Shown here: positions 1 to 64,000 of the stretch, one piece after another
Layout: the number at the start of each line of letters is the position of its first letter
Position numbering within the stretch: the stretch's first letter is position 1
Source of the DNA: Lachnoclostridium sp.
GTDB taxonomy: Bacteria; Bacillota; Clostridia; Lachnospirales; Lachnospiraceae
NCBI GenBank assembly: GCA_021770065.1
Contig: JAETRR010000023.1
Coordinates: forward strand, 1 to 64,000
DNA length: 64,000 nucleotides
Direction of reading: 5' to 3'
Translations under genes and position numbers: made by a program
Notes under the pieces: generated by a model
Seen by the model: the letters and a program-made list of their open reading frames with translations, nothing else
Databases searched by the model: none
What the model was told of the DNA's origin: nothing

Positions 1-702
1 TCTGCCGATTGCGTACAGCATAAACTCTTTATATACTTTTTCCGTTGACCGATAGTTGAACCGCCGGAAATCTTCGTTTTCCTTTATGTCTCCAAAGTGG
101 CCCTCCGTCTGGATTGGGCGTATCTGACGTTTCAAGATGCCCGCCTCGCTCTGGATATGCCCATTGGATTCTTCTTTCAGTTCTTCCCACCGTTCGCTGA
201 CCTTCATGACCTTGTTTCGGTCAGGGCTCTTTTCCGCTAACCTCTGGGTATATCCATCCTGTTCTTTGCTTTCTGTACGGATATGCCGCAGCTCCCTTCC
301 ATCATGGCAGATGTAATAATGTTCATCTTCAAAGATGGCATAGGTCATGTTGTAATACTTTCCGATGTCTTCTTTGTATGCACGGGTCTTCCGTTTCTCA
401 TGGTCCTGCAGCTTGATATAACTCTGGAGTTCCTTTTCCCAAAGATACGTCAGCTTTTTTCCGATAAAATCATAAAAAGCATCTCTCTGAGGCTTCTGCC
501 CTTTGGTTAGCCAGATAAAGGCAAGATCCCTTTGGCACAGGTCCACGATGCGGTCCACCGCCTTGATTCCTCGCATGTTTGCGTAAGTAACCACAGAATA
601 CAACATGATAGGGTTATACCCGGTTCTTCCCTTATCTGATGGTAATGTAACACAGAGACACCAGCAGAAAGCGGCGTAACAGCGGCAAACTGCTTTGTAC
701 AT
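1..702 (-). pseudogene. IS1182-family transposase remnant (runs off the window)
   Basis: On the minus strand an open frame runs from an ATG at 702 to the window edge. It contains stretches typical of IS1182-type transposases: a GYNPIMLYSVVTYANMRG segment followed by RDLAFIWLTKGQKP near the start, and a C-terminal block with ILKRQIRPIQTEGHFGDIKE. Between these the family normally has a DDE catalytic core with DGTKIEANANRYTF-like motifs. Here the frame jumps from QRDAFYDFIGKKLT straight to the C-terminal region, so much of the core is missing. The Cys-rich loop before NKVMKV is also shortened, and the first 15 residues look unrelated to the family. It is best read as an internally deleted, inactive copy; the part beyond position 1 is not visible. 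Confidence 0.75.
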
Positions 703-804
703 AAAATTGAATAGCGTATATGCCAAAGGGCATTTCATCTTTTATTTAGGTGCATGTCCTTTTTTATACCCATTTTCGTGTTTTGTCATAATGCGAGAAT
801 CTTA

Positions 805-834
805 TTGCGTTCATGGACTCCAGCATGTTATAAT
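805..834 (+). promoter_or_regulatory. Promoter of the restriction-modification unit
   Basis: TTGCGT (805-810) and a perfect TATAAT (829-834) are separated by 18 bp. A strong AAAGGAGG ribosome-binding site follows at 857-864, about 25 bp after the -10 box. This fits a short leader for the methyltransferase gene. Confidence 0.55.
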
Positions 835-872
835 AAGCTATTAAATAGACTGGTGGAAAGGAGGAGATTAAC

Positions 873-2027
873 ATTAACATTGTAGATTTATTCTGTGGTT
901 GTGGCGGAATGTCATTAGGATTTCAAGAAGCTGGTTTCAATATTTTAGCTGGTTTTGAACATTGGAGTACAGCTATTTCTTGTTATAAAAAGAATTTTTT
1001 ACATCCAGTTGAAGATGTTGATCTTTCCGATGTAGACCTTTCCGTAAAAACCATCATGAAATATAGTCCTGATATTATAATAGGAGGACCTCCTTGCCAA
1101 GATTTTTCTGGTGCTGGAAATAGGATTGAAGGTGATCGTGCAGATTTGACTGTTGCATACGCAAAAATAATAAAGGCAATCTCTCCAAAATATTTTGTAA
1201 TGGAAAATGTAGAGCGTGCAGCTAGCAGTGATGCCTATAAAAAAGCCAGAGTTGTTTTTAAAGAAGCTGGATATGGGCTAACAGAAAAAGTTCTCGATGC
1301 TAGTTTTTGTGGCGTTCCTCAGAAAAGGAAACGATTTTTTTGTATTGGATTTAAAAATGGGCAAGACAGTTTTTTAGATGGTTTATTATCAACAAATCAG
1401 TCTATTTTCCCTTTAACGGTAAGAGAATACTTTAGACAGGAAAATTACGATTTGTCAATGGAATATTACTATCGACACCCTCGCTCATACAAGCGACGTG
1501 GTATATTTTCTGTTGACGAACCCTCTCCTACAATACGAGGTGTCAACCGTCCTAAACCAGGAAACTATAAAAAGCATAGTGGGGATGTAATTGATCCCGA
1601 TGGAATACGCAACTTATCTTGCCTAGAGCGAGCCCTTATACAAACCTTTCCGCCTGATTTTATTTGGGATGACGCATCTGCTTCAACTGAACAAATGATT
1701 GGAAATGCGGTTCCAGTCAAATTAGCTAATTATGTAGCAACTTGCTTAATGCGCTTTATTAAAGGAGATACCGACTTACATAATCTGCGTTTTATAGATT
1801 GGCTTAAAAATGAAAAGAACCTTTCATCAGAGGTTGCTGGCGATACGCTTTCAAGAATAGGTCGAGCAAAAAGAATCTTGGATTTTGGTTCAGAGGACTG
1901 CGAAAGCTACTTGATATGTTTACGTAAAGAGCCTCATTTTGAAAATATTGTTCCATCGGTGCAAGCACAAATTCGGCGAGCAGTAAGACTTTATTTTGAA
2001 TATATTTCTGAACACAAGGAGGTATAG
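873..2027 (+). CDS. C5 cytosine DNA methyltransferase, probable ATT start
   Basis: It transfers a methyl group from S-adenosylmethionine to C5 of cytosine in a target site, protecting DNA from its partner nuclease. All core motifs are visible: motif I DLFCGCGG, motif IV GGPPCQDF with the catalytic Cys, motif VI ENV, motif VIII QKRKRF and motif X GNAVP. The first in-frame ATG (909) lies inside motif I and would remove the FxGxG SAM-binding loop. Upstream the frame is open to a TAG at 846 but has no ATG, GTG or TTG. GGAGG at 860-864 is spaced 8 bases from ATT at 873, which gives N-I-V-D-L-F. I therefore place the start at ATT 873 (384 codons); an ATT at 867 is too close to the site. The last codons contain the ribosome-binding site of the next gene, 2 bp away. 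The AT-rich composition suggests transfer. Confidence 0.85.
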   Translation: MNIVDLFCGCGGMSLGFQEAGFNILAGFEHWSTAISCYKKNFLHPVEDVDLSDVDLSVKTIMKYSPDIIIGGPPCQDFSGAGNRIEGDRADLTVAYAKIIKAISPKYFVMENVERAASSDAYKKARVVFKEAGYGLTEKVLDASFCGVPQKRKRFFCIGFKNGQDSFLDGLLSTNQSIFPLTVREYFRQENYDLSMEYYYRHPRSYKRRGIFSVDEPSPTIRGVNRPKPGNYKKHSGDVIDPDGIRNLSCLERALIQTFPPDFIWDDASASTEQMIGNAVPVKLANYVATCLMRFIKGDTDLHNLRFIDWLKNEKNLSSEVAGDTLSRIGRAKRILDFGSEDCESYLICLRKEPHFENIVPSVQAQIRRAVRLYFEYISEHKEV

Positions 2028-2029
2028 CT

Positions 2030-4003
2030 ATGAGTGAAGCTAAATTTCAAATGTCCATAAATTTACAAGTATTAAATCATTTAGGGTTGAACCTCTATAG
2101 CAATACTTCTGCAGTATTATCAGAAGTTGTTGCTAATGCTTGGGACGCAGATGCTACAGAAGTAAATATCCAAATTGATGGAGATACCATTTCTATTACA
2201 GATAATGGGATTGGAATGAGTTTATCAGATATAAACAATAAATATTTAACTGTAGGATATCAAAAACGTAGTGAAAGCGGTTTATCTCCAATACTCAAGA
2301 GACCAGTAATGGGTAGAAAAGGCATTGGCAAATTGTCTTTATTTTCTATTGCAAATATTGTTAAAGTCTATTCAAGAAAAAATAGTGAAATAAACGGATT
2401 TGAGATTGATACAAATTCTTTAAAAGAAGCTATTGAAACAAATGACATATACTATCCAAAGGAATTACCTACAACGGATGTGACGTTTGAAGAAAATGGA
2501 ACGATTATCGTTTTAAATGACTTAAAAAAGAAACGAACAGCATCACTCGCAACATATTTAAGGCAACGATTAGCACGCAGATTCGCCATCCTCGGAGATA
2601 AAAATAATTTCAAGGTATCCATAAATAACAAAGAAATTTCAGTCTCTGATAGAAATTATCTTTCCAAGGCTCAATGTGTGTGGATGTATTTACCAGAAAA
2701 AAGCCCAGAAGAATATAAGGAAGATTTACTGAAGCAAACAAAGGAAGAGAAAATAAAATTAAAAAAAGAACGTCTTTCAGCTATAACAATTGGCGAAGAA
2801 AAATATAAAATCTCTGGCTGGATTGCCACTTGTTCAGAGCCAAATGAACTCAATGACGATGAAAATTTAAATCGTATTGTAATCATGGTACGAGGTAAAA
2901 TGGCTAAGGAAGATATATTCTCTGAAATTGGTACAACAGCTCTTTATTCTAAATATATTTTTGGTGAATTATCAGCAGACTTTTTGGATTTGGATGATGA
3001 AGCAGATATAACAACAAGTAGTCGCCAAGATTTCTTTGAAGATGATGAACGTTATGTTGCTTTAAAAGAATTTATCAAGAAAGAATTATCAACCATTAGA
3101 AGTGACTGGGAAGATACCAGAAGCAATACTGGTGAAGCTGAAGCCTGTAAATATGCTGTTGTAAGCGATTGGTATAATGATTTACAAGGAGACGATAAAA
3201 GAGCTGCAAAGAAACTGTTTGGCAAAATCAATCAATTAACCGTCGAAAAAGATGAAAAGAAAGAACTTTTTAAGCACGGTGTTTTAGCTTTTGAATCGTT
3301 TAAATTAAAAAATGAATTAAGTCAGTTAGAAAAAATTTCTGCAGAAAATATCGCTGCCTTTTTGGAAGTTGCAGGACGTCTTGATAATATTGAAGCTACT
3401 ATGTATTATCAAATCGTGCAAGAAAGATTGGCTGTTATTCAAAAAATGAAGGATGTTGTCTCAGATGGGAGTTTGGAAAAAGTTGTTCAAGAACATCTAT
3501 GCAAAAACCTTTGGCTATTGGATCCATCATGGGATCGGGGAACAGAAGCTCCTATAGTAGAGCAAGCATTTAAAACTCAATTTGACATTATTGACGCAGG
3601 ACTAACACAAGAAGAAAAAGATGCTCGTCTTGACATTAGATATAAAAAGGCTTCAAACAAACATCTTATCATTGAACTTAAGAGGGGAAATCGTGTTGTA
3701 AAAACAGATGAACTTTCTGCACAAGTAAGAAAATATTATGTCGCCACTACAAAAATAATGGCAACCCAGGAAATGACAGAGCCATTTGAAATTATAGTGC
3801 TGTTGGGCCAACATTTAGACGGAAAAGATTTTAATGAAACTGTTTACGAGGCAACTAAACGTTCATTAAGAGAATATAACTGCCGAATAATGTACTATGA
3901 TGAATTGCTTCGCAATGCGGAAAATTTGTATAGCGATTTCTTGGAAAAAAACAAAGGATTGTCGACTCTTAGCGATTTAATTAACGAACTGGATATGAGT
4001 TAA
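2030..4003 (+). CDS. GHKL ATPase / PD-(D/E)XK nuclease, restriction partner of the methyltransferase
   Basis: The N-terminus is a GHKL (Hsp90/MutL-like) ATPase domain: N box EVVANAWDADA near residue 30, DNGIGM near 62, and a glycine-rich GRKGIGKLSLFS lid near 100. The C-terminus has a nuclease-like signature, LDIRYKK near residue 537 followed by IIELKRG near 550, matching D-x(n)-ExK. The middle is helical and Lys/Glu rich. The gene starts 2 bp after the methyltransferase and is translated from an AAGGAGG inside its end, so the two form one unit. Restriction enzymes of the BbrUII/HgiDII type are annotated as such ATP-binding proteins, and those I recall cut GTCGAC; specificity here is not proven. 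Alternatively this could be a more general MORC-like defence ATPase. Low GC matches the methyltransferase. Confidence 0.75.
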   Translation: MSEAKFQMSINLQVLNHLGLNLYSNTSAVLSEVVANAWDADATEVNIQIDGDTISITDNGIGMSLSDINNKYLTVGYQKRSESGLSPILKRPVMGRKGIGKLSLFSIANIVKVYSRKNSEINGFEIDTNSLKEAIETNDIYYPKELPTTDVTFEENGTIIVLNDLKKKRTASLATYLRQRLARRFAILGDKNNFKVSINNKEISVSDRNYLSKAQCVWMYLPEKSPEEYKEDLLKQTKEEKIKLKKERLSAITIGEEKYKISGWIATCSEPNELNDDENLNRIVIMVRGKMAKEDIFSEIGTTALYSKYIFGELSADFLDLDDEADITTSSRQDFFEDDERYVALKEFIKKELSTIRSDWEDTRSNTGEAEACKYAVVSDWYNDLQGDDKRAAKKLFGKINQLTVEKDEKKELFKHGVLAFESFKLKNELSQLEKISAENIAAFLEVAGRLDNIEATMYYQIVQERLAVIQKMKDVVSDGSLEKVVQEHLCKNLWLLDPSWDRGTEAPIVEQAFKTQFDIIDAGLTQEEKDARLDIRYKKASNKHLIIELKRGNRVVKTDELSAQVRKYYVATTKIMATQEMTEPFEIIVLLGQHLDGKDFNETVYEATKRSLREYNCRIMYYDELLRNAENLYSDFLEKNKGLSTLSDLINELDMS

Positions 4004-4374
4004 TACAAACTATTTTTTGGGACTATCCATTGCTTTTTTCCGTTAAATGAGCATAAATCTTTTCTCTTTATAATAACACAATGAGGGAGGTATATAGATT
4101 CACTGACAACTATATATTCTACGGTATTATCTATTCGAGAAGGTTTTTCACCTAATAATGAGTAGCCATACTGGCAAATTGTTTTGAAAAATTTCATATT
4201 TTTACCACTGTTTTTATTAATATTTATGCTGTTTCAAAATTTGATATTCCTTTTATATGCAATAGAATAACCATTTATGATATTTTTATTCTATTTTGAA
4301 TAGTATATATGAAATGGAAAAATGAATAGGAAAGTTGCTCACTGAGGTTGGAAAAATGGAGATAGAGAAAATAA
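4004..4374. other. AT-rich intergenic stretch
   Basis: About 370 bp of AT-rich DNA between the restriction gene and the Fic remnant. A 65-codon minus-strand frame ends at 4000, inside the restriction gene's stop region. It has no ribosome-binding site and no recognisable domain. I see no promoter, tRNA or repeat here. Confidence 0.4.
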
Positions 4375-4641
4375 AGAATACGTCATCATAGATACGTTTA
4401 CTATATTGAGTCCCTACATCCTTTTGCAGACGGGAATGGCAGAACCGGAAGGCTGCTTGTAAATCTGGAATTGATGAAAGCTGGATATCCGCCAATTGAC
4501 ATTAAATTTGCAGATCGGATTTCTTATTATAATGCGTTTGATGAATACCATGTAAAACATGATCTTGGTGCAATGCAAAAATTGTTTGCAGGTTATGTGA
4601 ATGCGAGGCTGGACAGCTACTTGATGATGCTGGAAAAATAA
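4375..4641 (+). pseudogene. Fic-domain protein, 3' fragment
   Basis: A frame with no start of its own encodes the Fic AMP-transferase core motif HPFADGNGRTGRL followed by about 60 residues typical of the C-terminal helices of Fic proteins, ending in YLMMLEK and a stop at 4639-4641. Intact Fic enzymes modify target proteins by adding AMP or related groups, with the motif's His as catalytic base. Here a TAA at 4372-4374 closes the frame upstream, and the N-terminal half including any inhibitory helix is absent. It is a decayed remnant at the right border of the accessory patch. Confidence 0.75.
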
Positions 4642-4695
4642 CTATATGAGGGAGGAACTTGTTTCGCGGAATTTTCTCAAATGTACAGAAATTTC

Positions 4696-4737
4696 TTGAC
4701 AATGGTAATGTGATTTACTATAATGAACATTGTTCAT
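4696..4737 (+). promoter_or_regulatory. Consensus promoter with palindromic operator for the TetR gene
   Basis: TTGACA (4696-4701), a 17-bp spacer and TATAAT (4719-4724) form a perfect sigma-A promoter. A perfect dyad ATGAACA-T-TGTTCAT (4723-4737) overlaps the -10 end and the expected start site. This is where a TetR-type repressor would bind to block its own transcription. Confidence 0.8.
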
Positions 4738-4751
4738 ATTGAGGTGAGAGA

Positions 4752-5309
4752 ATGAATACAGTTGTGACATCAAAAGAGGATATCCTAAAAACCAGCCGGG
4801 AATTGATTCGCCGGCAGGGATGGTCTTCGATCAATATCCGTTCTGTTGCTGCCGCCTGCGGGGTATCGGTGGGAACCATTTATAATTATTTCGATTCCAA
4901 AGCTGCACTGGTATGCGCCGTAGTGGAGAGCGTCTGGTGTGAGATTTTTCACCGCCCGGAGGACAGCGCTGTGTTTCGGGACACGCAGGCTTGTATTAGA
5001 TGGATATATGAGCGGATGGAATACGGCAGCAAACAGTATCCCGGTTTTTTTGCAATGCATTCTCTTGGATTTATGCAGGAGGAAAAATCCGATGGAAAAC
5101 AAAGAATGCAGCAGACATGGCGGCACATACTGGACGGGCTGTGCTTTGTCTTAAAGCAGGATGCCGGAATTCGCAAGGATGCGTTTACGGAGCAGTTTAC
5201 AGCCGAAAGATTTGCGGACGTCCTATTTTCCATGATGCTGTCCGCTTTGCTGAGGGAGGACTATGCCCCGGCGGCCGTATTGGAGATCGTCCGCAGGACC
5301 CTGTATTAG
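4752..5309 (+). CDS. TetR/AcrR family transcriptional regulator
   Basis: A 185-residue regulator. The N-terminal helix-turn-helix is clear (about residues 10-55: ILKTSRELIRRQGWSSINIRSVAAACGVSVGTIYNYF, here written in sense only as the classical TetR signature ending GTIYNYFDSK). The remainder is a divergent helical ligand/dimerisation domain whose inducer cannot be read from sequence. Start ATG 4752 follows GAGGTGAG. A perfect promoter overlapped by a 15-bp palindrome lies directly upstream, so autorepression is likely. The two membrane-protein genes downstream (5421-6514) follow in the same direction behind a short hairpin repeat and are plausible regulatory targets. Confidence 0.88.
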   Translation: MNTVVTSKEDILKTSRELIRRQGWSSINIRSVAAACGVSVGTIYNYFDSKAALVCAVVESVWCEIFHRPEDSAVFRDTQACIRWIYERMEYGSKQYPGFFAMHSLGFMQEEKSDGKQRMQQTWRHILDGLCFVLKQDAGIRKDAFTEQFTAERFADVLFSMMLSALLREDYAPAAVLEIVRRTLY

Positions 5310-5348
5310 GATTCCACGAAACGGCGATATAAATATTTTTTACTGGAC

Positions 5349-5412
5349 GGTAAAGTCGAGAAGGAAGAGACTTTACCCTTTCGTACTGTTGCGTAGCAAC
5401 TTAGAATAGGAG
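5349..5412 (+). repeat. Hairpin repeat ending in a ribosome-binding site, copy 1
   Basis: GGTAAAGTC (5349-5357) pairs with GACTTTACC (5369-5377). Then come CTTTACCCTT (5371-5380), 7 unrelated bases, a stem GTTGC-gta-GCAAC (5388-5400) and TTAGAATAGGAG, which supplies the ribosome-binding site of the next gene. The same layout with a different but still paired stem recurs at 17811-17853. Confidence 0.65.
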
Positions 5413-5420
5413 AATAAGTC

Positions 5421-6092
5421 ATGCAAGCAATCGTAGAAACCCTGTTTGATGCTGTCTATCTGATTTCTGTTATTACTGTGGGAATATTAATGATCCGGGG
5501 CAGCAAAAGAAACCGCCAATTTATCCTGTTTGGATGGATGGCAGTCGTGCTGGGAATGGGAGACTCATTCCACTTGATTCCCCGTGCCCTTGCCCTGTGT
5601 ACGACGGGGCTTAAGAGCTATACCGCCCTTTTAGGCATAGGGAAGTGGATTACCTCGGTCACCATGACAATTTTTTATGTGCTGCTCTATTATGTCTGGC
5701 GGCGGCGGTATAAGATCAGCGGACAAAGCGGCCTTACCGCCGCTGTGTATGGTCTGGCCGGTGTGCGGATTGTACTGTGCATGATGCCCCAGAATCAGTG
5801 GACCCATGCCGGAGCGCCCCTCTCCTGGGGTATCTACCGCAATATCCCGTTTGCCCTGCTGGGGCTCCTGGTGATCGTGCTGTTCTACCGCAGTGCAAAG
5901 GAGAATGGGGATAAGGCATTTAAATGGATGTGGCTGACCATTGTGCTGAGTTTTGGCTTCTATATCCCGGTAGTGCTGTGGGCGGATACCATACCTATGA
6001 TCGGGATGCTGATGATACCCAAGACCTGCGCCTATGTGTGGACGGTACTCATCGGATATTTTGCTATGAAAGAGGAATGTAAGGAGGATTGA
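5421..6092 (+). CDS. Polytopic membrane protein of unknown function
   Basis: A 223-residue protein with about six or seven hydrophobic segments, short charged loops (GSKRNRQF, WRRRYKIS) and a charged C-terminus EECKED. I do not recognise a characterised family. The stop codon lies just before the DUF2871 start, and the downstream gene's AGGAGG sits in this gene's last codons, so the two are translationally linked. Translation starts at ATG 5421 from TAGGAG supplied by the hairpin repeat. Its position after a self-regulated TetR gene suggests that regulator may control it, but nothing in the sequence shows a substrate. Confidence 0.75.
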   Translation: MQAIVETLFDAVYLISVITVGILMIRGSKRNRQFILFGWMAVVLGMGDSFHLIPRALALCTTGLKSYTALLGIGKWITSVTMTIFYVLLYYVWRRRYKISGQSGLTAAVYGLAGVRIVLCMMPQNQWTHAGAPLSWGIYRNIPFALLGLLVIVLFYRSAKENGDKAFKWMWLTIVLSFGFYIPVVLWADTIPMIGMLMIPKTCAYVWTVLIGYFAMKEECKED

Positions 6093-6094
6093 TT

Positions 6095-6514
6095 ATGAAA
6101 CGTTATATGAATTCAGCTTTGCTTTACGCTGCTCTTGCCATGGCTGGCGGCGTGTTTTACCGGGAATTTACCAAATTCAATGGTTTTACCGGAAAAACCA
6201 GCCTCTCTGTTGTCCATACCCACTATTTTTTGCTTGGCATGGTGTTTTTCCTGCTGCTGCTTTTGCTGGAAAAGAATTTTTCTTTCACCAGTGAGAAAAC
6301 CGGGCGGGTACTGGCTGCTTATCATATTGGCCTGAATCTGACTGCCGTGATGCTTGTGGTGCGGGGAGTGGTTCAGGTACTGGCACCTGTAGTTTCTTCC
6401 GGAATGAACGGGGCAATATCCGGTATCGCCGGAATCGGGCATATTCTCATGGGCATCAGCATGGTGCTTTTGCTGCTGCAGATCAGGCGCAGCGTATTGA
6501 CGGTGCAGGACTAA
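6095..6514 (+). CDS. DUF2871 family membrane protein
   Basis: A 139-residue, four-helix membrane protein whose N-terminus (LAMAGGVFYREFTKFNGF, then TLSVVHTHYFLLGM-type sequence) matches what I know as DUF2871. The HTH in VVHTHYF lies at the entry to helix 2 and could bind metal or heme, but that is inference. ATG 6095 is preferred over the in-frame TTG at 6089 because AAGGAGG (6081-6087) is 7 bases upstream of it. It is the last gene of the TetR-linked group and is followed by a clear terminator. Confidence 0.8.
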   Translation: MKRYMNSALLYAALAMAGGVFYREFTKFNGFTGKTSLSVVHTHYFLLGMVFFLLLLLLEKNFSFTSEKTGRVLAAYHIGLNLTAVMLVVRGVVQVLAPVVSSGMNGAISGIAGIGHILMGISMVLLLLQIRRSVLTVQD

Positions 6515-6541
6515 AATACTAAAATCTAAAGGCATTTTTTG

Positions 6542-6574
6542 CAGCGGAAGGCTCACGGGCTTTCCGCTGTTTTC
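6542..6574 (+). terminator. Rho-independent terminator after the DUF2871 gene
   Basis: CAGCGGAA (6542-6549) pairs with TTCCGCTG (6562-6569), and a run of T follows. It ends the TetR-linked transcription unit. Confidence 0.8.
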
Positions 6575-6699
6575 TGTTATGCGCAACTTTCTGCAAAATC
6601 CCTAATAATAAAATGCGGAAGGGCCATTCCGGATCTTTTCGTGAAAATTTCCCTGAAATTTGGCATCTACATCTATTGCACAGCAATTATTTTTTTTAT

Positions 6700-6731
6700 T
6701 TGCAACTTTTCCGATACCGGAACAATCTATA
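6700..6731 (+). promoter_or_regulatory. ECF-type promoter of sigma/anti-sigma locus 1
   Basis: TTGCAACTTTT (6700-6710), exactly 15 bp, then TCTATA (6726-6731). The identical boxes with the identical spacing occur before the intact paralogous locus at 23305-23336, while the spacer bases differ. A GCAAC-type -35 is typical of ECF sigma promoters, so this is probably an autoregulated promoter read by the neighbouring sigma factor. Confidence 0.6.
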
Positions 6732-6762
6732 CAGTAAAAGGATAAAAAGGTGCGCACCTGTT

Positions 6763-6887
6763 ATGAAGCAAATATTATATGAAAAGTTGATTCAGTATAT
6801 CCTTTAAAATCAAGAAATCTAAATACAGTTAAAACAAAGCTCTATCGTAGATTATAACAATTAAAAAAAGGAGAGACAGAAGTATGA
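6763..6887 (+). pseudogene. ECF sigma factor gene with large internal deletion
   Basis: It begins M-K-Q-I-L-Y-E-K-L-I-Q-Y-I-L, matching the first residues of the intact sigma factor at 23371. It breaks after a few codons and resumes in the fourth-region helix-turn-helix as NLNTVKTKLYRRL, which corresponds to NLNTVKAKLYRGL in the intact copy. The end keeps the ATGA overlap with the following anti-sigma gene (6884-6887), as in the intact locus. Roughly the central 130 residues are gone and stops interrupt the rest, so no functional sigma factor can be made here. Confidence 0.8.
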
Positions 6888-7762
6888 GTAAATTAGAAAA
6901 AAGAAGTGGCCGGATTATTATTCCGGAGGAACTTAACGCCGGGATACAGCAGGAAATACAAAACTCAAGAAAGCGGCAGGCAGGAAAGAAAAGGGCTGGC
7001 AGACCCGGATGCAAAAAGGCGATACGCAGAATGGGAGCAGCGGCAGCGGCTGTATGCTTTCTTTTCACAGCAGCTTTGAATACAAGCCAGGTATTTGCGA
7101 AGGAAGCGGGACAGCTTCCGGTGATTGGAGTAATGGCCCAGGTACTGACATTCCGTTCTTACGAAACAGTAAAGGATGATATAGCGGTGGCCGTGGCAAT
7201 CCCATCGGTTGAGATGATCGCAGAGGATACCGGGATAACGGTGGATGAGATCAATCAGGAGATTTTTGCCCGTTGTGACCAGTATGCAGATGATGCGGTT
7301 CTGCGTGCGGAAGAATACAGAACTGCTTTTCTGGAAACAGGGGGGACACAGGAAGAATGGGCAGAACATGATATAAAGATTACTGTGGGTTATGAGGTAA
7401 AGCAACAGAATGCAGATTATCTTTCCTTTGTTGTAAGAGGAAGCGAAAGCTGGACAAATGCCTATAACGAGTCAAAATATTATAACCTGGATTTAAAAAC
7501 AGGAGAAATAGTAACATTAAAGGATATGCTGGGCAGTGATTATGTGGAACTGGTCAATAGATGCATCAGGGAACAGATTTCTGAAAGACAACAAGCAGGA
7601 GAAGTATTCTTTACAGCAGAGGAGGGAGGTTTTACAGGAATTTCGGAGGATACGAAGTTCTATATCAATGAGAATAACCGCCCGGTTATCGTTTTTGAAA
7701 AATATGAAATTGCGCCTGGTTCATTAGGAGAAATTGAATTTGAGATTACAGGAGGAAATTAA
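6884..7762 (+). CDS. rsiV: RsiV-like anti-sigma factor (DUF3298-type extracellular domain)
   Basis: A 292-residue membrane protein: a short basic cytoplasmic N-terminus that would bind the sigma factor, one hydrophobic segment near residues 48-65, then an extracellular domain with the pattern of DUF3298/RsiV (NSKYYNLDLKTGEIVTLKDML-like region near 205). In Bacillus and Clostridioides RsiV holds SigV inactive and is itself the lysozyme receptor; lysozyme binding triggers its cleavage. Its sigma gene is deleted next door, so it may act on the intact paralogue's sigma factor (23371) or be decaying. It aligns along its whole length with the first two thirds of the protein at 23862. Start ATG 6884 follows AAAAGGAGAG. 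Confidence 0.75.
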   Translation: MSKLEKRSGRIIIPEELNAGIQQEIQNSRKRQAGKKRAGRPGCKKAIRRMGAAAAAVCFLFTAALNTSQVFAKEAGQLPVIGVMAQVLTFRSYETVKDDIAVAVAIPSVEMIAEDTGITVDEINQEIFARCDQYADDAVLRAEEYRTAFLETGGTQEEWAEHDIKITVGYEVKQQNADYLSFVVRGSESWTNAYNESKYYNLDLKTGEIVTLKDMLGSDYVELVNRCIREQISERQQAGEVFFTAEEGGFTGISEDTKFYINENNRPVIVFEKYEIAPGSLGEIEFEITGGN

Positions 7763-7763
7763 G

Positions 7764-8318
7764 ATGAGAAAGAGAATGAAAAGTACGGTTGTTATGGTTA
7801 TGGGTTTTGTTCTGATAGGAGCGATTCTGGCGGGATGCGGCGAAAGCCGGCAATCCGGTCAGGATACACAACAGGAATTTCCGGAGAGTGTACCTGAGGA
7901 AACGGAACATGATTCTACTGCAGAAAAATCAGAGACAAATGAAGCAGAAAAAATAATGCAGGAATCAGAAGAATATGAGGATAACTTTGCAGTTGACAGT
8001 AAGGCAGCAAAAGAATTTGCCGAGAAAATTAAGGAAGCAGCAGCCCAAAAGGATCTGGAGGCTCTGGCAGAGTTGACTGCATTTCCGGTTTATGTAGGAT
8101 TGCCGGATGTCGATATAGTAGAAACCAAAGAAGAGTTTCTGAATCTTGGTGCGGAAGCAGTATTTACGGATGAACTGTTGGAATCCATAAAAATGGCCGA
8201 TATTGAAAATTTTCAGCCCAGTATGGCAGGCTTCCCTATTTCGGGGGGAGAGGGGCTGGCAAGCATAAACTTTAGCGTAGTAGACGGGGTGCTGGCGATC
8301 AACGGAATTAATTATTGA
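7764..8318 (+). CDS. Lipoprotein homologous to the C-terminal domain of the second RsiV
   Basis: About 184 residues with a lipoprotein signal peptide ending in L-A-G-C near residue 24. A Glu/Ser/Thr-rich linker leads to a domain of about 110 residues that ends PSMAGFPISGG...INGINY. The same domain (EDNF..., FPVYVG, PSMAGF, ISGINY) forms the C-terminus of the RsiV protein at 23862-25139. The receptor and this domain are thus separate proteins here and fused there. ATG 7764 is chosen because AGGAGG (7749-7754) lies 9 bases upstream; a longer frame from 7734 overlaps the rsiV end and lacks that site. Function is unknown; an extracytoplasmic sensing or stress role fits the context. A strong terminator follows. 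Confidence 0.8.
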   Translation: MRKRMKSTVVMVMGFVLIGAILAGCGESRQSGQDTQQEFPESVPEETEHDSTAEKSETNEAEKIMQESEEYEDNFAVDSKAAKEFAEKIKEAAAQKDLEALAELTAFPVYVGLPDVDIVETKEEFLNLGAEAVFTDELLESIKMADIENFQPSMAGFPISGGEGLASINFSVVDGVLAINGINY

Positions 8319-8331
8319 TCATTGGCGGAAG

Positions 8332-8390
8332 AATAACTGCTGTAAAAGTGTGCAATGTGTATTGTTATATTTTACAGCAGTTATTTTTTT
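8332..8390 (+). terminator. Strong rho-independent terminator after the lipoprotein gene
   Basis: A perfect 16-bp stem, AATAACTGCTGTAAAA (8332-8347) with its complement at 8370-8385, is followed by a T run. It separates the anti-sigma operon from the acyltransferase gene, so those genes share transcription only by read-through or have their own promoter. Confidence 0.85.
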
Positions 8391-8429
8391 GGAAAATATG
8401 GTATATTGTGATGAAAGAGTGCGGCAGCT

Positions 8430-9842
8430 ATGGTTTTTAGCAGTATTATTTTTATTTTTAAGTTTTTACCGCTGTTTTTCCTGCTGTATGGTATTTGCCC
8501 GTTCAGATGGAAAAATGCCTGCCTTTTTATTGGAAGCCTGATTTTTTATTTTTATGGAGTGACGGAGAATCCTTTTTATTTTTTTCTTTTTCTTTTTTTA
8601 ATCGTGATAAACTATATATTTGGCGGACTGATTGGCAGAAGCAGAAGGAAGAGTAAAAAAATGCTGGCGATGGGCATTGTTTATAACCTTTCATGGCTGG
8701 TTTTGTTTAAATATCTGGGATTTATAATACAGATATTAAGCCAGTTATTAAATATATTCGGGTTTTCTGTAAATTTTCCGCCATATCAGCCCGTTCTGCC
8801 GCTAGGCATTAGTTTTTACACGTTCCAAGCAGTATCCTATCTTATAGATGTTTACAGAAGAAGGGTTCCGTATGAGCGTTCTTTATCCGGATTCGGCATG
8901 TATATAAGCATGTTTCCGCAGTTGATAGCCGGGCCCATCGTGACTTACTCTGCAATGAAGAATCAGATCAGAAAGCGGAGAATTTCTTTTTCAATGATTG
9001 AAGACGGATTCCGGGAATTTACGATTGGCCTGGGAATGAAGGTACTGATAGCAAATCAGGTTGGCGGCCTGTGGAGAAACGTAGAAACGATAGGGTTTGA
9101 AAGCATCTCAACGCCCCTTGCATGGATGGGGCTTATTGCGTTCAGCCTGCAGATTTATTTTGATTTTTATGGTTATTCATTAATGGCAAAAGGGCTGGGC
9201 GCTATCCTTGGATTTAAACTGCCATGTAATTTTGCCCACCCATATATGTCGACTTCTATGACAGAGTTCTGGAGAAGATGGCATATAACACTGGGAAGCT
9301 GGTTTCGTGAATATATTTATATTCCACTGGGGGGAAACCGGAAAGGATTTTGCAGGACATTACGGAATCATTTAGTGGTATGGCTTTTGACAGGGCTCTG
9401 GCACGGCGCAAGCTGGAATTTTGTTCTCTGGGGGGTTAGCCTGTTTATCTTGATTTTGATAGAAAAGTTAGGAATGGGAAAGATTTTAGCGCATTATCCG
9501 GTAATTGGACATATTTATATGTTATTTGCGATCCCGCTTACATGGATGCTGTTTGCCATAACGGATTTGTCACAAACAGGAGTTTATATACAGCGTTTAT
9601 TTCCCTTTTTCGGTAATCCGGGCAGATTTGTATATTATGCAGGTGATTATTTAAAGTATGGCAGGCTCTATGGGGTATCAATCAGTATAGGACTGATCTT
9701 TAGTACATACGGGTCCAGAAAGTTATATAACCGATGGAAAAATTCACCTGTTTCAGCATTTGTTTTACTGGCCGTTTTCTGGGGATGTATTTATTGCATA
9801 AAAAAGGGAATGGATGATCCGTTTTTATATTTTCGTTTTTGA
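8430..9842 (+). CDS. MBOAT family O-acyltransferase (AlgI/PatA-like)
   Basis: A 470-residue membrane protein with many hydrophobic helices. The MBOAT core is plain: DFYGYSLMAKG near 245, TEFWRRWHITLGSWFREYIYIPLGGNR near 282 in family terms (WRRWH motif), and GLWHGASWNFVLWG near 325 with the catalytic His. Family members move acyl groups, usually acetyl, across the membrane to an extracellular polysaccharide acceptor together with an SGNH partner, which is encoded 21 bp downstream. In PatA/PatB-type systems the acceptor is peptidoglycan, and acetylation gives lysozyme resistance. The adjacent RsiV-type gene makes that acceptor attractive, but teichoic acid or exopolysaccharide remains possible. 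The start lacks a strong ribosome-binding site. Confidence 0.85.
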   Translation: MVFSSIIFIFKFLPLFFLLYGICPFRWKNACLFIGSLIFYFYGVTENPFYFFLFLFLIVINYIFGGLIGRSRRKSKKMLAMGIVYNLSWLVLFKYLGFIIQILSQLLNIFGFSVNFPPYQPVLPLGISFYTFQAVSYLIDVYRRRVPYERSLSGFGMYISMFPQLIAGPIVTYSAMKNQIRKRRISFSMIEDGFREFTIGLGMKVLIANQVGGLWRNVETIGFESISTPLAWMGLIAFSLQIYFDFYGYSLMAKGLGAILGFKLPCNFAHPYMSTSMTEFWRRWHITLGSWFREYIYIPLGGNRKGFCRTLRNHLVVWLLTGLWHGASWNFVLWGVSLFILILIEKLGMGKILAHYPVIGHIYMLFAIPLTWMLFAITDLSQTGVYIQRLFPFFGNPGRFVYYAGDYLKYGRLYGVSISIGLIFSTYGSRKLYNRWKNSPVSAFVLLAVFWGCIYCIKKGMDDPFLYFRF

Positions 9843-9863
9843 TGAAAGAGGTGAAAATAAAAT

Positions 9864-10670
9864 ATGCGTCGGCATTGGTATACATTTTTTTTGCTTATCA
9901 GTCTGGGAGTCTTTGCAATGAGAACGGATGGAATAAAAGTCTATGGAAAACAGCAAAAGAAGGATGATATACAGACGGAATGGGAGACAGAAATACAGGA
10001 AACAGGAAAAGAGCCGGAAAGCATAAAAGAACCAGAAAGCGTAAAAGAGCCAGAAAGTATAAGAGAGTCCCAAACGGTACAGTATCCAATACTTGAAAGC
10101 GATTCTTTATTTCCGGATGATTTTCAGAAAGTGTTGTTTATTGGAGATTCCAGAACGGCTGGGCTTTCTGAATATGGGCAGATGGGAGAAGCAGACATAT
10201 TTGCAGGCAGCGGAATGACTGTATTTAATTTATGGGATAGTGAGATAGCTTTTCGTGATAAAGGAAAGAAGACACTGGGGCAGGTTTTAACGGAAAATCA
10301 GTACCAGGTAATCCACATAATGCTTGGTATCAATGAATTGGGATATTCAATGGAACAAATTGTTGAAAAGTATCAAGAAGCGGTGGGAGAAATACAGATT
10401 ATGCAGCCGGAGGCTAACGTGGTTTTAGGCGCAAATCTTCATGTGACTGAGGAAAATTCTACAAAAAGTACAATTTATAACAATCAGAGAATAAATGCAC
10501 TGAACGCTGAAATAGAAAAAATCGGAGAAGAATTAAACTGTCATTTTATAAATGTGAATGAACTCTTTGATGATGTACAAGGAAATCTGTCAAAAGAATA
10601 TTCAACAGATGGTTCCCATATATTGGGAAAATACTATGCCGACTGGGCACGGTGGATTTTAAACAAATAG
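9864..10670 (+). CDS. Secreted SGNH-fold hydrolase/transferase, partner of the MBOAT protein
   Basis: 268 residues: an N-terminal signal anchor, a linker with repeated K-E-P-E-S units (about residues 52-72), then an SGNH domain. Block I is FIGDSR near residue 94 with the nucleophilic Ser, block III is LGINELG near 155, and block V is TDGSHIL near 252 with the Asp/His pair. Secreted SGNH proteins next to MBOAT proteins complete the transfer of acetyl groups to a wall polymer or remove them. The 21-bp gap to the MBOAT gene implies one transcript. The short acidic/basic repeats probably act as a flexible spacer through the wall. Confidence 0.82.
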   Translation: MRRHWYTFFLLISLGVFAMRTDGIKVYGKQQKKDDIQTEWETEIQETGKEPESIKEPESVKEPESIRESQTVQYPILESDSLFPDDFQKVLFIGDSRTAGLSEYGQMGEADIFAGSGMTVFNLWDSEIAFRDKGKKTLGQVLTENQYQVIHIMLGINELGYSMEQIVEKYQEAVGEIQIMQPEANVVLGANLHVTEENSTKSTIYNNQRINALNAEIEKIGEELNCHFINVNELFDDVQGNLSKEYSTDGSHILGKYYADWARWILNK

Positions 10671-10756
10671 TATTTTTTTATTATGTGATTTTGTCACGGA
10701 AGAAAATGAAAAAGATAGGTATACTATACTCAAACAAAGGAAAGGAGCTGACGACT

Positions 10757-11080
10757 ATGACAGCTATCAATATGAATAACGAAATGTTTGAACAATTAGG
10801 TAATGAGGACAAGCCTGTTTTGGTGGATTACTGGGCGCCCTGGTGCGGGTACTGCCGCAGAATCAGCGCCGCATATGACAAGATTGCAGAAGAATACGGC
10901 GACATTGTAGTGGCAGGAAAAATAAATATCGATGAGAATCCCCGGCTTGCCGAAGAGGAGCAGATTGAAGTGATTCCGACGCTGGTTCTGTATAAGCATG
11001 GAAAGGCAATCGATTCTATTGTGGCTCCTGAGTCAAAAGCAATGATAGATCGCTTCCTTAAAGGAGCTTTGGAAAAATAA
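10757..11080 (+). CDS. trxA: Thioredoxin
   Basis: 107 residues with the thioredoxin fold and active site W-C-G-Y-C (the usual form is WCGPC), plus the conserved IPTLVLYKHG segment containing the cis-Pro. It reduces protein disulfides using electrons from thioredoxin reductase, encoded 16 bp downstream. ATG 10757 is chosen over an upstream frame start at 10652 because AAAGGAG (10741-10747) precedes it and the extra N-terminus overlaps the end of the SGNH gene. Tyr in place of the active-site Pro may raise or lower redox potential; this is inference. Confidence 0.9.
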   Translation: MTAINMNNEMFEQLGNEDKPVLVDYWAPWCGYCRRISAAYDKIAEEYGDIVVAGKINIDENPRLAEEEQIEVIPTLVLYKHGKAIDSIVAPESKAMIDRFLKGALEK

Positions 11081-11096
11081 CAGGGAGGACGTAAGG

Positions 11097-12047
11097 TTGA
11101 ACGAAAAACACGTTTACGATATGATCATTGTGGGCGGCGGCCCGGGCGGCTATACCGCAGCCCTCTACGGGGCAAGAGCCGGTTTGGATATCATCGTACT
11201 GGAAAAGCTCTCCGCAGGAGGCCAGATGGCACTGACACAACAGATCGACAACTATCCCGGCTTTGAGGAAGGCATAGACGGGTTCTCCCTCGGAGAAAAA
11301 ATGCAGAAACAGGCAGAGCTCTTCGGAGGTAAAAGCGAATATGCAGAGGTTGTCGGCATGGATTTGAATGCAGATCCTAAAATGGTTGAAACAGATACCG
11401 GAGAGCTTTATGGAAAGACCGTCGTGATCGCAACAGGGGCAAATCCGAGAGAATTGGGCATTGCCAAAGAAAATGAGTTAATAGGCCGGGGCGTAGCCTA
11501 CTGCGCCGCCTGTGACGGTATGTTTTATAAAGGCAAAACGGCTGCAGTAGTAGGAGGGGGAAATTCTGCGGCAGCGGATGCTCTGCTCTTGAGCCGTATT
11601 GCCAGAAAAGTAATCGTAATTCACCGCAGGGATACCCTGCGTGCTGAAAAAATCTACCATGAGCCGCTGATGAACGCAGAAAATGTGGAGTTTCGCTGGA
11701 ACAGCACGGTGGCGGAGCTGCTGCATAAGGACAGGCTGACCGGTGTGCGCTTGAAGGATGTTGTAACCGGTGAAGAAAGCATTGTAGAGTGCGACGGCGT
11801 GTTTATCAGTGTGGGAAGAAAGCCTGCCACCGGGGTTTTGAAAGGTCAGCTGGAACTTGACAACAGCGGTTATATTGCTGCAGGGGAAAGCACACAGACC
11901 AATATTTCCGGCGTTTATGCCGTAGGCGATGTGAGGACAAAACTGCTTCGCCAGGTGGTGACAGCCGTAGCGGACGGCGCTGTGGCGGCTCATATGGCGG
12001 AAGAATACCTGGCCGGAGGAGCCCAAGAGCTGCCCGCAAACCCTTAA
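11097..12047 (+). CDS. trxB: Thioredoxin reductase (NADPH- or ferredoxin-type flavoprotein)
   Basis: 316 residues. FAD-binding GGGPGGYTAALYGARAG near residue 11, redox-active C-A-A-C-D-G near 138, a second nucleotide-binding GGGNSAAADALLL near 153, and YAVGDVRTK near 282. It regenerates reduced thioredoxin. Translation starts at TTG 11097 behind GGGAGG, which matches the family start just before the FAD motif. It forms an operon with trxA. The second dinucleotide motif has GGGNSAA rather than the strict GGGDSA, and HRRD follows as in NADPH-type enzymes; electron donor preference cannot be fixed from sequence alone. Confidence 0.9.
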   Translation: MNEKHVYDMIIVGGGPGGYTAALYGARAGLDIIVLEKLSAGGQMALTQQIDNYPGFEEGIDGFSLGEKMQKQAELFGGKSEYAEVVGMDLNADPKMVETDTGELYGKTVVIATGANPRELGIAKENELIGRGVAYCAACDGMFYKGKTAAVVGGGNSAAADALLLSRIARKVIVIHRRDTLRAEKIYHEPLMNAENVEFRWNSTVAELLHKDRLTGVRLKDVVTGEESIVECDGVFISVGRKPATGVLKGQLELDNSGYIAAGESTQTNISGVYAVGDVRTKLLRQVVTAVADGAVAAHMAEEYLAGGAQELPANP

Positions 12048-12078
12048 AATCCCTCTGAAAACCGGTTGTTATACGCTA

Positions 12079-12190
12079 TTGACAAAAGCATTGCAAAAGC
12101 AGTATCTTAAAATAAGTGTAAATTCAAAACAGCAGACCACAGACCTGTCTGCTGCGCAGACTATCCGCTGCTTACGCAGTTTCTGTCTGA
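12079..12190 (+). promoter_or_regulatory. Promoter and structured leader of the ZIP transporter gene
   Basis: TTGACA (12079-12084), 18 bp, TATCTT (12103-12108). The leader then holds AGCAGAC (12131-12137) pairing with GTCTGCT (12147-12153), a CTGC/GCAG stem (12168-12179), and outer AATTCA/TGAATT arms. It does not match a riboswitch I know. The hairpins resemble the short palindromic repeats scattered in this genome. Confidence 0.4.
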
Positions 12191-12241
12191 AGCTGAATTC
12201 ATAAAAAGGGAAAAACAATTATTTTCGAAATAGGGGGCATT

Positions 12242-13024
12242 ATGCAGACACAGGTTTTTCGGGGGATTATGATACCGTTTCTTGGGACAGCGCTTGGCTC
12301 GGCTTGTGTGCTGTTCATGAAGAACAGTCTGAACTCTATGGTGCAGAGGGCGCTGACAGGATTTGCTGCCGGGGTCATGGTGGCGGCTTCCATCTGGAGC
12401 CTGTTGATCCCGGCTATGGAGTATTCACAGTCTATGGGAAAGTGGGCGTTCATGCCGGCAGCGGCCGGCTTCTGGCTCGGCATCCTGTTTTTGCTGCTTC
12501 TGGACAAGGCAGTTCCCCATCTGCATATGAACAGCAGCAGGGCGGAGGGGCCGAAAAGCAGTCTTAAGAAGCAGGCTTTGCTGGTGATGGCTGTGACGCT
12601 CCATAACCTGCCGGAAGGCATGGCCGTGGGCGTTGTCTATGCCGGATGGATGACCGGAGATGCAGGAATTACCGCTATGGGGGCGCTGGCCCTTTCCCTT
12701 GGAATTGCCATACAGAATTTCCCGGAGGGAGCCATAATCTCCATGCCCCTGCGGGCGGAGGGAGTCAGCAAGAAAAAGGCATTCTTTTACGGTGCGCTTT
12801 CCGGTGCGGTAGAGCCGGCTGGTGCGGCGCTTACAATGCTTGCGGCGGGAGTTGTGGTTCCCCTTTTGCCTTACCTTTTGAGCTTTGCGGCCGGAGCCAT
12901 GATCTATGTGGTAGTGGAGGAGCTGATCCCGGAGATGTCGGAGGGAAAGCACTCCAACATAGGGACGCTGCTGTTTGCGGCGGGCTTTACGGTTATGATG
13001 GCGCTTGATGTGGCATTGGGATAA
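12242..13024 (+). CDS. ZIP family metal (zinc) transporter
   Basis: 260 residues with about eight membrane helices. Helix IV carries HNLPEGMAVG near residue 121 and helix V carries IQNFPEGAIIS near 159, the metal-binding signatures of the ZIP family (ZupT/GufA-like). A His-containing loop PHLHMNSSR near 94 matches the variable metal-binding loop. Family members import Zn2+ and sometimes Fe2+ or Mn2+ into the cytoplasm. It stands alone behind its own promoter and a structured leader. Start ATG 12242 follows TAGGGGGC. Confidence 0.88.
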   Translation: MQTQVFRGIMIPFLGTALGSACVLFMKNSLNSMVQRALTGFAAGVMVAASIWSLLIPAMEYSQSMGKWAFMPAAAGFWLGILFLLLLDKAVPHLHMNSSRAEGPKSSLKKQALLVMAVTLHNLPEGMAVGVVYAGWMTGDAGITAMGALALSLGIAIQNFPEGAIISMPLRAEGVSKKKAFFYGALSGAVEPAGAALTMLAAGVVVPLLPYLLSFAAGAMIYVVVEELIPEMSEGKHSNIGTLLFAAGFTVMMALDVALG

Positions 13025-13130
13025 GGGAACTGCGAGAAATATCCGTTGATGCCGTCTTTTGTTTATGGTAAAGTATCAATAGTAAACCTACAAAACACAA
13101 CGATACGGCAGAAAGCGGGAAAATACGGAT

Positions 13131-15236
13131 ATGGGAAAAATAGAGGTGCTGGATCAGCAGACCATTGATAAGATAGCGGCAGGGGAGGTCATTGAACGGC
13201 CTTCCTCCGTGGTAAAGGAGCTTGTAGAAAATGCTATTGACGCAGGGGCCACCGCCGTGGCCGTGGAGATCCGGGATGGCGGGATCTCTTTTCTAAGGGT
13301 TACGGACAATGGAAGCGGCATTGAAAAAGAGCAGGTGCCCACGGCCTTTCTGCGCCATGCCACCAGTAAAATTCAAAAAGTGGAAGACTTATTTTCCGTA
13401 TCTTCCCTGGGTTTTCGGGGGGAGGCTTTGTCCAGTATTGCGGCCATTGCTATGGTGGAGCTGATTACCAAGACACGAAAGGCGGATGCAGGCGTCCGCT
13501 ACTGCATCGAGGGCGGCGTAGAGAAAAAGCTGGAGGAGACGGCGGCGCCGGAGGGAACTACTTTTCTGGTCCGCAGTCTTTTTTACAATACTCCGGCCCG
13601 GAGAAAATTTCTCAAAACGCCTATGACTGAGGCAGGCTATATCAGCGATCTCATGGAGCGGATGGCGCTTTCCCACCCAGAAGTTTCCTTTCAGTTTATC
13701 AATAACGGCCAGACGAAGCTTCACACCTCCGGCAATCATAATCTAAAGGATGTGATTTACCATATCTACGGCAGGGATGTGGCGGCCAATTTAGCGGAGG
13801 TGGACGAAGCCCAGGGAAAGGTTCGGATCACGGGCTATATCGGAAAACCGGTGATTTCCAGAGGAAACAGAGGGTATGAGACGTATTTTATCAATGGAAG
13901 ATATATTAAAAGTTCTCTGATTGCCAAAGGAATTGAGGATGCGTACCGGACCTTTATGATGCAGCATAAGTACCCCTTTACGGTGCTTCATATTGCCATG
14001 GACGGGGAACTGCTGGATGTAAATGTACATCCAACCAAGATGGAGCTGCGCTTTTCCAATCAGGAGGAATTGTACCGCCTGATTCAAAAAACTGTCAGGG
14101 ACGGACTGAACCGGCATGAGCTGATTCCGGAAGTAAAGCTTTCAAGAGATAGAGCCAAAGAAAATAAGAATGCAGCATCAAATCAGACAGCGGCGCCAAT
14201 GCGGCTGAAAGGGCAGGATACAGCAAGACACACAGAAAGCAGATCATCTGGCAGAGCGGCCGAACAGCGGCAGCAGGGACAGGAGGCATCTGATTACAGA
14301 TCACAGGGAATACAGGCAGGAAAGCAGATGCCTGACAAAGAAGAAGACGAAAAACCTACTGTACCAGACGCTGGTCAGCCCCAGACGCCTCAGGATAGGA
14401 ATCTGGAATATTTCCTCACGCAGATGCGGCAGCGAGTAACGAAAGAATTCCAGGAGAAGGAAGCGCAGAAAGCAGCGCAGATTGCGGTTTTGGAGGAAGA
14501 GAACCGGAAGATTTATTCTAATGAGGAATTGGAGAGACTGACAGGAGCAGGCCTGCTTCGGGAAAAGGAAAGTTATGGGTTAGAAAAGCAGCAAAAGGAG
14601 CCAGAGCCAGAGCCGGAGCAGCTAGAACTGTTTGACCACAAGCTTTTAAATCCCGAGACCAAGTCGGAGATCAAGATCATCGGCCAGCTCTTTGAGACCT
14701 ACTGGCTGGTACAGTTTGAAGATAAATTCTACATGATTGACCAGCATGCGGCCCATGAGAAGGTTCTTTATGAGCGCACGGTAAAGAGCCTTGAAAATAA
14801 GGAAATAACCTCCCAGATGGTAAGCCCTCCATTGATATTGACTCTGACTATGCAGGAGGCCAACAGATTAAACGAATATCTGCACTATTTTACGGAGATG
14901 GGCTTTGAGATTGAGCCTTTCGGGGGCAAGGAGTATGCGGTCAGCGCAGTGCCGGGCAATCTTTTTGGAATTGCAGAGAGGGAGTTATTCTTAGAACTTC
15001 TGGACAGCTTAGAGAGCGCAGGCGGCAAGGATTCCACACTTGTTATGGAAAAGATTGCGTCCATGTCCTGCAAGGCAGCGGTAAAAGGCAGCCAGCGCCT
15101 GAGCACGGCGGAAGCGAAAGCTCTTATAGAAGAGCTTCTTCACCTGGAAAATCCCTATAACTGCCCTCATGGACGGCCGACGATTATATCCATGACAAAG
15201 CAGGAGATTGAGAAAAAGTTTAAGAGGATTGTATAA
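13131..15236 (+). CDS. mutL: DNA mismatch repair endonuclease MutL
   Basis: 701 residues. The N-terminal GHKL ATPase has ELVENAIDAGA near 30, DNGSGI near 62 and GFRGEAL near 96. The linker (about 345-490) is polar and Gln/Glu rich. The C-terminal dimerisation domain carries the metal-binding endonuclease motif DQHAAHEKVLYE near 537, with CKAAVKG near 648 and CPHGRPT near 683, as expected where MutH is absent. MutL nicks the new strand after MutS recognises a mismatch. mutS is not adjacent here. The stop TAA is directly followed by the ATG of the next gene. Confidence 0.95.
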   Translation: MGKIEVLDQQTIDKIAAGEVIERPSSVVKELVENAIDAGATAVAVEIRDGGISFLRVTDNGSGIEKEQVPTAFLRHATSKIQKVEDLFSVSSLGFRGEALSSIAAIAMVELITKTRKADAGVRYCIEGGVEKKLEETAAPEGTTFLVRSLFYNTPARRKFLKTPMTEAGYISDLMERMALSHPEVSFQFINNGQTKLHTSGNHNLKDVIYHIYGRDVAANLAEVDEAQGKVRITGYIGKPVISRGNRGYETYFINGRYIKSSLIAKGIEDAYRTFMMQHKYPFTVLHIAMDGELLDVNVHPTKMELRFSNQEELYRLIQKTVRDGLNRHELIPEVKLSRDRAKENKNAASNQTAAPMRLKGQDTARHTESRSSGRAAEQRQQGQEASDYRSQGIQAGKQMPDKEEDEKPTVPDAGQPQTPQDRNLEYFLTQMRQRVTKEFQEKEAQKAAQIAVLEEENRKIYSNEELERLTGAGLLREKESYGLEKQQKEPEPEPEQLELFDHKLLNPETKSEIKIIGQLFETYWLVQFEDKFYMIDQHAAHEKVLYERTVKSLENKEITSQMVSPPLILTLTMQEANRLNEYLHYFTEMGFEIEPFGGKEYAVSAVPGNLFGIAERELFLELLDSLESAGGKDSTLVMEKIASMSCKAAVKGSQRLSTAEAKALIEELLHLENPYNCPHGRPTIISMTKQEIEKKFKRIV

Positions 15237-15428
15237 ATGAAAAAGAAAAAAGCCGGCACCAACTGCGAATGCTGCGGCAACTATGTGTACGATGATGATT
15301 ACGGCTATTATGTATGCGAGATGGATCTGGACGAGGATGAAATGCGTCTGTTTATTCAGGGGGAGTTTAAAAACTGCCCCTATTTCCAGTATGGGGACGA
15401 GTACCGGATTGTGCGGCATCAAATGTAG
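15237..15428 (+). CDS. Small Cys-rich DUF6472 protein
   Basis: 63 residues with C-E-C-C near 10-13, another Cys in YYVCEMD near 29 and NCPYFQYGDEYRIV near the end, a pattern I associate with DUF6472, a small probable zinc-binding protein of Lachnospiraceae. The ATG immediately follows the mutL stop, so translation is coupled. The acidic stretch DLDEDEMRLF is characteristic. Role unknown; the constant link to mutL is the only clue. Confidence 0.85.
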   Translation: MKKKKAGTNCECCGNYVYDDDYGYYVCEMDLDEDEMRLFIQGEFKNCPYFQYGDEYRIVRHQM

Positions 15429-15436
15429 GAAACGGT

Positions 15437-15464
15437 TTGAAAATGTAGAACAATCTGATATAAT
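15437..15464 (+). promoter_or_regulatory. Promoter of a small ORF
   Basis: TTGAAA (15437-15442), 16 bp, TATAAT (15459-15464) preceded by TGA (extended -10). It drives the 35-codon ORF at 15501. Confidence 0.6.
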
Positions 15465-15500
15465 AGATGTGTCAGCAAAAAATATGCAAAGGTGGATGCA

Positions 15501-15608
15501 ATGACAGAAAAGGAAATGATAAAGGTATCAATTGAGGAGTTTGTACAGCTGCAAAATTATATGCTGTTAGTAGAGAAAGATACGGAAGTTGACAGGATAA
15601 GAGAATAG
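15501..15608 (+). CDS. Putative 35-residue small protein
   Basis: ATG 15501 follows AAAGGTGG and encodes 35 residues beginning MTEKEMIKVSIEEFVQLQ, charged and probably helical. A good promoter lies upstream and a terminator hairpin follows at once, so it is a complete small transcription unit. I do not recognise it. It is too short for domain assignment, and conservation in relatives would be the test. Confidence 0.45.
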   Translation: MTEKEMIKVSIEEFVQLQNYMLLVEKDTEVDRIRE

Positions 15609-15613
15609 AGCAG

Positions 15614-15675
15614 AGCAGGAGGCCCTGGGTATTACCGCAAAACAGAAAATGGGCTCATCCTGCTTTGACTTTTTA
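15614..15675 (+). terminator. Terminator of the small ORF
   Basis: AGCAGGA (15614-15620) and GCCC (15622-15625) pair with GGGC (15651-15654) and TCCTGCT (15658-15664); ACTTTTT follows. A second stem, AGGCTGTC/GACAGCCT (15689-15713), lies downstream and may terminate either strand. Confidence 0.5.
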
Positions 15676-15792
15676 TCTGCAGGAAAATAGGCTGTCGGGA
15701 AATAAGACAGCCTCTTACGTGATGAGTCTCTGAAATTTTCCATATTTATATGAGAGTTTTGATGCAGACAACCGGAAATGTAAATATATTTC

Positions 15793-16206
15793 TTACATCT
15801 CCCTCTGATACTTATCCATATAGCACCAGTCCATCAGATAGATAAGAACAAAGACCCCGGTGAGTGCAAGGGTAATCCATAAGGGTCCGCTTACAAGAAA
15901 ATTCAGCCAGCCGATTCCTATGATTACCCAGCGGATAATGTCGCTGGTTCTGGCCTTTGCCCGGTTGCGGATCTGGACATTCCGCTCGTCCTGCTGTTCA
16001 ATCTTTTCCTGCCGGACTGCCTCCGGAAATTCTTTTTCATAGGAAAGGCGGTATAGCCTGTTGATGGACAGGGAGGAGAATACGCACCCGATTCCGATGC
16101 AGATGCCGCTTATCATCCTTAGCTGTTCCGCACCTGTATAGATTCCTATGAACTGAACTATCAGACCGGCAATTAAACCAAATATAAACAATGTTTTTTT
16201 CTTCAT
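15793..16206 (-). CDS. Small membrane protein partnered with an XRE regulator
   Basis: 137 residues: two N-terminal membrane helices, a charged cytoplasmic stretch (YEKEFPEAVRQEKIEQQDERNVQI in outline, with the QDERN motif near residue 73) and two further helices. The DERN..I..RAKA pattern is typical of small membrane proteins of the DUF2178/DUF6442 type that sit after XRE regulators in Firmicutes. Its ATG overlaps the stop of the regulator gene (16203-16206), so the two are co-translated. Function is unknown; the pair may sense an envelope condition. Confidence 0.75.
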   Translation of the reverse strand: MKKKTLFIFGLIAGLIVQFIGIYTGAEQLRMISGICIGIGCVFSSLSINRLYRLSYEKEFPEAVRQEKIEQQDERNVQIRNRAKARTSDIIRWVIIGIGWLNFLVSGPLWITLALTGVFVLIYLMDWCYMDKYQREM

Positions 16207-16406
16207 TTCTTGTCCTCCTCATAAATAAAGATTTCTTCAATGGCCATCTGAAAATACCGGGCAATCTTAAAGGCCAGAAGAATAGACGGATTATAGCGCC
16301 CATTTTCCAATGATCCGATGGTCTGCCGGGAGACCTCCAGGGCGGCGGCCAGTTCTTCCTGGGTAACGCCGCGGTTCTTTCTTATTTCTTCTAATCTGTT
16401 TTTCAA
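16203..16406 (-). CDS. XRE family HTH regulator
   Basis: 67 residues that are almost entirely a helix-turn-helix domain (RLEEIRKNRGVTQEELAAAL, then VSRQTIGSLENGRYNP), with a short acidic tail FIYEEDKK. This is the YozG/small Cro-like type that usually represses its own operon. A promoter flanked by two copies of AAGTTTACTT-type sites lies upstream on the minus strand, consistent with autoregulation. It is translated with the membrane protein that overlaps its stop codon. Confidence 0.85.
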   Translation of the reverse strand: MKNRLEEIRKNRGVTQEELAAALEVSRQTIGSLENGRYNPSILLAFKIARYFQMAIEEIFIYEEDKK

Positions 16407-16440
16407 ATAAAACAGCCTCCTGATTTACTGTGCGCACAAT

Positions 16441-16502
16441 GGAAAGTTTACTTTACATTATTACCATACAACGTTTCCTTCGAAATGTCAAGTAAACTTT
16501 CC
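16441..16502 (-). promoter_or_regulatory. Promoter flanked by a 13-bp inverted operator pair
   Basis: GGAAAGTTTACTT (16441-16453) and its exact inverse complement (16490-16502) enclose a minus-strand promoter TTGACA-N17-TATGGT. Each arm is itself a near-dyad (AAGT-TT-ACTT), so each can bind a regulator dimer. The expected ligand is the XRE protein. Confidence 0.7.
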
Positions 16503-16525
16503 GTCGACTTTTCGGTTTCTCCCTC

Positions 16526-16769
16526 TTGCATTTTCTATTCTGACATGATATAATAATCTGCGTTGTGATAAAAAAGAGATGGTCCGCTGCTGTATGCCGA
16601 AGGGTCAAAGTCACGAAACCATAAAGATATACAGGCGCAGCTGCCCGTGTATATTGGGAACGAGAAGCCAGATATGGCAGGAAGCAGATACGCGCCGGCC
16701 TCCGGTGCGGCTTCGCGTGCTTTGGAATTATGGTAAGAACATCCGGAATTAAGAAGGAGGAAGCAACGA
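16526..16769 (+). promoter_or_regulatory. rplS promoter and long structured leader
   Basis: TTGCAT (16526-16531), 17 bp, TATAAT (16549-16554) with an upstream TG (extended -10). About 205 nt of untranslated leader follow, with GC-rich self-complementary stretches (around 16635-16730), before AAGGAGG and the rplS start. Ribosomal protein L19 genes of Firmicutes are known to carry a leader RNA element. Whether this one folds the same way needs a covariance-model search. Confidence 0.5.
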
Positions 16770-17117
16770 ATGAACGAGATTATTAAGAATATCGAAGCCG
16801 CGCAGCTTAAGGCAGAGCCGCCTGTGTTCCGTGTAGGCGACACGGTTAAGGTGTACGGTAAGATCAAAGAGGGTAACCGCGAGAGAATCCAGGTTTTTGA
16901 GGGAATCGTTCTGAAGAAACAGGGCGGCGGAGCCAGGGAGACCTTCACGGTGAGAAAGAATTCCAACGGTGTAGGCGTTGAGAAGACATGGCCTTTACAT
17001 TCCCCCAACGTAGAGAAGGTGGAAGTGGTGCGCCGCGGAAAAGTCAGACGTGCGAAGCTGACCTATTTAAGAGGACGTGTAGGCAAGCGCGCAAAGGTAA
17101 AAGAATTAGTAAAGTAA
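16770..17117 (+). CDS. rplS: 50S ribosomal protein L19
   Basis: 115 residues, full length for L19, with [20 protein letters not shown] near residue 21 in outline and [22 protein letters not shown] near 62 in outline. It binds 23S rRNA near the subunit interface. Strong AAGGAGG before ATG 16770. It heads the rplS-lepB-rbgA-lepB-rnhB-yraN region and is followed by its own terminator. Confidence 0.97.
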
Positions 17118-17130
17118 TGAGTTGATGAAA

Positions 17131-17186
17131 GCAGGGGGGACGACGCAAAATGGAGTGCTTGTATTTTGCGCCGCCCCTCTTTTCAT
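17131..17186 (+). terminator. Terminator after rplS
   Basis: A GC-rich arm ending CGCAAAAT (to about 17151) pairs with ATTTTGCG (from about 17162) and the CCGCCCCTC that follows; a T-rich tail completes it. Confidence 0.7.
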
Positions 17187-17230
17187 TTTTTCATATCGGG
17201 TAAGATATCGGACGGTATAAGGAGAGAACC

Positions 17231-17803
17231 ATGGCGGGGTTGAATTTCCGGCGGCGGAAAAAGCGGATTAATACGGCGGTACTGCGGGAGGCCGTAATCT
17301 GGATAGGCGAGGCAGTTCTGGCCTTTGGTTTTGCCTGCATACTGGTCATTTTTTTCGGCTCTGCATTAAGCAATGTAGGACAGTCTATGGAGCCTGCCAT
17401 ATACAGCGGAGATCGGGTTCTGGTTAACCGGCTGATTTACCGGATTAAAGCTCCGGACTACGGAGATTTGGTTGTCTTTAAGCCCAATGGGAATGAGAAT
17501 GCCCACTACCACATCAAACGTGTAGTGGGAGTGCCGGGCGATACGGTGACCATTGAGAGCGGCCGGGTTTTTATCGACGGAGAGCTTCTCAATGAAGAGA
17601 TTCTCACAGAGAGCATGCTTGATGCAGGAGTGGCCTCGGCGCCGGTGAAGCTGGGAGAGGATGAATATTTTGTCCTGGGAGATAACCGGAATAACAGCGA
17701 GGACAGCAGGAATGCGGACATCGGCAATGTGCGCCGTGAAGATATTATGGGGATGGCCTGGTTCAACATCACGCCGGGAGAGCGCTTCGGGTGGCTGCCT
17801 TAG
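17231..17803 (+). CDS. lepB: Signal peptidase I, first copy
   Basis: 190 residues: a basic N-terminus, one membrane segment (about 22-42), then box B G-Q-S-M-E-P with the catalytic Ser near residue 54. The Lys-containing box HIKRVVGVPGD is near 96 and GDNRNNSEDSRN near 156. It removes signal peptides of exported proteins at the outer face of the membrane. It lies between rplS and rbgA, with a second, 32 kDa-class-sized homologue (200 residues) one gene later. Signal peptidases also make the first cut in RsiV in Bacillus, which may link them to the two RsiV proteins here. Confidence 0.95.
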   Translation: MAGLNFRRRKKRINTAVLREAVIWIGEAVLAFGFACILVIFFGSALSNVGQSMEPAIYSGDRVLVNRLIYRIKAPDYGDLVVFKPNGNENAHYHIKRVVGVPGDTVTIESGRVFIDGELLNEEILTESMLDAGVASAPVKLGEDEYFVLGDNRNNSEDSRNADIGNVRREDIMGMAWFNITPGERFGWLP

Positions 17804-17810
17804 CGAGCGG

Positions 17811-17853
17811 CTTTACCCTTTAGCGCCATCGCGCAGCGATTTTGAATAGGAGG
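17811..17853 (+). repeat. Hairpin repeat ending in a ribosome-binding site, copy 2
   Basis: CTTTACCCTT (17811-17820), 7 bases, stem ATCGC-gca-GCGAT (17828-17840), then TTTGAATAGGAGG as the rbgA ribosome-binding site. The spacing equals copy 1 at 5371-5412. The stem bases differ but remain paired. Confidence 0.65.
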
Positions 17854-17861
17854 TACGGTTT

Positions 17862-18713
17862 ATGAACGTGCAGTGGTATCCGGGGCACATGACCAAAGCA
17901 AAAAGAATGATGCAGGAAAATATCAGGCTGGTGGATCTGATCCTGGAGCTTGTAGATGCGAGAGTGCCTTTTAGCAGCCGTAATCCGGATATAGATGAGA
18001 TGGGCAGGCAGAAAGCCCGGATTATTTTACTTAACAAATGTGATCTGGCAGATGAAAGAAAGACGGCGCTGTGGAGTGAATATTTCCGTGAGAGGGGATT
18101 ACAGGCGGTACTAATAAATTCCAGAAGCGGTTCGGGCCTTAAAGCCATCTATGGGGCAGTCCAGGAAGCCTGCAGGGAAAAGATTGAGAGAGACAGAAAG
18201 CGTGGAATTCTGAACAGGCCCGTCCGGGCCATGGTGGCAGGGATTCCCAATGTGGGAAAATCTACTTTTATCAATAGTTTTGCAGGAAAGGCCTGCACCA
18301 AAACAGGCAATAAGCCGGGAGTTACCAGAGGGGCACAGTGGGTCAGGCTGAATAAGCAGGTGGAGCTTCTGGATACGCCGGGAATACTATGGCCCAGGTT
18401 TGAGGATCCGCAGGCCGGGATCCGTCTGGCGATGATTGGTTCTGTAAAGGATGAGATTCTGAACACAGAGGAACTGGCTCTTAAACTATTGCAGTTTTTG
18501 ATAACAGAATATCCGGGGGTGCTTGCGCAGAGATACGGAATAAGGGAGACGGAAGATACCTTTGCGATGCTTTGTGAAACAGCAGAGAAAAGGGGATGCC
18601 TCCTAAAGGGAGGCCGGCCGGATATTCAGAAGGCCGTAGGGATTGTTCTGGAAGAGTTCCGCGGAGGCAGGCTGGGAAGATTTACACTTGAAGTTCCGGA
18701 AAAAGGGGACTAA
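17862..18713 (+). CDS. rbgA: Ribosome biogenesis GTPase RbgA (YlqF)
   Basis: 283 residues of a circularly permuted GTPase: the G4 motif NKCDLAD (near 58) precedes G1 GIPNVGKST (near 127), G2 Thr in KPGVTRG and G3 DTPGILWP (near 172). It helps late assembly of the 50S subunit. Its place between rplS and rnhB is the conserved Firmicute order. The ribosome-binding site AGGAGG is provided by the hairpin repeat upstream. Confidence 0.95.
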   Translation: MNVQWYPGHMTKAKRMMQENIRLVDLILELVDARVPFSSRNPDIDEMGRQKARIILLNKCDLADERKTALWSEYFRERGLQAVLINSRSGSGLKAIYGAVQEACREKIERDRKRGILNRPVRAMVAGIPNVGKSTFINSFAGKACTKTGNKPGVTRGAQWVRLNKQVELLDTPGILWPRFEDPQAGIRLAMIGSVKDEILNTEELALKLLQFLITEYPGVLAQRYGIRETEDTFAMLCETAEKRGCLLKGGRPDIQKAVGIVLEEFRGGRLGRFTLEVPEKGD

Positions 18714-18739
18714 AATAATTCTAAAGCTGATTGTGAGGA

Positions 18740-19342
18740 ATGGATATGGGGAGAAAAGGAAAAGTAACGGAAGATGATTTTATCGGTGAAGGGGACGAGG
18801 AAAAGGAAAAAGGGCCTCTCAGGGAACTTGCCGGAATGATTCTTTACATAGGTGTAGTGCTTGTCATTACCTTTCTGATTATTACTTTTGTGGGACAGCG
18901 GACACATGTAAGCGGAGAATCCATGAAGAATACCCTGGATCATGGTGATCAGCTTATTGTGGATAAGATTACGTATCGTTTTAAGGATCCGATCCGCTAT
19001 GACATAATCGTATTTCCTTATAAATATGAAGATAATACCTTCTATATCAAGCGGATTATCGGTCTGCCCGGGGAGACTGTACAGATTGCGGACGGGGAGA
19101 TCTATATCAATGGCGAGGTTCTGAGGGAATCCTACGGCCGCGAGGTGATCCAGGATCCGGGCATGGCGGCGGATCCCATAAAGCTGGGAGAGGATGAATA
19201 TTTTGTTCTGGGCGATAACCGGAATGCCAGTTCAGACAGCCGGGAACCAAGTGTCGGTATTATTTACAGAAAAGATATTGTGGGGCGCGCCTGGATTCGG
19301 ATCTGGCCTCTGAATAAAGCGGGGATTCTAAAGCACCAGTAG
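18740..19342 (+). CDS. lepB: Signal peptidase I, second copy
   Basis: 200 residues with a longer charged N-terminus (residues 1-30), one membrane helix, V-S-G-E-S-M-K near 53 with the catalytic Ser, IKRIIGLPGE near 96 and GDNRNASSDSREP near 155. It is clearly homologous to the first copy at 17231 but diverged, so this is an old duplication. ATG 18740 is only 4 bases from GAGG; ATG 18746 has better spacing and may be the true start. The two enzymes probably differ in substrate preference. Confidence 0.95.
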   Translation: MDMGRKGKVTEDDFIGEGDEEKEKGPLRELAGMILYIGVVLVITFLIITFVGQRTHVSGESMKNTLDHGDQLIVDKITYRFKDPIRYDIIVFPYKYEDNTFYIKRIIGLPGETVQIADGEIYINGEVLRESYGREVIQDPGMAADPIKLGEDEYFVLGDNRNASSDSREPSVGIIYRKDIVGRAWIRIWPLNKAGILKHQ

Positions 19343-19369
19343 GCGGATTTTACAGTACAGGAGAGAAGA

Positions 19370-20047
19370 ATGACAAAGGCAGAGCTTTTACGGGAGCAGA
19401 AACGGCAGGAGAAATTAAAGGCTGAGCGTGCGCGTCTGGAGACGATGAAAGAGTATGAATACCGGTATACGGATCGCGGAATGCTCTGCGGCATTGACGA
19501 GGTGGGAAGGGGTCCCCTGGCCGGCCCGGTTGTGGCCGGGGCCGTGATCCTTCCGAAGGACTGCGAGATACTTTATCTGAATGATTCCAAGAAGCTTTCG
19601 GAAAAAAGGCGGGAACTTCTGTATGATGAGATTATGGAAAAGGCCGTTGCCGCAGGGATTGGTATTGTGGGGCCGGAGCGGATCGATGAGATTAATATTC
19701 TGCAGGCAACCTATGAGGCTATGCGGATGGCCGTTGCCGGCTTGAAGGTGCGCCCGGATCTGCTTCTGAATGACGCCGTTACCATTCCCATGGTAGAGAT
19801 TCCCCAGGTGCCTATTATAAAGGGAGATGCCAAAAGCGTGTCCATTGCGGCGGCGAGCGTGATTGCCAAGGTGACCAGGGACCGCATGATGGCGGAATAT
19901 GAAAATATGTATCCGGGGTATGGGTTTGCTTCCAATAAGGGATATGGAGCGGCAAAGCATATTGCTGCATTAAAGGAACTCGGCCCCTGTAAAATCCATC
20001 GCAGGACTTTTATTAAAAATTTTGTATCTGAGGATACCCTGCTTTGA
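19370..20047 (+). CDS. rnhB: Ribonuclease HII
   Basis: 225 residues. The catalytic core begins GIDEVGRGPLAGPVVAGAV near residue 40 with Asp and Glu of the DEDD set. SIAAASVIAKVTRD near 162 carries the tyrosine-free B-family signature, and GYGAAKHIAAL near 195. It cuts RNA-DNA hybrids and single ribonucleotides in DNA. The first 35 residues (KAELLREQKRQEKLKAERAR in outline) form a charged helix usual in clostridial RNase HII. It is part of the lepB-rbgA-lepB-rnhB-yraN run. Confidence 0.95.
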   Translation: MTKAELLREQKRQEKLKAERARLETMKEYEYRYTDRGMLCGIDEVGRGPLAGPVVAGAVILPKDCEILYLNDSKKLSEKRRELLYDEIMEKAVAAGIGIVGPERIDEINILQATYEAMRMAVAGLKVRPDLLLNDAVTIPMVEIPQVPIIKGDAKSVSIAAASVIAKVTRDRMMAEYENMYPGYGFASNKGYGAAKHIAALKELGPCKIHRRTFIKNFVSEDTLL

Positions 20048-20088
20048 AGCTGTTTCTGTAAAGCAGCATATCCGGGAAGGGAAACGGG

Positions 20089-20442
20089 ATGGAAAACAGC
20101 CGGAGAGTCGGAACTTCACAGGAGGAAAAAGCGGCAGAGTATCTGGGCAGCCGGGGGTATCGGATTCTGGAGCGGAATTTCCGCTGTAAGACCGGTGAGA
20201 TAGATTTGATTGCAGAGGAATCCGGCAGTCTGGTATTTCTGGAAGTCAAATACAGAAGAAACGGCCGGTGCGGTACGCCGGCAGAGGCAGTAACGCCTGC
20301 CAAGCAGAGAAAGATCTGCCGGACGGCAGACTTCTACCGGATGTCCCGGCGTATTCCCGAGAACAGGAGCTGCCGTTTTGATGTAGTGTCAATTCTCGGG
20401 GAACAGATACAGGTGTATAAAAATGCGTTTCCTTATCAGTAA
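20089..20442 (+). CDS. YraN family (UPF0102) nuclease-fold protein
   Basis: 117 residues with the UPF0102 pattern: G..GE..A..YL near the N-terminus, GEIDLIAEESGSLVFLEVKYR near 45 with the D-x(n)-ExK signature of a Holliday-junction-resolvase fold, and a C-terminal FDVV..L. It commonly follows rnhB. Biochemical role is unsettled. Start ATG 20089 follows GGGAAGGG. Confidence 0.92.
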   Translation: MENSRRVGTSQEEKAAEYLGSRGYRILERNFRCKTGEIDLIAEESGSLVFLEVKYRRNGRCGTPAEAVTPAKQRKICRTADFYRMSRRIPENRSCRFDVVSILGEQIQVYKNAFPYQ

Positions 20443-20460
20443 AGGGGGCAGGAGAATCAG

Positions 20461-21309
20461 ATGAATTTTATTCGGAAAAAGGGTATGACTGCAATGGAGA
20501 TTGTGGAACGTGAAGGCGTTCCTTTTCTTGTATTTCCCGGTCTTGATGAGACAAAAGCAGTAGTACACGGATTTTCGACCCGTATGGGCGGTGTGAGCAG
20601 AGGTATATTCTCTTCAATGAATCTAAGCTTTTCCAGGGGAGATGAGGAAGAGCATGTAAGGGAAAATTATGCCCGTCTGGGAAGAGCCATGGGATTTGAC
20701 TGTCGTAATCTGGTGTTTTCGGATCAGACACATACGGCCAATATCCGCGTGGTGACAGAGGCAGATCGGGGAAAGGGGTTCGTCAGTCAGAAAGATTATA
20801 CGGATATAGACGGACTGGTAACGAATGTGCCGGGGCTGGTTCTGGCGACCTTCTATGCAGACTGTGTGCCGTTATTTCTGGTAGATCCGGTTCACAGGGC
20901 TGTCGGGCTGTCTCATTCCGGGTGGAAAGGAACGGCAGGAAAGATTGGAAAACGCACGGTTGAGATAATGGGAGAGCGGTACGGAACGAGGCCGGAGGAC
21001 CTGAGGGCGGCCATCGGCCCTTCTATCTGCCAGGACTGCTATGAAGTCAGTGAAGACGTGACAGAGCAGTTTAGGGCGGCTTTTGAAGAAAAGTACTGGA
21101 AGGAGATCTTTTACCGGAAGCCGGGCGGAAAATACCAGTTAAATCTCTGGCGTGCCAATGAACTGATTTTCCGGGAAGCGGGCCTTCTTCCCGAACAGAT
21201 TATCACCACAGATCTCTGTACCTGCTGTAATCCCGGCCTGCTGTTCAGCCATCGGGCTTCGAGAGGAAAACGCGGAAATATGGGAGCGTTTCTGATGCTG
21301 AAGGAATAA
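20461..21309 (+). CDS. pgeF: YfiH/LACC1-type purine nucleoside phosphorylase (PgeF)
   Basis: 282 residues of the multi-copper-oxidase-like YfiH family. The metal/active-site residues are visible: GFSTRMGGVS near 38, the ADCVPLFL Cys near 140, SHSGWKGT His near 157, CTCCNPGLLFSHRAS near 255. Related enzymes cleave purine nucleosides or edit peptidoglycan precursors in which Ser replaced Ala. Start ATG 20461 follows GGGGGCAGGAG. It ends the rplS-to-yraN housekeeping group. Confidence 0.9.
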   Translation: MNFIRKKGMTAMEIVEREGVPFLVFPGLDETKAVVHGFSTRMGGVSRGIFSSMNLSFSRGDEEEHVRENYARLGRAMGFDCRNLVFSDQTHTANIRVVTEADRGKGFVSQKDYTDIDGLVTNVPGLVLATFYADCVPLFLVDPVHRAVGLSHSGWKGTAGKIGKRTVEIMGERYGTRPEDLRAAIGPSICQDCYEVSEDVTEQFRAAFEEKYWKEIFYRKPGGKYQLNLWRANELIFREAGLLPEQIITTDLCTCCNPGLLFSHRASRGKRGNMGAFLMLKE

Positions 21310-21432
21310 GTGAATTCAGGACTGAAAAGTTTAAAAAGGAGTTCATGCCCGGCTATAAAAGAGAAAGCAGGGAGGAAGCGGCAATGGAGATAGAGATATT
21401 TAATGTGAAAGAGAGAAAGGCGGGAAAGGAAT

Positions 21433-21684
21433 ATGCTGGAATTTCGCTATGATACACAGTTGTTAATTGAGGGAACCGATTTGGATGAGGATGCAGTCAA
21501 CGAATATTTTGTAAGCCATTTCAAGGGAGACTGTCTCCTGGCGGTTGGGGATGAAGAACTGATAAAGATTCATTTTCATACAAATGAGCCGTGGAAAGTT
21601 CTTGAATACTGCGCTTCCCTGGGGGAGATCTTTGATATTGTAGTGGAAGACATGGACAGGCAGACACGGGGATTGAAAGGATAA
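21433..21684 (+). CDS. Small protein resembling the C-terminal domain of FakA/DAK-type kinases
   Basis: 83 residues beginning EFRYDTQLLIEG and containing KIHFHTNEPWKVLEYCASLG, the signature of the C-terminal domain of fatty-acid kinase FakA/YloV proteins (usually VHTNDPGKVLEYA). Here the domain stands alone, as is common in Lachnospiraceae, so no kinase activity is expected. A 22-codon frame (21384-21452) with a better ribosome-binding site overlaps its start and may couple translation. Role unknown, perhaps binding a fatty acid or partner kinase. Confidence 0.75.
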   Translation: MLEFRYDTQLLIEGTDLDEDAVNEYFVSHFKGDCLLAVGDEELIKIHFHTNEPWKVLEYCASLGEIFDIVVEDMDRQTRGLKG

Positions 21685-21752
21685 CAGAGTAAAAAGTGTA
21701 ACAGAGTAGAAAGCGTAAAAATATCAGGATTGTTAGAAAAAAGGAACCGCTT

Positions 21753-22181
21753 ATGATAAGAAAGTTTCAACCGTCCGATCTGGAGGCTGTCATGGATCTG
21801 TGGCTTCATGGAAACACAGAGGCCCATGATTTTGTGGCGGAAGAATATTGGAGGCAGCATTTTGATGAGGTAAAAGAAATGCTGCCAAAAGCAGAGCTTT
21901 ATGTATATGAAAATGATAACACCACCGCCCTGGATGGTTTTGTCGGCCTGTCCGGCAGCTATATTGCCGGAATCTTTGTAAAAGGAAATGTCCGGTCACA
22001 GGGAATCGGAAAGCAATTGCTGGATTATGTAAAAACAATCAAAGGAAACCTGACCTTAAAGGTATATGAAAGAAACGAACGGGCAGTGAAGTTCTATCAG
22101 AGAGAGGGATTTTTAGTACAGTCTCAAGGTATAGACGATGACACAGGTGAGCAGGAATACCTTATGGTATGGTCAATTTAA
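21753..22181 (+). CDS. GNAT family N-acetyltransferase
   Basis: 142 residues of the GCN5-related fold: RKFQPSDLEAVMDLW at the N-terminus, the acetyl-CoA loop VRSQGIGKQLLDYV near 90 (R-x-x-G-x-G/A) and ERNERAVKFYQREGF near 112. It transfers acetyl from acetyl-CoA to an unknown amine. No neighbour reveals the substrate. Start ATG 21753 lies after a short AT-rich gap. Confidence 0.88.
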   Translation: MIRKFQPSDLEAVMDLWLHGNTEAHDFVAEEYWRQHFDEVKEMLPKAELYVYENDNTTALDGFVGLSGSYIAGIFVKGNVRSQGIGKQLLDYVKTIKGNLTLKVYERNERAVKFYQREGFLVQSQGIDDDTGEQEYLMVWSI

Positions 22182-22263
22182 GGAGAAAATAAAATGTCCG
22201 CAGTTCTCACAGAAGATTTGATTCCTGCGGGCAACGAGCCAAGCGGACAGCCGGCATGTCCAT

Positions 22264-22593
22264 TTGGCGACTGCCGCAAGGGTCAAATACTCTGCGTTTG
22301 CAGAGTATTTGACTTACGAGATACTATCTGTCGTAGAAGAAATACCGGAGGGAAAAGCTGCTTCCTACGGCCAGATTGCCAGGCTCATTGGCCGGGAGAA
22401 AAATGCCAGGCTTGTGGGAAAGGTCCTAAGCATGTCTGAATATTACGGCGAGTATCCCTGCCGCCGTGTTGTAAATCACGCAGGAAGAATAGCGCCCCAT
22501 TTTTATGAGCAGAAGAATCTGCTGTTTGAGGAACAGGTGGAATTTAAGGATGATACTCATGTGGATATGAAAAAGTATCGGTGGGATTGTTAA
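22264..22593 (+). CDS. MGMT-like DNA alkyltransferase protein with altered active site
   Basis: About 110 residues matching the C-terminal DNA-binding domain of O6-alkylguanine transferases: IPEGKAASYGQIARLIG near residue 28, then Y-P-C-R-R-V-V near 65. The alkyl-accepting Cys is present, but the His of the usual PCHRV is Arg; alkyltransferase-like ATL proteins instead lose the Cys. The 5' end is odd. No ATG exists in frame, the TTG at 22264 lacks a ribosome-binding site, and a perfect 14-bp hairpin (22282-22313) encodes residues 7-17. The good ribosome-binding site and ATG at 22194 are in another frame. An inserted palindromic repeat probably rebuilt the start, so expression is uncertain. 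Confidence 0.7.
   Translation: MATAARVKYSAFAEYLTYEILSVVEEIPEGKAASYGQIARLIGREKNARLVGKVLSMSEYYGEYPCRRVVNHAGRIAPHFYEQKNLLFEEQVEFKDDTHVDMKKYRWDC
22282..22313. repeat. Perfect 14-bp palindrome with tetraloop at the start of the MGMT-like gene
   Basis: GTCAAATACTCTGC (22282-22295), loop GTTT, exact complement (22300-22313). Just upstream GGACA and TGTCC form another stem (about 22243-22261). Together these resemble a mobile palindromic intergenic unit inserted at the gene start. Confidence 0.75.
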
Positions 22594-22661
22594 AATATCA
22601 ACATGAGAAAATGGATATGTGTAAAAAACATATAAATGAGAGTTTACAGGAGGACAGCCAC

Positions 22662-23249
22662 ATGGACGAACGATTAAGAAAACAGCTGCAGTTTTCCCTG
22701 GAGATTGACAAAGAAAAAAACATCTTCCGCCAGACCCATTTATCCGGTCACGGGAGAAATGAAAACGATGCGGAGCATGCCTGGCATATGGCAGTCATGG
22801 CATATCTCTTACGGGAATACGCCAATGAAAAGATAGATATTACCAGGGTTATGCTCATGTGCTTGATTCATGACATAGTAGAGATAGAAGCCGGAGATAC
22901 CTATGCCTATGATACGGAAAATCTCAAAACCCAAAAGGCAAGAGAGGATGCGGCAAAGGAAAAGCTGTACTCCATGCTTCCCGAAGATCAAAAGCAGGAG
23001 CTCATTGCGCTGTTTGATGAATTTGAGGCAGGTGAGACAGCAGAATCCAGGTACGCCCATGCCATGGATAACCTGCAGCCCTTAATCTTAAATGACAGCA
23101 ATGACGGAAACGACTGGAAAGAGCATGGAGTGACGGCAAAACAGGTCTATGGACGGCAGTCAAGGACAAAGCTTGGATCAGAAAAGCTGTTTGAGGTAAC
23201 AGACAATATTATCCGAGAGCATATAAAGAGAGGAAGCATTCGGGAGTAA
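22662..23249 (+). CDS. HD-domain phosphohydrolase (YfbR/HDDC2-like)
   Basis: 195 residues. The HD superfamily metal ligands are visible: ENDAEHAWHMA with His near 32, LIHDIVEIEAGD with the HD pair near 67, and a later Asp in the DNLQPLI segment near 130. Such proteins are mostly nucleotide 5'-phosphatases (deoxynucleoside monophosphates). ATG 22662 is chosen because AGGAGG is 8 bases upstream; the frame extends back to 22581 without a site. A weak terminator follows. Confidence 0.85.
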   Translation: MDERLRKQLQFSLEIDKEKNIFRQTHLSGHGRNENDAEHAWHMAVMAYLLREYANEKIDITRVMLMCLIHDIVEIEAGDTYAYDTENLKTQKAREDAAKEKLYSMLPEDQKQELIALFDEFEAGETAESRYAHAMDNLQPLILNDSNDGNDWKEHGVTAKQVYGRQSRTKLGSEKLFEVTDNIIREHIKRGSIRE

Positions 23250-23274
23250 GGGAAAAAGAAAGAAAAATAGAAGT

Positions 23275-23306
23275 GGGGACTGCATATAAATTGGCAGTCC
23301 TCATTT
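23275..23306 (+). terminator. Weak terminator after the HD gene
   Basis: GGACTGC (23277-23283) pairs with GCAGTCC (23294-23300), followed by TCATTT. It abuts the ECF-type promoter of the next operon. Confidence 0.45.
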
Positions 23307-23336
23307 GCAACTTTTAGACCCTTTTCTTTATCTATA
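23305..23336 (+). promoter_or_regulatory. ECF-type promoter of sigma/anti-sigma locus 2
   Basis: TTGCAACTTTT (23305-23315), 15 bp, TCTATA (23331-23336): the same boxes and spacing as at 6700-6731 before the paralogous locus, with different spacer sequence. Probably the autoregulatory promoter of the sigma factor. Confidence 0.65.
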
Positions 23337-23370
23337 AATTAGAGAGGACAAAGAAAGGAGGAAAATTTTT

Positions 23371-23865
23371 TTGAAACAGGAACTTTACGAGAAGCTGGTT
23401 TCTTATATTATTGAAAATCAGGATAAGTTTTACCGCCTGGCTTTCAGCTATGTAAAAAACCAGGAGGATGCCCTGGATGCGGTGCAGAATTCCGTTTGCA
23501 AGGCACTGGAGCATTACGAAAGCCTGAGAAACGAGGCTGCCATCAAAACATGGTTCTACAGAATCGTGATCAATGAAAGCATAGCTCTTTTAAAGGCAAA
23601 AAACCGGATAGTTTTATCAGAGGACGGTGAGTATTGGGATATCCCTTATGAGGAAACCGGATTTCAAATCCATGATGATCTGTATGAACAAATCAATCAA
23701 CTGGAAAAGGATGTCCAAAATATCATTAAGCTGAGATTTTACGAGGAATTATCATTAAACGAAATAGCCCGGATTTTAGAAATGAACTTAAACACAGTGA
23801 AAGCAAAGCTCTATCGGGGCTTGAAGACATTGAAAGTTAAGATGGTAGAGGAGGCGGTTATATGA
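23371..23865 (+). CDS. sigV: ECF sigma factor, SigV-like
   Basis: 164 residues with region 2 (FYRLAFSYVKNQEDALDAVQNS near 22 in outline; NSVCKALEHYESLR; TWFYRIVINES) and region 4 (IIKLRFYEELSLNEIARILEMNLNTVKAKLYRG, residues about 118-150). It directs RNA polymerase to stress promoters. Translation starts at TTG 23371 after AAAGGAGG. The stop overlaps the anti-sigma ATG (ATGA), giving coupled translation. Its promoter is shared in sequence with the degenerate locus at 6.7 kb, so this single sigma factor may control both loci. Confidence 0.85.
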   Translation: MKQELYEKLVSYIIENQDKFYRLAFSYVKNQEDALDAVQNSVCKALEHYESLRNEAAIKTWFYRIVINESIALLKAKNRIVLSEDGEYWDIPYEETGFQIHDDLYEQINQLEKDVQNIIKLRFYEELSLNEIARILEMNLNTVKAKLYRGLKTLKVKMVEEAVI

Positions 23866-25139
23866 AGCGTTTGAAAGAGGCAAGGGTAAAATACGACAAT
23901 ATTCCCATTCCGGAAGAATTATCGGAACGAGTGATGATGGAGGTAGAAAAAGCAGAGATGATGCGCAGCAAAAAGCTTATAAAAATAAAAAGAAATACCT
24001 ACATGAAGAGGGTCGCTGCAGCCGCAGCTGCAGTTGCAGTCCTGTTTACGGCGGGGGTGAATACCAGCGAGGCTTTTGCAAAGGGGATCAGCGATATTCC
24101 GGTGCTCGGTGCATTGGCAGAGGTTGTGACGTTCCGATCCTATGAGACAAAAACAGAGGACTTGGAAATTTCTGTGGAAATCCCCAGCATTGAGATGATC
24201 TCGGAAGACTTAAAGGGTCTTGAGAAAGAGGTAAACGAGGAAATCTACAGCTTCTGTGAACAATACGCCAAAGAAGCAGAAGAAAGAGCAGAGGAGTACA
24301 AGCAGGCATTCCTGGAAACCGGCGGCACAAAAGAGGAATGGATAGACCATCATATCACAATTAAGGTCTGGTACGAGATAAAAGCGCAGACCGATCAATA
24401 TCTGTCCCTGGCAGTAATGGGAACAGAAAATTGGAGCAACGCATACAGCCAGACAAAATATTATAATTTTGATCTGAAAGCAGGCAAGTGGATAACCCTT
24501 AAAGATATCCTGGGTGATCAGTATGCGCAGATTGCAGAGCAGAGCATCCGCAGTCAGGTAACAAAGAGGGAGAAAGAAGCAGGCATGGAGTTCTGGATGG
24601 ATGACTGGAAAGGCGTTGACGCAGATACATCCTTTTATATGGATTCCGACGGAGTGCCGGTGATTGTACTGGAGCAATATGAGATAGCGCCGGGCGCAGC
24701 AGGACAGCAGGAGTTCAGAATTTCAGAGCAGGAAGAAAGCTTAGAACCCGAAGATAGTTATAAAGCTGATGAAAGCAGCGTTGAAGACAGCTACGAAGAT
24801 AACTTTGAAGTCCCCCAAGAAGCCATTACCCGATTCGCAGGTATGGTAAAAGAAGCCGTTGCAGAAAAGGACATAGAAAAACTGGCGGATTTAACAGGAT
24901 TTCCTGTTTATGTAGGATTTGAAAAAGAGGGTCTTATAGTGGAAAACAGAGAAGATTTTACTGCCTTGAAAACAGAGCAGCTTTTCACGGACGAGATGGT
25001 CAGATCCATAGCAGGAGCTGATGCAAGTAGCTTAAGTCCCAGTATGGCAGGCTTTACTATGTATGATAAGGATGGTGCGCCAAGCATTACCTTTGGAGTC
25101 CGGGACGGAAAGCTGGCAATAAGCGGAATTAATTATTAA
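23862..25139 (+). CDS. rsiV: RsiV-like anti-sigma factor with extra C-terminal domain
   Basis: 425 residues: a cytoplasmic sigma-binding N-terminus, one membrane segment (about residues 48-66, RVAAAAAAVAVLFTAGV), an extracellular DUF3298-like domain (about 85-290) and, after an acidic linker (EQEESLEPEDSYKADES), a C-terminal domain (about 310-425). The receptor part matches the protein at 6884; the last domain matches the separate lipoprotein at 7764. This is either a fusion here or a split there. In Bacillus and C. difficile RsiV senses lysozyme and is destroyed on binding; the same role is inferred. It overlaps the sigma gene by 4 bp. Confidence 0.85.
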   Translation: MKRLKEARVKYDNIPIPEELSERVMMEVEKAEMMRSKKLIKIKRNTYMKRVAAAAAAVAVLFTAGVNTSEAFAKGISDIPVLGALAEVVTFRSYETKTEDLEISVEIPSIEMISEDLKGLEKEVNEEIYSFCEQYAKEAEERAEEYKQAFLETGGTKEEWIDHHITIKVWYEIKAQTDQYLSLAVMGTENWSNAYSQTKYYNFDLKAGKWITLKDILGDQYAQIAEQSIRSQVTKREKEAGMEFWMDDWKGVDADTSFYMDSDGVPVIVLEQYEIAPGAAGQQEFRISEQEESLEPEDSYKADESSVEDSYEDNFEVPQEAITRFAGMVKEAVAEKDIEKLADLTGFPVYVGFEKEGLIVENREDFTALKTEQLFTDEMVRSIAGADASSLSPSMAGFTMYDKDGAPSITFGVRDGKLAISGINY

Positions 25140-25173
25140 GCAGATAGTGACAAAATAGTACACGAACGTAGAT

Positions 25174-25236
25174 GGGATGTTGCAGAATAAGCAGGACGAT
25201 TTTTCTAATATCATCCTGCTTATTCTGCAACATCCC
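25174..25236. terminator. Perfect 23-bp palindrome between convergent genes
   Basis: Left arm 25174-25196 and right arm 25214-25236 are exact inverse complements (starting GGGATGTTGCAG), with a 17-nt loop; the arms extend by 3 more pairs after one mismatch. It lies between the convergent rsiV and AraC genes, so it can stop both transcripts, although neither side has a strong T run. Confidence 0.65.
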
Positions 25237-25278
25237 TTCACAGCCTGCAGCCAAGGCCACATTCCCGTTTTTTGACGT

Positions 25279-26145
25279 TTACTCATCTTTCCCCGGCTGA
25301 TACAATCGATTCTCTCTCCGCCACTCTGTCGGCGGAATCCCAAACACATTCTTAAAGGCTCTGGAAAAGTGAAGCTGATTGGGATAGCCCACCAGCTTGC
25401 CGATCTCCCCCACGGTTGTCTCGGAGAACTTGAGAAGCTCCGCAGCCCGGTTCATCCGGTAGTAGATAAGAAACTGCTGGGGCGTCTTATTCAGCTCGTC
25501 CCGGAAAATCTTGCCCAGATAGCTGCGGTTCAGATTGCAGAATACCGCAATATCCTCCACCGTAATGGGATGGCCGTAGTTCTGCTCAATAAAGCTTATG
25601 GCTTCCCGGATATAGAAATCCTTAAGCTTCCCGGCAGAAAGTTCCTTGTGGCTGAAAGAGGACTGAATCATCAAATCTAAAAAGAGATAGAGATGCCCGA
25701 TAAGATAAAGGGAGGAGTGCTCTTTCCCGTGGATAATGGAGAGAAGCTCGTCTTTCATATGACTCTGAAGCTCCCGGTTGGCGCTCCGGTAGATGGGAGA
25801 CTGGGCGGTGAGTCCTGCGGTTTCCAAAAATTCCTTTACCCGAAGCCCGTCAAATTCCACCCAGGCATATTCCCAGGGATTTTCTTTATCCGCAATATAG
25901 GTATTCACCTGATTGGGGGAGATGAGAAAGCCCTGGTCGGGCTTCAGATTGTAAATGTGGGTTTCTCCCTGGTCGTCCGTACTGTACAGGACACCTTTTC
26001 CCTTGATGATGTAGTGAAATAAATAATGGTTCCGTGAGGCGGGACCATAGGAATGAGCCGGGACGCACTGTTCCCAGCCGTATTGGTATAGCGTTAGATC
26101 CATGTAGCGTTCGTTGGGGAAAATGTTAAACAAGTGATTACTCAT
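25279..26145 (-). CDS. AraC family regulator of the alpha-galactoside locus
   Basis: 288 residues: an N-terminal cupin sugar-sensing domain (HYLFHYIIKGKGVLY near 42) and a C-terminal pair of helix-turn-helices (ITVEDIAVFCNLNRSYLGKIF near 203 in outline; VGEIGKLVGYPNQLHFSRAFK near 250 in outline). Ligand-bound AraC proteins of the MsmR/RafR type activate sugar operons. It is divergent from the ABC importer and alpha-galactosidase genes. ATG 26145 is chosen because AAGGAGG sits 6 bases upstream; the longer frame to 26211 has none. An 85-bp inverted repeat lies in the divergent promoter region. Confidence 0.88.
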   Translation of the reverse strand: MSNHLFNIFPNERYMDLTLYQYGWEQCVPAHSYGPASRNHYLFHYIIKGKGVLYSTDDQGETHIYNLKPDQGFLISPNQVNTYIADKENPWEYAWVEFDGLRVKEFLETAGLTAQSPIYRSANRELQSHMKDELLSIIHGKEHSSLYLIGHLYLFLDLMIQSSFSHKELSAGKLKDFYIREAISFIEQNYGHPITVEDIAVFCNLNRSYLGKIFRDELNKTPQQFLIYYRMNRAAELLKFSETTVGEIGKLVGYPNQLHFSRAFKNVFGIPPTEWRRENRLYQPGKDE

Positions 26146-26176
26146 GGCGCCTCCTTGATAGTTGTTGGGGACGGAC

Positions 26177-26378
26177 GGGCAAGGAGGGAAAAATCCGGCA
26201 GGCTTTTCCATATCCTGTGTTCGGACGGTTCCCGTACACTCTGTTTGCTCTGAACGGACATGAGATGTTTTGTGGTTGTGAATTGTTTTTGTAATGTCCG
26301 CTCATATCAAACAGAGCGTTCGGGAACAGCCGGACACTGAATATTGGAAAAGCCTGCCGAATTTTTCCCTCCTTGCCC
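26177..26378. repeat. 85-bp imperfect inverted repeat in the divergent control region
   Basis: 26177-26261 and 26294-26378 are inverse complements at roughly four fifths of positions (starting GGGCAAGGAGGGAAAAAT), separated by 32 bp. It fills most of the space between the AraC start and the importer promoter. It could be a regulator-binding region or a foldback mobile element. Confidence 0.75.
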
Positions 26379-26464
26379 TGTTTGCATATACCCGAATTTT
26401 AACATATTATACATTTTTTGTACAGATCTAGCATTTTGGTATATAAAACTTGCAGACAGTGTAT

Positions 26465-26493
26465 TTACCCGTTCTTCGTGGAAATGTTATAAT
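26465..26493 (+). promoter_or_regulatory. Promoter of the alpha-galactoside importer operon
   Basis: TATAAT (26488-26493) with TG upstream (extended -10) and a weak TTACCC (26465-26470) at 17 bp. A weak -35 is usual for AraC-activated promoters. About 160 nt of leader precede the first gene. Confidence 0.5.
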
Positions 26494-26657
26494 TTCTACG
26501 ATATTTAGGGTGTAATTATCTAATATACCCAATTTTATTCCAACACCTGGCCAGGGTGGAATTGTTTTATTCACTATTTCTAAATCGGACAAAGGCGGAA
26601 TTTGATAGAAAAATCGGAAAATTCGGTCGAATATGTCCATATGAAGGAGGGAAACTT

Positions 26658-27944
26658 GTGAAGAACATGAAGAAATTGTCTGCAGCTCTTCTGGTCGTGG
26701 TATTGGCTTTCGGATTAGCTGCGTGCGGAGGGGCTTCCGACGGTAAGACTCACCTGACATTCCAGATCTGGGATGTAAACCAGAGGGATGGTATGCAGAC
26801 CATGTGCGACGCCTACACCGCAAAAAACCCTGATGTAGTGATTGAGGTTCAGGTTACAAGCTGGAGTGAATACTGGACCAAGCTGGAGGCAGCGGCTGTC
26901 AGCAATCAGATGCCGGATGTGTTCTGGATGCATACCAATGAGATTTTAAAGTATGCGGATTACGGCATGATAGCGGATCTGACGGATCTCTATGATGATG
27001 AAGATCCCGATTACTACAGCAAAAATTTTTCTGAAATCTCCCTGGCCAATATTCAGGGAAGCGACGGCAGATACTATGGAATCCCCAAGGATAAGGATAC
27101 GGTCTGCCTGGTTTACAACAAGGAAATGTTTGATGCCTCAGGCGTATCCTACCCGGACGATACATGGACCTGGGACGATCTGACGGCGGCATCCCAGCAG
27201 ATTTATGACGCTACCGGGAAGTACGGCTATATGGCATACGGGGATGATCAGCTTGGATACTGGAATTTTGTATACCAGAAAGGCGGCTACATACTGACAG
27301 AGGATAAGACAAGAGGCGGCTTTGACAATCCGGCTACCCGTGAGGCCATGGAGTATTATATTAACCTGCAGAAAGAGGACTGGTGCCCCAATCAGAACTA
27401 TTTTGCAGAGACATCACCGGGAACCGCATTTTTCTCTGAGCAGGGAGCCCTTTATTTCGAGGGAAACTGGAATCTTCTTGCATCTATGCAGAATTATCCG
27501 GAAATGCAGGGGAAATGGGATGTGGCAGTGCTGCCCAAGTGTCCGGATCCGGCAGAGGGTGACGGAAGGGCCACCATCTCCAACGGTTTGTGCTATTCTA
27601 CCGCAGCAAAGGGTAAGAACTTGGAGGTTGTAAAGGATGTCCTTAAGTTCTTCGGATCCGAGGAGGGACAGCGCATTCAGGGGGAATCCGGTGCGGCCAT
27701 TCCTGCTTATCAGGGGCTTGAGGATACCTGGGTGAAAGTATTTGACCAGTTTGATTATAAGCTTGATGTGCAGAAATGCGTAGACATGTTTGATTACGGC
27801 GTACAGAGCGTCAACAATGCATCCCGTTCCGTATGGAAGACAAAGGTATCCGATGAGCTGCTTCGCATTTACTCCGGCACCTCAACTCTTGAGGACGGAT
27901 TAAACACCATGCAGACGGCCATTGATACGGCGGAAGCAGAGTAA
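26658..27944 (+). CDS. ABC transporter sugar-binding lipoprotein
   Basis: 428 residues. Signal peptide with lipobox L-A-A-C near residue 21, then a family-1 extracellular solute-binding fold (LTFQIWDVNQRDGMQT at the start, MPDVFWMHTNEILKYADYG near 90 in outline). It binds sugar outside the membrane and delivers it to the permeases encoded next. GTG 26658 is the start: AAGGAGGG lies 7 bases upstream, whereas the frame from 26556 has none. The gene context (alpha-galactosidase, amylosucrase-like enzyme) points to raffinose, melibiose or stachyose. Confidence 0.92.
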   Translation: MKNMKKLSAALLVVVLAFGLAACGGASDGKTHLTFQIWDVNQRDGMQTMCDAYTAKNPDVVIEVQVTSWSEYWTKLEAAAVSNQMPDVFWMHTNEILKYADYGMIADLTDLYDDEDPDYYSKNFSEISLANIQGSDGRYYGIPKDKDTVCLVYNKEMFDASGVSYPDDTWTWDDLTAASQQIYDATGKYGYMAYGDDQLGYWNFVYQKGGYILTEDKTRGGFDNPATREAMEYYINLQKEDWCPNQNYFAETSPGTAFFSEQGALYFEGNWNLLASMQNYPEMQGKWDVAVLPKCPDPAEGDGRATISNGLCYSTAAKGKNLEVVKDVLKFFGSEEGQRIQGESGAAIPAYQGLEDTWVKVFDQFDYKLDVQKCVDMFDYGVQSVNNASRSVWKTKVSDELLRIYSGTSTLEDGLNTMQTAIDTAEAE

Positions 27945-27960
27945 GAGGGGAGGGTTTTTA

Positions 27961-28854
27961 ATGGCAAATAACACGAAAGCGGGCAAATTCGCCAAGTCTG
28001 AGAGCATGTGGGGTTATATTATGGTAGCGCCCACCATCATCGGACTTATCGTGCTGAATCTGTATCCGTTTATTGACACTTTGAAATTGAGTTTTACTAA
28101 GACAAAGCCCTTTGGGTTTTACGAGTTTAACGGCCTTACCAACTATATTACCATGTTCACCAATGCGGACTTCTGGAGGGCAAACTTAAATACCATTTAT
28201 TTCTGTCTTCTGACCGTGCCCCTTGGTATTTTCCTGGCACTGATTGTGGCGGTTATGCTGAATACCAAGATTAAGGGAAGAACGGCGTTCCGAGCCATCT
28301 TCTTCCTGCCTATGGTTGTGGCTCCGGCGGCGGTTGCCATGGTGTGGAAATGGATGTTCAACACGGAGTATGGTATTATCAACACCATTCTTCATCACAA
28401 TGTAAACTGGATTACCAATCCGAATGTGGTTATGGTGACCTGTGCAATCGTGGCAATCTGGAGCGCTATCGGATATGATGCCGTACTGCTTCTGTCGGGA
28501 CTTCAGAATATCTCCAAGTCCTACTATGAGGCGGCAAGCCTGGACGGAGCAACCAAGATGCAGCAGTTTTTCCACATTACACTGCCTATGGTTTCGCCCA
28601 CCCTATTTGTAGTTATGATTATGCGTCTGATGTCCTCTCTTAAGGTATACGACCTGATTTACATGATTGTAGAGGAGTCAAACCCGGCACTGACAAGCGC
28701 CCAGTCTCTGATGTTCCTGTTCTACCGGGAATCTTTTGTGGCCGGCAATAAGGGCTACGGTTCCGCAGTGGTGATCTGGACCGTTCTTCTGATCGGTATC
28801 GTAACGGCCTTCCAGTTCTGGGGACAGAAGAAATGGGTGAACTACGAAGTATAG
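27961..28854 (+). CDS. ABC sugar permease, MalF/LacF type
   Basis: 297 residues with six predicted membrane helices and the permease EAA loop YEAASLDGATKMQQFFHITLP near 195 in outline, which docks on the ATPase. First helix MVAPTIIGLIVLNLYPF. ATG 27961 follows GGGGAGGG. It works as a heterodimer with the next gene's product. Confidence 0.93.
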   Translation: MANNTKAGKFAKSESMWGYIMVAPTIIGLIVLNLYPFIDTLKLSFTKTKPFGFYEFNGLTNYITMFTNADFWRANLNTIYFCLLTVPLGIFLALIVAVMLNTKIKGRTAFRAIFFLPMVVAPAAVAMVWKWMFNTEYGIINTILHHNVNWITNPNVVMVTCAIVAIWSAIGYDAVLLLSGLQNISKSYYEAASLDGATKMQQFFHITLPMVSPTLFVVMIMRLMSSLKVYDLIYMIVEESNPALTSAQSLMFLFYRESFVAGNKGYGSAVVIWTVLLIGIVTAFQFWGQKKWVNYEV

Positions 28855-28867
28855 GAGGTGAAGAAGG

Positions 28868-29707
28868 ATGAAATCCAACTCATTAGAGAGAAATCAGAAA
28901 ATCCGGACGGCAGGTACATATCTGTTCTTTATCATTGGGTCTATCATTATGATTTTCCCCTTTATATGGATGCTGCTGACCAGCTTTAAGACGGTAGCCG
29001 AGAGTATGCAGATCCCGCCGGATTTCTTCCCGGCACAGTGGATTATTGATAACTTTAAGGACGCAATGGCAAGCCTTCCCTTTGGGGCCCTGTACAAGAA
29101 CACCATTTTGCTGATCTTCTGGCGTGTGGTCTGTGCGGTAGGCTTCAGTTCCATGGCAGGCTATGCATTTGCAAAGCTGAATTTTAAAGGCAAGAATCTT
29201 CTGTTTTCCCTGGTTCTGGTACAGATGATGCTTCCTTCCCAGATATTCATTACGCCCCAGTATCAGATGCTGGCGAAGCTGGGACTTACGAATACCATTT
29301 TCGCTCTGGTATTTCCGGGACTGGTGAGCGCCTTCGGTACGTTCTTCCTGCGCCAGGCTTATATGGGAATCCCCGACGAGATTTCCGAGGCGGCTTATCT
29401 GGACGGCTGTAACCAGTGGCAGACTTTTATCAAGGTTATGGTGCCTCTGACTACTTCCTCTATGGCGGCTCTTGCGGTATTCACGGCAGTGTTCGCTTAC
29501 GGAGACCTGATGTGGCCGTTGATTGCAAACACGGATTTGAAGATGATGACGCTGTCCTCCGGTCTTGCTACCTTAAGAGGCCAGTTTAATACGAACTTCC
29601 CGGTTATGATGGCCGGATCGCTTCTGGCGATGATCCCTATGGTGGTGCTGTATCTGTTCTTCCAGAAGCAGTTCATCGAGGGTGTTGCAATGACCGGAGG
29701 AAAATAA
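28868..29707 (+). CDS. ABC sugar permease, MalG/LacG type
   Basis: 279 residues, six membrane helices, EAA loop SEAAYLDGCNQWQTFIKVMVP near 175 in outline, and the family's typical C-terminus (KQFIEGVAMTGGK). Start ATG 28868 follows AGGAGGTGAAG. The ATPase for this importer is probably the MsmK-like protein at 32689. Confidence 0.93.
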   Translation: MKSNSLERNQKIRTAGTYLFFIIGSIIMIFPFIWMLLTSFKTVAESMQIPPDFFPAQWIIDNFKDAMASLPFGALYKNTILLIFWRVVCAVGFSSMAGYAFAKLNFKGKNLLFSLVLVQMMLPSQIFITPQYQMLAKLGLTNTIFALVFPGLVSAFGTFFLRQAYMGIPDEISEAAYLDGCNQWQTFIKVMVPLTTSSMAALAVFTAVFAYGDLMWPLIANTDLKMMTLSSGLATLRGQFNTNFPVMMAGSLLAMIPMVVLYLFFQKQFIEGVAMTGGK

Positions 29708-29748
29708 GTCCGGGGCGAAAATTTTACTTACGGTGGAGGACTACATAG

Positions 29749-31944
29749 ATGTCAGTCAGATATATAGAAAGCAAAAAAACATTTCTGCTGCAGACAAAGA
29801 ACAGCACTTATCAGATGAAGGTAAGCGAGTATGGATATCTTTTGCATTTATATTACGGAGAGCGGCTGGAGGATGAGGATTTAAGCTACCTGATTCAGCT
29901 TAAGGACAGAGGCTTTTCTCCCAATCCCAACGAGGCGGGACATGACCGTACATTCTCACTGGATTTTCTACCGCAGGAATTTTCGAGTGACGGAAGCTGC
30001 GATTATCGTTTGAGCAGTATTGAAGTAAAAAACGGGGACGGAAGCTATGCCTTTGTGGGAAAGGTGGAAAAGCATGAGATTTACGCCGGAAAATATTCCC
30101 TGGCAGGCCTTCCCTCCCTGTGGGCAGCAGAAAAGGACCGGGTGGACACTCTGGAAATCCGGCTTAAGGATCCGGCCACACAGCTTACGGTTGTGCTCTG
30201 CTACAGTGTTTTTGAGGAAAAGGATATTATTACCCGGGCGGTTAAGGTGCTCAATGAGAGTGAGGATACCATTTATCTGAACCGCATTATGTCAATGACC
30301 ATGGATTTTATGGATTCCGACTACGATTTCATTCATTTTGACGGGCGGCATACCATGGAACGGGAGTGGAACAGAAATCCCCTGGCATACGGCATTCAGA
30401 ATGTGGGAAGCTTCCGGGGAGCCTCTAGCCACCAGCACAATCCGTTTACCATTCTCTGTGAGAGGGGAGCCGGTGAAGACAACGGGCGCTGTTATGGATT
30501 TTCCTTTGTGTACAGCGGCAATTTTATGTGTAAAGTAGAAAAGGATCAGTATGACCAGACACGGATTGTGATGGGCATTCATCCCAAGCATTTTTCCTAC
30601 CAGATGAAACCCGGCGAGCGCTTTACGGCTCCGGAGGTGGTGCTGGCTTACTCCGGAAAAGGACTGACCCATCTGACCCATCTGTATCACAGGGTGTATC
30701 GGGAGAACCTGTGCAGGAGTCCGTATGCAGACCGGGAGCGGCCTGTTCTCATTAACAGCTGGGAGGCGGCCTACTTCGATTTTGATGAGGCAAAGCTTCT
30801 TCAGATTGCCAGAGCGGCAGTGGATATGGGCGTGGAACTTTTTGTACTGGATGACGGATGGTTCGGCAACCGGAACGATGACAATGCGGCATTGGGAGAC
30901 TGGGATGTAAATACGAGGAAGCTGCCCAGAGGCTTAAAGGGGCTTTCCGAGGATATTCATGCCATGGGTTTAAAATTCGGTCTGTGGATTGAGCCGGAGA
31001 TGGTATCGGAGAACAGCACGCTTTACCGGAAGCATCCGGACTGGTGCCTGCAGATGCCCCGGCGCCAGCCTTCCAGAGGCAGATATCAGCTTGTACTGGA
31101 TTTGTCCAGGGAGGATGTGAGGGACTATATTGTGACATCCATCAACGGTGTGCTGGACAGTGCCCGCATTGAATATGTGAAATGGGATATGAACCGCTTT
31201 ATTACGGATGCATGGTCTGCCATTGCGGAGAAGGAAAAGCAGGGGGAGATTTACCACCGCTATATCCTGGGGCTATATGATATTATGAACCGCATTATTT
31301 TAACCCATCCGGAGATACTTTTCTGCGGATGCAGCGGCGGAGGCGGACGCTTCGATCCGGGGATGCTTTATTATCAGCCCCAGATTTGGTGCAGTGATAA
31401 TACGGATGCAGTGTGCCGTTTAAAGATACAGTATGGAACAACTTATGTGTATCCCGTTTCCGCTATGGAATCACATGTGTCTGTGTGTCCCAATCATCAG
31501 ACAGGGCGGACAGTACCTATGGCGACGAGAGGCGTTACTGCTATGGACGGGATTCTGGGCTATGAGCTGGATTCCACAAAGCTTACGGAGGAAGAGAAGC
31601 AGATTTGCCGGGAACAGGTTGAGGCTTATAAAAAGAATTACCGGCTGATTGTGCACGGCGACTATTACCGGCTTACCAATCCTTACACCTTTTCGGAGTA
31701 TGTGGCCTGGGAGCATGTGTCGCCGGGCCGGGATGAGGCATTGATTTCCCTGGTGCTGACAGAGAAGGAATCCAATGACGCACAGCGGTATATCAAAGCC
31801 AAGGGCTTAAATCCGCGGATGCAGTACCAGGTGGACGGTATGGAGGGAAGCTTTTCCGGCCAGGCTCTTATGAGCGCCGGACTTCCGGTGCCGGGAAGCC
31901 TTATGCAGTATGAGGCGGTACAGTATTATATTAAGGCATTATAA
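29749..31944 (+). CDS. Alpha-galactosidase, GH36
   Basis: 731 residues, full length for the GH36 tetrameric type. Beta-sandwich N-terminal domain to about 330, then the (beta/alpha)8 barrel with LDDGWFGNRNDD near 367 in outline, nucleophile Asp in KWDMNRF near 478 and acid/base Asp in CSDNTDA near 548; a C-terminal beta domain follows. No signal peptide, so it acts inside the cell on imported sugar, releasing galactose from raffinose or melibiose. It follows its importer genes at 42 bp. Confidence 0.95.
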   Translation: MSVRYIESKKTFLLQTKNSTYQMKVSEYGYLLHLYYGERLEDEDLSYLIQLKDRGFSPNPNEAGHDRTFSLDFLPQEFSSDGSCDYRLSSIEVKNGDGSYAFVGKVEKHEIYAGKYSLAGLPSLWAAEKDRVDTLEIRLKDPATQLTVVLCYSVFEEKDIITRAVKVLNESEDTIYLNRIMSMTMDFMDSDYDFIHFDGRHTMEREWNRNPLAYGIQNVGSFRGASSHQHNPFTILCERGAGEDNGRCYGFSFVYSGNFMCKVEKDQYDQTRIVMGIHPKHFSYQMKPGERFTAPEVVLAYSGKGLTHLTHLYHRVYRENLCRSPYADRERPVLINSWEAAYFDFDEAKLLQIARAAVDMGVELFVLDDGWFGNRNDDNAALGDWDVNTRKLPRGLKGLSEDIHAMGLKFGLWIEPEMVSENSTLYRKHPDWCLQMPRRQPSRGRYQLVLDLSREDVRDYIVTSINGVLDSARIEYVKWDMNRFITDAWSAIAEKEKQGEIYHRYILGLYDIMNRIILTHPEILFCGCSGGGGRFDPGMLYYQPQIWCSDNTDAVCRLKIQYGTTYVYPVSAMESHVSVCPNHQTGRTVPMATRGVTAMDGILGYELDSTKLTEEEKQICREQVEAYKKNYRLIVHGDYYRLTNPYTFSEYVAWEHVSPGRDEALISLVLTEKESNDAQRYIKAKGLNPRMQYQVDGMEGSFSGQALMSAGLPVPGSLMQYEAVQYYIKAL

Positions 31945-32037
31945 AAACAACAGTGATCAGGAACTGATAACGGCAATATCCCCGGACAGTGCCAGGAAGG
32001 GATATTGCAGAACAGGAATCAAAGGGGGATGAAGTCG

Positions 32038-32493
32038 ATGAAGGATGTTGTTCTGGAATGGTGTATTCCTTATGTAATGCCCAAGGGAAAGCGTCTCTTA
32101 AAGGCAGTGCTGATAGCGGCTATGGTGGTGCTTGTGGTGGATACCGTTATTTATCCCCTGCTGTTTCTGCCGGTCCTGGCTTTTGTGACAGCCGGCGTGC
32201 TGCTTCTTCGGAGCTGGCGGTATGAGTATGAATACGTGTACGTGAACGGAGACTTTGAGGTTTCCAAAATCATCCGCAAGGAAAAGCGCAGAGATCTGTA
32301 CCACTGTGAGCGCAAGGACATGGAGTATGTGGCCGAGGGGAGAAAAAACGTGACCGGATGCAGGGCCAGGGATTTTACCTCCGGGTGGGAGAATGCCAGG
32401 GTTTACACTCTTAAGGCTGGAAATGACCTGATTTACCTGGAGCCAAGCGAGGAATTCTTAGAGGAAATGCGGCTGCACCGGAAACTGCAGTAA
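32038..32493 (+). CDS. Small membrane protein (DUF6106-like)
   Basis: 151 residues: two close membrane helices (about 20-60) followed by a soluble domain with repeated aromatic residues (RYEYEYVYVNGDFEVSKII near 65 in outline), similar to what I know as DUF6106, a PH-like fold common in Lachnospiraceae. ATG 32038 is preferred because AAAGGGGGA is 8 bases upstream. It sits inside the alpha-galactoside locus but nothing links it to sugar use. A palindrome with GCAATATCCC arms lies directly upstream. Confidence 0.7.
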   Translation: MKDVVLEWCIPYVMPKGKRLLKAVLIAAMVVLVVDTVIYPLLFLPVLAFVTAGVLLLRSWRYEYEYVYVNGDFEVSKIIRKEKRRDLYHCERKDMEYVAEGRKNVTGCRARDFTSGWENARVYTLKAGNDLIYLEPSEEFLEEMRLHRKLQ

Positions 32494-32688
32494 AGGCAAT
32501 GGATTTTTTGGGATTTAGAGACAGACCGGAGAAACAGATGCAATGATTCTGATAAATAAATAATTTACCGCAGCAAAATCCCGGACAGAGCCAGAAGGAT
32601 TTACAGACACATGTTTTTGTGGCTGGAAATACTTCTCATAGGGGTACTGGAAGGGATATTGCGGAACTTAAAATAGGAGGCAAAAGGA

Positions 32689-33798
32689 ATGGCAAGCTTA
32701 TCATTAAAAAATATTTACAAGAGATACCCCAACGGCTATGAAGCAGTAAAGGATTTCAATCTGGAAATTGAGGATAAGGAATTTATCATCTTCGTAGGTC
32801 CGTCCGGATGCGGAAAGTCCACAACCCTGCGTATGATTGCAGGTCTGGAGAGCATCTCCTCCGGTGAGTTTAAGATTGACGGCCAGCTGATGAACGATGT
32901 GGAGCCCAAGGATCGCGACATCGCAATGGTATTCCAGAGCTACGCCCTGTATCCCCATATGACGGTAAAGGATAACATGGCCTTCGGACTGAAGATTAAG
33001 AAGACACCCAAGGATGAAATTGACAGGAAAGTGCAGGAGGCAGCAAGAATCCTCGATCTGGAGAAGCTTCTGGATCGGAAACCGAGAGCCCTTTCCGGCG
33101 GACAGCGGCAGCGTGTCGCCATGGGCCGTGCCATTGTGCGCAATCCCAAGGTGTTCCTCATGGATGAGCCTCTTTCCAACCTGGATGCCAAGCTGCGTGT
33201 GCAGATGCGTACCGAGATTTCCAAGCTGCATCAGAGACTGGGCGCCACTATTATCTATGTGACCCATGATCAGACCGAGGCTATGACGCTGGGAACGAGA
33301 ATCGTTGTTATGAAGGACGGCGTTGTACAGCAGATTGCAAGCCCCCAGACTTTATACAACGAGCCGGATAATCTGTTCGTGGCAGGCTTTATCGGTTCTC
33401 CGCAGATGAATTTCGTAGATGCCGTCTGCGAGACAGAGGGAGAGAAGGTATTCTTAAAGGCCGGCAGCTACCGTGTACCCCTTACCCCGGAAAAGGGCAG
33501 GAAGCTCCTTGACGGCGGCTACAAGGGAAAGCAGGTTGTCATGGGCATTCGCCCCGAGGATGTAAGCGATCCGGCTACCACGAGGGCAGCGAACCAGGCA
33601 GTAATAAAGGGAACTGTGAATGTATATGAGCTTCTGGGCGCTGAGGTATATCTGTACTTTGACATGTGTGGAACTCAGATGACCGCAAGAGTAAGCTCAG
33701 CCACAACGGCCCGGGAGAATGACGTAGTTGACTTTGTCCTGGATACGGATAAGATTCACGTATTTGATAAAGAGACGGAGAAGGCAATTGTTCATTAA
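32689..33798 (+). CDS. msmK: MsmK/UgpC-type sugar ABC transporter ATPase
   Basis: 369 residues. Walker [10 protein letters not shown] near 37, Q-loop [10 protein letters not shown] near 82, signature [14 protein letters not shown] near 134, Walker [14 protein letters not shown] near 155, switch His in VTHDQTEAM near 190; a C-terminal regulatory TOBE/OB domain follows (about 240-369). MsmK-type ATPases often serve several sugar importers. Here the nearest client is the raffinose-type importer at 26.6-29.7 kb. Strong AGGAGG before ATG 32689. Confidence 0.95.
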
Positions 33799-33840
33799 CC
33801 GATTATACCCGCAGAGGATGCGAGGAGACAGTAATTCTTA

Positions 33841-33888
33841 ATAAATATCAGAGGCAGGCGGCTGTGGCTGCCTGCCTCTGATATTTAT
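33841..33888. terminator. Long hairpin between the ATPase and GH13 genes
   Basis: ATAAATATCAGAGGCAGGC (33841-33859) pairs exactly with 33870-33888, with 3 further inner pairs. No T run follows, so it may be a processing or terminating stem for msmK or a member of the palindromic repeats. Confidence 0.55.
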
Positions 33889-33929
33889 GCCGGAAGGCAT
33901 TATAGTACTGGAATGAAGGAGTATTAGCA

Positions 33930-35762
33930 ATGAGCAAAATAGCAGAATTTGAAGAACGTCTTGCAAAACATCTGGATGAGCTGAAGTGGCTGTACTGTGA
34001 GCTGTATCCGGAGGACGGATTTTCCGGCCTGTGCAGCCGGTTAAAAGCCAGATATGAGGAGCGCCGTGCTTCCTTAAAAAAGCTTGATCAGGCACGGGAG
34101 GCGGATCCGGACTGGTATAAGCGCAACGATATGGCAGGCATGATGATGTATACGGAAGCCTTTGCCGGAAATCTGAAAGGTGTGGAGGAGCGTCTGCCCT
34201 ATATCCGGGAATGCGGTGTGAACTACCTGCATCTGATGCCCCTCCTGGATTCGCCGGAGGGAAAGAGCGACGGCGGCTATGCGGTGTCGGATTTTGCAAA
34301 GGTGCGGCCGGATCTGGGAACCATGGAGAACCTGGCAGAGCTGACGGAAACCTGTCACAGGAAAGGCTTAAGCGTCTGTCTGGATTTTGTAATGAATCAC
34401 ACCTCGGAGGAGCATGAGTGGGCAAGACGGGCCAGAGCAGGAGAGAAGGAGTTCCAGGATCGGTATTTCTTCTTTGACAGTTATGAGATTCCCGGACAGT
34501 ATGAAAAGACCTGCCCCCAGGTATTTCCCGCCACGGCGCCGGGAAATTTTACATGGCTGGAGGAGGAGAAGAAGTTTGTAATGACAACCTTCTATCCCTA
34601 CCAGTGGGATTTGAATTACCGGAATCCCGTTGTTTTTCACGATATGACCGACTGCCTTTTAAATCTGACCAACCAGGGCGTGGACATTATCCGTATTGAT
34701 GCGGTTCCCTATATCTGGAAGGAGCTTGGCGCTACCTGCCGGAATCTGCCCCAGGTTCACAGCATTGTGCGGATGCTTCGTATGATCTGTGAGATTGTAT
34801 GTCCCGGTGTTTTGCTTCTGGGAGAGGTGGTGATGGAGCCGGTGAAGGTGGTTCCCTATTTTGGCACTGTGGAGAAGCCAGAGTGCCATATGCTCTACAA
34901 TGTGACTACCATGGCAACTACCTGGCATGCGGCGGCCACAGGGGATACGGCCCTTCTGAAACGTCAGATGGACATTGTGAATGCCCTGCCGAAGGAGTAT
35001 GTATTCTTAAATTATCTGCGCTGCCACGATGATATCGGCTGGGGACTGGATTACGACTGGCTGAAGGAAGCAGAGGGCATGGAGGAGGTTCCTCATAAGA
35101 AATATCTCAATGATTATCTCACAGGAAAATGGCCCGGTTCTTTTGCAAGAGGAGAGCTTTACAATGATGATCCGGCCTCCGGCGATGCGCGCCTGTGCGG
35201 AACTACGGCTTCTCTCTGCGGACTGGAAGGAGCGCTGGAGGAAGGAAATGAGGAGGCAGCGGCCCGGGCCGTGCGTTTTATCGAGATGCTTCACGGATAT
35301 ATGCTGGTACAGTCGGGAATCCCGGTGATTTACAGCGGGGATGAGATTGGACAGCTCAATGACAATGACTACCACAGAGATCCGAAGAAGGCGGAGGATT
35401 CCCGTTACCTTCACAGAGGGAACTTTTCCTGGGAAAAGGCAGAGCTTCGGAAGGAGGAGGGAAGCTATCAGAAGGAAATCTTTGACTGTATTCGGAAGAT
35501 GGTGGATTTACGGGCAATGCATCCGGTCTTTTTGAATCAGGCGGCTGTCTGGACAGCGGATACCTATGACAAGGCGGTTCTCTGCGTGAACCGGACCTTT
35601 GAGGATGAAAAGCTGACGGCCCTGTTCAATTTTGCCGGTGAGGAGCGGACTGCCTGGATCCGGGAGGAAGGAATGTATGTGGATCTGATTTCCGGAGAGC
35701 GGATGGAAGGAAAGGCTGTCCGTCTTCCGGCTTATGGAATGCGGTGGCTGTTACGGGAGTAA
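33930..35762 (+). CDS. GH13 amylosucrase-like enzyme (sucrose-active)
   Basis: 610 residues with the amylosucrase-subfamily (GH13_4) layout: helical N-terminus, LKGVEERLPYIRECGVNYLHLMPLL near 85 in outline, SDGGYAVSDF, LDFVMNHTS near 152, nucleophile Asp in IIRIDAVPY near 254, acid/base Glu in LLGEVV near 298 and HDD near 366. These enzymes split sucrose, by hydrolysis or by transfer of the glucosyl unit. Sucrose is what remains after alpha-galactosidase acts on raffinose, so the gene completes the pathway. No signal peptide: cytoplasmic. Exact product specificity cannot be told from sequence. Confidence 0.88.
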   Translation: MSKIAEFEERLAKHLDELKWLYCELYPEDGFSGLCSRLKARYEERRASLKKLDQAREADPDWYKRNDMAGMMMYTEAFAGNLKGVEERLPYIRECGVNYLHLMPLLDSPEGKSDGGYAVSDFAKVRPDLGTMENLAELTETCHRKGLSVCLDFVMNHTSEEHEWARRARAGEKEFQDRYFFFDSYEIPGQYEKTCPQVFPATAPGNFTWLEEEKKFVMTTFYPYQWDLNYRNPVVFHDMTDCLLNLTNQGVDIIRIDAVPYIWKELGATCRNLPQVHSIVRMLRMICEIVCPGVLLLGEVVMEPVKVVPYFGTVEKPECHMLYNVTTMATTWHAAATGDTALLKRQMDIVNALPKEYVFLNYLRCHDDIGWGLDYDWLKEAEGMEEVPHKKYLNDYLTGKWPGSFARGELYNDDPASGDARLCGTTASLCGLEGALEEGNEEAAARAVRFIEMLHGYMLVQSGIPVIYSGDEIGQLNDNDYHRDPKKAEDSRYLHRGNFSWEKAELRKEEGSYQKEIFDCIRKMVDLRAMHPVFLNQAAVWTADTYDKAVLCVNRTFEDEKLTALFNFAGEERTAWIREEGMYVDLISGERMEGKAVRLPAYGMRWLLRE

Positions 35763-35822
35763 AGGGTCACTCAGTGATACTGATTTTCACACAGACCGCA
35801 GTGGAAATATAAAATCCTGCAA

Positions 35823-35851
35823 TTTACTTTTGAGTCTTACTATGCTATACT
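35823..35851 (+). promoter_or_regulatory. ychF promoter
   Basis: TTTACT (35823-35828), 17 bp, TATACT (35846-35851) with TG two bases upstream (extended -10). A small hairpin (about 35870-35887, GCTCTTTT/AAGAGC) lies in the leader. Confidence 0.5.
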
Positions 35852-35963
35852 ACCATAGGTATTAAAGCTCTTTTGGAAAAGAGCCTGGTATCGGAATAAG
35901 CCAAAGCCATGTGGGGCGAAAACCTTGTAAAATATAAGAAAAACCAAAGGAGATTAAGATAAA

Positions 35964-37061
35964 ATGAAATTAGGCATAGTGGGACTCCCAAATGTGGGAA
36001 AAAGCACCCTTTTTAATTCACTGACCAGGGCAGGCGCAGAATCTGCAAATTATCCGTTCTGCACCATCGATCCCAACGTAGGGGTCGTGGCGGTGCCTGA
36101 CGAACGTCTGGGGCTTCTGGCAGCTCTCTATGATTCGGCCAAGATTACCCCGGCCGTCATTGAATTCGTAGACATTGCCGGTCTGGTGAAGGGAGCGTCC
36201 AAGGGTGAGGGCCTGGGCAATCAGTTCCTGGCAAATATCCGGGAGGTGGATGCTATTGTTCATGTGGTCCGCTGTTTTGAGGATGCCAATGTGGTTCATG
36301 TGGATGGAGAGATAAATCCCTTGCGTGATATTGAAACCATCAACCTGGAACTCATCTTCTCCGATATCGAGATTCTGGAGCGCAGGATCTCCAAGACGGT
36401 TCGGGGAGCACGCAACGACAAGACCCTGGCCAAGGAACTTGAGCTTTTAGAGCGTATTAAGGCATGGCTGGAGGACGGAAAGATGGCAGCCGGCTTTGAG
36501 ACAGAGGATGAGGACGAGCAGGAGTGGATGGCAGGTTACAACCTTCTGACCGCAAAGCCTGTGATCTTTGCGGCAAATACGTCCGAGGACGATCTGGCAG
36601 ACGACGGAGCCTCCAACGCCTATGTGGAGCAGGTACGCAGTTTTGCTAAAGAATACGGCAATGAAGTCTTTGTAATCTGTGCTCAGATAGAGCAGGAGAT
36701 TGCAGAGCTGGACGAGGAAGAAAAGGCCATGTTTCTGGAGGATCTGGGCCTTAAGGAGTCCGGCCTTGAGAAGCTGATCCGGGCAAGCTACAGTCTTCTC
36801 GGCCTAATCAGCTATCTGACGGCCGGAGAGACAGAGACACGGGCCTGGACGATAAAGAAGGGCACCAAAGCGCCCCAGGCGGCGGGAAAGATCCACTCTG
36901 ACTTTGAGAGAGGCTTTATCCGGGCAGAGGTAGTGAACTACCGGGATCTTCTGGACTGCGGTTCATATTCCGCAGCAAAGGAAAAGGGGCTGGTGGGCCT
37001 GGAAGGTAAGGAATATGTGGTGAAGGATGGGGATGTGATCCTCTTCCGGTTTAATGTGTAG
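35964..37061 (+). CDS. ychF: Redox-regulated ATPase/GTPase YchF
   Basis: 365 residues, family length. G1 GLPNVGKST near 8, G3 DIAGLVKGASKGEGLGN near 70, the NxxE nucleotide motif (AANTSEDDL) near 202 that gives ATP preference, and the TGS domain with VVKDGDVILFRFNV at the end. It binds ribosomes and stress-related partners. Single gene with its own promoter and terminator. Confidence 0.96.
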   Translation: MKLGIVGLPNVGKSTLFNSLTRAGAESANYPFCTIDPNVGVVAVPDERLGLLAALYDSAKITPAVIEFVDIAGLVKGASKGEGLGNQFLANIREVDAIVHVVRCFEDANVVHVDGEINPLRDIETINLELIFSDIEILERRISKTVRGARNDKTLAKELELLERIKAWLEDGKMAAGFETEDEDEQEWMAGYNLLTAKPVIFAANTSEDDLADDGASNAYVEQVRSFAKEYGNEVFVICAQIEQEIAELDEEEKAMFLEDLGLKESGLEKLIRASYSLLGLISYLTAGETETRAWTIKKGTKAPQAAGKIHSDFERGFIRAEVVNYRDLLDCGSYSAAKEKGLVGLEGKEYVVKDGDVILFRFNV

Positions 37062-37128
37062 CACAGTCCGGCCGGATGACAGGCAAGCCGTCCGGCAGTA
37101 AAATACGACGTATATTGTCTTGGAAGAA

Positions 37129-37159
37129 AGAGGCGGAAAAGCATTTTCCGCCTCTTTTT
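37129..37159 (+). terminator. Terminator after ychF
   Basis: AGAGGCGGAAAA (37129-37140), loop GCA, exact complement (37144-37155) and a T run. Confidence 0.88.
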
Positions 37160-37203
37160 GGCATAGGCTTTAACAGAAAATAAGACATTTGCGGAGGTGT
37201 CAG

Positions 37204-37842
37204 TTGCGAGAACTGATTATGACCCTTATGGAGCAGTACGGCTACCCGGGAATATTTCTGCTGATTGCAGTGGAGAATATTTTTCCGCCTATTCCGTCAG
37301 AGATTATCCTGCCTTTTGGCGGATTCCTCACTACATACACCAGACTTACCGTATTTGGAGTAGTATTTTATTCCACCCTGGGCTCTCTGGCCGGAGCATT
37401 GGTGCTCTACGGGGCCGGCCGGATTTTCAATCGGGAACGCCTTATGAAGCTGGCGGCCGGCCCTGTGGGGAAAGCACTCTGTCTGAAACCGGCCGATGTG
37501 GCGAAGGCAGACGGCTGGTTTCTTAAAAAGGGAACGAAAACCGTGTTTTTCTGCCGTTTTATTCCCATTGTCCGCAGTCTGATCTCTGTCCCGGCCGGTA
37601 TGAGCCGGATGCCCATGGGAATGTTTCTTGCCTATACTACGGCGGGAACCATCCTCTGGAATATGGCGCTGGTTTCCCTGGGGGCAGTTCTGGGGGAATC
37701 CTGGGGACGGATTGCATATCTGGTGGGAGAATACTCCCACATTATGCTGATTGTAATCTCTATCAGCATGCTCAGCGGCATTATCTGGTTTTACCGGACA
37801 CGTCCAAAAGACGGCAGCCGCAGAGGAGGGAGGGCATTCTGA
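37204..37842 (+). CDS. DedA family membrane protein
   Basis: About 212 residues of the DedA/SNARE-associated family: GYPGIFLLIAVENIFPPIPSE near 10 in outline, GRIFNRERL, and the FCRFIPIVRSLISVPAGMSRM loop near 122 in outline with the conserved Arg and Gly/Pro. Family members flip lipid carriers such as undecaprenyl phosphate or phosphatidylethanolamine, and lie near wall genes here. TTG 37204 is preferred: GGAGGTG (37192-37198) is 5 bases upstream; ATG 37219 is too far. Confidence 0.9.
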   Translation: MRELIMTLMEQYGYPGIFLLIAVENIFPPIPSEIILPFGGFLTTYTRLTVFGVVFYSTLGSLAGALVLYGAGRIFNRERLMKLAAGPVGKALCLKPADVAKADGWFLKKGTKTVFFCRFIPIVRSLISVPAGMSRMPMGMFLAYTTAGTILWNMALVSLGAVLGESWGRIAYLVGEYSHIMLIVISISMLSGIIWFYRTRPKDGSRRGGRAF

Positions 37843-37926
37843 TGAGGGATACGCTTTTTCCCTGGATGCTTTACGGCTTTTAGAATTTAACTAAACGGGA
37901 CGGCTTGCAAATTTTGCAAAAATAAA

Positions 37927-37992
37927 AAGGGAGTTCTATATCTGGGTGTTTTTTTGGGTGTATACACAAGATATAGAGGCTCTCTTTTTTTT
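37927..37992 (+). terminator. Terminator after the DedA gene
   Basis: CTATATCT (37936-37943) pairs with AGATATAG (37969-37976), with an outer GGGAG/CTCTC stem, followed by a run of T to 37992. Confidence 0.75.
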
Positions 37993-38036
37993 CAGATAAC
38001 TCCTCTGAAATTCTTCTGATTTTACCTAGAAAGTGC

Positions 38037-38100
38037 TTGATTTTTGAAATAAAGTGAGATACACTTGAACTACAAGTGGTAGAAAGTGGTGGAAAGTGGT
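38037..38100 (+). promoter_or_regulatory. mraZ promoter with three MraZ boxes
   Basis: TTGATT (38037-38042), 17 bp, TACACT (38060-38065). Then AAGTGGT occurs three times with a strict 10-bp period (38074-38080, 38084-38090, 38094-38100), followed by TTTTGGGG. MraZ binds arrays of TGG(T/G)-type repeats spaced by one helical turn, so this is the autoregulatory operator of the wall cluster. Confidence 0.85.
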
Positions 38101-38160
38101 TTTGGGGTAAAGGATAGTGGAGAATACAACCTAAAACCGAACGAAAGAGGGGTGAGCGCT

Positions 38161-38598
38161 ATGTTCCGCGGCGAATACAACCATTCGGTGGACACCAAGG
38201 GCAGGCTCATCATTCCTTCTAAATTCCGGGAACAGTTGGGAGAAGAATTCATTTTAACCAGGGGATTGGACGGCTGTCTCTTTGTGTTTCCTATGAAAGA
38301 GTGGGAAGATTATGAAGAGAAGCTCAGGAAGCTTCCCACAACCAACAAGAATGCCCGTTCTTTCGTGAGATTTCTCACCGCTGGCGCTGCTTCCTGCGAG
38401 TTTGACAAGCAGGGTAGAATTCTGATTCCCGCAACACTCCGCAAGTTTGCAGGGATCGAGAAAGATGTGGTTCTGGCAGGACTTTTGAACCGCATTGAGA
38501 TCTGGAGCGAGGAGAAATGGAATCAGAATAATAATTACGAAGAAATCGATATGGACGAGATTGCAGGCCAGCTTACAGAACTGGGGCTGGATATCTAG
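38161..38598 (+). CDS. mraZ: Transcriptional regulator MraZ
   Basis: 145 residues with two AbrB-like SpoVT domains, each with the DxKGR motif: VDTKGRLIIPSKFRE near 11 and FDKQGRILIPATLRK near 80. It forms a ring and represses the division/wall cluster through the AAGTGGT array upstream. ATG 38161 is the family start (MFRGEYNHSVD); the open frame extends back to 38086 but through the operator. It heads mraZ-rsmH-ftsL-ftsI. Confidence 0.96.
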   Translation: MFRGEYNHSVDTKGRLIIPSKFREQLGEEFILTRGLDGCLFVFPMKEWEDYEEKLRKLPTTNKNARSFVRFLTAGAASCEFDKQGRILIPATLRKFAGIEKDVVLAGLLNRIEIWSEEKWNQNNNYEEIDMDEIAGQLTELGLDI

Positions 38599-38607
38599 GA
38601 GGTTCGG

Positions 38608-39543
38608 ATGGAATTTGCACATGTGTCGGTCCTCCTTAATGAGACCATCGAACAGTTACATATACGGCCCGATGGAATCTATGTGGACGGGACCCTGGGC
38701 GGAGGGGGACATGCCTATGAGGTATGCAGACGCCTTTCTCCAAAAGGGAGGCTGATCGGAATTGACCAGGACGCGGCAGCCATAGAGGCGGCGGGAGAGC
38801 GTCTCCTGGAATTCGGTGATCAGGTAACCATTGTCCGCAGTAATTACTGCAATATGCGTCTGGAATTACAGATGCTCGGCATAGACAGAGTGGACGGAAT
38901 CCTTCTGGATCTGGGTGTTTCCTCCTACCAGCTGGATTCTGCAGAGCGCGGCTTTACCTATCGTGAGGATGCGCCTCTGGATATGCGTATGGACAGAAGG
39001 CAGTCAAAGACGGCAAGAGAGATTGTGAATGAGTACTCCGAGCAGGAGCTTTTCCGGGTCATACGTGACTACGGGGAGGACAAGTCAGCAAAGAACATTG
39101 CCAGGCATATAGCGGCTGCCAGAGAGAAAAAGCCAATCGAGACAACGGGGGAGCTTGTGGAGATTATAAAGAATGCTGTTCCTGCAAAGGTGCGCATGAG
39201 CGGCGGTCATCCTGCAAAGAAAACCTTCCAGGCTATTCGGATTGAACTGAACAGAGAACTGGAGGTTTTAAAGGATTCCCTGGATGATATGATTGATCTC
39301 TTAAAGCCGGGAGGAAGAATCTGTGTAATCACCTTCCACTCCCTGGAGGATCGTCTGGTGAAAACTATTTTTAAGACAAATGAAAATCCCTGCACCTGCC
39401 CTTCTAATTTTCCTGTGTGTGTGTGTGGTAACAAACCGAAGGGCAGGTTAGCTGTTAAAAAACCAATTGTTCCAGGTGAGGAGGAATTGACAAAAAATAA
39501 GAGATCCAAGAGCGCAAAACTTCGTGTATTTGAGCGGATCTGA
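38608..39543 (+). CDS. rsmH: 16S rRNA (cytosine-1402-N4) methyltransferase RsmH
   Basis: 311 residues: [13 protein letters not shown] at the N-terminus, SAM loop [10 protein letters not shown] near 30, [12 protein letters not shown] near 100, and [11 protein letters not shown] near 246. It methylates the ribosomal decoding site. AGGAGG before ATG 38608, 9 bp after mra[15 protein letters not shown] Cys cluster near 262, common in Firmicute RsmH, may bind metal. Confidence 0.96.
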
Positions 39544-39564
39544 AGTGAGAGTTGAGAGAAGCAG

Positions 39565-40104
39565 ATGGCAGAAATCAGAAGCATGTATACGGACAAAAGA
39601 AAAGCTTCCAATAAAAGCAGACAGACTTATGTGAATGGCACAGCAGTCCGTAAGCTTCAGGTTGTAGAAGGACCGGGAAGAAGAACAGGGGACAGACAGG
39701 CACGGCATCCCCGGGTTCATCATACCAGACGGGAAAAAGTACGGTATCTGAGTATCGGATATTCTCTGTTCCTGACAGCGGCATCCATAGTGGCTCTCTG
39801 GGTATGCGCAGGCTACCTTAAAATGCAGGCAGATAATTCCGCCAGAATGAAGAATATTGCGGCATTGGAGGCACAGCTTTCAGAGATGAAGGCAGAAAAT
39901 GATGATGAATACAACCGGGTTACCACTTCCGTAGATTTGGAAAAAATACGGGAAACTGCAATCAATGAACTGGGTATGGTCTATGCGGAGGCAGACCAGG
40001 TGATACTTTATAACGGCCAGGGAAGCGACTATGTAAGACAGTATGGAGAAATTCCCGATGAGGACAAAGGGCTGAAAGGAATATTCGGCTCCGGAAGCAG
40101 GTGA
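39565..40104 (+). CDS. ftsL: FtsL-like division protein
   Basis: 179 residues: a long basic cytoplasmic N-terminus (about 65), one membrane helix (68-88), then a leucine-zipper-like stretch (MKNIAALEAQLSEMKAEND in outline) and a tail. This single-pass coiled-coil layout and position between rsmH and ftsI mark FtsL, which joins FtsB/DivIC and FtsQ/DivIB to activate FtsWI. Sequence similarity within the family is low; position is the main evidence. Confidence 0.85.
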   Translation: MAEIRSMYTDKRKASNKSRQTYVNGTAVRKLQVVEGPGRRTGDRQARHPRVHHTRREKVRYLSIGYSLFLTAASIVALWVCAGYLKMQADNSARMKNIAALEAQLSEMKAENDDEYNRVTTSVDLEKIRETAINELGMVYAEADQVILYNGQGSDYVRQYGEIPDEDKGLKGIFGSGSR

Positions 40105-40108
40105 TCAT

Positions 40109-42412
40109 TTGAAAAAGTCGGTACAGAGAAGAAAAAGGGATAAAAGGGCTCTTATGGAGCACCGCATGAAAGGAAAGCTGGCACTATTATTTACCGTAAT
40201 AGTGCTTGCTTTAATTGGTGTAAATATCCGTCTGGCCTATATTAACAAGACAAACGGAGAAAAATACACAAAAAAAGTACTGGCCCAGCAGGACACGGCC
40301 AGTACACTGCTTCCCTACAGGCGCGGCGATATTCTGGATCGGAACGGCACCATCCTTGCTACCAGTGAGAAGGTATACAATCTGATTCTGGATCCCAAGG
40401 TACTGCTGCAGAACCAGAATGAGGATGAAAAAAAGGATTGTGTGGAACCGACCATACGTGCGCTTCTGGAATGCTTTGAGCTTGATGAGGCAGAGCTGCG
40501 CAGTGACTTAAGCGAAAAGAAGGACAGCAGCTATGTGCCTTTGCTGCGGCAGCTGACAAAGGAGGAGACAGCGGCCTTCCGGGAGCTTCAAGAGGATAAA
40601 GAGCGCGGATCCAGAATCAAAGGCGTCTGGTTTGAGGATTCCTATATCCGGCGCTATCCCAACAATTCGCTGGCCTGTCATGTAGTAGGTTATACGGTAA
40701 CAGGGAACCAGGGGCAGACAGGAATTGAGGAAGAATACAGCAGTATCCTCAACGGTGTCAATGGCAGAAGCTACAACTATCTGAATGAGGATCTGGAACA
40801 GTCCAAGTCCGTGAAAGCACCCACAGACGGCAACAGTGTAGTATCCACGATTGATGTAACCCTTCAGGGAATTGTGGAGAAATATATAGACAAGTTTATT
40901 GAAGATTATACCAATAAATATGTGGAAGGGCCTGCAGCAAAAAATATCGGTGTCATTATGATGGATCCTCAGTCCGGCGAGGTTCTGGCTATGGCCGGGG
41001 ATGTGGATTTTGATTTAAATAATCCGCACAATCTGGTGGAAAACGGTTACATTTCCCAGGAGGTCTACGATGCCATGGAGGGGAATCCCCATATACTTGT
41101 GGATATGGGTTATATGCTGGAACGGGAATATACACAGCTGGAAACAAACGGGAAGCTGGACAAAGAAAATCTGGAGCTGTTTCTCCAGAACCAGATGTGG
41201 AGGAATTACTGTATCAGTGACGGCTTTGAGCCGGGTTCCACAGTAAAGCCTCTTACCGTAGCAGGAGCATTGGAAGCAGGTGTGGTTTCGGATTCCACCA
41301 CTTTTCTCTGCGACGGCGGACAGGTAATTGTAGAGGGGCAGAAGCCTATTACCTGTGCAAAAAAGTCTGGCCACGGAATCATTACCCTGGAAGGAAGCCT
41401 TATGTTTTCCTGCAATGATGCGTTAATGCAGATCGGGGCCATGGAAGGGTATGATACCTTTTTGAAATATCAGCAGATCTTTAATATCGGCTTAAAAACG
41501 AATATTGATCTGCCCGGAGAGACAAACAATGCATCTACCGTATTTACAAAGGACAACATGGGGCCTACGGAGCTTGCAACCAGTTCCTTCGGCCAGGGCT
41601 ACAATATGACCATGATCCAGGAAGCGGCGGCTTTTTCTTCCGTAATTAACGGAGGATATTACTATAAGCCCCATGTGGTGAAGAAGATTCTGGATTCCAA
41701 CGGCGGTACGGTGGAAAATATCAATCCGGTGCTGGTGAAGCAGACGGTATCAGCGAAAACCTCTGCCTTGATCCGGCAGTATCTGTATCACACCATGTAC
41801 GGAGCGGCAGACGGCAACGGGAACAATCCCACAGGACGAAAGGCCCGGGTGGCCGGTTATACCATGGGCGGCAAGACGGGAACGGCGGAAAAGGTTCCGC
41901 GTTCTGCCAAAAAGTATCTGGTATCCTTTATCGGCTTTGCACCGGCGGATAATCCCCAGGTAGTCTGCTATGTGGTGGTGGATGAGCCGAATGCGACAGA
42001 CCATGTAATGCAGGCAAGCAGCACTTATGCCCAGGAAATTTTCAAGAATATTATGAAGGAAGCCATGCCTTATATGAACATTTATGCCACGGAAGAGATT
42101 CCGGAGGATATGAAAGATGAGGTAGAGGCGGAAAATGCGGCCAAGGCCGGGCAGGAGGGCGGCCAAGAAGACGGGGAAACAGGACAGGAGGGCGAAGATC
42201 CGGAAGGAGAAGACGCTGTTCCGGAAGGTTTTCTCACAGATCCGAATACGGGGGAACAGGTAAAGATGCCCACGGAGGAGGAGATTGAAGGCCGGGAGGA
42301 TGACGGATTCCTCGGCGGTATTGAGAGTCCGCTCTTTGGCAATGAGGGTCAGGAGCCGGAAGAACCGGCAGATCCGGAGACCCCGGAGAATCCGGATAAT
42401 CCGCAGGAATAA
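40109..42412 (+). CDS. ftsI: Division transpeptidase PBP2B/FtsI
   Basis: 767 residues: one N-terminal membrane helix, PBP dimerisation domain, then transpeptidase motifs G-S-T-V-K near 376 (catalytic Ser), F-S-C-N near 434 and GGKTGTAEK near 587. It cross-links septal peptidoglycan with FtsW. No PASTA domains; instead an acidic Glu/Gly/Pro-rich tail of about 90 residues ends in repeated P-E-x-P-x-N units. Start TTG 40109, 4 bp after ftsL. The next gene is a second class B PBP, as in the pbpB-spoVD order of Bacillus. Confidence 0.94.
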   Translation: MKKSVQRRKRDKRALMEHRMKGKLALLFTVIVLALIGVNIRLAYINKTNGEKYTKKVLAQQDTASTLLPYRRGDILDRNGTILATSEKVYNLILDPKVLLQNQNEDEKKDCVEPTIRALLECFELDEAELRSDLSEKKDSSYVPLLRQLTKEETAAFRELQEDKERGSRIKGVWFEDSYIRRYPNNSLACHVVGYTVTGNQGQTGIEEEYSSILNGVNGRSYNYLNEDLEQSKSVKAPTDGNSVVSTIDVTLQGIVEKYIDKFIEDYTNKYVEGPAAKNIGVIMMDPQSGEVLAMAGDVDFDLNNPHNLVENGYISQEVYDAMEGNPHILVDMGYMLEREYTQLETNGKLDKENLELFLQNQMWRNYCISDGFEPGSTVKPLTVAGALEAGVVSDSTTFLCDGGQVIVEGQKPITCAKKSGHGIITLEGSLMFSCNDALMQIGAMEGYDTFLKYQQIFNIGLKTNIDLPGETNNASTVFTKDNMGPTELATSSFGQGYNMTMIQEAAAFSSVINGGYYYKPHVVKKILDSNGGTVENINPVLVKQTVSAKTSALIRQYLYHTMYGAADGNGNNPTGRKARVAGYTMGGKTGTAEKVPRSAKKYLVSFIGFAPADNPQVVCYVVVDEPNATDHVMQASSTYAQEIFKNIMKEAMPYMNIYATEEIPEDMKDEVEAENAAKAGQEGGQEDGETGQEGEDPEGEDAVPEGFLTDPNTGEQVKMPTEEEIEGREDDGFLGGIESPLFGNEGQEPEEPADPETPENPDNPQE

Positions 42413-42416
42413 GAAA

Positions 42417-42530
42417 CATTAATACATATCCCTTCGGGATAGGCGGACTTCCGTCCGTTAAGGTATACCCTTCGGGTACCCATTAATGCATGCCCTTTCA
42501 GAGCTGGTGGACTTCGTCCAATAAGGTATA
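42417..42530 (+). repeat. Two tandem copies of a ~50-bp intergenic repeat
   Basis: 42417-42467 and 42481-42530 both read CATTAAT-CAT...CCCTT...GG-GGACTTC-GTCC--TAAGGTATA with small differences. Each contains short hairpins such as GGAC/GTCC and CCCTTCGGG. A related, inverted piece lies at 47951-47993 inside the inserted element. Confidence 0.65.
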
Positions 42531-42538
42531 ATTAAAAG

Positions 42539-42581
42539 GATCTCATAATAGGTTAATACAAAGCCGTTATGAGGTCTTTTT
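42539..42581 (+). promoter_or_regulatory. Hairpin that buries the spoVD ribosome-binding site
   Basis: GATCTCATAA (42539-42548) pairs with TTATGAGGTC (42567-42576; one G-T pair), followed by TTTTT and then ATG 42582. The only ribosome-binding site, GAGG, is in the 3' arm. The structure can end the ftsI transcript and also hide the spoVD start. Confidence 0.65.
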
Positions 42582-43675
42582 ATGTATCCGAAATGTAAGA
42601 CTTATAATAGGAAAAAGATTATTCTGATTTTTATCTGCTGCTTTCTGGCTGTCTGTATACTTACAGGCCGTCTGGTAAAGCTGATGGTATTTGAGTCGGA
42701 ATACTACCAGGAACTGGCAGATGATCTCCATGAGCGTGAGCGGAGTATTAAAGCGGCCAGAGGGAAAATTATTGATGCCTCCGGCACGGTTCTGGCCACT
42801 AACCGGACAGTCTGTACCATTTCCGTAGTCCACAGCCAGATTAAGGAACCGGAAAAAGTCATTGAGGTACTCAGCAGAGAATTGGAACTGGATGAGGAAA
42901 CAGTGCGCAAAAGGGTGGAAAAATACAGCTCTATTGAGCGGATTAAGACCAATGTGGAAAAGGAGATTGGAGACCGCGTCCGTGCTTATCAGCTGGAAGG
43001 CGTGAAAATTGACGAGGATTTCAAGCGCTATTACCCTTACGGAAGTCTGGCTTCCAAAGTTCTGGGCTTTACAGGCAGCGACAACCAGGGGATCATCGGC
43101 CTGGAAGTAGTCTATGACGAGTATCTCCAGGGAATCAACGGAACCATACTGACCCAGACGGATGCCAGGGGTGTGGAGATTGCGGACGCAGGAGAGGAAC
43201 GGGTGGAGCCGGTAGCCGGAAGCGATCTGTACATCAGCCTGGATTACAACATTCAGCTTTATGCCCAGCAGGCGGCTCTCAAGGCACTGGAGCAGAAGCA
43301 GGCAACTTATGTATCTATTTTGGTTATGAATCCTCAGAATGGGGAAATCTATGCCTGTGTCAATGTACCGGAATTTGATTTAAATGATCCTTTTACGTTG
43401 AATATGGATGTGGATACCAGCGGTCTTACGGAGCAGCAGAAGCAGGATCTCTTAAACCAGATGTGGCGGAACCAGAGCATCAACGACACCTATGAGCCGG
43501 GGTCTACCTTCAAGACCATAACGGCTGCGGCAGCTCTGGAAAAGGGCGTGGTTTCCCTGGATGATACATTCAGCTGTCCGGGGTTCCGGATGGTGGAGGA
43601 TCGAAGGATACGCTGTCACAAGGCAGGGGGACATGGGGCGGAGACCTTTGTTCAAGGGATTTGTAATTCGTGTAA
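42582..43675 (+). pseudogene. spoVD: SpoVD-like penicillin-binding protein, 5' part of a split gene
   Basis: Residues 1-364 of a class B PBP: membrane anchor (about 12-32), dimerisation domain with SKVLGFTGSDNQGIIGLE near 158 in outline, and the transpeptidase Ser motif G-S-T-F-K near 307. The frame then reads GICNSC and passes at 43676 into foreign DNA, stopping at 43694. Joined to 48039-48699 it gives one frame of 584 residues. Position directly after ftsI matches spoVD of Bacillus, the sporulation transpeptidase for spore cortex. As it stands the product would lack the SxN and KTG motifs and be inactive. Confidence 0.88.
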
Positions 43676-43698
43676 ACCGTACCCGATAAAGTGATCCC
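43672..43698 (+). mobile_element. Left end of the element (attL core and arm)
   Basis: Shared core GTAA (43672-43675), 8 bp, then the arm CGATAAAGTGATCCC (43684-43698), which is the exact inverse complement of 48014-48028 at the other end. Confidence 0.85.
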
Positions 43699-43746
43699 AT
43701 CAAAAAATCCAGTAAAATCAAGGGTTTTAGCAATTATGTAAAAGAT

Positions 43747-45207
43747 TTACAGGATAAAAAAGTACTCAATTCTAGCAGTCTCTTTATCGTATGTGATCTT
43801 CTCACAAATACTCCGTATAGCGTCGCATTTGGCCTCCAAGCTTGCGTTTTCAGAAGTTAATAGTTCAAGAGCATGATGGGTGTTGGTGATGAGCTGATTC
43901 TTGTCAAAATTCTCGGAGGTTTCCAGGTTTTGAGCGTGCGACAATTTCTTAGTGATGTCAGCTTTTTCAGCATCCAGCATATTTTTATAGGCTTTGTAGT
44001 CATCCAGAGATTCGATTCCATCCAGATATGCGGCTCTGATGCGCTTTTCTTTTTGTTCCAGATCCTTTAGCCGTTCTTCCAGGTGAGCAATAGGGTCTAT
44101 TATTAAGGGGCGCGCTTTTGTTATTTTTACATATTCAAAATTTTCATTTTGAAGTATTTGCTGCAGACCTGTGATTACAGCCTTCTCCATAATCGGGACA
44201 GTGCAGCGCTGCGTGTAATTGCATGTTCCTATAGTCTGGTTTTTGCAGTAAAAGGAAGGATTCTGGTTGGCCCGGCCGGAACGATAATTCATTGGTCCGC
44301 CGCAACGGGCACAGCGCACAAATCCGGATAACCAATGCTTGGCCGGAAGCCGTCCGTGAATTGGGCCTCGTCCCTTTGCGGCTTTAGACTTTGCTGCAGC
44401 AGCATCAAAAAGTTTCTGGCTGATAATGGGTTCATGTTGTCCGTCTGCGATAATCCATTCTTCCTCATCCTTTATCAGCTTCCCTGGTGCATGGGTAGTA
44501 TAGTTCCATCGTACCTTTCCTACATAGAAAGGATTTTCTAAAATGTATTCTACGCTTTGTGCTTCCCATTTCCTGCCTTTCCGGGTCGTGATGCCATTTA
44601 GATTCAGATATTTAGCGATTGAAGCTTTGCTGGCATTCTCGTAGACATATTTGTGAAAAATGAGCTGGACAAGTGCCGCTTTTTCGGGATTAACAGTGGG
44701 GGGAGCGTCATTTACACGATCATAACCAAATGGAGCGCAGGTCATGTAACCTCCCCGCATGGCTTTTTCCGTCATGCCTCGCATGACTTCCCCAGACAGA
44801 CGGATGGAGAAATATTCGTCCATCCATTCCAGTATGCGCTCAATCAGACCTCCCATGATACCATCTGGAAGCGGTTCCGATACGCTGACTACTTCCACGC
44901 CTGCTTTTCGGAGCAGGGATTTATAGACAATGCTTTCTTCCTGGTTCCGGGCGAAACGGGAGTATTTCCAGACCAGGATCACGTCAAATGGGTGTTCCCT
45001 GGATTTGGCTGTGGCGATCATGTCTCGGAAGGCCGGCCTTTTTTCTGCTTTCCGGCCGGAAATGCCGATATCCAGAAAGAAATGTTCCGGGGAAACCAGG
45101 ATATGATTTTCCTTTGCATAGTCAAAGAGCAGGCGCTTTTGTGCGTCCGGGGAAAGTTCTTCCTGCTTGTCGGTGCTGACACGGATATAACAGGCTCCGT
45201 TTTTCAT
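43747..45207 (-). CDS. Large serine recombinase of the element
   Basis: 486 residues. N-terminal resolvase domain with catalytic Ser in Y-I-R-V-S-T-D-K-Q near 12, then SRFARNQEESIVYKSLLRK near 88 in outline, which resembles SpoIVCA/TnpX-type recombinases. A recombinase domain follows (FGYDR, IAKYLNLNGITTRKG), then a Cys zinc ribbon (F-V-R-C-A-R-C-G near 303 and later Cys pairs) and a coiled coil (about 365-420). It cuts and rejoins attL and attR to excise the element. ATG 45207 is preferred over TTG 45228 because AAGGAGG is 8 bases upstream. It is read toward the left end, whose arm begins 49 bp past its stop. Confidence 0.93.
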   Translation of the reverse strand: MKNGACYIRVSTDKQEELSPDAQKRLLFDYAKENHILVSPEHFFLDIGISGRKAEKRPAFRDMIATAKSREHPFDVILVWKYSRFARNQEESIVYKSLLRKAGVEVVSVSEPLPDGIMGGLIERILEWMDEYFSIRLSGEVMRGMTEKAMRGGYMTCAPFGYDRVNDAPPTVNPEKAALVQLIFHKYVYENASKASIAKYLNLNGITTRKGRKWEAQSVEYILENPFYVGKVRWNYTTHAPGKLIKDEEEWIIADGQHEPIISQKLFDAAAAKSKAAKGRGPIHGRLPAKHWLSGFVRCARCGGPMNYRSGRANQNPSFYCKNQTIGTCNYTQRCTVPIMEKAVITGLQQILQNENFEYVKITKARPLIIDPIAHLEERLKDLEQKEKRIRAAYLDGIESLDDYKAYKNMLDAEKADITKKLSHAQNLETSENFDKNQLITNTHHALELLTSENASLEAKCDAIRSICEKITYDKETARIEYFFIL

Positions 45208-45470
45208 GGTATCATCCTCCTTGTACAAGTGTATGCCTGGTTATGGTCATTCTTTCCGCTGGAATGGCCGCACGCCCTCCCGGTTGTCCTGGTAAGAATA
45301 TTATGTAGCTGCCAACTATAATATAAGGGGTATATTTGCTTATTGTAAGTCCAAAGCCCAGCCTTTTGCTCCTGCTTGCGATTTTCTGTATCACTTTGGT
45401 CAAGGATATCTTCAACGGTGGTATAGTGGCGGATCAGTTCATCATTTATTACATCTATTAGTTGAGCCAT
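45208..45470 (-). CDS. Doubtful small ORF upstream of the recombinase
   Basis: A minus-strand frame of about 88 codons from ATG 45470. Its first 40 residues look protein-like (MAQLIDVINDELIRHYTTVE), but there is no ribosome-binding site and the rest runs across the recombinase promoter with unlikely composition. It may be the start of a truncated gene. Confidence 0.25.
45320..45348 (-). promoter_or_regulatory. Possible sigma-A promoter of the recombinase gene
   Basis: On the minus strand TTACAA (45348-45343), 17 bp, TATATT (45325-45320). A CATACACT at 45235-45228, matching the sigma-E -10 consensus CATACAnT, lies closer to the start but has no good -35 and almost touches the ribosome-binding site. 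Confidence 0.4.
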
Positions 45471-45605
45471 AGCTTAATAGGCAGAGCAGTTAAGTCTTCC
45501 AATCAGATCTGGGTTTGAAGCCTGGCAGCTTTATTATGGATGCGCCGCTGTAAACATGTACAACCCATAAAGCATAGAATCATAAAAAGCGAAAGGAGGT
45601 CCCCA

Positions 45606-45758
45606 ATGACCTACGGTTTCTATGTAAATGGTGAGAAAAGACCTCCTACCAAAGAGGAAAGAGAGAAGCTATTGGATTGTATGCTCCGATGTCTGGGCTA
45701 CGAAAAGAAAAAGGTAAAGAAACAGGAGAATTGCTCTTTACCATGTGAGAGTATATAA
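45606..45758 (+). CDS. Small charged protein, candidate directionality factor
   Basis: 50 residues from ATG 45606 behind a strong GAAAGGAGGT. Basic and acidic helix-rich sequence (GEKRPPTKEEREKLLDCML, ending with Cys and Ser). No family recognised. It is the only small, well-started gene beside the recombinase. Excision by large serine recombinases needs a small partner protein, so it is a candidate by position and size only. Confidence 0.6.
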   Translation: MTYGFYVNGEKRPPTKEEREKLLDCMLRCLGYEKKKVKKQENCSLPCESI

Positions 45759-45835
45759 AATTACGATAAAATTGCTTAAGAGGATTTTTAATGATGAATT
45801 GGAAAAAAATTTAAGATAATGCACATATTATAAAA

Positions 45836-45864
45836 AATACTTGAAAGTATTACACGCATATAAT
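45836..45864 (+). promoter_or_regulatory. Operator palindrome and promoter of the DUF4160/DUF2442 pair
   Basis: AATACTT-GA-AAGTATT (45836-45851) is a perfect dyad lying where the -35 would be; TATAAT follows at 45859-45864. The arrangement suits autoregulation by the gene pair. Confidence 0.5.
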
Positions 45865-45917
45865 ATGATGCTGTTGTAAAAATAATAATCTCAAAGGGAG
45901 AAAGGGGAGAAAAAGAA

Positions 45918-46169
45918 ATGCCAGAGATAAGCAGATTTTACGGAATAGTTATTAAAATGTTCTTTAAGCCAAAGGAGCATGAACCGAGCCACATCCACGC
46001 TTTATATGGCGAACATATTGGGATTTTCGACTTGCGCACAATGGAGATGGCGGAGGGAGATTTGCCGCGGAAAGCACAGGAACTTGTTAAGGAGTGGTTA
46101 AAACAAAATCAAAAAGAATTGCTTGAAATGTGGGATAGCCAGAAATTGCGCAAATTGCCGCCGTTATAA
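45918..46169 (+). CDS. DUF4160 protein, putative toxin-antitoxin partner
   Basis: 83 residues: PEISRFYGIVIKMFF at the start, then HEPSHIHALYGEH near 26, the hallmark of DUF4160 (normally H..PHIHV.YG). It is followed at 31 bp by a DUF2442 gene; the two families are regularly found as a pair and have been proposed as a toxin-antitoxin unit. Good ribosome-binding site GGGGAG before ATG 45918. The pair may stabilise the element. Confidence 0.85.
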   Translation: MPEISRFYGIVIKMFFKPKEHEPSHIHALYGEHIGIFDLRTMEMAEGDLPRKAQELVKEWLKQNQKELLEMWDSQKLRKLPPL

Positions 46170-46200
46170 ACGGTTCTTTGTCATATTTGGAGGTGTTTAC

Positions 46201-46470
46201 ATGATACCAAGAATAAAAAGTGTAAAGCCATTAGAAGGCTATTTGCTGCACGTTATTTTTGATGATGGGAAAGACTGTATTTATGATGTGAATGATGATA
46301 TAAACACAATAGAAGAATATAAAGACTTAAAAACCATTTATGGGCTTTTTGAGCAGGTGCAGCTTGACGAAAGCCGGACTTGTGTTTTCTGGAATGATTT
46401 TATAGACCTTCCAAGTGATGCAATTTATGAAAATTCAACAGTCCCACATGAAATGACGGGCTGGGATTAG
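46201..46470 (+). CDS. DUF2442 protein, partner of DUF4160
   Basis: 89 residues: IPRIKSVKPLEGYLLHVIFDDG at the N-terminus in outline, then FEQVQLDESRTCVFWNDFIDLPSDAIYE in outline, which is the DUF2442 core (LA/F..V.L......W....DL..D.LY). ATG 46201 follows GGAGGTG at 8 bases; the open frame to 46123 overlaps the DUF4160 gene. Probable antitoxin/DNA-binding member of the pair; this assignment is inference from the family pairing. Confidence 0.85.
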   Translation: MIPRIKSVKPLEGYLLHVIFDDGKDCIYDVNDDINTIEEYKDLKTIYGLFEQVQLDESRTCVFWNDFIDLPSDAIYENSTVPHEMTGWD

Positions 46471-46548
46471 CTGTTGAAAAATTACTGTTTTGCCGCTGTT
46501 TAATTGAGAAAGGAAGAGCAGGGAAAAGATTGCATATACGCAGAAAAA

Positions 46549-46697
46549 ATGGATAGTGCAAAAGTTCGGGTACAAAAGCTGATTGATATAATTCGGCAAT
46601 TAGAATGGGAATTTCCAGGCAGGCATTTTACTTTAGACGGTCATTTGTTTGGAAGTATAGGCGAGGTTATGGCAGGCTATTATTATGGGATAGAAAA
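46549..46697 (+). pseudogene. Truncated DUF6998-type gene
   Basis: Encodes IIRQLEWEFPGRHFTLDGHLFGSIGEVMAGYYYGI in outline (motif PGRHFTLDGHLFGSIGE), the N-terminal half of a DUF6998 domain. The expected second half (with HDA and IK motifs) is missing; the frame instead runs on through linker sequence into the next gene. Confidence 0.6.
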
Positions 46698-46729
46698 ATG
46701 GGGCAAAGGAGATATTTGGCTAATTGTCA

Positions 46730-46758
46730 TTGAAAAACGTTGTGTTTTGTCATATAAT
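46730..46758 (+). promoter_or_regulatory. Promoter of the small membrane protein gene
   Basis: TTGAAA (46730-46735), 17 bp, TATAAT (46753-46758), followed by AAAAGGAG and ATG 46780. It lies inside the read-through part of the DUF6998 remnant and shows that the next gene has its own start. Confidence 0.65.
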
Positions 46759-46779
46759 TGCGATAAAAGGAGTGAAAAA

Positions 46780-47235
46780 ATGGATATATTATCAATTATA
46801 TCATTAGCAGTTACAATTATACTTGGTGGATATGCAGTACATCAATCTTGGAAATACAATAAAGATACTGAGAAAATTTTTTCAGACATAAAGTATATGT
46901 TAGTCCAGCAAACCAGACTTTTGAATGAGTTGGAAAAAGGGGTAAGCATTGTTTCAAAAAAAGTAATGGTTATGGATTTGTCTAAAGATGAAATTGAACT
47001 ACATAAATTATGTGTGTTTAATAAGAATGATATTCCCCAAATAATGGATGCCATAAAACATTTGTCCATAAAAAACCAGTTTCTTAAAAAAATAGAATCT
47101 TTTTTAAATAGTGATGACACAACATGCAGGCATAACTTTCGGGGAAAAGCAGATTGTGACGAGGAAGTTAGTATAGAGGAGCTATATGCAATTCTGTTGG
47201 AGTATAACGTGCTGATGTCAATTAAATATTATTAA
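46780..47235 (+). CDS. Single-pass membrane protein of unknown function
   Basis: 151 residues: an N-terminal membrane helix (ILSIISLAVTIILGGYAV) followed by a charged helical cytoplasmic domain (YNKDTEKIFSDIKYMLVQQT in outline), and a Cys/His-containing loop near 110 (TTCRHNFRG). No family recognised. Although the frame is open back to 46504, a consensus promoter and AAAAGGAG directly precede ATG 46780. The anchor-plus-coil layout is common in small accessory proteins of mobile elements. Confidence 0.65.
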   Translation: MDILSIISLAVTIILGGYAVHQSWKYNKDTEKIFSDIKYMLVQQTRLLNELEKGVSIVSKKVMVMDLSKDEIELHKLCVFNKNDIPQIMDAIKHLSIKNQFLKKIESFLNSDDTTCRHNFRGKADCDEEVSIEELYAILLEYNVLMSIKYY

Positions 47236-48013
47236 GAGTGTAAATAAAATCTTAATCTCCCAGGCTAAGCTGGAGAGAATAGAGTGAGCAGTAGCGTAGA
47301 GGATGCTTGGAACAAATAAAAAAAGTAACCAAAGAGCAATGCTTTTTATGAGATGGAAGATGGCCTTCCGCAATCGGCGTGCAGGCGCAGGCAGCAAAAC
47401 TCTTATAGCTGCTGTAGCTAAAAGCTATGGTATTGAGTGTATAAGAAAAGGCGGTGTAAAAGTTGTCATGTCGCGAAGCTGAACGAAAGTGAAGAGCTGA
47501 TGGAGCGTCGTTAATGCTAACAAATGCAATCAAAACTGGAGAATTATGTGGTCGCCGGGATATAAGTTCACGAGGAACCTGCTACTGTGTGGGCGGCTGT
47601 CGGTGTTGAGGCTATAGGAGCGTGTGTCAGATATGTGGCGGCGAACAAAATATAGTAAAAACAGAGATAAATAGGGGATGGGAAACCGTCCTCTTTTTGT
47701 GTCGGCATAATGCTGGAGAGGTGCTGTGAACTCTGGATGTCCGGGAACTGGATGTGCGGCACTTGGAATGGAAGAATAAGCGCTCCCTCGGCAGCGTAAA
47801 AGTCAAGCAGCTGGCCAAGGCTTGGATGCTGGTTATCAGCATTAGGTGGATGGCAAATGCGGATCGGCCACCCGGAAAGACCTGAAAGCAGCATAATATT
47901 TTGCTATATGATAGCATAGTATACTTAACAAACGAAGTCTGCCCTTCCCAAAGGGGTATGTATTAATAGGATACCCACAGGGTATATTTATAGGAAAAAA
48001 GAGCTTAAAAACA
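47236..48013. other. Right part of the element without clear genes
   Basis: About 780 bp. No complete gene is convincing. One frame ends VHEEPATVWAAVGVEAIG... at 47654 after an in-frame TAA and may be the tail of a small peptide gene. A plus-strand frame around 47726-47882 has coding-like composition but is interrupted. A hairpin GGGGATGG/CCGTCCTC with a T run (about 47673-47698) is a probable terminator. 47951-47993 resembles the intergenic repeat at 42417-42530 in inverse orientation. Confidence 0.4.
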
Positions 48014-48038
48014 GGGATCACTTTATCGAATAAGGTAA
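48014..48038 (+). mobile_element. Right end of the element (attR arm and core)
   Basis: GGGATCACTTTATCG (48014-48028), 6 bp, then the core GTAA (48035-48038), after which spoVD resumes with TCCCGTTTTC. Confidence 0.85.
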
Positions 48039-48699
48039 TCCCGTTTTCATCGATATCGGCCAGCGTATCGGCGTAGATGATTTCTGCGGATATTTTCAGC
48101 AGTTCGGCCTCCTCTCCAAGACCGGGGTGGATCTCCCCGGAGAGGCAGGAACCATTTTTCACAAAAAGGAAAATATAGGCCCCGTGGAGCTGGCTACCAT
48201 TTCATTCGGGCAGTCCTTTCAGATTACGCCCATCCAGCTTGCAACTACCGTCAGTTCCCTTATCAACGGAGGAACCCGTGTAACGCCTCATTTTGGAGTG
48301 GAAATCCGGGATGCACAGGGAAATCTTTTAAAGAAGCTCAGTTATACCCAAAAAGAGGGGATTGTTTCCGAAGAGACTTCTGAGACCATGCGGTTCCTGC
48401 TGGAAAAGGTAGTGTCTGAAGGCGGCGGAAAGAAAGCGTATATTGAGGGCTACCGCATAGGCGGAAAGACGGCAACTTCTCAGACCCTGCCAAGAGGCAC
48501 CAACAAATACATATCCTCTTTTATCGGCTTTGCGCCGGCGGATAATCCGCAGGTCCTGGCCATGGCCATTATTCACAATCCACAGGGCGTTTACTATGGC
48601 GGAACCATAGCGGCTCCGGTAATACAGGACATATTTTCCAATATCCTGCCTTATCTGGGCATTGAGAAAGAAGAAATAATTACAGAAATTCCCAGTTAG
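48039..48699 (+). pseudogene. spoVD: SpoVD-like penicillin-binding protein, 3' part of a split gene
   Basis: Continues the PBP after the insertion: N-P-V-F-I-D-I-G-Q, then KTGVDLPGEAG, a KTG-box region reading GGKTATSQ (K-T-A rather than K-T-G) near residue 508 of the joined protein, and FIGFAPADNPQV. The final third aligns residue by residue with the ftsI product in this window. The first T of this segment completes the Asn codon of the catalytic S-C-N motif begun at 43674-43675. It has no start or promoter of its own. No PASTA domain, unlike Bacillus SpoVD. Confidence 0.88.
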
Positions 48700-48797
48700 G
48701 ACAGATAATGGTTGAATAATTCCCGGGAAAGACTTATAATGCTTTACGAGGGACAATCGACAGTCCTGGACCAAAGAAGCTTGTGAGGTATAACGAT

Positions 48798-49754
48798 ATG
48801 AATTATACAATGATATTGCCGGTATTGATCTCCTTTGCCATCAGTGCAGCCCTGGGACCTGTCGTGATTCCGCTGCTGCGCCGGCTGAAGTTCGGGCAGA
48901 CGGTCCGGGAAGAGGGGCCTTCGAGCCATTTGAAAAAGACCGGCACGCCTACCATGGGAGGCCTTATTATCCTGGCAGGAATTGTGATCACATCCCTGTT
49001 GTATGTGAAGGATTATCCGAAGATCATTCCCATTCTCTTTGTGACGGTCGGCTTTGGAATTATCGGATTTCTTGATGATTATATCAAAATTGTGCTGCAC
49101 CGCTCGGAAGGACTGACTCCGGGGCAGAAGATGCTCGGGCAGATCCTGGTCACAGGGGTGTTTGTCTACTATTACTACCGGCTCACGGATGGGGATATGG
49201 CAATGCTCATTCCGTTCTGGCCGGATCATTACCTGCATCTTGGCTGGCTTGCCGTTCCGGTGGCTTTTCTGGCAATCATCGGTACAGTGAACGGAGCCAA
49301 TTTTACGGACGGCCTGGACGGCCTGGCTTCCAGCGTCACAGTGCTGATAGCCACCTTTTTTACGGTGGCAGCCTTTGGAACCCAGAGCGGTATTTCGCCG
49401 ATTACCTGTGCGGTGGTGGGAAGCCTGATGGGTTTTCTGCTGTTCAATGTCTACCCGGCCAGTGTGTTTATGGGAGATACAGGTTCCCTGGCCCTTGGGG
49501 GTTTTGTGGCTTCCACGGCCTATATGCTGAAGATGCCCATGTTTATTCTGATAGTGGCCCTTATTTACTGGGTTGAGATCCTTTCCGTGATGATACAGGT
49601 GACTTACTTTAAAATGACGCACGGAAAGCGCATTTTCCGGATGGCCCCCATCCATCACCATTTTGAACTGGGCGGATGGTCTGAGACAAGGGTTGTGGCA
49701 GTATTCTCCATTGTGACGGCGGTTCTTTGCCTGATTGGAATAATGGCTTTATAA
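48798..49754 (+). CDS. mraY: Phospho-N-acetylmuramoyl-pentapeptide transferase MraY
   Basis: 318 residues with ten membrane helices expected. Signature motifs GTPTMGGL near 45, DDYIK near 95, NFTDGLDGLA near 170, MGDTGSLALGG near 223 and HHHFE near 287. It makes lipid I from UDP-MurNAc-pentapeptide and undecaprenyl phosphate. ATG 48798 is preferred to GTG 48783 because GTGAGG lies 9 bases before it. Confidence 0.96.
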   Translation: MNYTMILPVLISFAISAALGPVVIPLLRRLKFGQTVREEGPSSHLKKTGTPTMGGLIILAGIVITSLLYVKDYPKIIPILFVTVGFGIIGFLDDYIKIVLHRSEGLTPGQKMLGQILVTGVFVYYYYRLTDGDMAMLIPFWPDHYLHLGWLAVPVAFLAIIGTVNGANFTDGLDGLASSVTVLIATFFTVAAFGTQSGISPITCAVVGSLMGFLLFNVYPASVFMGDTGSLALGGFVASTAYMLKMPMFILIVALIYWVEILSVMIQVTYFKMTHGKRIFRMAPIHHHFELGGWSETRVVAVFSIVTAVLCLIGIMAL

Positions 49755-49780
49755 AACTGAAATAAAATAGGAGACCGAAA

Positions 49781-51133
49781 ATGATTAAGGATAAAAAGAT
49801 ACTCATAATCGGAAGCGGCATCAGCGGAACGGCGGCGGCAGAGCTTCTGCTGGAGGCAGGGGCATCCCCGGTGCTCTATGACAGCAACCCGGCCCTGCAG
49901 GAAGCAGAGATCCGAAGCCGTCTGCCAAAGGACAGCCGGATACGGATTGTGATTGGTGAACTTCCGGAAAAGGAAAAGAAAGAGACGGAAGTGGTGATTC
50001 TAAGCCCCGGAGTGCCGATGGATCTCCCTTTGGTGGAGGAACTTCGTAAAAACGGTGCGGTTATATGGGGAGAAGTGGAGCTTGCATACCATTTTGCCAA
50101 AGGAAAGCTTGCCGCTGTTACGGGCACCAACGGAAAGACAACCACAACGGCCCTGACAGGCGAGATACTGAAAAGTTATTACAAAGATGTCTTTGTAGTA
50201 GGAAATATCGGAAACGCTTATACCCGGGAAGCTTTAAAAATGACAGAGGACAGCGTGACGGCGGCAGAGATCAGCAGCTTCCAGCTGGAAACCATCGAGA
50301 GTTTCCATCCCCAGGTCAGTGCGATTCTCAATATTACGCCGGATCACCTGAACCGCCATCACACTATGGACTGCTACATTAAGACCAAGGAGCGGATTGC
50401 GGAAAATCAGGGGCCTTCCGATACCTGTGTACTGAATTATGACGATGAGGAAACCAGGCAGTTTGGAGAACGGGTAAAAGCATCGGTTCTTTATTTCAGC
50501 CGGAAGCATATATTGGATCGAGGCGTATATCTGGACGGAACATCCATCATTTACCGGAACGGCCCGGAAGCGGAAAAGATATGTGATACCTCACAGCTTA
50601 AGCTTCTGGGGGCCCACAATCACGAAAATGTTATGGCAGCCGTTGCCATAGGAGCCGCCATGGGAGTGCCGATCCCCCGGATCCGCAGTACAGTTATTGA
50701 ATTTACGGCCGTGGAGCACCGAATTGAATTTGTGGCGGAGAAGGACGGTGTCGCCTATTACAATGATTCCAAGGGAACGAATACAGATGCCGCTATCAAG
50801 GCCGTGGAGGCTATGACAAGACCGGCTGTTGTAATCGGCGGCGGTTATGATAAGCATGTGGAGTTTGACGACTGGGTAGAGACATTCCCGGGCAGGGTAA
50901 AATGGCTGGTGCTTTTAGGTGCTACGGCACAGCAGATTGCAGATACGGCAAGGCGGCATGGCTTTGACAGGATTGTATTTGCAGAAACTATGGAGGAAGC
51001 AGTCCGGGTGAGCCGGGAGAAGGCAGAGCCGGGAGACGCGGTGCTTTTGTCCCCTGCCTGTGCAAGCTGGGGCATGTTTGAAAATTACGAACAGAGAGGA
51101 AGAGTTTTTAAAGACCTTGTGAGAAAACTGTAA
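49781..51133 (+). CDS. murD: UDP-N-acetylmuramoylalanine-D-glutamate ligase
   Basis: 450 residues. N-terminal UDP-binding GSGISGTAAAELLL near 10, ATP-binding GTNGKTTTTALTGEIL near 114, NITPDHLNRH near 183 and DSKGTNTDAA near 325. It adds D-glutamate to the peptidoglycan precursor in the cytoplasm. It lies 26 bp after mraY, typical cluster order. Confidence 0.96.
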   Translation: MIKDKKILIIGSGISGTAAAELLLEAGASPVLYDSNPALQEAEIRSRLPKDSRIRIVIGELPEKEKKETEVVILSPGVPMDLPLVEELRKNGAVIWGEVELAYHFAKGKLAAVTGTNGKTTTTALTGEILKSYYKDVFVVGNIGNAYTREALKMTEDSVTAAEISSFQLETIESFHPQVSAILNITPDHLNRHHTMDCYIKTKERIAENQGPSDTCVLNYDDEETRQFGERVKASVLYFSRKHILDRGVYLDGTSIIYRNGPEAEKICDTSQLKLLGAHNHENVMAAVAIGAAMGVPIPRIRSTVIEFTAVEHRIEFVAEKDGVAYYNDSKGTNTDAAIKAVEAMTRPAVVIGGGYDKHVEFDDWVETFPGRVKWLVLLGATAQQIADTARRHGFDRIVFAETMEEAVRVSREKAEPGDAVLLSPACASWGMFENYEQRGRVFKDLVRKL

Positions 51134-51246
51134 GAGGGCATTGCAGTTGAAGAGACAGCTCCGGATATGATTACAGGAGGCAGCAGATGCTTTTGTAAGC
51201 CGTATCCGGGAATTGAGAGTCGAATCATTTAAGCAGGGGTGAGGGT

Positions 51247-52359
51247 ATGGCAGGTCGGGAAACCGCCGGAAAAGCAAAAAAGCAGGGGCGCGAGCCTTTT
51301 GACTATGGTCTGTTGCTGTGTGTGCTGATTCTGGTGGTTTTCGGACTTGTTGTGCTTTACAGCACCAGCGCCTACAACGGACGGGTAAAATTCGCAGACA
51401 GCGCCTATTACCTCAAAAAGCAGTTTTTTGCCACCTCCCTGGGACTGGTGGCCATGTATGCCGTCTCCAGGATTGATTACCACAAATGGGAGCGCCTGGC
51501 CTGGCTGGGGTATCTGGTCTCCATTCTGCTGTCCACGGCAGTACTCTTTTTCGGGGATGAGTACAACGGATCCAAGCGGTGGCTCTCCCTTGGGCCCCTT
51601 TCTTTTCAGCCCTCGGAATTCGCCAAAGTAGCGGTGATTCTCCTGCTGTCATCGGTAATCAGCCGCAGGGTGCGGAAGATGAAATCACTGAAGCAGATGT
51701 TTCTGGTGATGCTCTTGATTCTTCCCATTGTGGGGCTGGTGGGCACCAACAATCTGAGCACAGCCATAATCATTATGGGAATTGCCGTTATTCTGGTCTT
51801 TGTGGCAAGCCCCAAGTATCTGCAGTTTGCAGCCATGGGTGTACTGGGGGCAGGTTTCCTGGCTATCTTCCTCAGTGTGGAATCCTACCGGCTGGAGCGC
51901 CTGGCTATCTGGAGGAATCCGGAGGCATATGAAAAGGGCTACCAGACCCTTCAGGGGCTTTACGCCATCGGATCCGGAGGCCTTTTCGGCGTAGGCTATG
52001 GGCAGAGCATGCAGAAGCTGGGCTTTGTGCCGGAGGCCCAGAACGATATGATTTTTTCCATTATCTGTGAGGAGTTCGGCCTTGTGGGGGCGGCCCTTTT
52101 GATGCTGCTCTTTCTCCTTATGGGCTGGCGGCTCCTGATGATTGCCGTTCATGTGACGGATCTCTTTGGGTGTATGATTGCGGTGGGAACCATGGGGCAT
52201 ATTCTGATACAGGTGATTTTAAATATTGCCGTGGTGACCAACACCATCCCCAATACCGGAATTACGCTGCCGTTCATCAGTTACGGCGGTACTTCGGTCT
52301 TATTCCTCCTGTCGGAAATGGGGCTTGCCTTAAATGTATCCCGTCATGTGACGAAATAG
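51247..52359 (+). CDS. ftsW: FtsW/SpoVE-type SEDS glycosyltransferase
   Basis: 370 residues, about ten helices. SEDS motifs: YSTSAYNG near the first helix, KRWLSLGPLSFQPSEFAK near 98 and the conserved NTIPNTGITLPFISYGGTS near 332 in outline. It polymerises glycan strands with a partner class B PBP. In Bacillus the gene at this place is spoVE, partner of SpoVD; which role it has here cannot be separated from FtsW by sequence. Short Lys/Gly-rich N-terminus. Confidence 0.93.
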   Translation: MAGRETAGKAKKQGREPFDYGLLLCVLILVVFGLVVLYSTSAYNGRVKFADSAYYLKKQFFATSLGLVAMYAVSRIDYHKWERLAWLGYLVSILLSTAVLFFGDEYNGSKRWLSLGPLSFQPSEFAKVAVILLLSSVISRRVRKMKSLKQMFLVMLLILPIVGLVGTNNLSTAIIIMGIAVILVFVASPKYLQFAAMGVLGAGFLAIFLSVESYRLERLAIWRNPEAYEKGYQTLQGLYAIGSGGLFGVGYGQSMQKLGFVPEAQNDMIFSIICEEFGLVGAALLMLLFLLMGWRLLMIAVHVTDLFGCMIAVGTMGHILIQVILNIAVVTNTIPNTGITLPFISYGGTSVLFLLSEMGLALNVSRHVTK

Positions 52360-52434
52360 AAAATCCTCTCCTGCGAACGAAACGGCGGTTTCCGCATATC
52401 TTAGTATATAGTCGGGAATTAGGGGGAAGGATTT

Positions 52435-53685
52435 GTGGAATATCTGGAGATCGAGGGCGGAAATCCCCTCTGTGGGGAAGTCCGCATTCAGGGCTCAAAA
52501 AATGCCGCGCTGCCCATCCTGTCTGCTGTCATCCTGCATCGTGGAACTACCATTCTGAGAAATTGTCCCAAAATCATAGATGTGCTCTATATGCTGGAAA
52601 TTTTAAAGGGCTTTGGCTGCCTGGTCAGCTGGGAGGGGGAGGCTCTTGTGATCGATGCCTCCAGTCTTAAAGACTGCCGGGTGGCAGAGTGCTACGGAAG
52701 ACAGATGCGTTCTTCCATTATGCTTCTCGGAAGTCTTCTGGGGAGAATGAGGGAGGCTTTTGTGTCTTATCCGGGCGGCTGCGTGATTGGGGCGCGTCCC
52801 ATTGACATTCATCTGGAGGCTCTTGAAAAGCTTGGGGCGGCATTCCTTGAGGAGCCCTGCGGACTGAGGGCAGTATGTGAAAAACCGGCAGGGATCGCTC
52901 TGAGACTGCCTTTTCCCAGTGTGGGAGCCACGGAAAACGTAATCCTGCTGGCAGCTGCTGCAGAGGGGACTACGGTTCTGGAAAATGCTGCCAGGGAGCC
53001 TGAGATTGGGGAGCTGTGCCGTTTTTTAAACAGCATGGGCGCAAAAATCCGGGGAACGGGAACAAACAGGCTTGTGATTGATGGAGTAAAAGAATTTCAT
53101 GATACGGAATTTACCATAATGCCGGACCGGATCGTGGCAGGAACCTATATGCTGATGACAGCCGCCGCCGGAGGAGACGTACTGCTCCGGGAGGTGCCCT
53201 TAGAGCAGCTTGGGAGTGTCAGGGATGTGCTGGAGCAGATGGGAATAAAGCAGGAAGCCGGGGAGGGAATGCTTCGGATTCAGAGCAAGGGACATCCAAA
53301 AAGCATTCCGAAACTTATGACCAGGCCATATCCGGGCTTCCCCACGGATCTGCAGTCGCCGCTTCTGGCAGCCCTGTCTCTGGCAAAAGGAACCAGCATC
53401 ATTGAAGAGACGATATTTGAGGCCCGGTTTAAGATTGTGGAGGAACTGTGCCGGATGGGGGCCGAGATCCGGGTGGAAGGACAGACGGCCGAGATCCGGG
53501 GGGTAAAAGGGCTTCGGGGAGCCGAATTGACTGCCCGGGAGCTTCGCGGCGGAGCCGCTCTTGTCCTGGCTGCCGCCGCTGCAGAGGGAATCAGCAGGAT
53601 ATACCAGTATCATTATATTGCCCGTGGGTATGAAAATATAATTAGGGATTTGCAATCTCTGGGAAGTGTGGTAAAATCCACATAG
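52435..53685 (+). CDS. murA: UDP-N-acetylglucosamine 1-carboxyvinyltransferase MurA
   Basis: 416 residues of the EPSP-synthase fold: IQGSKNAALPILSA near 18 with the catalytic Lys-Asn, PGGCVIGARPIDIH near 113 with the Cys attacked by fosfomycin, and TDLQSPLLAALSLAKG near 303. It starts wall synthesis by adding enolpyruvate to UDP-GlcNAc. GTG start at 52435. It occupies the place where murG lies in Bacillus; murG is not in this window. Terminator follows. Confidence 0.95.
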   Translation: MEYLEIEGGNPLCGEVRIQGSKNAALPILSAVILHRGTTILRNCPKIIDVLYMLEILKGFGCLVSWEGEALVIDASSLKDCRVAECYGRQMRSSIMLLGSLLGRMREAFVSYPGGCVIGARPIDIHLEALEKLGAAFLEEPCGLRAVCEKPAGIALRLPFPSVGATENVILLAAAAEGTTVLENAAREPEIGELCRFLNSMGAKIRGTGTNRLVIDGVKEFHDTEFTIMPDRIVAGTYMLMTAAAGGDVLLREVPLEQLGSVRDVLEQMGIKQEAGEGMLRIQSKGHPKSIPKLMTRPYPGFPTDLQSPLLAALSLAKGTSIIEETIFEARFKIVEELCRMGAEIRVEGQTAEIRGVKGLRGAELTARELRGGAALVLAAAAAEGISRIYQYHYIARGYENIIRDLQSLGSVVKST

Positions 53686-53748
53686 ACAGTGAGGCTTTAG
53701 GGCGTGGAGACGGCAGGGATGCATTTTCATATACGCTCTTAAGAAACA

Positions 53749-53777
53749 AAAGGAGCTGTCCGGCACAGCTCCTTTTT
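53749..53777 (+). terminator. Terminator after murA
   Basis: AGGAGCTGT (53751-53759) pairs with ACAGCTCCT (53765-53773), ending in TTTTT. It separates murA from ftsQ. Confidence 0.85.
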
Positions 53778-53850
53778 ATGCACAGGCCGTGCAGCGGGCA
53801 GGAGAAGATAAACCTTCCCTGTTTGATTATTCATATAAGAAGGACAACCT

Positions 53851-54666
53851 ATGGCGTTATTCAAAGAACCGCAGCCAAAACATCATTCCATACGCTTTCT
53901 GATAGCGGCAGCTCTGGCCATGCTTCTGGCTCTGGCGCTGCTCCTTGCCGTGACCGTTTTCAAAATCCGCGATATAGAGGTGACGGGCAACAGCTTTTAT
54001 TCGGCCCAGGAGATCATAGACAAAGTGATTACGGACAATTATACTTCCAATTCCCTGTATCTCTATTTCAAATATCAATACCTGGATACCGAAGAGATTC
54101 CTTTTGTAGATAAAATTGAGGTAAGCCTTGTTTCGCCCGGCAAAGTAAAGCTGCGCGTGTATGAGAAGAGTATTGTGGGCTATGTGGCTTATATGGGGGC
54201 AAATCTGTATTTTGACAAAGACGGAATTGTGGTAGAGAGTTCTTCGGAGGTGACGGAAGGCATTCCCTGCATCTCGGGGCTTAAATTTGATTCGCTTGCT
54301 CTGTATCAAAAGCTGAATGTAGCCGATGACTCCGTTTTTGACCGGATTCTGGATATCACCCAGCTGGTGAAAAAATATGAACTGTCTCCGGATCGGATTG
54401 AATTTGGCGCGAATCAGTCGCTGACTCTGTATTTTGGTGAGATGCGCGCCGCTCTGGGAAACAGCGGCTCTCTGGATGAGAAGGTCGGAAGGCTCCATGA
54501 GCTGTACGCGGAGCTGGAAGGGCGCTCCGGGGTGCTGCGGATGGAAAATTATACGGAGGATTCAAAATTTATCAGTTTTGAGCAGGACGCTCAAGAGGAT
54601 AAAGAGGAGGAACCGGAGACGGAAGAGGAGAAAAGCGGGGAGGCAGAGGATACAGCCGGCCCCTAG
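53851..54666 (+). CDS. ftsQ: Division protein FtsQ/DivIB
   Basis: 271 residues: short cytoplasmic N-terminus, one membrane helix (about 18-38), a POTRA domain beginning FKIRDIEVTGNSFYSAQEI in outline (near 42), then a beta domain and an acidic Glu-rich tail (about 245-271). It recruits and regulates FtsWI with FtsL. Position before ftsZ and the helix-POTRA layout support the call. Confidence 0.9.
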   Translation: MALFKEPQPKHHSIRFLIAAALAMLLALALLLAVTVFKIRDIEVTGNSFYSAQEIIDKVITDNYTSNSLYLYFKYQYLDTEEIPFVDKIEVSLVSPGKVKLRVYEKSIVGYVAYMGANLYFDKDGIVVESSSEVTEGIPCISGLKFDSLALYQKLNVADDSVFDRILDITQLVKKYELSPDRIEFGANQSLTLYFGEMRAALGNSGSLDEKVGRLHELYAELEGRSGVLRMENYTEDSKFISFEQDAQEDKEEEPETEEEKSGEAEDTAGP

Positions 54667-54783
54667 CAAGCCTTATGCGGCGGCTTTTGAGACATGACCA
54701 TTATAATCTGCGGTGAAATTGGCGGGATTTGATTGTATACTAAAGACAGTAAAGGAAACGAAGCCATGAAAGGGGCATGGGAT

Positions 54784-56469
54784 ATGGCAAGAACCGTAGG
54801 AATCGGGATACAGAGTTTTGAGAAAATAAGGGAGAACAATTATTTTTATATTGATAAGACAAGATTTATAAAAGAGTGGTGGGAAAATGGGGATGATATT
54901 ACCTTGATCACCCGTCCCCGGCGCTTCGGGAAGACGTTGACGATGGACATGGTGGAACGGTTCTTTTCCGTCAAGTACAGGGAATGCGGCAGACTGTTCG
55001 AGGGGCTTTCGATCTGGGAGGAGGAGAGATACCGTAAGCTTCAGGGGACGTATCCGGTGATTTTTTTAAGCTTTGCAGGAGTGAAGGAAACTTCTTTTTT
55101 ACAGGTGAGAAAAAAGATCTGCCAATACATTAAGGATCAGTACAACAAGTGTGATTTTTTGCTGAAGGGAGATTGTCTGAATGACAGCGAAAAGGAGCAA
55201 TATGGAAATATTTCAGCGGAGATGGAGGACTATGCGGCTTCCGATTCACTGAAAAATCTTTCCGATTATCTGTGCCGTTATTACGGGAAGAAGGTTATCA
55301 TTCTTCTGGACGAGTATGATACGCCCATGCAGGAGGCCTATGTAAACGGGTACTGGGAGGAGATGGCTGCATTTATCAGAGGCTTGTTCAACGCTGCCTT
55401 TAAGACGAATCCCTATCTGGAACGTGCCATTATGACGGGGATTACCAGGGTCAGCAAGGAATCTATTTTCTCGGATCTCAATAACCTGGAGGTGGTGACA
55501 ACTACCTCGGAGAAATATATGGATGCTTTTGGCTTTACGGAGGAGGAGGTCTTTCAGGCTCTGGAGGAGTTTGGGCTTTCGGAACAGAGGGAAGCGGTAA
55601 AGGGCTGGTATGACGGGTTTGCCTTCGGAAGCAAAAAGGATATTTACAATCCATGGTCAATCTTAAATTATCTTGATAAGAGAAGATTTTCCACCTATTG
55701 GGCCAACACCAGCAGCAACAGCCTGGCCGGGAAGCTGATTCGGGAGGGAGGCAGGGAGGTCAAGCTTATAATGGAGGATCTGCTTGAGGGAAAGAGTCTT
55801 CACACGGAGATTGACGAGCAGATCGTGTTCAACCAGCTGTTACAAAACGAGAGCGCCATCTGGAGTCTTCTTTTGGCCAGCGGTTATCTTCGGGTGGAAA
55901 AATTTATCTTTGACGAAGAGTGGGGACGGGAGGAGTATGACCTGGTACTGACGAACAGGGAGGTCCGCATTATGTTCGAGCGGATGATTCGTGAGTGGTT
56001 CGCAAAGGACGCATCCTCATACAACGGCTTCGTGAAAGCTTTGATCCGGGATGATAAGAAGGAAATGAACATCTACATGAACAAGGTGGCCCTGGCCACA
56101 TTCAGCTATTTTGATACGGGGGCCGGGCCGTCGGGGCATAGTGAGCCGGAGCGGTTCTATCATGGGTTCGTGCTGGGGCTTCTGGTGGAGCTCCGGGGGC
56201 GATATATCCTGACTTCCAACCGTGAGAGCGGCTATGGCCGTTATGACGTGATGCTGGAACCGGTGAAGGGAAAGGAGGATGCCATGATTATGGAATTCAA
56301 GGTTCACGATCCGGAGGAGGAGAGTACGCTTAAGGACACCGTGGAGGCGGCCCTGGCCCAGATAGAGGAAAGGGGCTATGCGGCATCCCTGGAGGCCAGA
56401 GGAATTTCGCCGGATCGGATAAGGAGGTACGGGTTCGCATTCGAAGGGAAAAAGGTCTTGATTGGGTGA
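54784..56469 (+). CDS. AAA-ATPase-like protein with PD-(D/E)XK nuclease domain
   Basis: About 561 residues. N-terminal AAA-like domain: FYIDKTRFIKEWW near 20, Walker A variant TRPRRFGKTLTMDM near 44, Walker B IILLDEYDTPMQEAY near 170 in outline. C-terminal nuclease-like domain (PDDEXK_9): HGFVLGLLVELRGRY near 466, then YDVMLEP and MIMEFKVHD near 500-520, giving D-x(n)-ExK. This pair of domains defines a family much expanded in gut Firmicutes and Bacteroidetes, of unproved role, possibly defence or mobile-element related. It is an accessory gene wedged between ftsQ and ftsZ. ATG 54766 is an alternative start. Confidence 0.85.
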   Translation: MARTVGIGIQSFEKIRENNYFYIDKTRFIKEWWENGDDITLITRPRRFGKTLTMDMVERFFSVKYRECGRLFEGLSIWEEERYRKLQGTYPVIFLSFAGVKETSFLQVRKKICQYIKDQYNKCDFLLKGDCLNDSEKEQYGNISAEMEDYAASDSLKNLSDYLCRYYGKKVIILLDEYDTPMQEAYVNGYWEEMAAFIRGLFNAAFKTNPYLERAIMTGITRVSKESIFSDLNNLEVVTTTSEKYMDAFGFTEEEVFQALEEFGLSEQREAVKGWYDGFAFGSKKDIYNPWSILNYLDKRRFSTYWANTSSNSLAGKLIREGGREVKLIMEDLLEGKSLHTEIDEQIVFNQLLQNESAIWSLLLASGYLRVEKFIFDEEWGREEYDLVLTNREVRIMFERMIREWFAKDASSYNGFVKALIRDDKKEMNIYMNKVALATFSYFDTGAGPSGHSEPERFYHGFVLGLLVELRGRYILTSNRESGYGRYDVMLEPVKGKEDAMIMEFKVHDPEEESTLKDTVEAALAQIEERGYAASLEARGISPDRIRRYGFAFEGKKVLIG

Positions 56470-56498
56470 GGAGAGGAGAAAGCGCAGGAAAATCTGCT

Positions 56499-56671
56499 TA
56501 TAAAACCAGCCCTTAGCAGGTAAACCTGCACGGTCTGCTTTATATCAGACTGTGGAGGCGGACGCCATGCAGCTCAATTGTGCTGCGCACAATTTCGCTT
56601 AGGGCTAATCGCCCTATAGCCAAATATAAAACCAGCCCTTAGCAGGTAAACCTGCACGGTCTGCTTTTATA
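56499..56671. repeat. Pair of 46/47-bp direct repeats with inner hairpins
   Basis: 56499-56544 and 56625-56671 are identical except for one T (starting TATAAAACCAGCCC). Each has GCAGG-taaa-CCTGC and complementary ends TATAAAA/TTTTATA. Between them are AATTGTGC-tgc-GCACAATT and AGGGC/GCCCT stems. The unit fills most of the 396-bp gap before ftsZ; the last 190 bp are AT-rich leader. Confidence 0.8.
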
Positions 56672-56865
56672 TTTGTCTGCATGGCTGTATAGGAAATAAT
56701 TTTTTTGGAAATCTTATAAATATGGGTTGATTAATTTGGTAAAAAAAGTTATCATATAACGTATGAGATTTTATAACTTTGTATGTATTCCTAAGATAAA
56801 ATGACAGGATTGACTTGGATAGATTTGTTTTGGAATAGTATGCTATGCTTAAGGAGGGCAAGGTT

Positions 56866-58032
56866 TTGCTTGAGATTACTATGAATGATACAGAGGCGGC
56901 GGCCAGAATTATCGTGATTGGTGTCGGCGGCGCTGGGAATAATGCTGTTAATCGAATGATAGAAGAGCAGATTGGCGGAGTAGAGTTTATCGGAATTAAT
57001 ACGGATCGGCAGGCTCTTCAGCTCTGCAAAGCTGAGAGAGCCATCCAGATTGGAGAAAAGCTGACCAAGGGGCTGGGCGCGGGAGCAAAGCCGGAGGTAG
57101 GAGAGAAGGCGGCAGAGGAAAGCATTGAAGAGATCAAAGAGGCCATTCAGGGAGCGGATATGGTATTTGTTACCTGCGGCATGGGCGGCGGCACGGGCAC
57201 CGGCGGAGCTCCGGTGGTGGCGAAGCTTGCCAAGGATATGGGAATTCTGACGGTAGGTGTTGTCACAAAGCCCTTTAAGTTTGAGGCAAAGACGCGCATG
57301 AACAATGCGATTGCAGGTATTCAGAAGCTCAAGGAGAGCGTGGATACCTTGATTGTGATCCCGAATGATAAGCTTCTGGAGATTGTAGACCGCAGAACAA
57401 GTATGCCGGATGCCTTGAAGAAGGCAGATGAAGTGCTGCAGCAGGCGGTTCAGGGCATTACGGATCTTATCAATCTTCCGGCTCTTATCAATCTGGACTT
57501 TGCGGATGTTCAGACGGTTATGACAGACAAGGGCATCGCCCACATCGGCATCGGATCCGGTAAGGGAGACGAGAAGGCCCTGGATGCGGTAAAACAGGCT
57601 GTGGCAAGCCCTCTTCTGGAGACTACCATTGTAGGTGCTTCTCATGTGATTATCAATATTTCCGGCGACATTTCTCTGATGGATGCCAACGATGCGGCAA
57701 GCTATGTGCAGGATATGGCAGGCGACAATGCCAATATTATCTTTGGTGCAATGTATGATGATACATACACCGATGAGGCGACTATCACAGTAATCGCAAC
57801 GGGGCTGGATGAGAAGAGCCCCACAAAGGTGCTTCCCAAGAGCAGCTTTAGCAAGATACCGAGCTCTATGGCAGCAAAGCAGACTTTTGAGGCGAATCTG
57901 GGACAGGGAAGCGGACGAACAGAGGCGCCGTCCTTTAAGCCGCTGCCGGGTCTGAATATGCCCAAGCGCCCGGAGAGCAAGATTCCGGAGACAGAGATAA
58001 AGATTCCCGAATTTTTGCAGAAGAATAAATAG
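56866..58032 (+). CDS. ftsZ: Cell division protein FtsZ
   Basis: About 388 residues: [14 protein letters not shown] near 16, tubulin signature [15 protein letters not shown] near 106, [11 protein letters not shown]-type region near 205, and the C-terminal peptide [14 protein letters not shown] that binds partners. It polymerises with GTP into the division ring. TTG 56866 is preferred because AAGGAGG (56851-56857) is 8 bases upstream; an ATG at 56845 lies before that site. Terminator follows. Confidence 0.96.
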
Positions 58033-58050
58033 ACAATAATTAGCAACATG

Positions 58051-58084
58051 AAAAACCGGGAACCGGAAAAGGTTCCCGGTTTTT
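58051..58084 (+). terminator. Terminator after ftsZ
   Basis: AAAACCGGGAACC (58052-58064) pairs exactly with 58071-58083 around GGAAAA; the arm ends in the T run. Confidence 0.9.
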
Positions 58085-58219
58085 CATGCGGCAGCCTTAC
58101 ACAAAATGCACAAAAAAGCCCGGAAAAACGGGAAATATGTGTACGGGGACTTTCGCGATTCCTTATTGTCAGACCGCCTGCAAAATGATATGATGTACCC
58201 GGAAATGGAAAGAACACAA

Positions 58220-58355
58220 GTTACTTTTCACACCCACGCCAATCACTCCGCTGATTGGCGTGGAGCCAATACAGTTATGGGGCCAAAGGGACTGCCCTGG
58301 ATCCTAAGGAATCCACCAAGCCTTGCTTGGTACCCGCGTGGGTGTGAATTGTAAC
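58220..58355. other. Multi-branched palindromic element upstream of the binding-protein gene
   Basis: Outer arms GTTAC + CACACCCACG (58220-58238) pair with CGTGGGTGTG + GTAAC (58337-58355). Inside are CACGCCAATCA/TGATTGGCGTG (58235-58262, 11 bp) and CCAAGC-ctt-GCTTGG (58316-58330). Four bases are shared by two stems, so two folds compete. It ends 26 bp before the next start codon. Confidence 0.7.
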
Positions 58356-58381
58356 GAACACAAAAAGGAGTTGGCAGACAT

Positions 58382-59569
58382 ATGAAAAGGAAACTGTTGG
58401 CGCTTGTGCTGGTTCTCTGCATGACGGCGGGAGCGGCTGCATGTAAAAACGCCGAAAAGGATGTGGAGACAGATTCGGCAGAAACAGAAGAGAGTCAGGA
58501 GGAGGAAAAGCCTCTCGGCAATCAGATTTATGTAATGACCGCGGCGCCGGATCATGGCTGGACGGGTCAGGGCGCGGCTTATGCGGCGGCCTTTGTGGAC
58601 GAAATTAATCTGGGTATTCACGGCGACTATGCCGCTGTCCATTATATAGCGGATAATGGTGAGACACAGAATGAGCAGGTGCAGGAGATTCTGGCCAATA
58701 ACGATGCGGCGGGCGTGATGTTCTGGGGCTGTGACGATTCGGCAAAGGAGGGGCAGCAGGCTCTGATTGATGCCGGAATTCCATGGATATCCTATGACCG
58801 GATCATAGAGGATACCATGGATCAGGCTGTTTTAAACTATTCCGGTGACAACTGGCAGTCCGGCGCAGCCGTTGCCTATTATCTGATAACGCATGGCATG
58901 ACTCCGGAGAGTACGCTGGTGCAGTTTACCGGTGATGCTTCCACCGTATCCGAGCGGAGACTGGAGGGATTTAAAAACTTTCTGCTCGGCCAGGAGGATT
59001 ACTATGATGCAGAGAGTGACAAGATCTATACTATAGATGATGTGAACGGGAAGGCCTGGACGCAGGAGGAGGTAGATAAGCTCTGTACGGAAAATTATTT
59101 TGAGTATAACTGTGACTGGTCTAATGAGAAGGCAAAAGAGTATATTGAGGGGAATCTGTCTTCCTGGATTGAGGCTGCAGAGTCTACGGATAATACTTTG
59201 TTTATATTTTCCATGGATGATGAGATGTCACTGGCTTTTCTGGAACTTTTGAGCGGTGATGTCTTTGATGATAGTGTGAAAGGAGAATTGGAGGCACTGA
59301 CGGTTAATATGTCCGCGGTTGGCGGTATGGAGGAGATGTACGCAGTTCTCCGCGGAGATGACGCACAGCTGAGTCCGGTGGCGGATACGTATTTTGAAGG
59401 GCTGATGTCCGTATATTACAATCCGATTATGACACAGACAGCGATTCAGAAGCTGCTGGATTATCTGGACGGAACCTGGGATTATGCTCTGGGAGCCGAG
59501 GATTATGAGCCGGTATTTATTGTGGATTCCGGCAATGCCGCGGAGTATGAAGGCTTTCTCGGCAGGTAG
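58382..59569 (+). CDS. Orphan sugar-binding lipoprotein (periplasmic-binding-protein type 1)
   Basis: 395 residues: signal peptide with lipobox A-A-A-C near 20, an acidic linker (about 25-45), then a two-lobe type 1 periplasmic binding fold (NQIYVMTAAPDHGWTGQGAAY; IPWISYDRIIED; LVQFTGDASTVSERRLEGF, each in outline). The family binds galactose, glucose or similar sugars. No permease or ATPase gene is adjacent, so it may feed a remote transporter or act as a chemosensory or two-component receptor. A complex palindromic element lies in its leader. Confidence 0.85.
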   Translation: MKRKLLALVLVLCMTAGAAACKNAEKDVETDSAETEESQEEEKPLGNQIYVMTAAPDHGWTGQGAAYAAAFVDEINLGIHGDYAAVHYIADNGETQNEQVQEILANNDAAGVMFWGCDDSAKEGQQALIDAGIPWISYDRIIEDTMDQAVLNYSGDNWQSGAAVAYYLITHGMTPESTLVQFTGDASTVSERRLEGFKNFLLGQEDYYDAESDKIYTIDDVNGKAWTQEEVDKLCTENYFEYNCDWSNEKAKEYIEGNLSSWIEAAESTDNTLFIFSMDDEMSLAFLELLSGDVFDDSVKGELEALTVNMSAVGGMEEMYAVLRGDDAQLSPVADTYFEGLMSVYYNPIMTQTAIQKLLDYLDGTWDYALGAEDYEPVFIVDSGNAAEYEGFLGR

Positions 59570-59611
59570 GGCAGTGAAGAAATTTTTTGAAGAAATTTTT
59601 GAAATTTCTAC

Positions 59612-59640
59612 TTGACAGCCCGGCTTAATCTGGTTAAAAT
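59612..59640 (+). promoter_or_regulatory. Promoter of the beta-glucoside operon
   Basis: TTGACA (59612-59617), 17 bp, TAAAAT (59635-59640). It directly precedes the antitermination site. Confidence 0.75.
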
Positions 59641-59646
59641 ATTTTT

Positions 59647-59717
59647 TAGAGTGTTACTGGTAATGCAGGCATGACTGGAAGAATGTACATAGTACATTTT
59701 TTAAGTCGTGCCTTTTT
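59647..59717 (+). promoter_or_regulatory. RAT antiterminator site and overlapping terminator
   Basis: AGAGTGTTACTGGTAATGC (59647-59665) leads into GGCATGACT (59668-59676), which pairs with AGTCGTGCC (59704-59712) followed by TTTTT. The first part is the ribonucleic antiterminator recognised by LicT/BglG proteins; binding prevents the terminator. Control is therefore by the next gene's product. Confidence 0.88.
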
Positions 59718-59782
59718 GTTTTGCAGAAAAAGAATTATGCAAAGCAGAAAGCAGAAGAAAAACAAAGGGGGAAGAGACAGCC

Positions 59783-60613
59783 GTGAAGCTGATTAAAGCA
59801 CTAAACAACAACGTAGCGCTGGTGCGGGACAGAAAAGGACAGGAGGCGGTTGTCATGGGCAGGGGCGTAGCCTTCAATGCGAAGCCCGGAGACCCGGTAC
59901 GGGAAGCTCTCATTGAGAAACATTTCGTGCTGGATGGAGACAGCGGAAAAAAGGATTTTGACAGCCTCTTGAAGCGCATCACCGTGGATGATATCGAACT
60001 GGCCAGCGGTATTATCCGGGAAGGCGAGGAAAAGCTCGGCTGCCGTTGTAATGACAGTATTCTGCTGACATTATCGGATCACCTGGGAATGCTGCTGGAA
60101 CGCATGAAGGAGGGAATCCATTTCGGGACGCCTCTGGAATGGGATATCAAGCTGATATATCCGAAAGAGTATCAGTTCGCAAGAAAGGTCGTAGCGGATT
60201 TGAGCAGGAAAACAGGCTATGATATTCCGGAACAGGAGGCAGCCTTTATAGTTTTACATTTTATCAATGCCAATTCCAGCGGAAAGGGCATGGAGGAGAC
60301 CATGATGTACACAAAGATTATTCAGAATATTCTGAATATCAGCAAGCTGCATTATGGGCGGGAATTCAAAGAGGATAATTTTGATGTGAGCCGGTTTGTT
60401 GCCCATGTGCGCTATTTTGTAAAGCGGCAGATGAACGGGGAGCGGTTGGAGATCGACGAATCCATTGCGGCGGTTATCGCACAGAAATGTCCCGAGGATC
60501 ACAAATGTGCCAAAAAGATTTCCCGGTTTTTACATCAGGCATATGGGTGGGAAGTCAGTGAGGGCGAGGAGCTTTATCTGACGCTTCACTTAAACCGAAT
60601 GAATGTACACTGA
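59783..60613 (+). CDS. licT: BglG/LicT family transcriptional antiterminator
   Basis: 276 residues: RNA-binding CAT domain (1-55; IKALNNNVALVRD, GRGVAFNAKPGD), PRD1 (about 65-170, DHLGMLLERM) and PRD2 (about 175-276, HFINANS, HVRYFVKRQMNGE, CPEDHKCAKKI). PTS phosphorylation of PRD histidines reports sugar availability. It binds the RAT site just upstream to allow expression of the bgl genes and itself. GTG 59783 behind GGGGGAAGAG. Confidence 0.93.
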   Translation: MKLIKALNNNVALVRDRKGQEAVVMGRGVAFNAKPGDPVREALIEKHFVLDGDSGKKDFDSLLKRITVDDIELASGIIREGEEKLGCRCNDSILLTLSDHLGMLLERMKEGIHFGTPLEWDIKLIYPKEYQFARKVVADLSRKTGYDIPEQEAAFIVLHFINANSSGKGMEETMMYTKIIQNILNISKLHYGREFKEDNFDVSRFVAHVRYFVKRQMNGERLEIDESIAAVIAQKCPEDHKCAKKISRFLHQAYGWEVSEGEELYLTLHLNRMNVH

Positions 60614-60666
60614 GTTCAATGAGAAGGCAAAGATGCCTGCAAAATAAAAAAATAGGAGTGTGACAT

Positions 60667-62565
60667 ATGAAATATACAGAGGAAGCAAAACAGGTTATAG
60701 CCCTGGTGGGCGGAGAAAAAAATATTAACAGTCTGGTACATTGTGCCACAAGACTGCGTTTTGAACTCAAAGATGAGGGAAAGGCGGATAAGGAGGCTCT
60801 GAATAAACTATCCTATGTACTGCAGGTGGTGATAAGCGGCGGACAGTACCAGGTTGTGATCGGGCCCGCGGTTCACGATTATTATGAAGCAATTTTGTCT
60901 GCTGCCAGGATCGGCGGCGGAAACGGAGGCTCTAAAAAGGAGGACGGGAAGAAGCAGAGCCTTATGAACCGGGCCATGAAGGTGATTTCCGGAGCTTTTT
61001 CTCCTTTGATTCCGGCATTGGCAGGAGCCGGTATGGTGAAGGCGCTGCTGACGCTGTTTACAGAGTTTGGAATTATGGGATATGAGGAGCCGACGTATCT
61101 GATTCTGTCGGCAGCCGGTAATGCAGTGTTTTATTTTCTGCCTGTTTTCCTCGGGATTACCCTGTCTAAGCAGTTTGGGGCAAATCCTTATGTGGGAGGC
61201 ACCATTGGGGCAGCGCTGCTGGAGCCGAACTTTACGGGACTTTTGAGCGCAGAGGGAGCGGATTTTCTTGGAATTCCGGTAACCCCTATTGACTATGCGG
61301 CAACGATTTTCCCGATTTTTATTGCGGTGATTATCTATAGCCTGCTGGAGAAGGGATTGAAAAAAATCATAAAACAGGAATTGCAGCTGTTTCTGGTTCC
61401 CATGCTTTCTGTGATGATAATGGTGCCGTTTACAGTGATTCTTTTCGGCCCCTTTGGAACGACGGTGGGCAATGGGGTATCGGATGTGGTGGTGGCCCTG
61501 TTCAACTTTAACAGTTTGATTGCGGGACTTCTTCTGGGTGCGGCCTATCCGTTCCTTACGATGCTGGGACTGCACTGGGGATTTACACCAGTGACCCTGC
61601 AGAATCTGGAAATGTTTGGAGGCGATGTGCTGGAGGGTGCGGCTGTCTGTGCGGTTTTTGCACAGATTGGTATTGCCATTGGCGTTTATCTGAAGGGGAA
61701 GAAACATTCTAAGATTCGCGAGGTCGCGGGCCCCACGATTATTACCGGAATCTGTGCCGGTGTGACGGAACCGATTCTCTATGGTATTGTGATGAATTAT
61801 AAGCGTCTGATGGCTGTAGTTGCCATTGCCGGAGGTGTGGGAGGATCCATCAACGGGGCTTTTCATGTAACCTGTGACGCTTATGTGTTTCACAATATTT
61901 TTGCTCTTGCCATGCAGACTTATTCTCCCTTTGCGGGATATCTGACAGGGATTACGGCGGCTCTTGCAGTCGGACTTCTGCTTACATACTTCTGGGGGAT
62001 TACGGAGGATGACAAAGAGGATTTTGAGCCGGAGGTTAAAGAGCCGGAAAAAGAGGAAACGATCCCGGTGAAAGAGTCTGTGAAGGCGGCCGACGCATTG
62101 AAGGAAGAGAATGTGATTGAGATTTACTCTCCCCTGTCGGGCGAAGCTGTGGAACTTAAGGATGTGCCGGATGAGGTGTTTGCAAGCGGCGTGGCCGGAG
62201 GGGGAATTGCGGTAAAGCCTTCTGCAGGTGAGGTAAAGGCTCCCTGTGACGGTGTGATTTCCGTACTTTTTCCCTCTAAGCATGCCATAGGAATTGCAGG
62301 CGAGGACGGAACGGAGCGTCTGATTCATATTGGGCTGAATACGGTGATGCTGGACGGAGAGGGCTTTGAAACATTTGTTGAGCAGGGTGACAAGGTTACA
62401 AAGGGGCAGCTTCTCTTGAAATTTGATATGGAACTTATTGAGAAGCAGGGCTATTCTTTGATTTCTCCGGTACTGGTGACTAACGCGGACGATTATCAGG
62501 AAATTCGTGTTTCAGATAAGAAACAGGTTAAGGCAGGCGAAATGATTTATCAGGTAATCAGGTAA
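60667..62565 (+). CDS. bglP: PTS beta-glucoside transporter EIIBCA
   Basis: 632 residues, three fused domains. EIIB (1-85) with the phospho-Cys in LVHCATRLRF near 26; EIIC (about 105-450) with membrane helices and GITEPILYG-type loop (GVTEPILYGIV); EIIA (about 480-632) with the phospho-His in LIHIGLNTVML near 554. It imports and phosphorylates beta-glucosides such as salicin, arbutin or cellobiose. It lies 53 bp after licT and before a GH1 enzyme. Confidence 0.94.
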   Translation: MKYTEEAKQVIALVGGEKNINSLVHCATRLRFELKDEGKADKEALNKLSYVLQVVISGGQYQVVIGPAVHDYYEAILSAARIGGGNGGSKKEDGKKQSLMNRAMKVISGAFSPLIPALAGAGMVKALLTLFTEFGIMGYEEPTYLILSAAGNAVFYFLPVFLGITLSKQFGANPYVGGTIGAALLEPNFTGLLSAEGADFLGIPVTPIDYAATIFPIFIAVIIYSLLEKGLKKIIKQELQLFLVPMLSVMIMVPFTVILFGPFGTTVGNGVSDVVVALFNFNSLIAGLLLGAAYPFLTMLGLHWGFTPVTLQNLEMFGGDVLEGAAVCAVFAQIGIAIGVYLKGKKHSKIREVAGPTIITGICAGVTEPILYGIVMNYKRLMAVVAIAGGVGGSINGAFHVTCDAYVFHNIFALAMQTYSPFAGYLTGITAALAVGLLLTYFWGITEDDKEDFEPEVKEPEKEETIPVKESVKAADALKEENVIEIYSPLSGEAVELKDVPDEVFASGVAGGGIAVKPSAGEVKAPCDGVISVLFPSKHAIGIAGEDGTERLIHIGLNTVMLDGEGFETFVEQGDKVTKGQLLLKFDMELIEKQGYSLISPVLVTNADDYQEIRVSDKKQVKAGEMIYQVIR

Positions 62566-62587
62566 AAAAGAATATGAAACATCGTGA

Positions 62588-64000
<1,413 letters not shown>

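Follow-up and report, generated by a model that had tools for sequence, protein, structure and literature searches.

The sporulation gene spoVD of a Lachnoclostridium sp. genome (42582–48699 of the window, the whole 64,000-nt stretch of DNA that was analyzed) is interrupted by a 4363-bp insert at 43676–48038, with coordinates that are exact to the sequence. The insert lies inside the coding sequence of this sporulation gene, and removing the insert at a core shared by both edges restores the reading frame in silico. Judging from the sequence, the insert is likely (probability of about 0.7) a skin-type intervening element that would be excised in the mother cell. Intervening elements themselves are known; what is new here is spoVD as the host, the compact and recurrent form of the element, and the comparative evidence.

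Split spoVD and the contents of the insert

The features of the locus are as follows.

42582–43675, + strand: spoVD 5' part, through the AA of the split Asn codon (TIGR02214, 316.9 bits, residues 13–366)
43674–43675, + strand: presumed AA crossover dinucleotide, left copy (right copy at 48037–48038)
43676–48038: putative intervening element, 4363 bp, G+C 0.411
43676–43698: left terminal inverted repeat arm (inverted-repeat match I1)
43747–45228, − strand: large serine recombinase (LSR), 493 aa, or 486 aa from the ATG at 45207 (PHROG 95 integrase, 1.3e-110)
45204–45470, − strand: 88-aa ORF, no Pfam match and no PHROG match
45228–45235, − strand: sigma-E-type -10 box CATACACT, 28 nt before the recombinase ATG
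45573–45580, + strand: sigma-E/K-type -10-like box CATAGAAT, 7/8 match, before the small gene
45606–45758, + strand: small divergent gene, 50 aa, candidate recombination directionality factor (HMM E 2.5e-9, not an independent value since this protein is one of the three seeds)
45918–46169, + strand: DUF4160 protein, DhiT-toxin-like (91.6 bits, below the NCBIfam cut-off of 100)
46201–46470, + strand: DUF2442 protein, adjoining the DUF4160 gene (domain search)
46504–47235, + strand: cargo ORF with a DUF6998 stretch (domain search)
47355–47471, + strand: group II intron D1–D4 fragment (RF01999, 90.5 bits)
48014–48036: right terminal inverted repeat arm (inverted-repeat match I1)
48039–48699, + strand: spoVD 3' part (TIGR02214, 208.3 bits, 48127–48699)

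The ORF of the 5' part spans 42582–43694 and ends in the residues GICNSCKPYPIK followed by a stop, and the frame of the 3' part is open as far as the stop at 48699. The initial annotation placed the cut at 43675/48039 with GTAA on both sides, and the coordinates are borne out: GTAA is present at 43672–43675 and 48035–48038, and in silico deletion of 43676–48038 gives a single 584-residue frame that reads ...GICNSCNPVFIDIG..., and the joint, as had also been claimed, falls within the codon for the Asn of the catalytic S-C-N motif. The rejoined product matches the intact SpoVD of a sister species (L029) at 96% over residues 1–584.

Both halves score best to TIGR02214, a model that alone is not decisive for spoVD identity, given that the neighboring first PBP is also best to it (384.5 bits). 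Among 397 genomes of the family, SpoIVA is present in 251 of the 257 with this second PBP and in 7 of the 140 without it (a hand tally of presence counts that are at least values, with up to three candidates scored per genome). The earlier assignment of the host gene as spoVD is therefore upheld by the scores of both halves together with this co-occurrence. A second intact spoVD, proposed initially as potential counter-evidence, was not found in the genome (a draft of 145 contigs, 92.5% complete). Intact copies in related genomes, which were also to be sought, were found in all 15 other species of the genus, with a TGA read inside the match in one of them (G011).

The terminal arms are 23 nt long and complementary at 20 of the 23 positions (87%; chance of about 1e-9 at a given place by a hand binomial). 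When the insert is drawn as a circle, the shared AA is the only two bases that separate the arms and lies exactly mid-way between them, which is the layout of a serine-integrase attP. The large serine recombinase noticed earlier beside the left end has an open frame with Resolvase, Recombinase and zinc-ribbon domains, each above its Pfam cut-off, and the ATG at 45207 is its likelier start; no clear -35 was found before it. The small gene is preceded by a conserved GTACAA at 45558–45563, and its product has no Pfam or PHROG match. The 88-aa ORF is possibly a decayed ImmA/IrrE-type fragment, as judged by eye only. Three other identities were rejected: a prophage, as no phage structural gene was found among the ORFs scanned with Pfam and PHROG; a tRNA-bounded island, as no tRNA was found in the window; and a structured RNA as controller, as the group II intron fragment is the only RNA match, with no further Rfam match in 43600–48200 up to E 1.

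Related recombinases and other split genes

A single-sequence query returned no close relatives of the LSR in genome-contig or viral-contig collections, and its kin were therefore sought by whole-genome search. This search, in which up to three candidates were scored per genome, found at least 40 related recombinases (E 1e-100 or better, 38–49% identical) irrespective of their targets. Halves of cotJC (19) or of a SleC-like gene (16) adjoin 35 of the 40, with the break at residue ~31 in the cotJC cases and ~293 in the SleC-like cases; a CwlD-like amidase, a PdaB-like deacetylase, an M23 peptidase and a transporter are targets once each, and one target is unassigned. In a ±1.5-kb neighbor test, the clade gave 27/33 compared with 2/15 for other recombinases of the genus. 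At least 33 of the 397 Lachnospiraceae genomes sampled carry a clade member, and SpoIVA is present in all 33 (that of the window included) versus 225 of the 364 others.

The relatives are compact spore-gene elements, 2.4–9 kb where both ends are known, and cotJC also hosts at least one prophage of ~50 kb; the relative in G008 is accompanied by terminase, portal, head and tail genes. The skin-like reading of the initial annotation is strengthened by the relatives of the recombinase, though these point to compact spore-gene elements and a prophage rather than to the sigK skin. Of 18 split genes tried, 16 regain the frame when the insert is deleted; the test was lenient, accepting any shared dinucleotide up to 45 nt from either edge, and it leaves the joints of L293 and L105 ambiguously placed. 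The other two, L088 and L118, have no in-frame joint, and we read their cotJC genes as cut twice because the cotJC piece in both ends again near residue 65. The recombinase belongs to a clade that has probably shifted between a number of mother-cell genes, in most cases cotJC or the SleC-like gene.

The spoVD interruption is not the lone case that it first appeared to be. A search for the same insertion site, as had been suggested, found three further genera (G302, G161 and G103) in which an LSR of a different family has cut spoVD at this very codon, and AA is common to L293–L295 there. An interruption is also probable in G265, and in G018 the gene is interrupted at residue ~170. Among 18 weak SpoVD scorers, 12 are either unbroken genes whose alignments have gaps or distant matches, one is a contig break (G237), and five are interruptions, a count that includes the only probable one in G265. 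An apparent split in R. torques (L254, span 2555 bp) was rejected, as the search had joined a neighboring paralog.

The host genome encodes sigma factors E, F, G and K as well as SpoIVA, and its sporulation sigma genes, including sigK, and spoIVA are uninterrupted. The SleC-like gene of this genome is likewise split; it is split in G000, G005 and G007. The dN/dS of its halves is 0.025–0.035 in the four of six pair-by-half comparisons that were measurable, similar to that of intact genes, and the halves look as if they are kept by purifying selection. Between G000 and G005, the LSR of the SleC-like gene has a dS of 0.62, and the host halves are somewhat more diverged (0.85–1.08). The spoVD halves have dN/dS values of 0.026 and 0.029 against G005, which, with one genome of the species, may predate the insertion. 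In this genome cotJC is broken as well, and a fragment of a DUF4368-type recombinase lies next to it; this would fit a lineage that is losing sporulation. The DUF4368 domain occurs in most LSRs of a multi-targeting clade, according to an excerpt of PMC10083194.

An exact CATAYAHT box (sigma-E-type -10) precedes 10 of the 40 clade LSR genes compared with 3 of 360 other ORFs, and even a 7-of-8 box is absent before 18 of the 40. Of 41 recombinases, 19 have the small divergent gene upstream, opposite the LSR every time, and it is unrecognized upstream of the other 22; it passes the threshold in six of the 12 elements for which both ends are known. The same -10 score is weak before this gene (exact in 2/21, at least 7 in 7/21), and a G[TG][AC]CA-then-CATA block, a pattern picked after the sequences had been inspected, is found in 16 of 21 (shuffled mean, 0.3). 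Sigma-K promoters consist of AC, 16–17 nt and CATA, and a sigma-K promoter before the small gene was rejected, as this spacing mismatches the conserved GTACAA-to-CATA distance. A SpoIIID site is possible there, judging by the SpoIIID consensus; we do not assert one. Our guess is that the small protein is an excision or directionality factor.

Proposed excision and alternative explanations

The att layout, the shared core and the intact recombinase indicate that the element's own serine recombinase inserted it into a conserved spoVD site. Growing cells would need no SpoVD, and the split would be silent. During sporulation, mother-cell sigma-E would turn on the recombinase and the small divergent protein, which together would join the two AA cores and free a circle, and spoVD, including the catalytic Asn, would be rebuilt in time for cortex synthesis. 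The promoter boxes, the small conserved gene and the selection seen on a different gene that is also split in this genome suggest excision driven by sigma-E. By analogy with skin, the element would be retained in the spore chromosome and inherited. The group II intron fragment and the possibly decayed ORF within the element count against the skin-type reading, as does an LSR promoter with no clear -35.

An ordinary disruption, in which the element hit a dispensable gene, SpoVD function and normal spores were lost, and excision is rare or does not occur, is less likely than the skin-type reading, and we regard it as unlikely. It would accommodate the only spoVD copy found being split, the broken cotJC beside a recombinase fragment and the single genome of the species, but the recombinase, inverted arms and core are all intact, and no interruption affects the sporulation sigma genes or spoIVA. 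The clade lies mostly beside mother-cell genes, and all 33 of its genomes in the family sample carry SpoIVA. The SleC-like gene, split in three species, still shows strong purifying selection in the comparisons that were measurable, and from G000 to G005 the divergence of its LSR is somewhat below that of the host halves. Less probable still is non-developmental excision, with low-level recombinase in all cells and sporulation only by a small fraction with intact spoVD. The -10 box without a partner before the LSR and the few exact boxes before the small gene are compatible with it, as are the constitutive recombinases that an excerpt of PMC5595907 describes for SP-beta and the C. difficile skin, where the directionality factor exerts control; the excess of sigma-E-type boxes before clade LSRs and the block before the small gene, albeit a post hoc pattern, speak against it. 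Misjoining of the spoVD halves or the insert in assembly or binning is very improbable: the genome is a draft, but both joints lie within a single 95-kb contig, the usual division-cluster genes (named by eye) flank both sides, the shared core and inverted arms stand at the joints, and the same codon is cut in three other genera.

On a broader reading, to which we give even odds, such elements would be DNA-level introns of mother-cell genes, which are themselves required only in a cell soon to die. One clade, with forms as large as a 50-kb prophage and as small as 2.4 kb with little beyond the recombinase, often with the small divergent gene alongside, would have repeatedly switched among cotJC, SleC-like, cwlD-like, pdaB-like and spoVD genes; a second, distant LSR family would have converged on the same spoVD catalytic codon; and at least two split genes here (spoVD and SleC-like) would each have to be rebuilt by its own programmed excision if the spore is to work and germinate. 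Developmental DNA excision has so far concerned a handful of spore genes, mostly in single strains, and the clade's position beside mother-cell genes in many Lachnospiraceae suggests that rearrangement is common in gut spore formers. With spoVD as host, the switch would act on cortex synthesis itself, at a catalytic residue. This raises the questions of whether commensal sporulation depends on DNA excision and whether poor sporulation in culture stems from failed excision. The clade would also be a source of compact recombinase/att pairs with a candidate excision factor.

Comparison with known systems

No description of an intervening element in spoVD, a SleC gene or cotJC was found among the listed matches in the open-access literature. 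In an excerpt of PMC3715440, ICEBs1 sits at a secondary site in B. subtilis spoVD, and its excision from there went undetected. In C. difficile R20291, prophage phi027 has its attR next to a gene for a CotJC-like manganese catalase (PMC11222575, in excerpt), and a cotJC-like gene as a phage neighbor is thus already on record; unlike in the cotJC elements, this gene is reported as adjacent and not split, and the excerpt claims no developmental role for it. SP-beta, whose excision rebuilds spsM during sporulation (PMC4191935, excerpted text), and vfbin in spoVFB (passages of PMC10747680 and PMC5595907) are likewise elements within late spore genes, but they reside in other genes and in Bacillus hosts, and SP-beta is a prophage. 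In C. botulinum V73, yin occupies yabG, a conserved mother-cell gene, in both integrated and circular forms (PMC10747680, in part); it differs from the spoVD element in being prophage-like, in its host gene and in being reported there as dispensable for sporulation. In B. cereus ATCC10987, gerE contains gin, which resembles the spoVD element as a non-phage intervening element with a serine recombinase, the additional factor GirX and a predicted diadenine cleavage site (PMC5595907, as excerpted), whereas it is 28.6 kb long with three recombinases, has been tested experimentally, and belongs to another host gene and genus. The skin of sigK (B. subtilis SpoIVCA; C. difficile CD1231/CD1234) shares with the spoVD element a serine recombinase and the in-frame split of a mother-cell gene, and the C. 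difficile skin gene CD1234 is listed under sigma-E (PMC3789822, in excerpt). In contrast to skin, the spoVD element is 4.4 kb long with no phage structural gene among the ORFs scanned, its host encodes a cortex PBP and no sigma factor, and sigK is intact in this genome; its recombinase is likened to SpoIVCA by kind, not by sequence.

Interruption of spoVD in the window

The spoVD gene (42582–48699) lies in a division cluster ordered mraZ-mraW-ftsL-ftsI-spoVD-mraY-murD-ftsW, which, with the neighbors named by eye, is usual apart from the cut. The precise in-frame split proposed in the initial annotation was borne out: in silico removal of the insert leaves a single frame of 584 codons, and the resulting protein matches SpoVD of sister species at 84–96% over nearly its full length in 15/15 other genomes of the genus (in one, G011, a TGA was read inside the match). 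A second intact copy, which the initial annotation had also raised, was not found in a search of the window's genome (G000), the next match being the neighboring PBP. At the element ends lie the arms of a 23-nt inverted repeat, complementary at 20/23 positions; in the circle, just the two bases AA would separate these arms, and the same AA starts the Asn codon (AAT) of the SpoVD S-C-N motif. Judged from the sequence, a serine-integrase attP with an AA core would be expected to look like this. In SpoVD, the third active-site motif (48460–48477) is GGKTAT, not KTG, as in 18/18 relatives caught by pattern among 80 named loci; the neighboring first PBP has KTG, unlike the KTA of SpoVD.

Features of the spoVD-splitting element in the window
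43676–48038, insert, 4363 bp, G+C 0.411
45606–45758, small divergent gene, 50 aa, opposite strand to the recombinase gene
47355–47471, fragment (D1-D4) of a group II intron (Rfam)
Large serine recombinase (LSR), 493 aa, all three LSR domains (Pfam-type domain scan)
DUF4160/DUF2442 pair, the DUF4160 protein resembling toxin DhiT, below the NCBIfam cut-off
ORF with a DUF6998 stretch

No phage structural genes were found among the element ORFs scanned, and near the intron fragment there was neither another Rfam match nor a reverse transcriptase among those ORFs.

TIGR02214 was the best model for both spoVD halves (316.9 and 208.3 bits, against a curated whole-protein cut-off of 688), a score that is not decisive because the neighboring first PBP also matched it best (384.5 bits). 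Co-occurrence with SpoIVA is a better test of identity: in a hand tally of 397 family genomes, SpoIVA was present in 251/257 with the second PBP versus 7/140 without it, "without" meaning no match better than ~1e-106, where the first PBP itself scores. Two or three SpoIVA matches occurred in G144, G136, G244, G310 and G231, where spoIVA may be split, duplicated or at contig ends. SpoIVA and sigma factors E, F, G and K are all present in the window's genome. SigE and SigK each clear their two models and SigG clears one of two; SigF passes the SigF/SigG model and falls 6 bits below the SigF cut-off.

Among 18 genomes with suspicious SpoVD scores, segments of 5.0–8.0 kb interrupt spoVD at this same Asn codon in three (G302, G161 and G103), and AA is the core common to these interruptions. 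The LSRs in these segments have the same Pfam domains as the window's LSR and belong to a different family, with no tblastn match between the segments and the window's LSR at 1e-5. Therefore, counting the window, at least four of ~257 SpoVD-bearing family genomes are split at the SxN codon, which is a lower bound. The G265 sequence ends 0.4 kb beyond the same point, and the spoVD gene of G018 is cut at residue ~170; the segment there (L297, G018:C13) is 8.2 kb long and contains three consecutive ORFs that look recombinase-like by eye.

Target genes of related recombinases

The searched collections yielded no close kin of the window's LSR, the best-scoring relative being 47% identical (range 38–49%). 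Relatives at E 1e-100 or better (the clade) are carried by at least 33/397 family genomes, the window's own included, and occupy at least 40 loci beyond the window itself (genus, 4; family sample, 36). For all 40 LSRs, the downstream DNA was read with intact CotJC and SleC-like references as queries. cotJC adjoins 19/40, at residue ~31, and a SleC-like gene (SpoIID plus peptidoglycan-binding domains) adjoins 16/40, at residue ~293; the host fragment starts at most 151 bp from the LSR stop in 32/35 of these cases and 0.8–2.7 kb away at L108, L110 and L115. The remaining five neighbors are a CwlD-like amidase (L090), a PdaB-like deacetylase (L103), an M23 peptidase (L098), an AGCS transporter named by eye (L094) and an unknown gene (L106). 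No host fragment exceeded a whole-protein NCBIfam cut-off where scanned; SleC-like and similar names are based on domain content and the form of the gene.

Within ±1.5 kb, 27 of the 33 clade loci with such flanks lay near these genes, versus 2/15 other recombinases of the genus; both control matches adjoin a different cotJC site, residue ~65, and therefore other recombinases use cotJC too. The cotJC loci of the genus and the family (L127–L142, L023, L027, L088 and L116) point to more than one integration site in this gene, at residues ~31 and ~65 and nearer the C-terminus, and a double cut seems to have occurred in some copies.

On the LSR tree, in which 11/41 inner branches were unresolved, the window's LSR stands near the clade base on its own branch. 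The SleC-like group required 2 target changes and cotJC 6, versus 13.2 and 14.6 with shuffled labels. The older target was apparently cotJC, and SleC-like, cwlD-like, pdaB-like and spoVD genes would have been reached by later switches, a direction that we infer.

The window's genome carries further splits. A SleC-like gene is cut at residue ~229 by another LSR in G000 (contigs C1 and C98), G005 and G007, the element lying in the opposite orientation in G007. The dN/dS of the N halves was 0.028–0.035 (three pairs) and that of the C halves 0.025 (one pair, two being saturated); intact genes gave 0.025–0.053 where measurable. Between G000 and G005, dS was 0.62 for the LSR and 0.85–1.08 for the host halves, values that would be near those of vertical descent, with re-invasion as the alternative. 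In G000, cotJC is also cut, at residue 136; a DUF4368-type recombinase fragment adjoins it, at a contig end (G000:C124:587-994, L302).

Element anatomy and expression signals

Where both halves lay in the fetched stretch (11/40), element size was 2.4–9.1 kb. The G008 member is a ~50-kb prophage between cotJC halves with terminase, portal, capsid, sheath and baseplate genes, and the clade therefore spans full phages to minimal elements. By blastp, the LSR is the only gene common to nearly all 12 elements with known ends, the window's included. The next commonest encodes a ~46–68-aa protein, found by iterated HMM search within 6 kb upstream of 19/41 LSRs and on the opposite strand in 19/19; it was above threshold in 6 of the 12 elements and only below it in 4 more. 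The window protein had no Pfam match, and five such proteins compared with PHROG gave one weak match. This gene is a candidate directionality factor. By eye, a tRNA-like 3' end lies directly upstream of it in L087 and L090, and a fainter tRNA-like stretch near 45490–45530 in the window.

CATACAHT is the sigma-E-type -10 consensus behind our box search, which placed the box start 20–45 nt before the start codon. Exact CATAYAHT preceded 10/40 LSR genes (the window taken in, and L122 dropped as lacking upstream DNA) versus 3/360 other ORFs in these loci, and the mean over dinucleotide shuffles was 0.32, with a maximum of 3. With 7 of 8 positions matching, the counts were 22/40 versus 47/360. TATTTTT was seen by eye ~13–14 nt upstream of the box in several LSR genes. 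Before the small gene (n = 21, 19 above threshold and two below), the -10 score was weaker (exact, 2/21; 7 or more positions, 7/21). A G[TG][AC]CA word followed by CATA occurred in 16/21 (shuffled mean 0.3) and CATANNNT in 17/21 (shuffled mean 3.6), figures that are somewhat overstated because we picked both patterns once the sequences had been inspected.

Control of the host genes

The insertion, the att layout, the in-frame empty site and the targets of the family are established at the sequence level; we infer the timing and cell type of excision, the role of the small gene and the heredity of the element through the spore. Host genes expressed in the mother cell could be served by a mother-cell-only recombinase, and the element would not be lost from the spore. 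For B. subtilis, PMC3416734 assigns cotJC and spoVD to sigma-E, and cwlD to both sigma-E and sigma-G. For C. difficile, PMC3789822 lists cwlD under sigma-E, places sleC in the sigma-K regulon and reports lower expression, in a sigK mutant, of the operons that encode the manganese catalases CotCB and CotD; it describes very similar -10 elements for sigma-E and sigma-K, with -35 elements of ATA (E) or AC (K).
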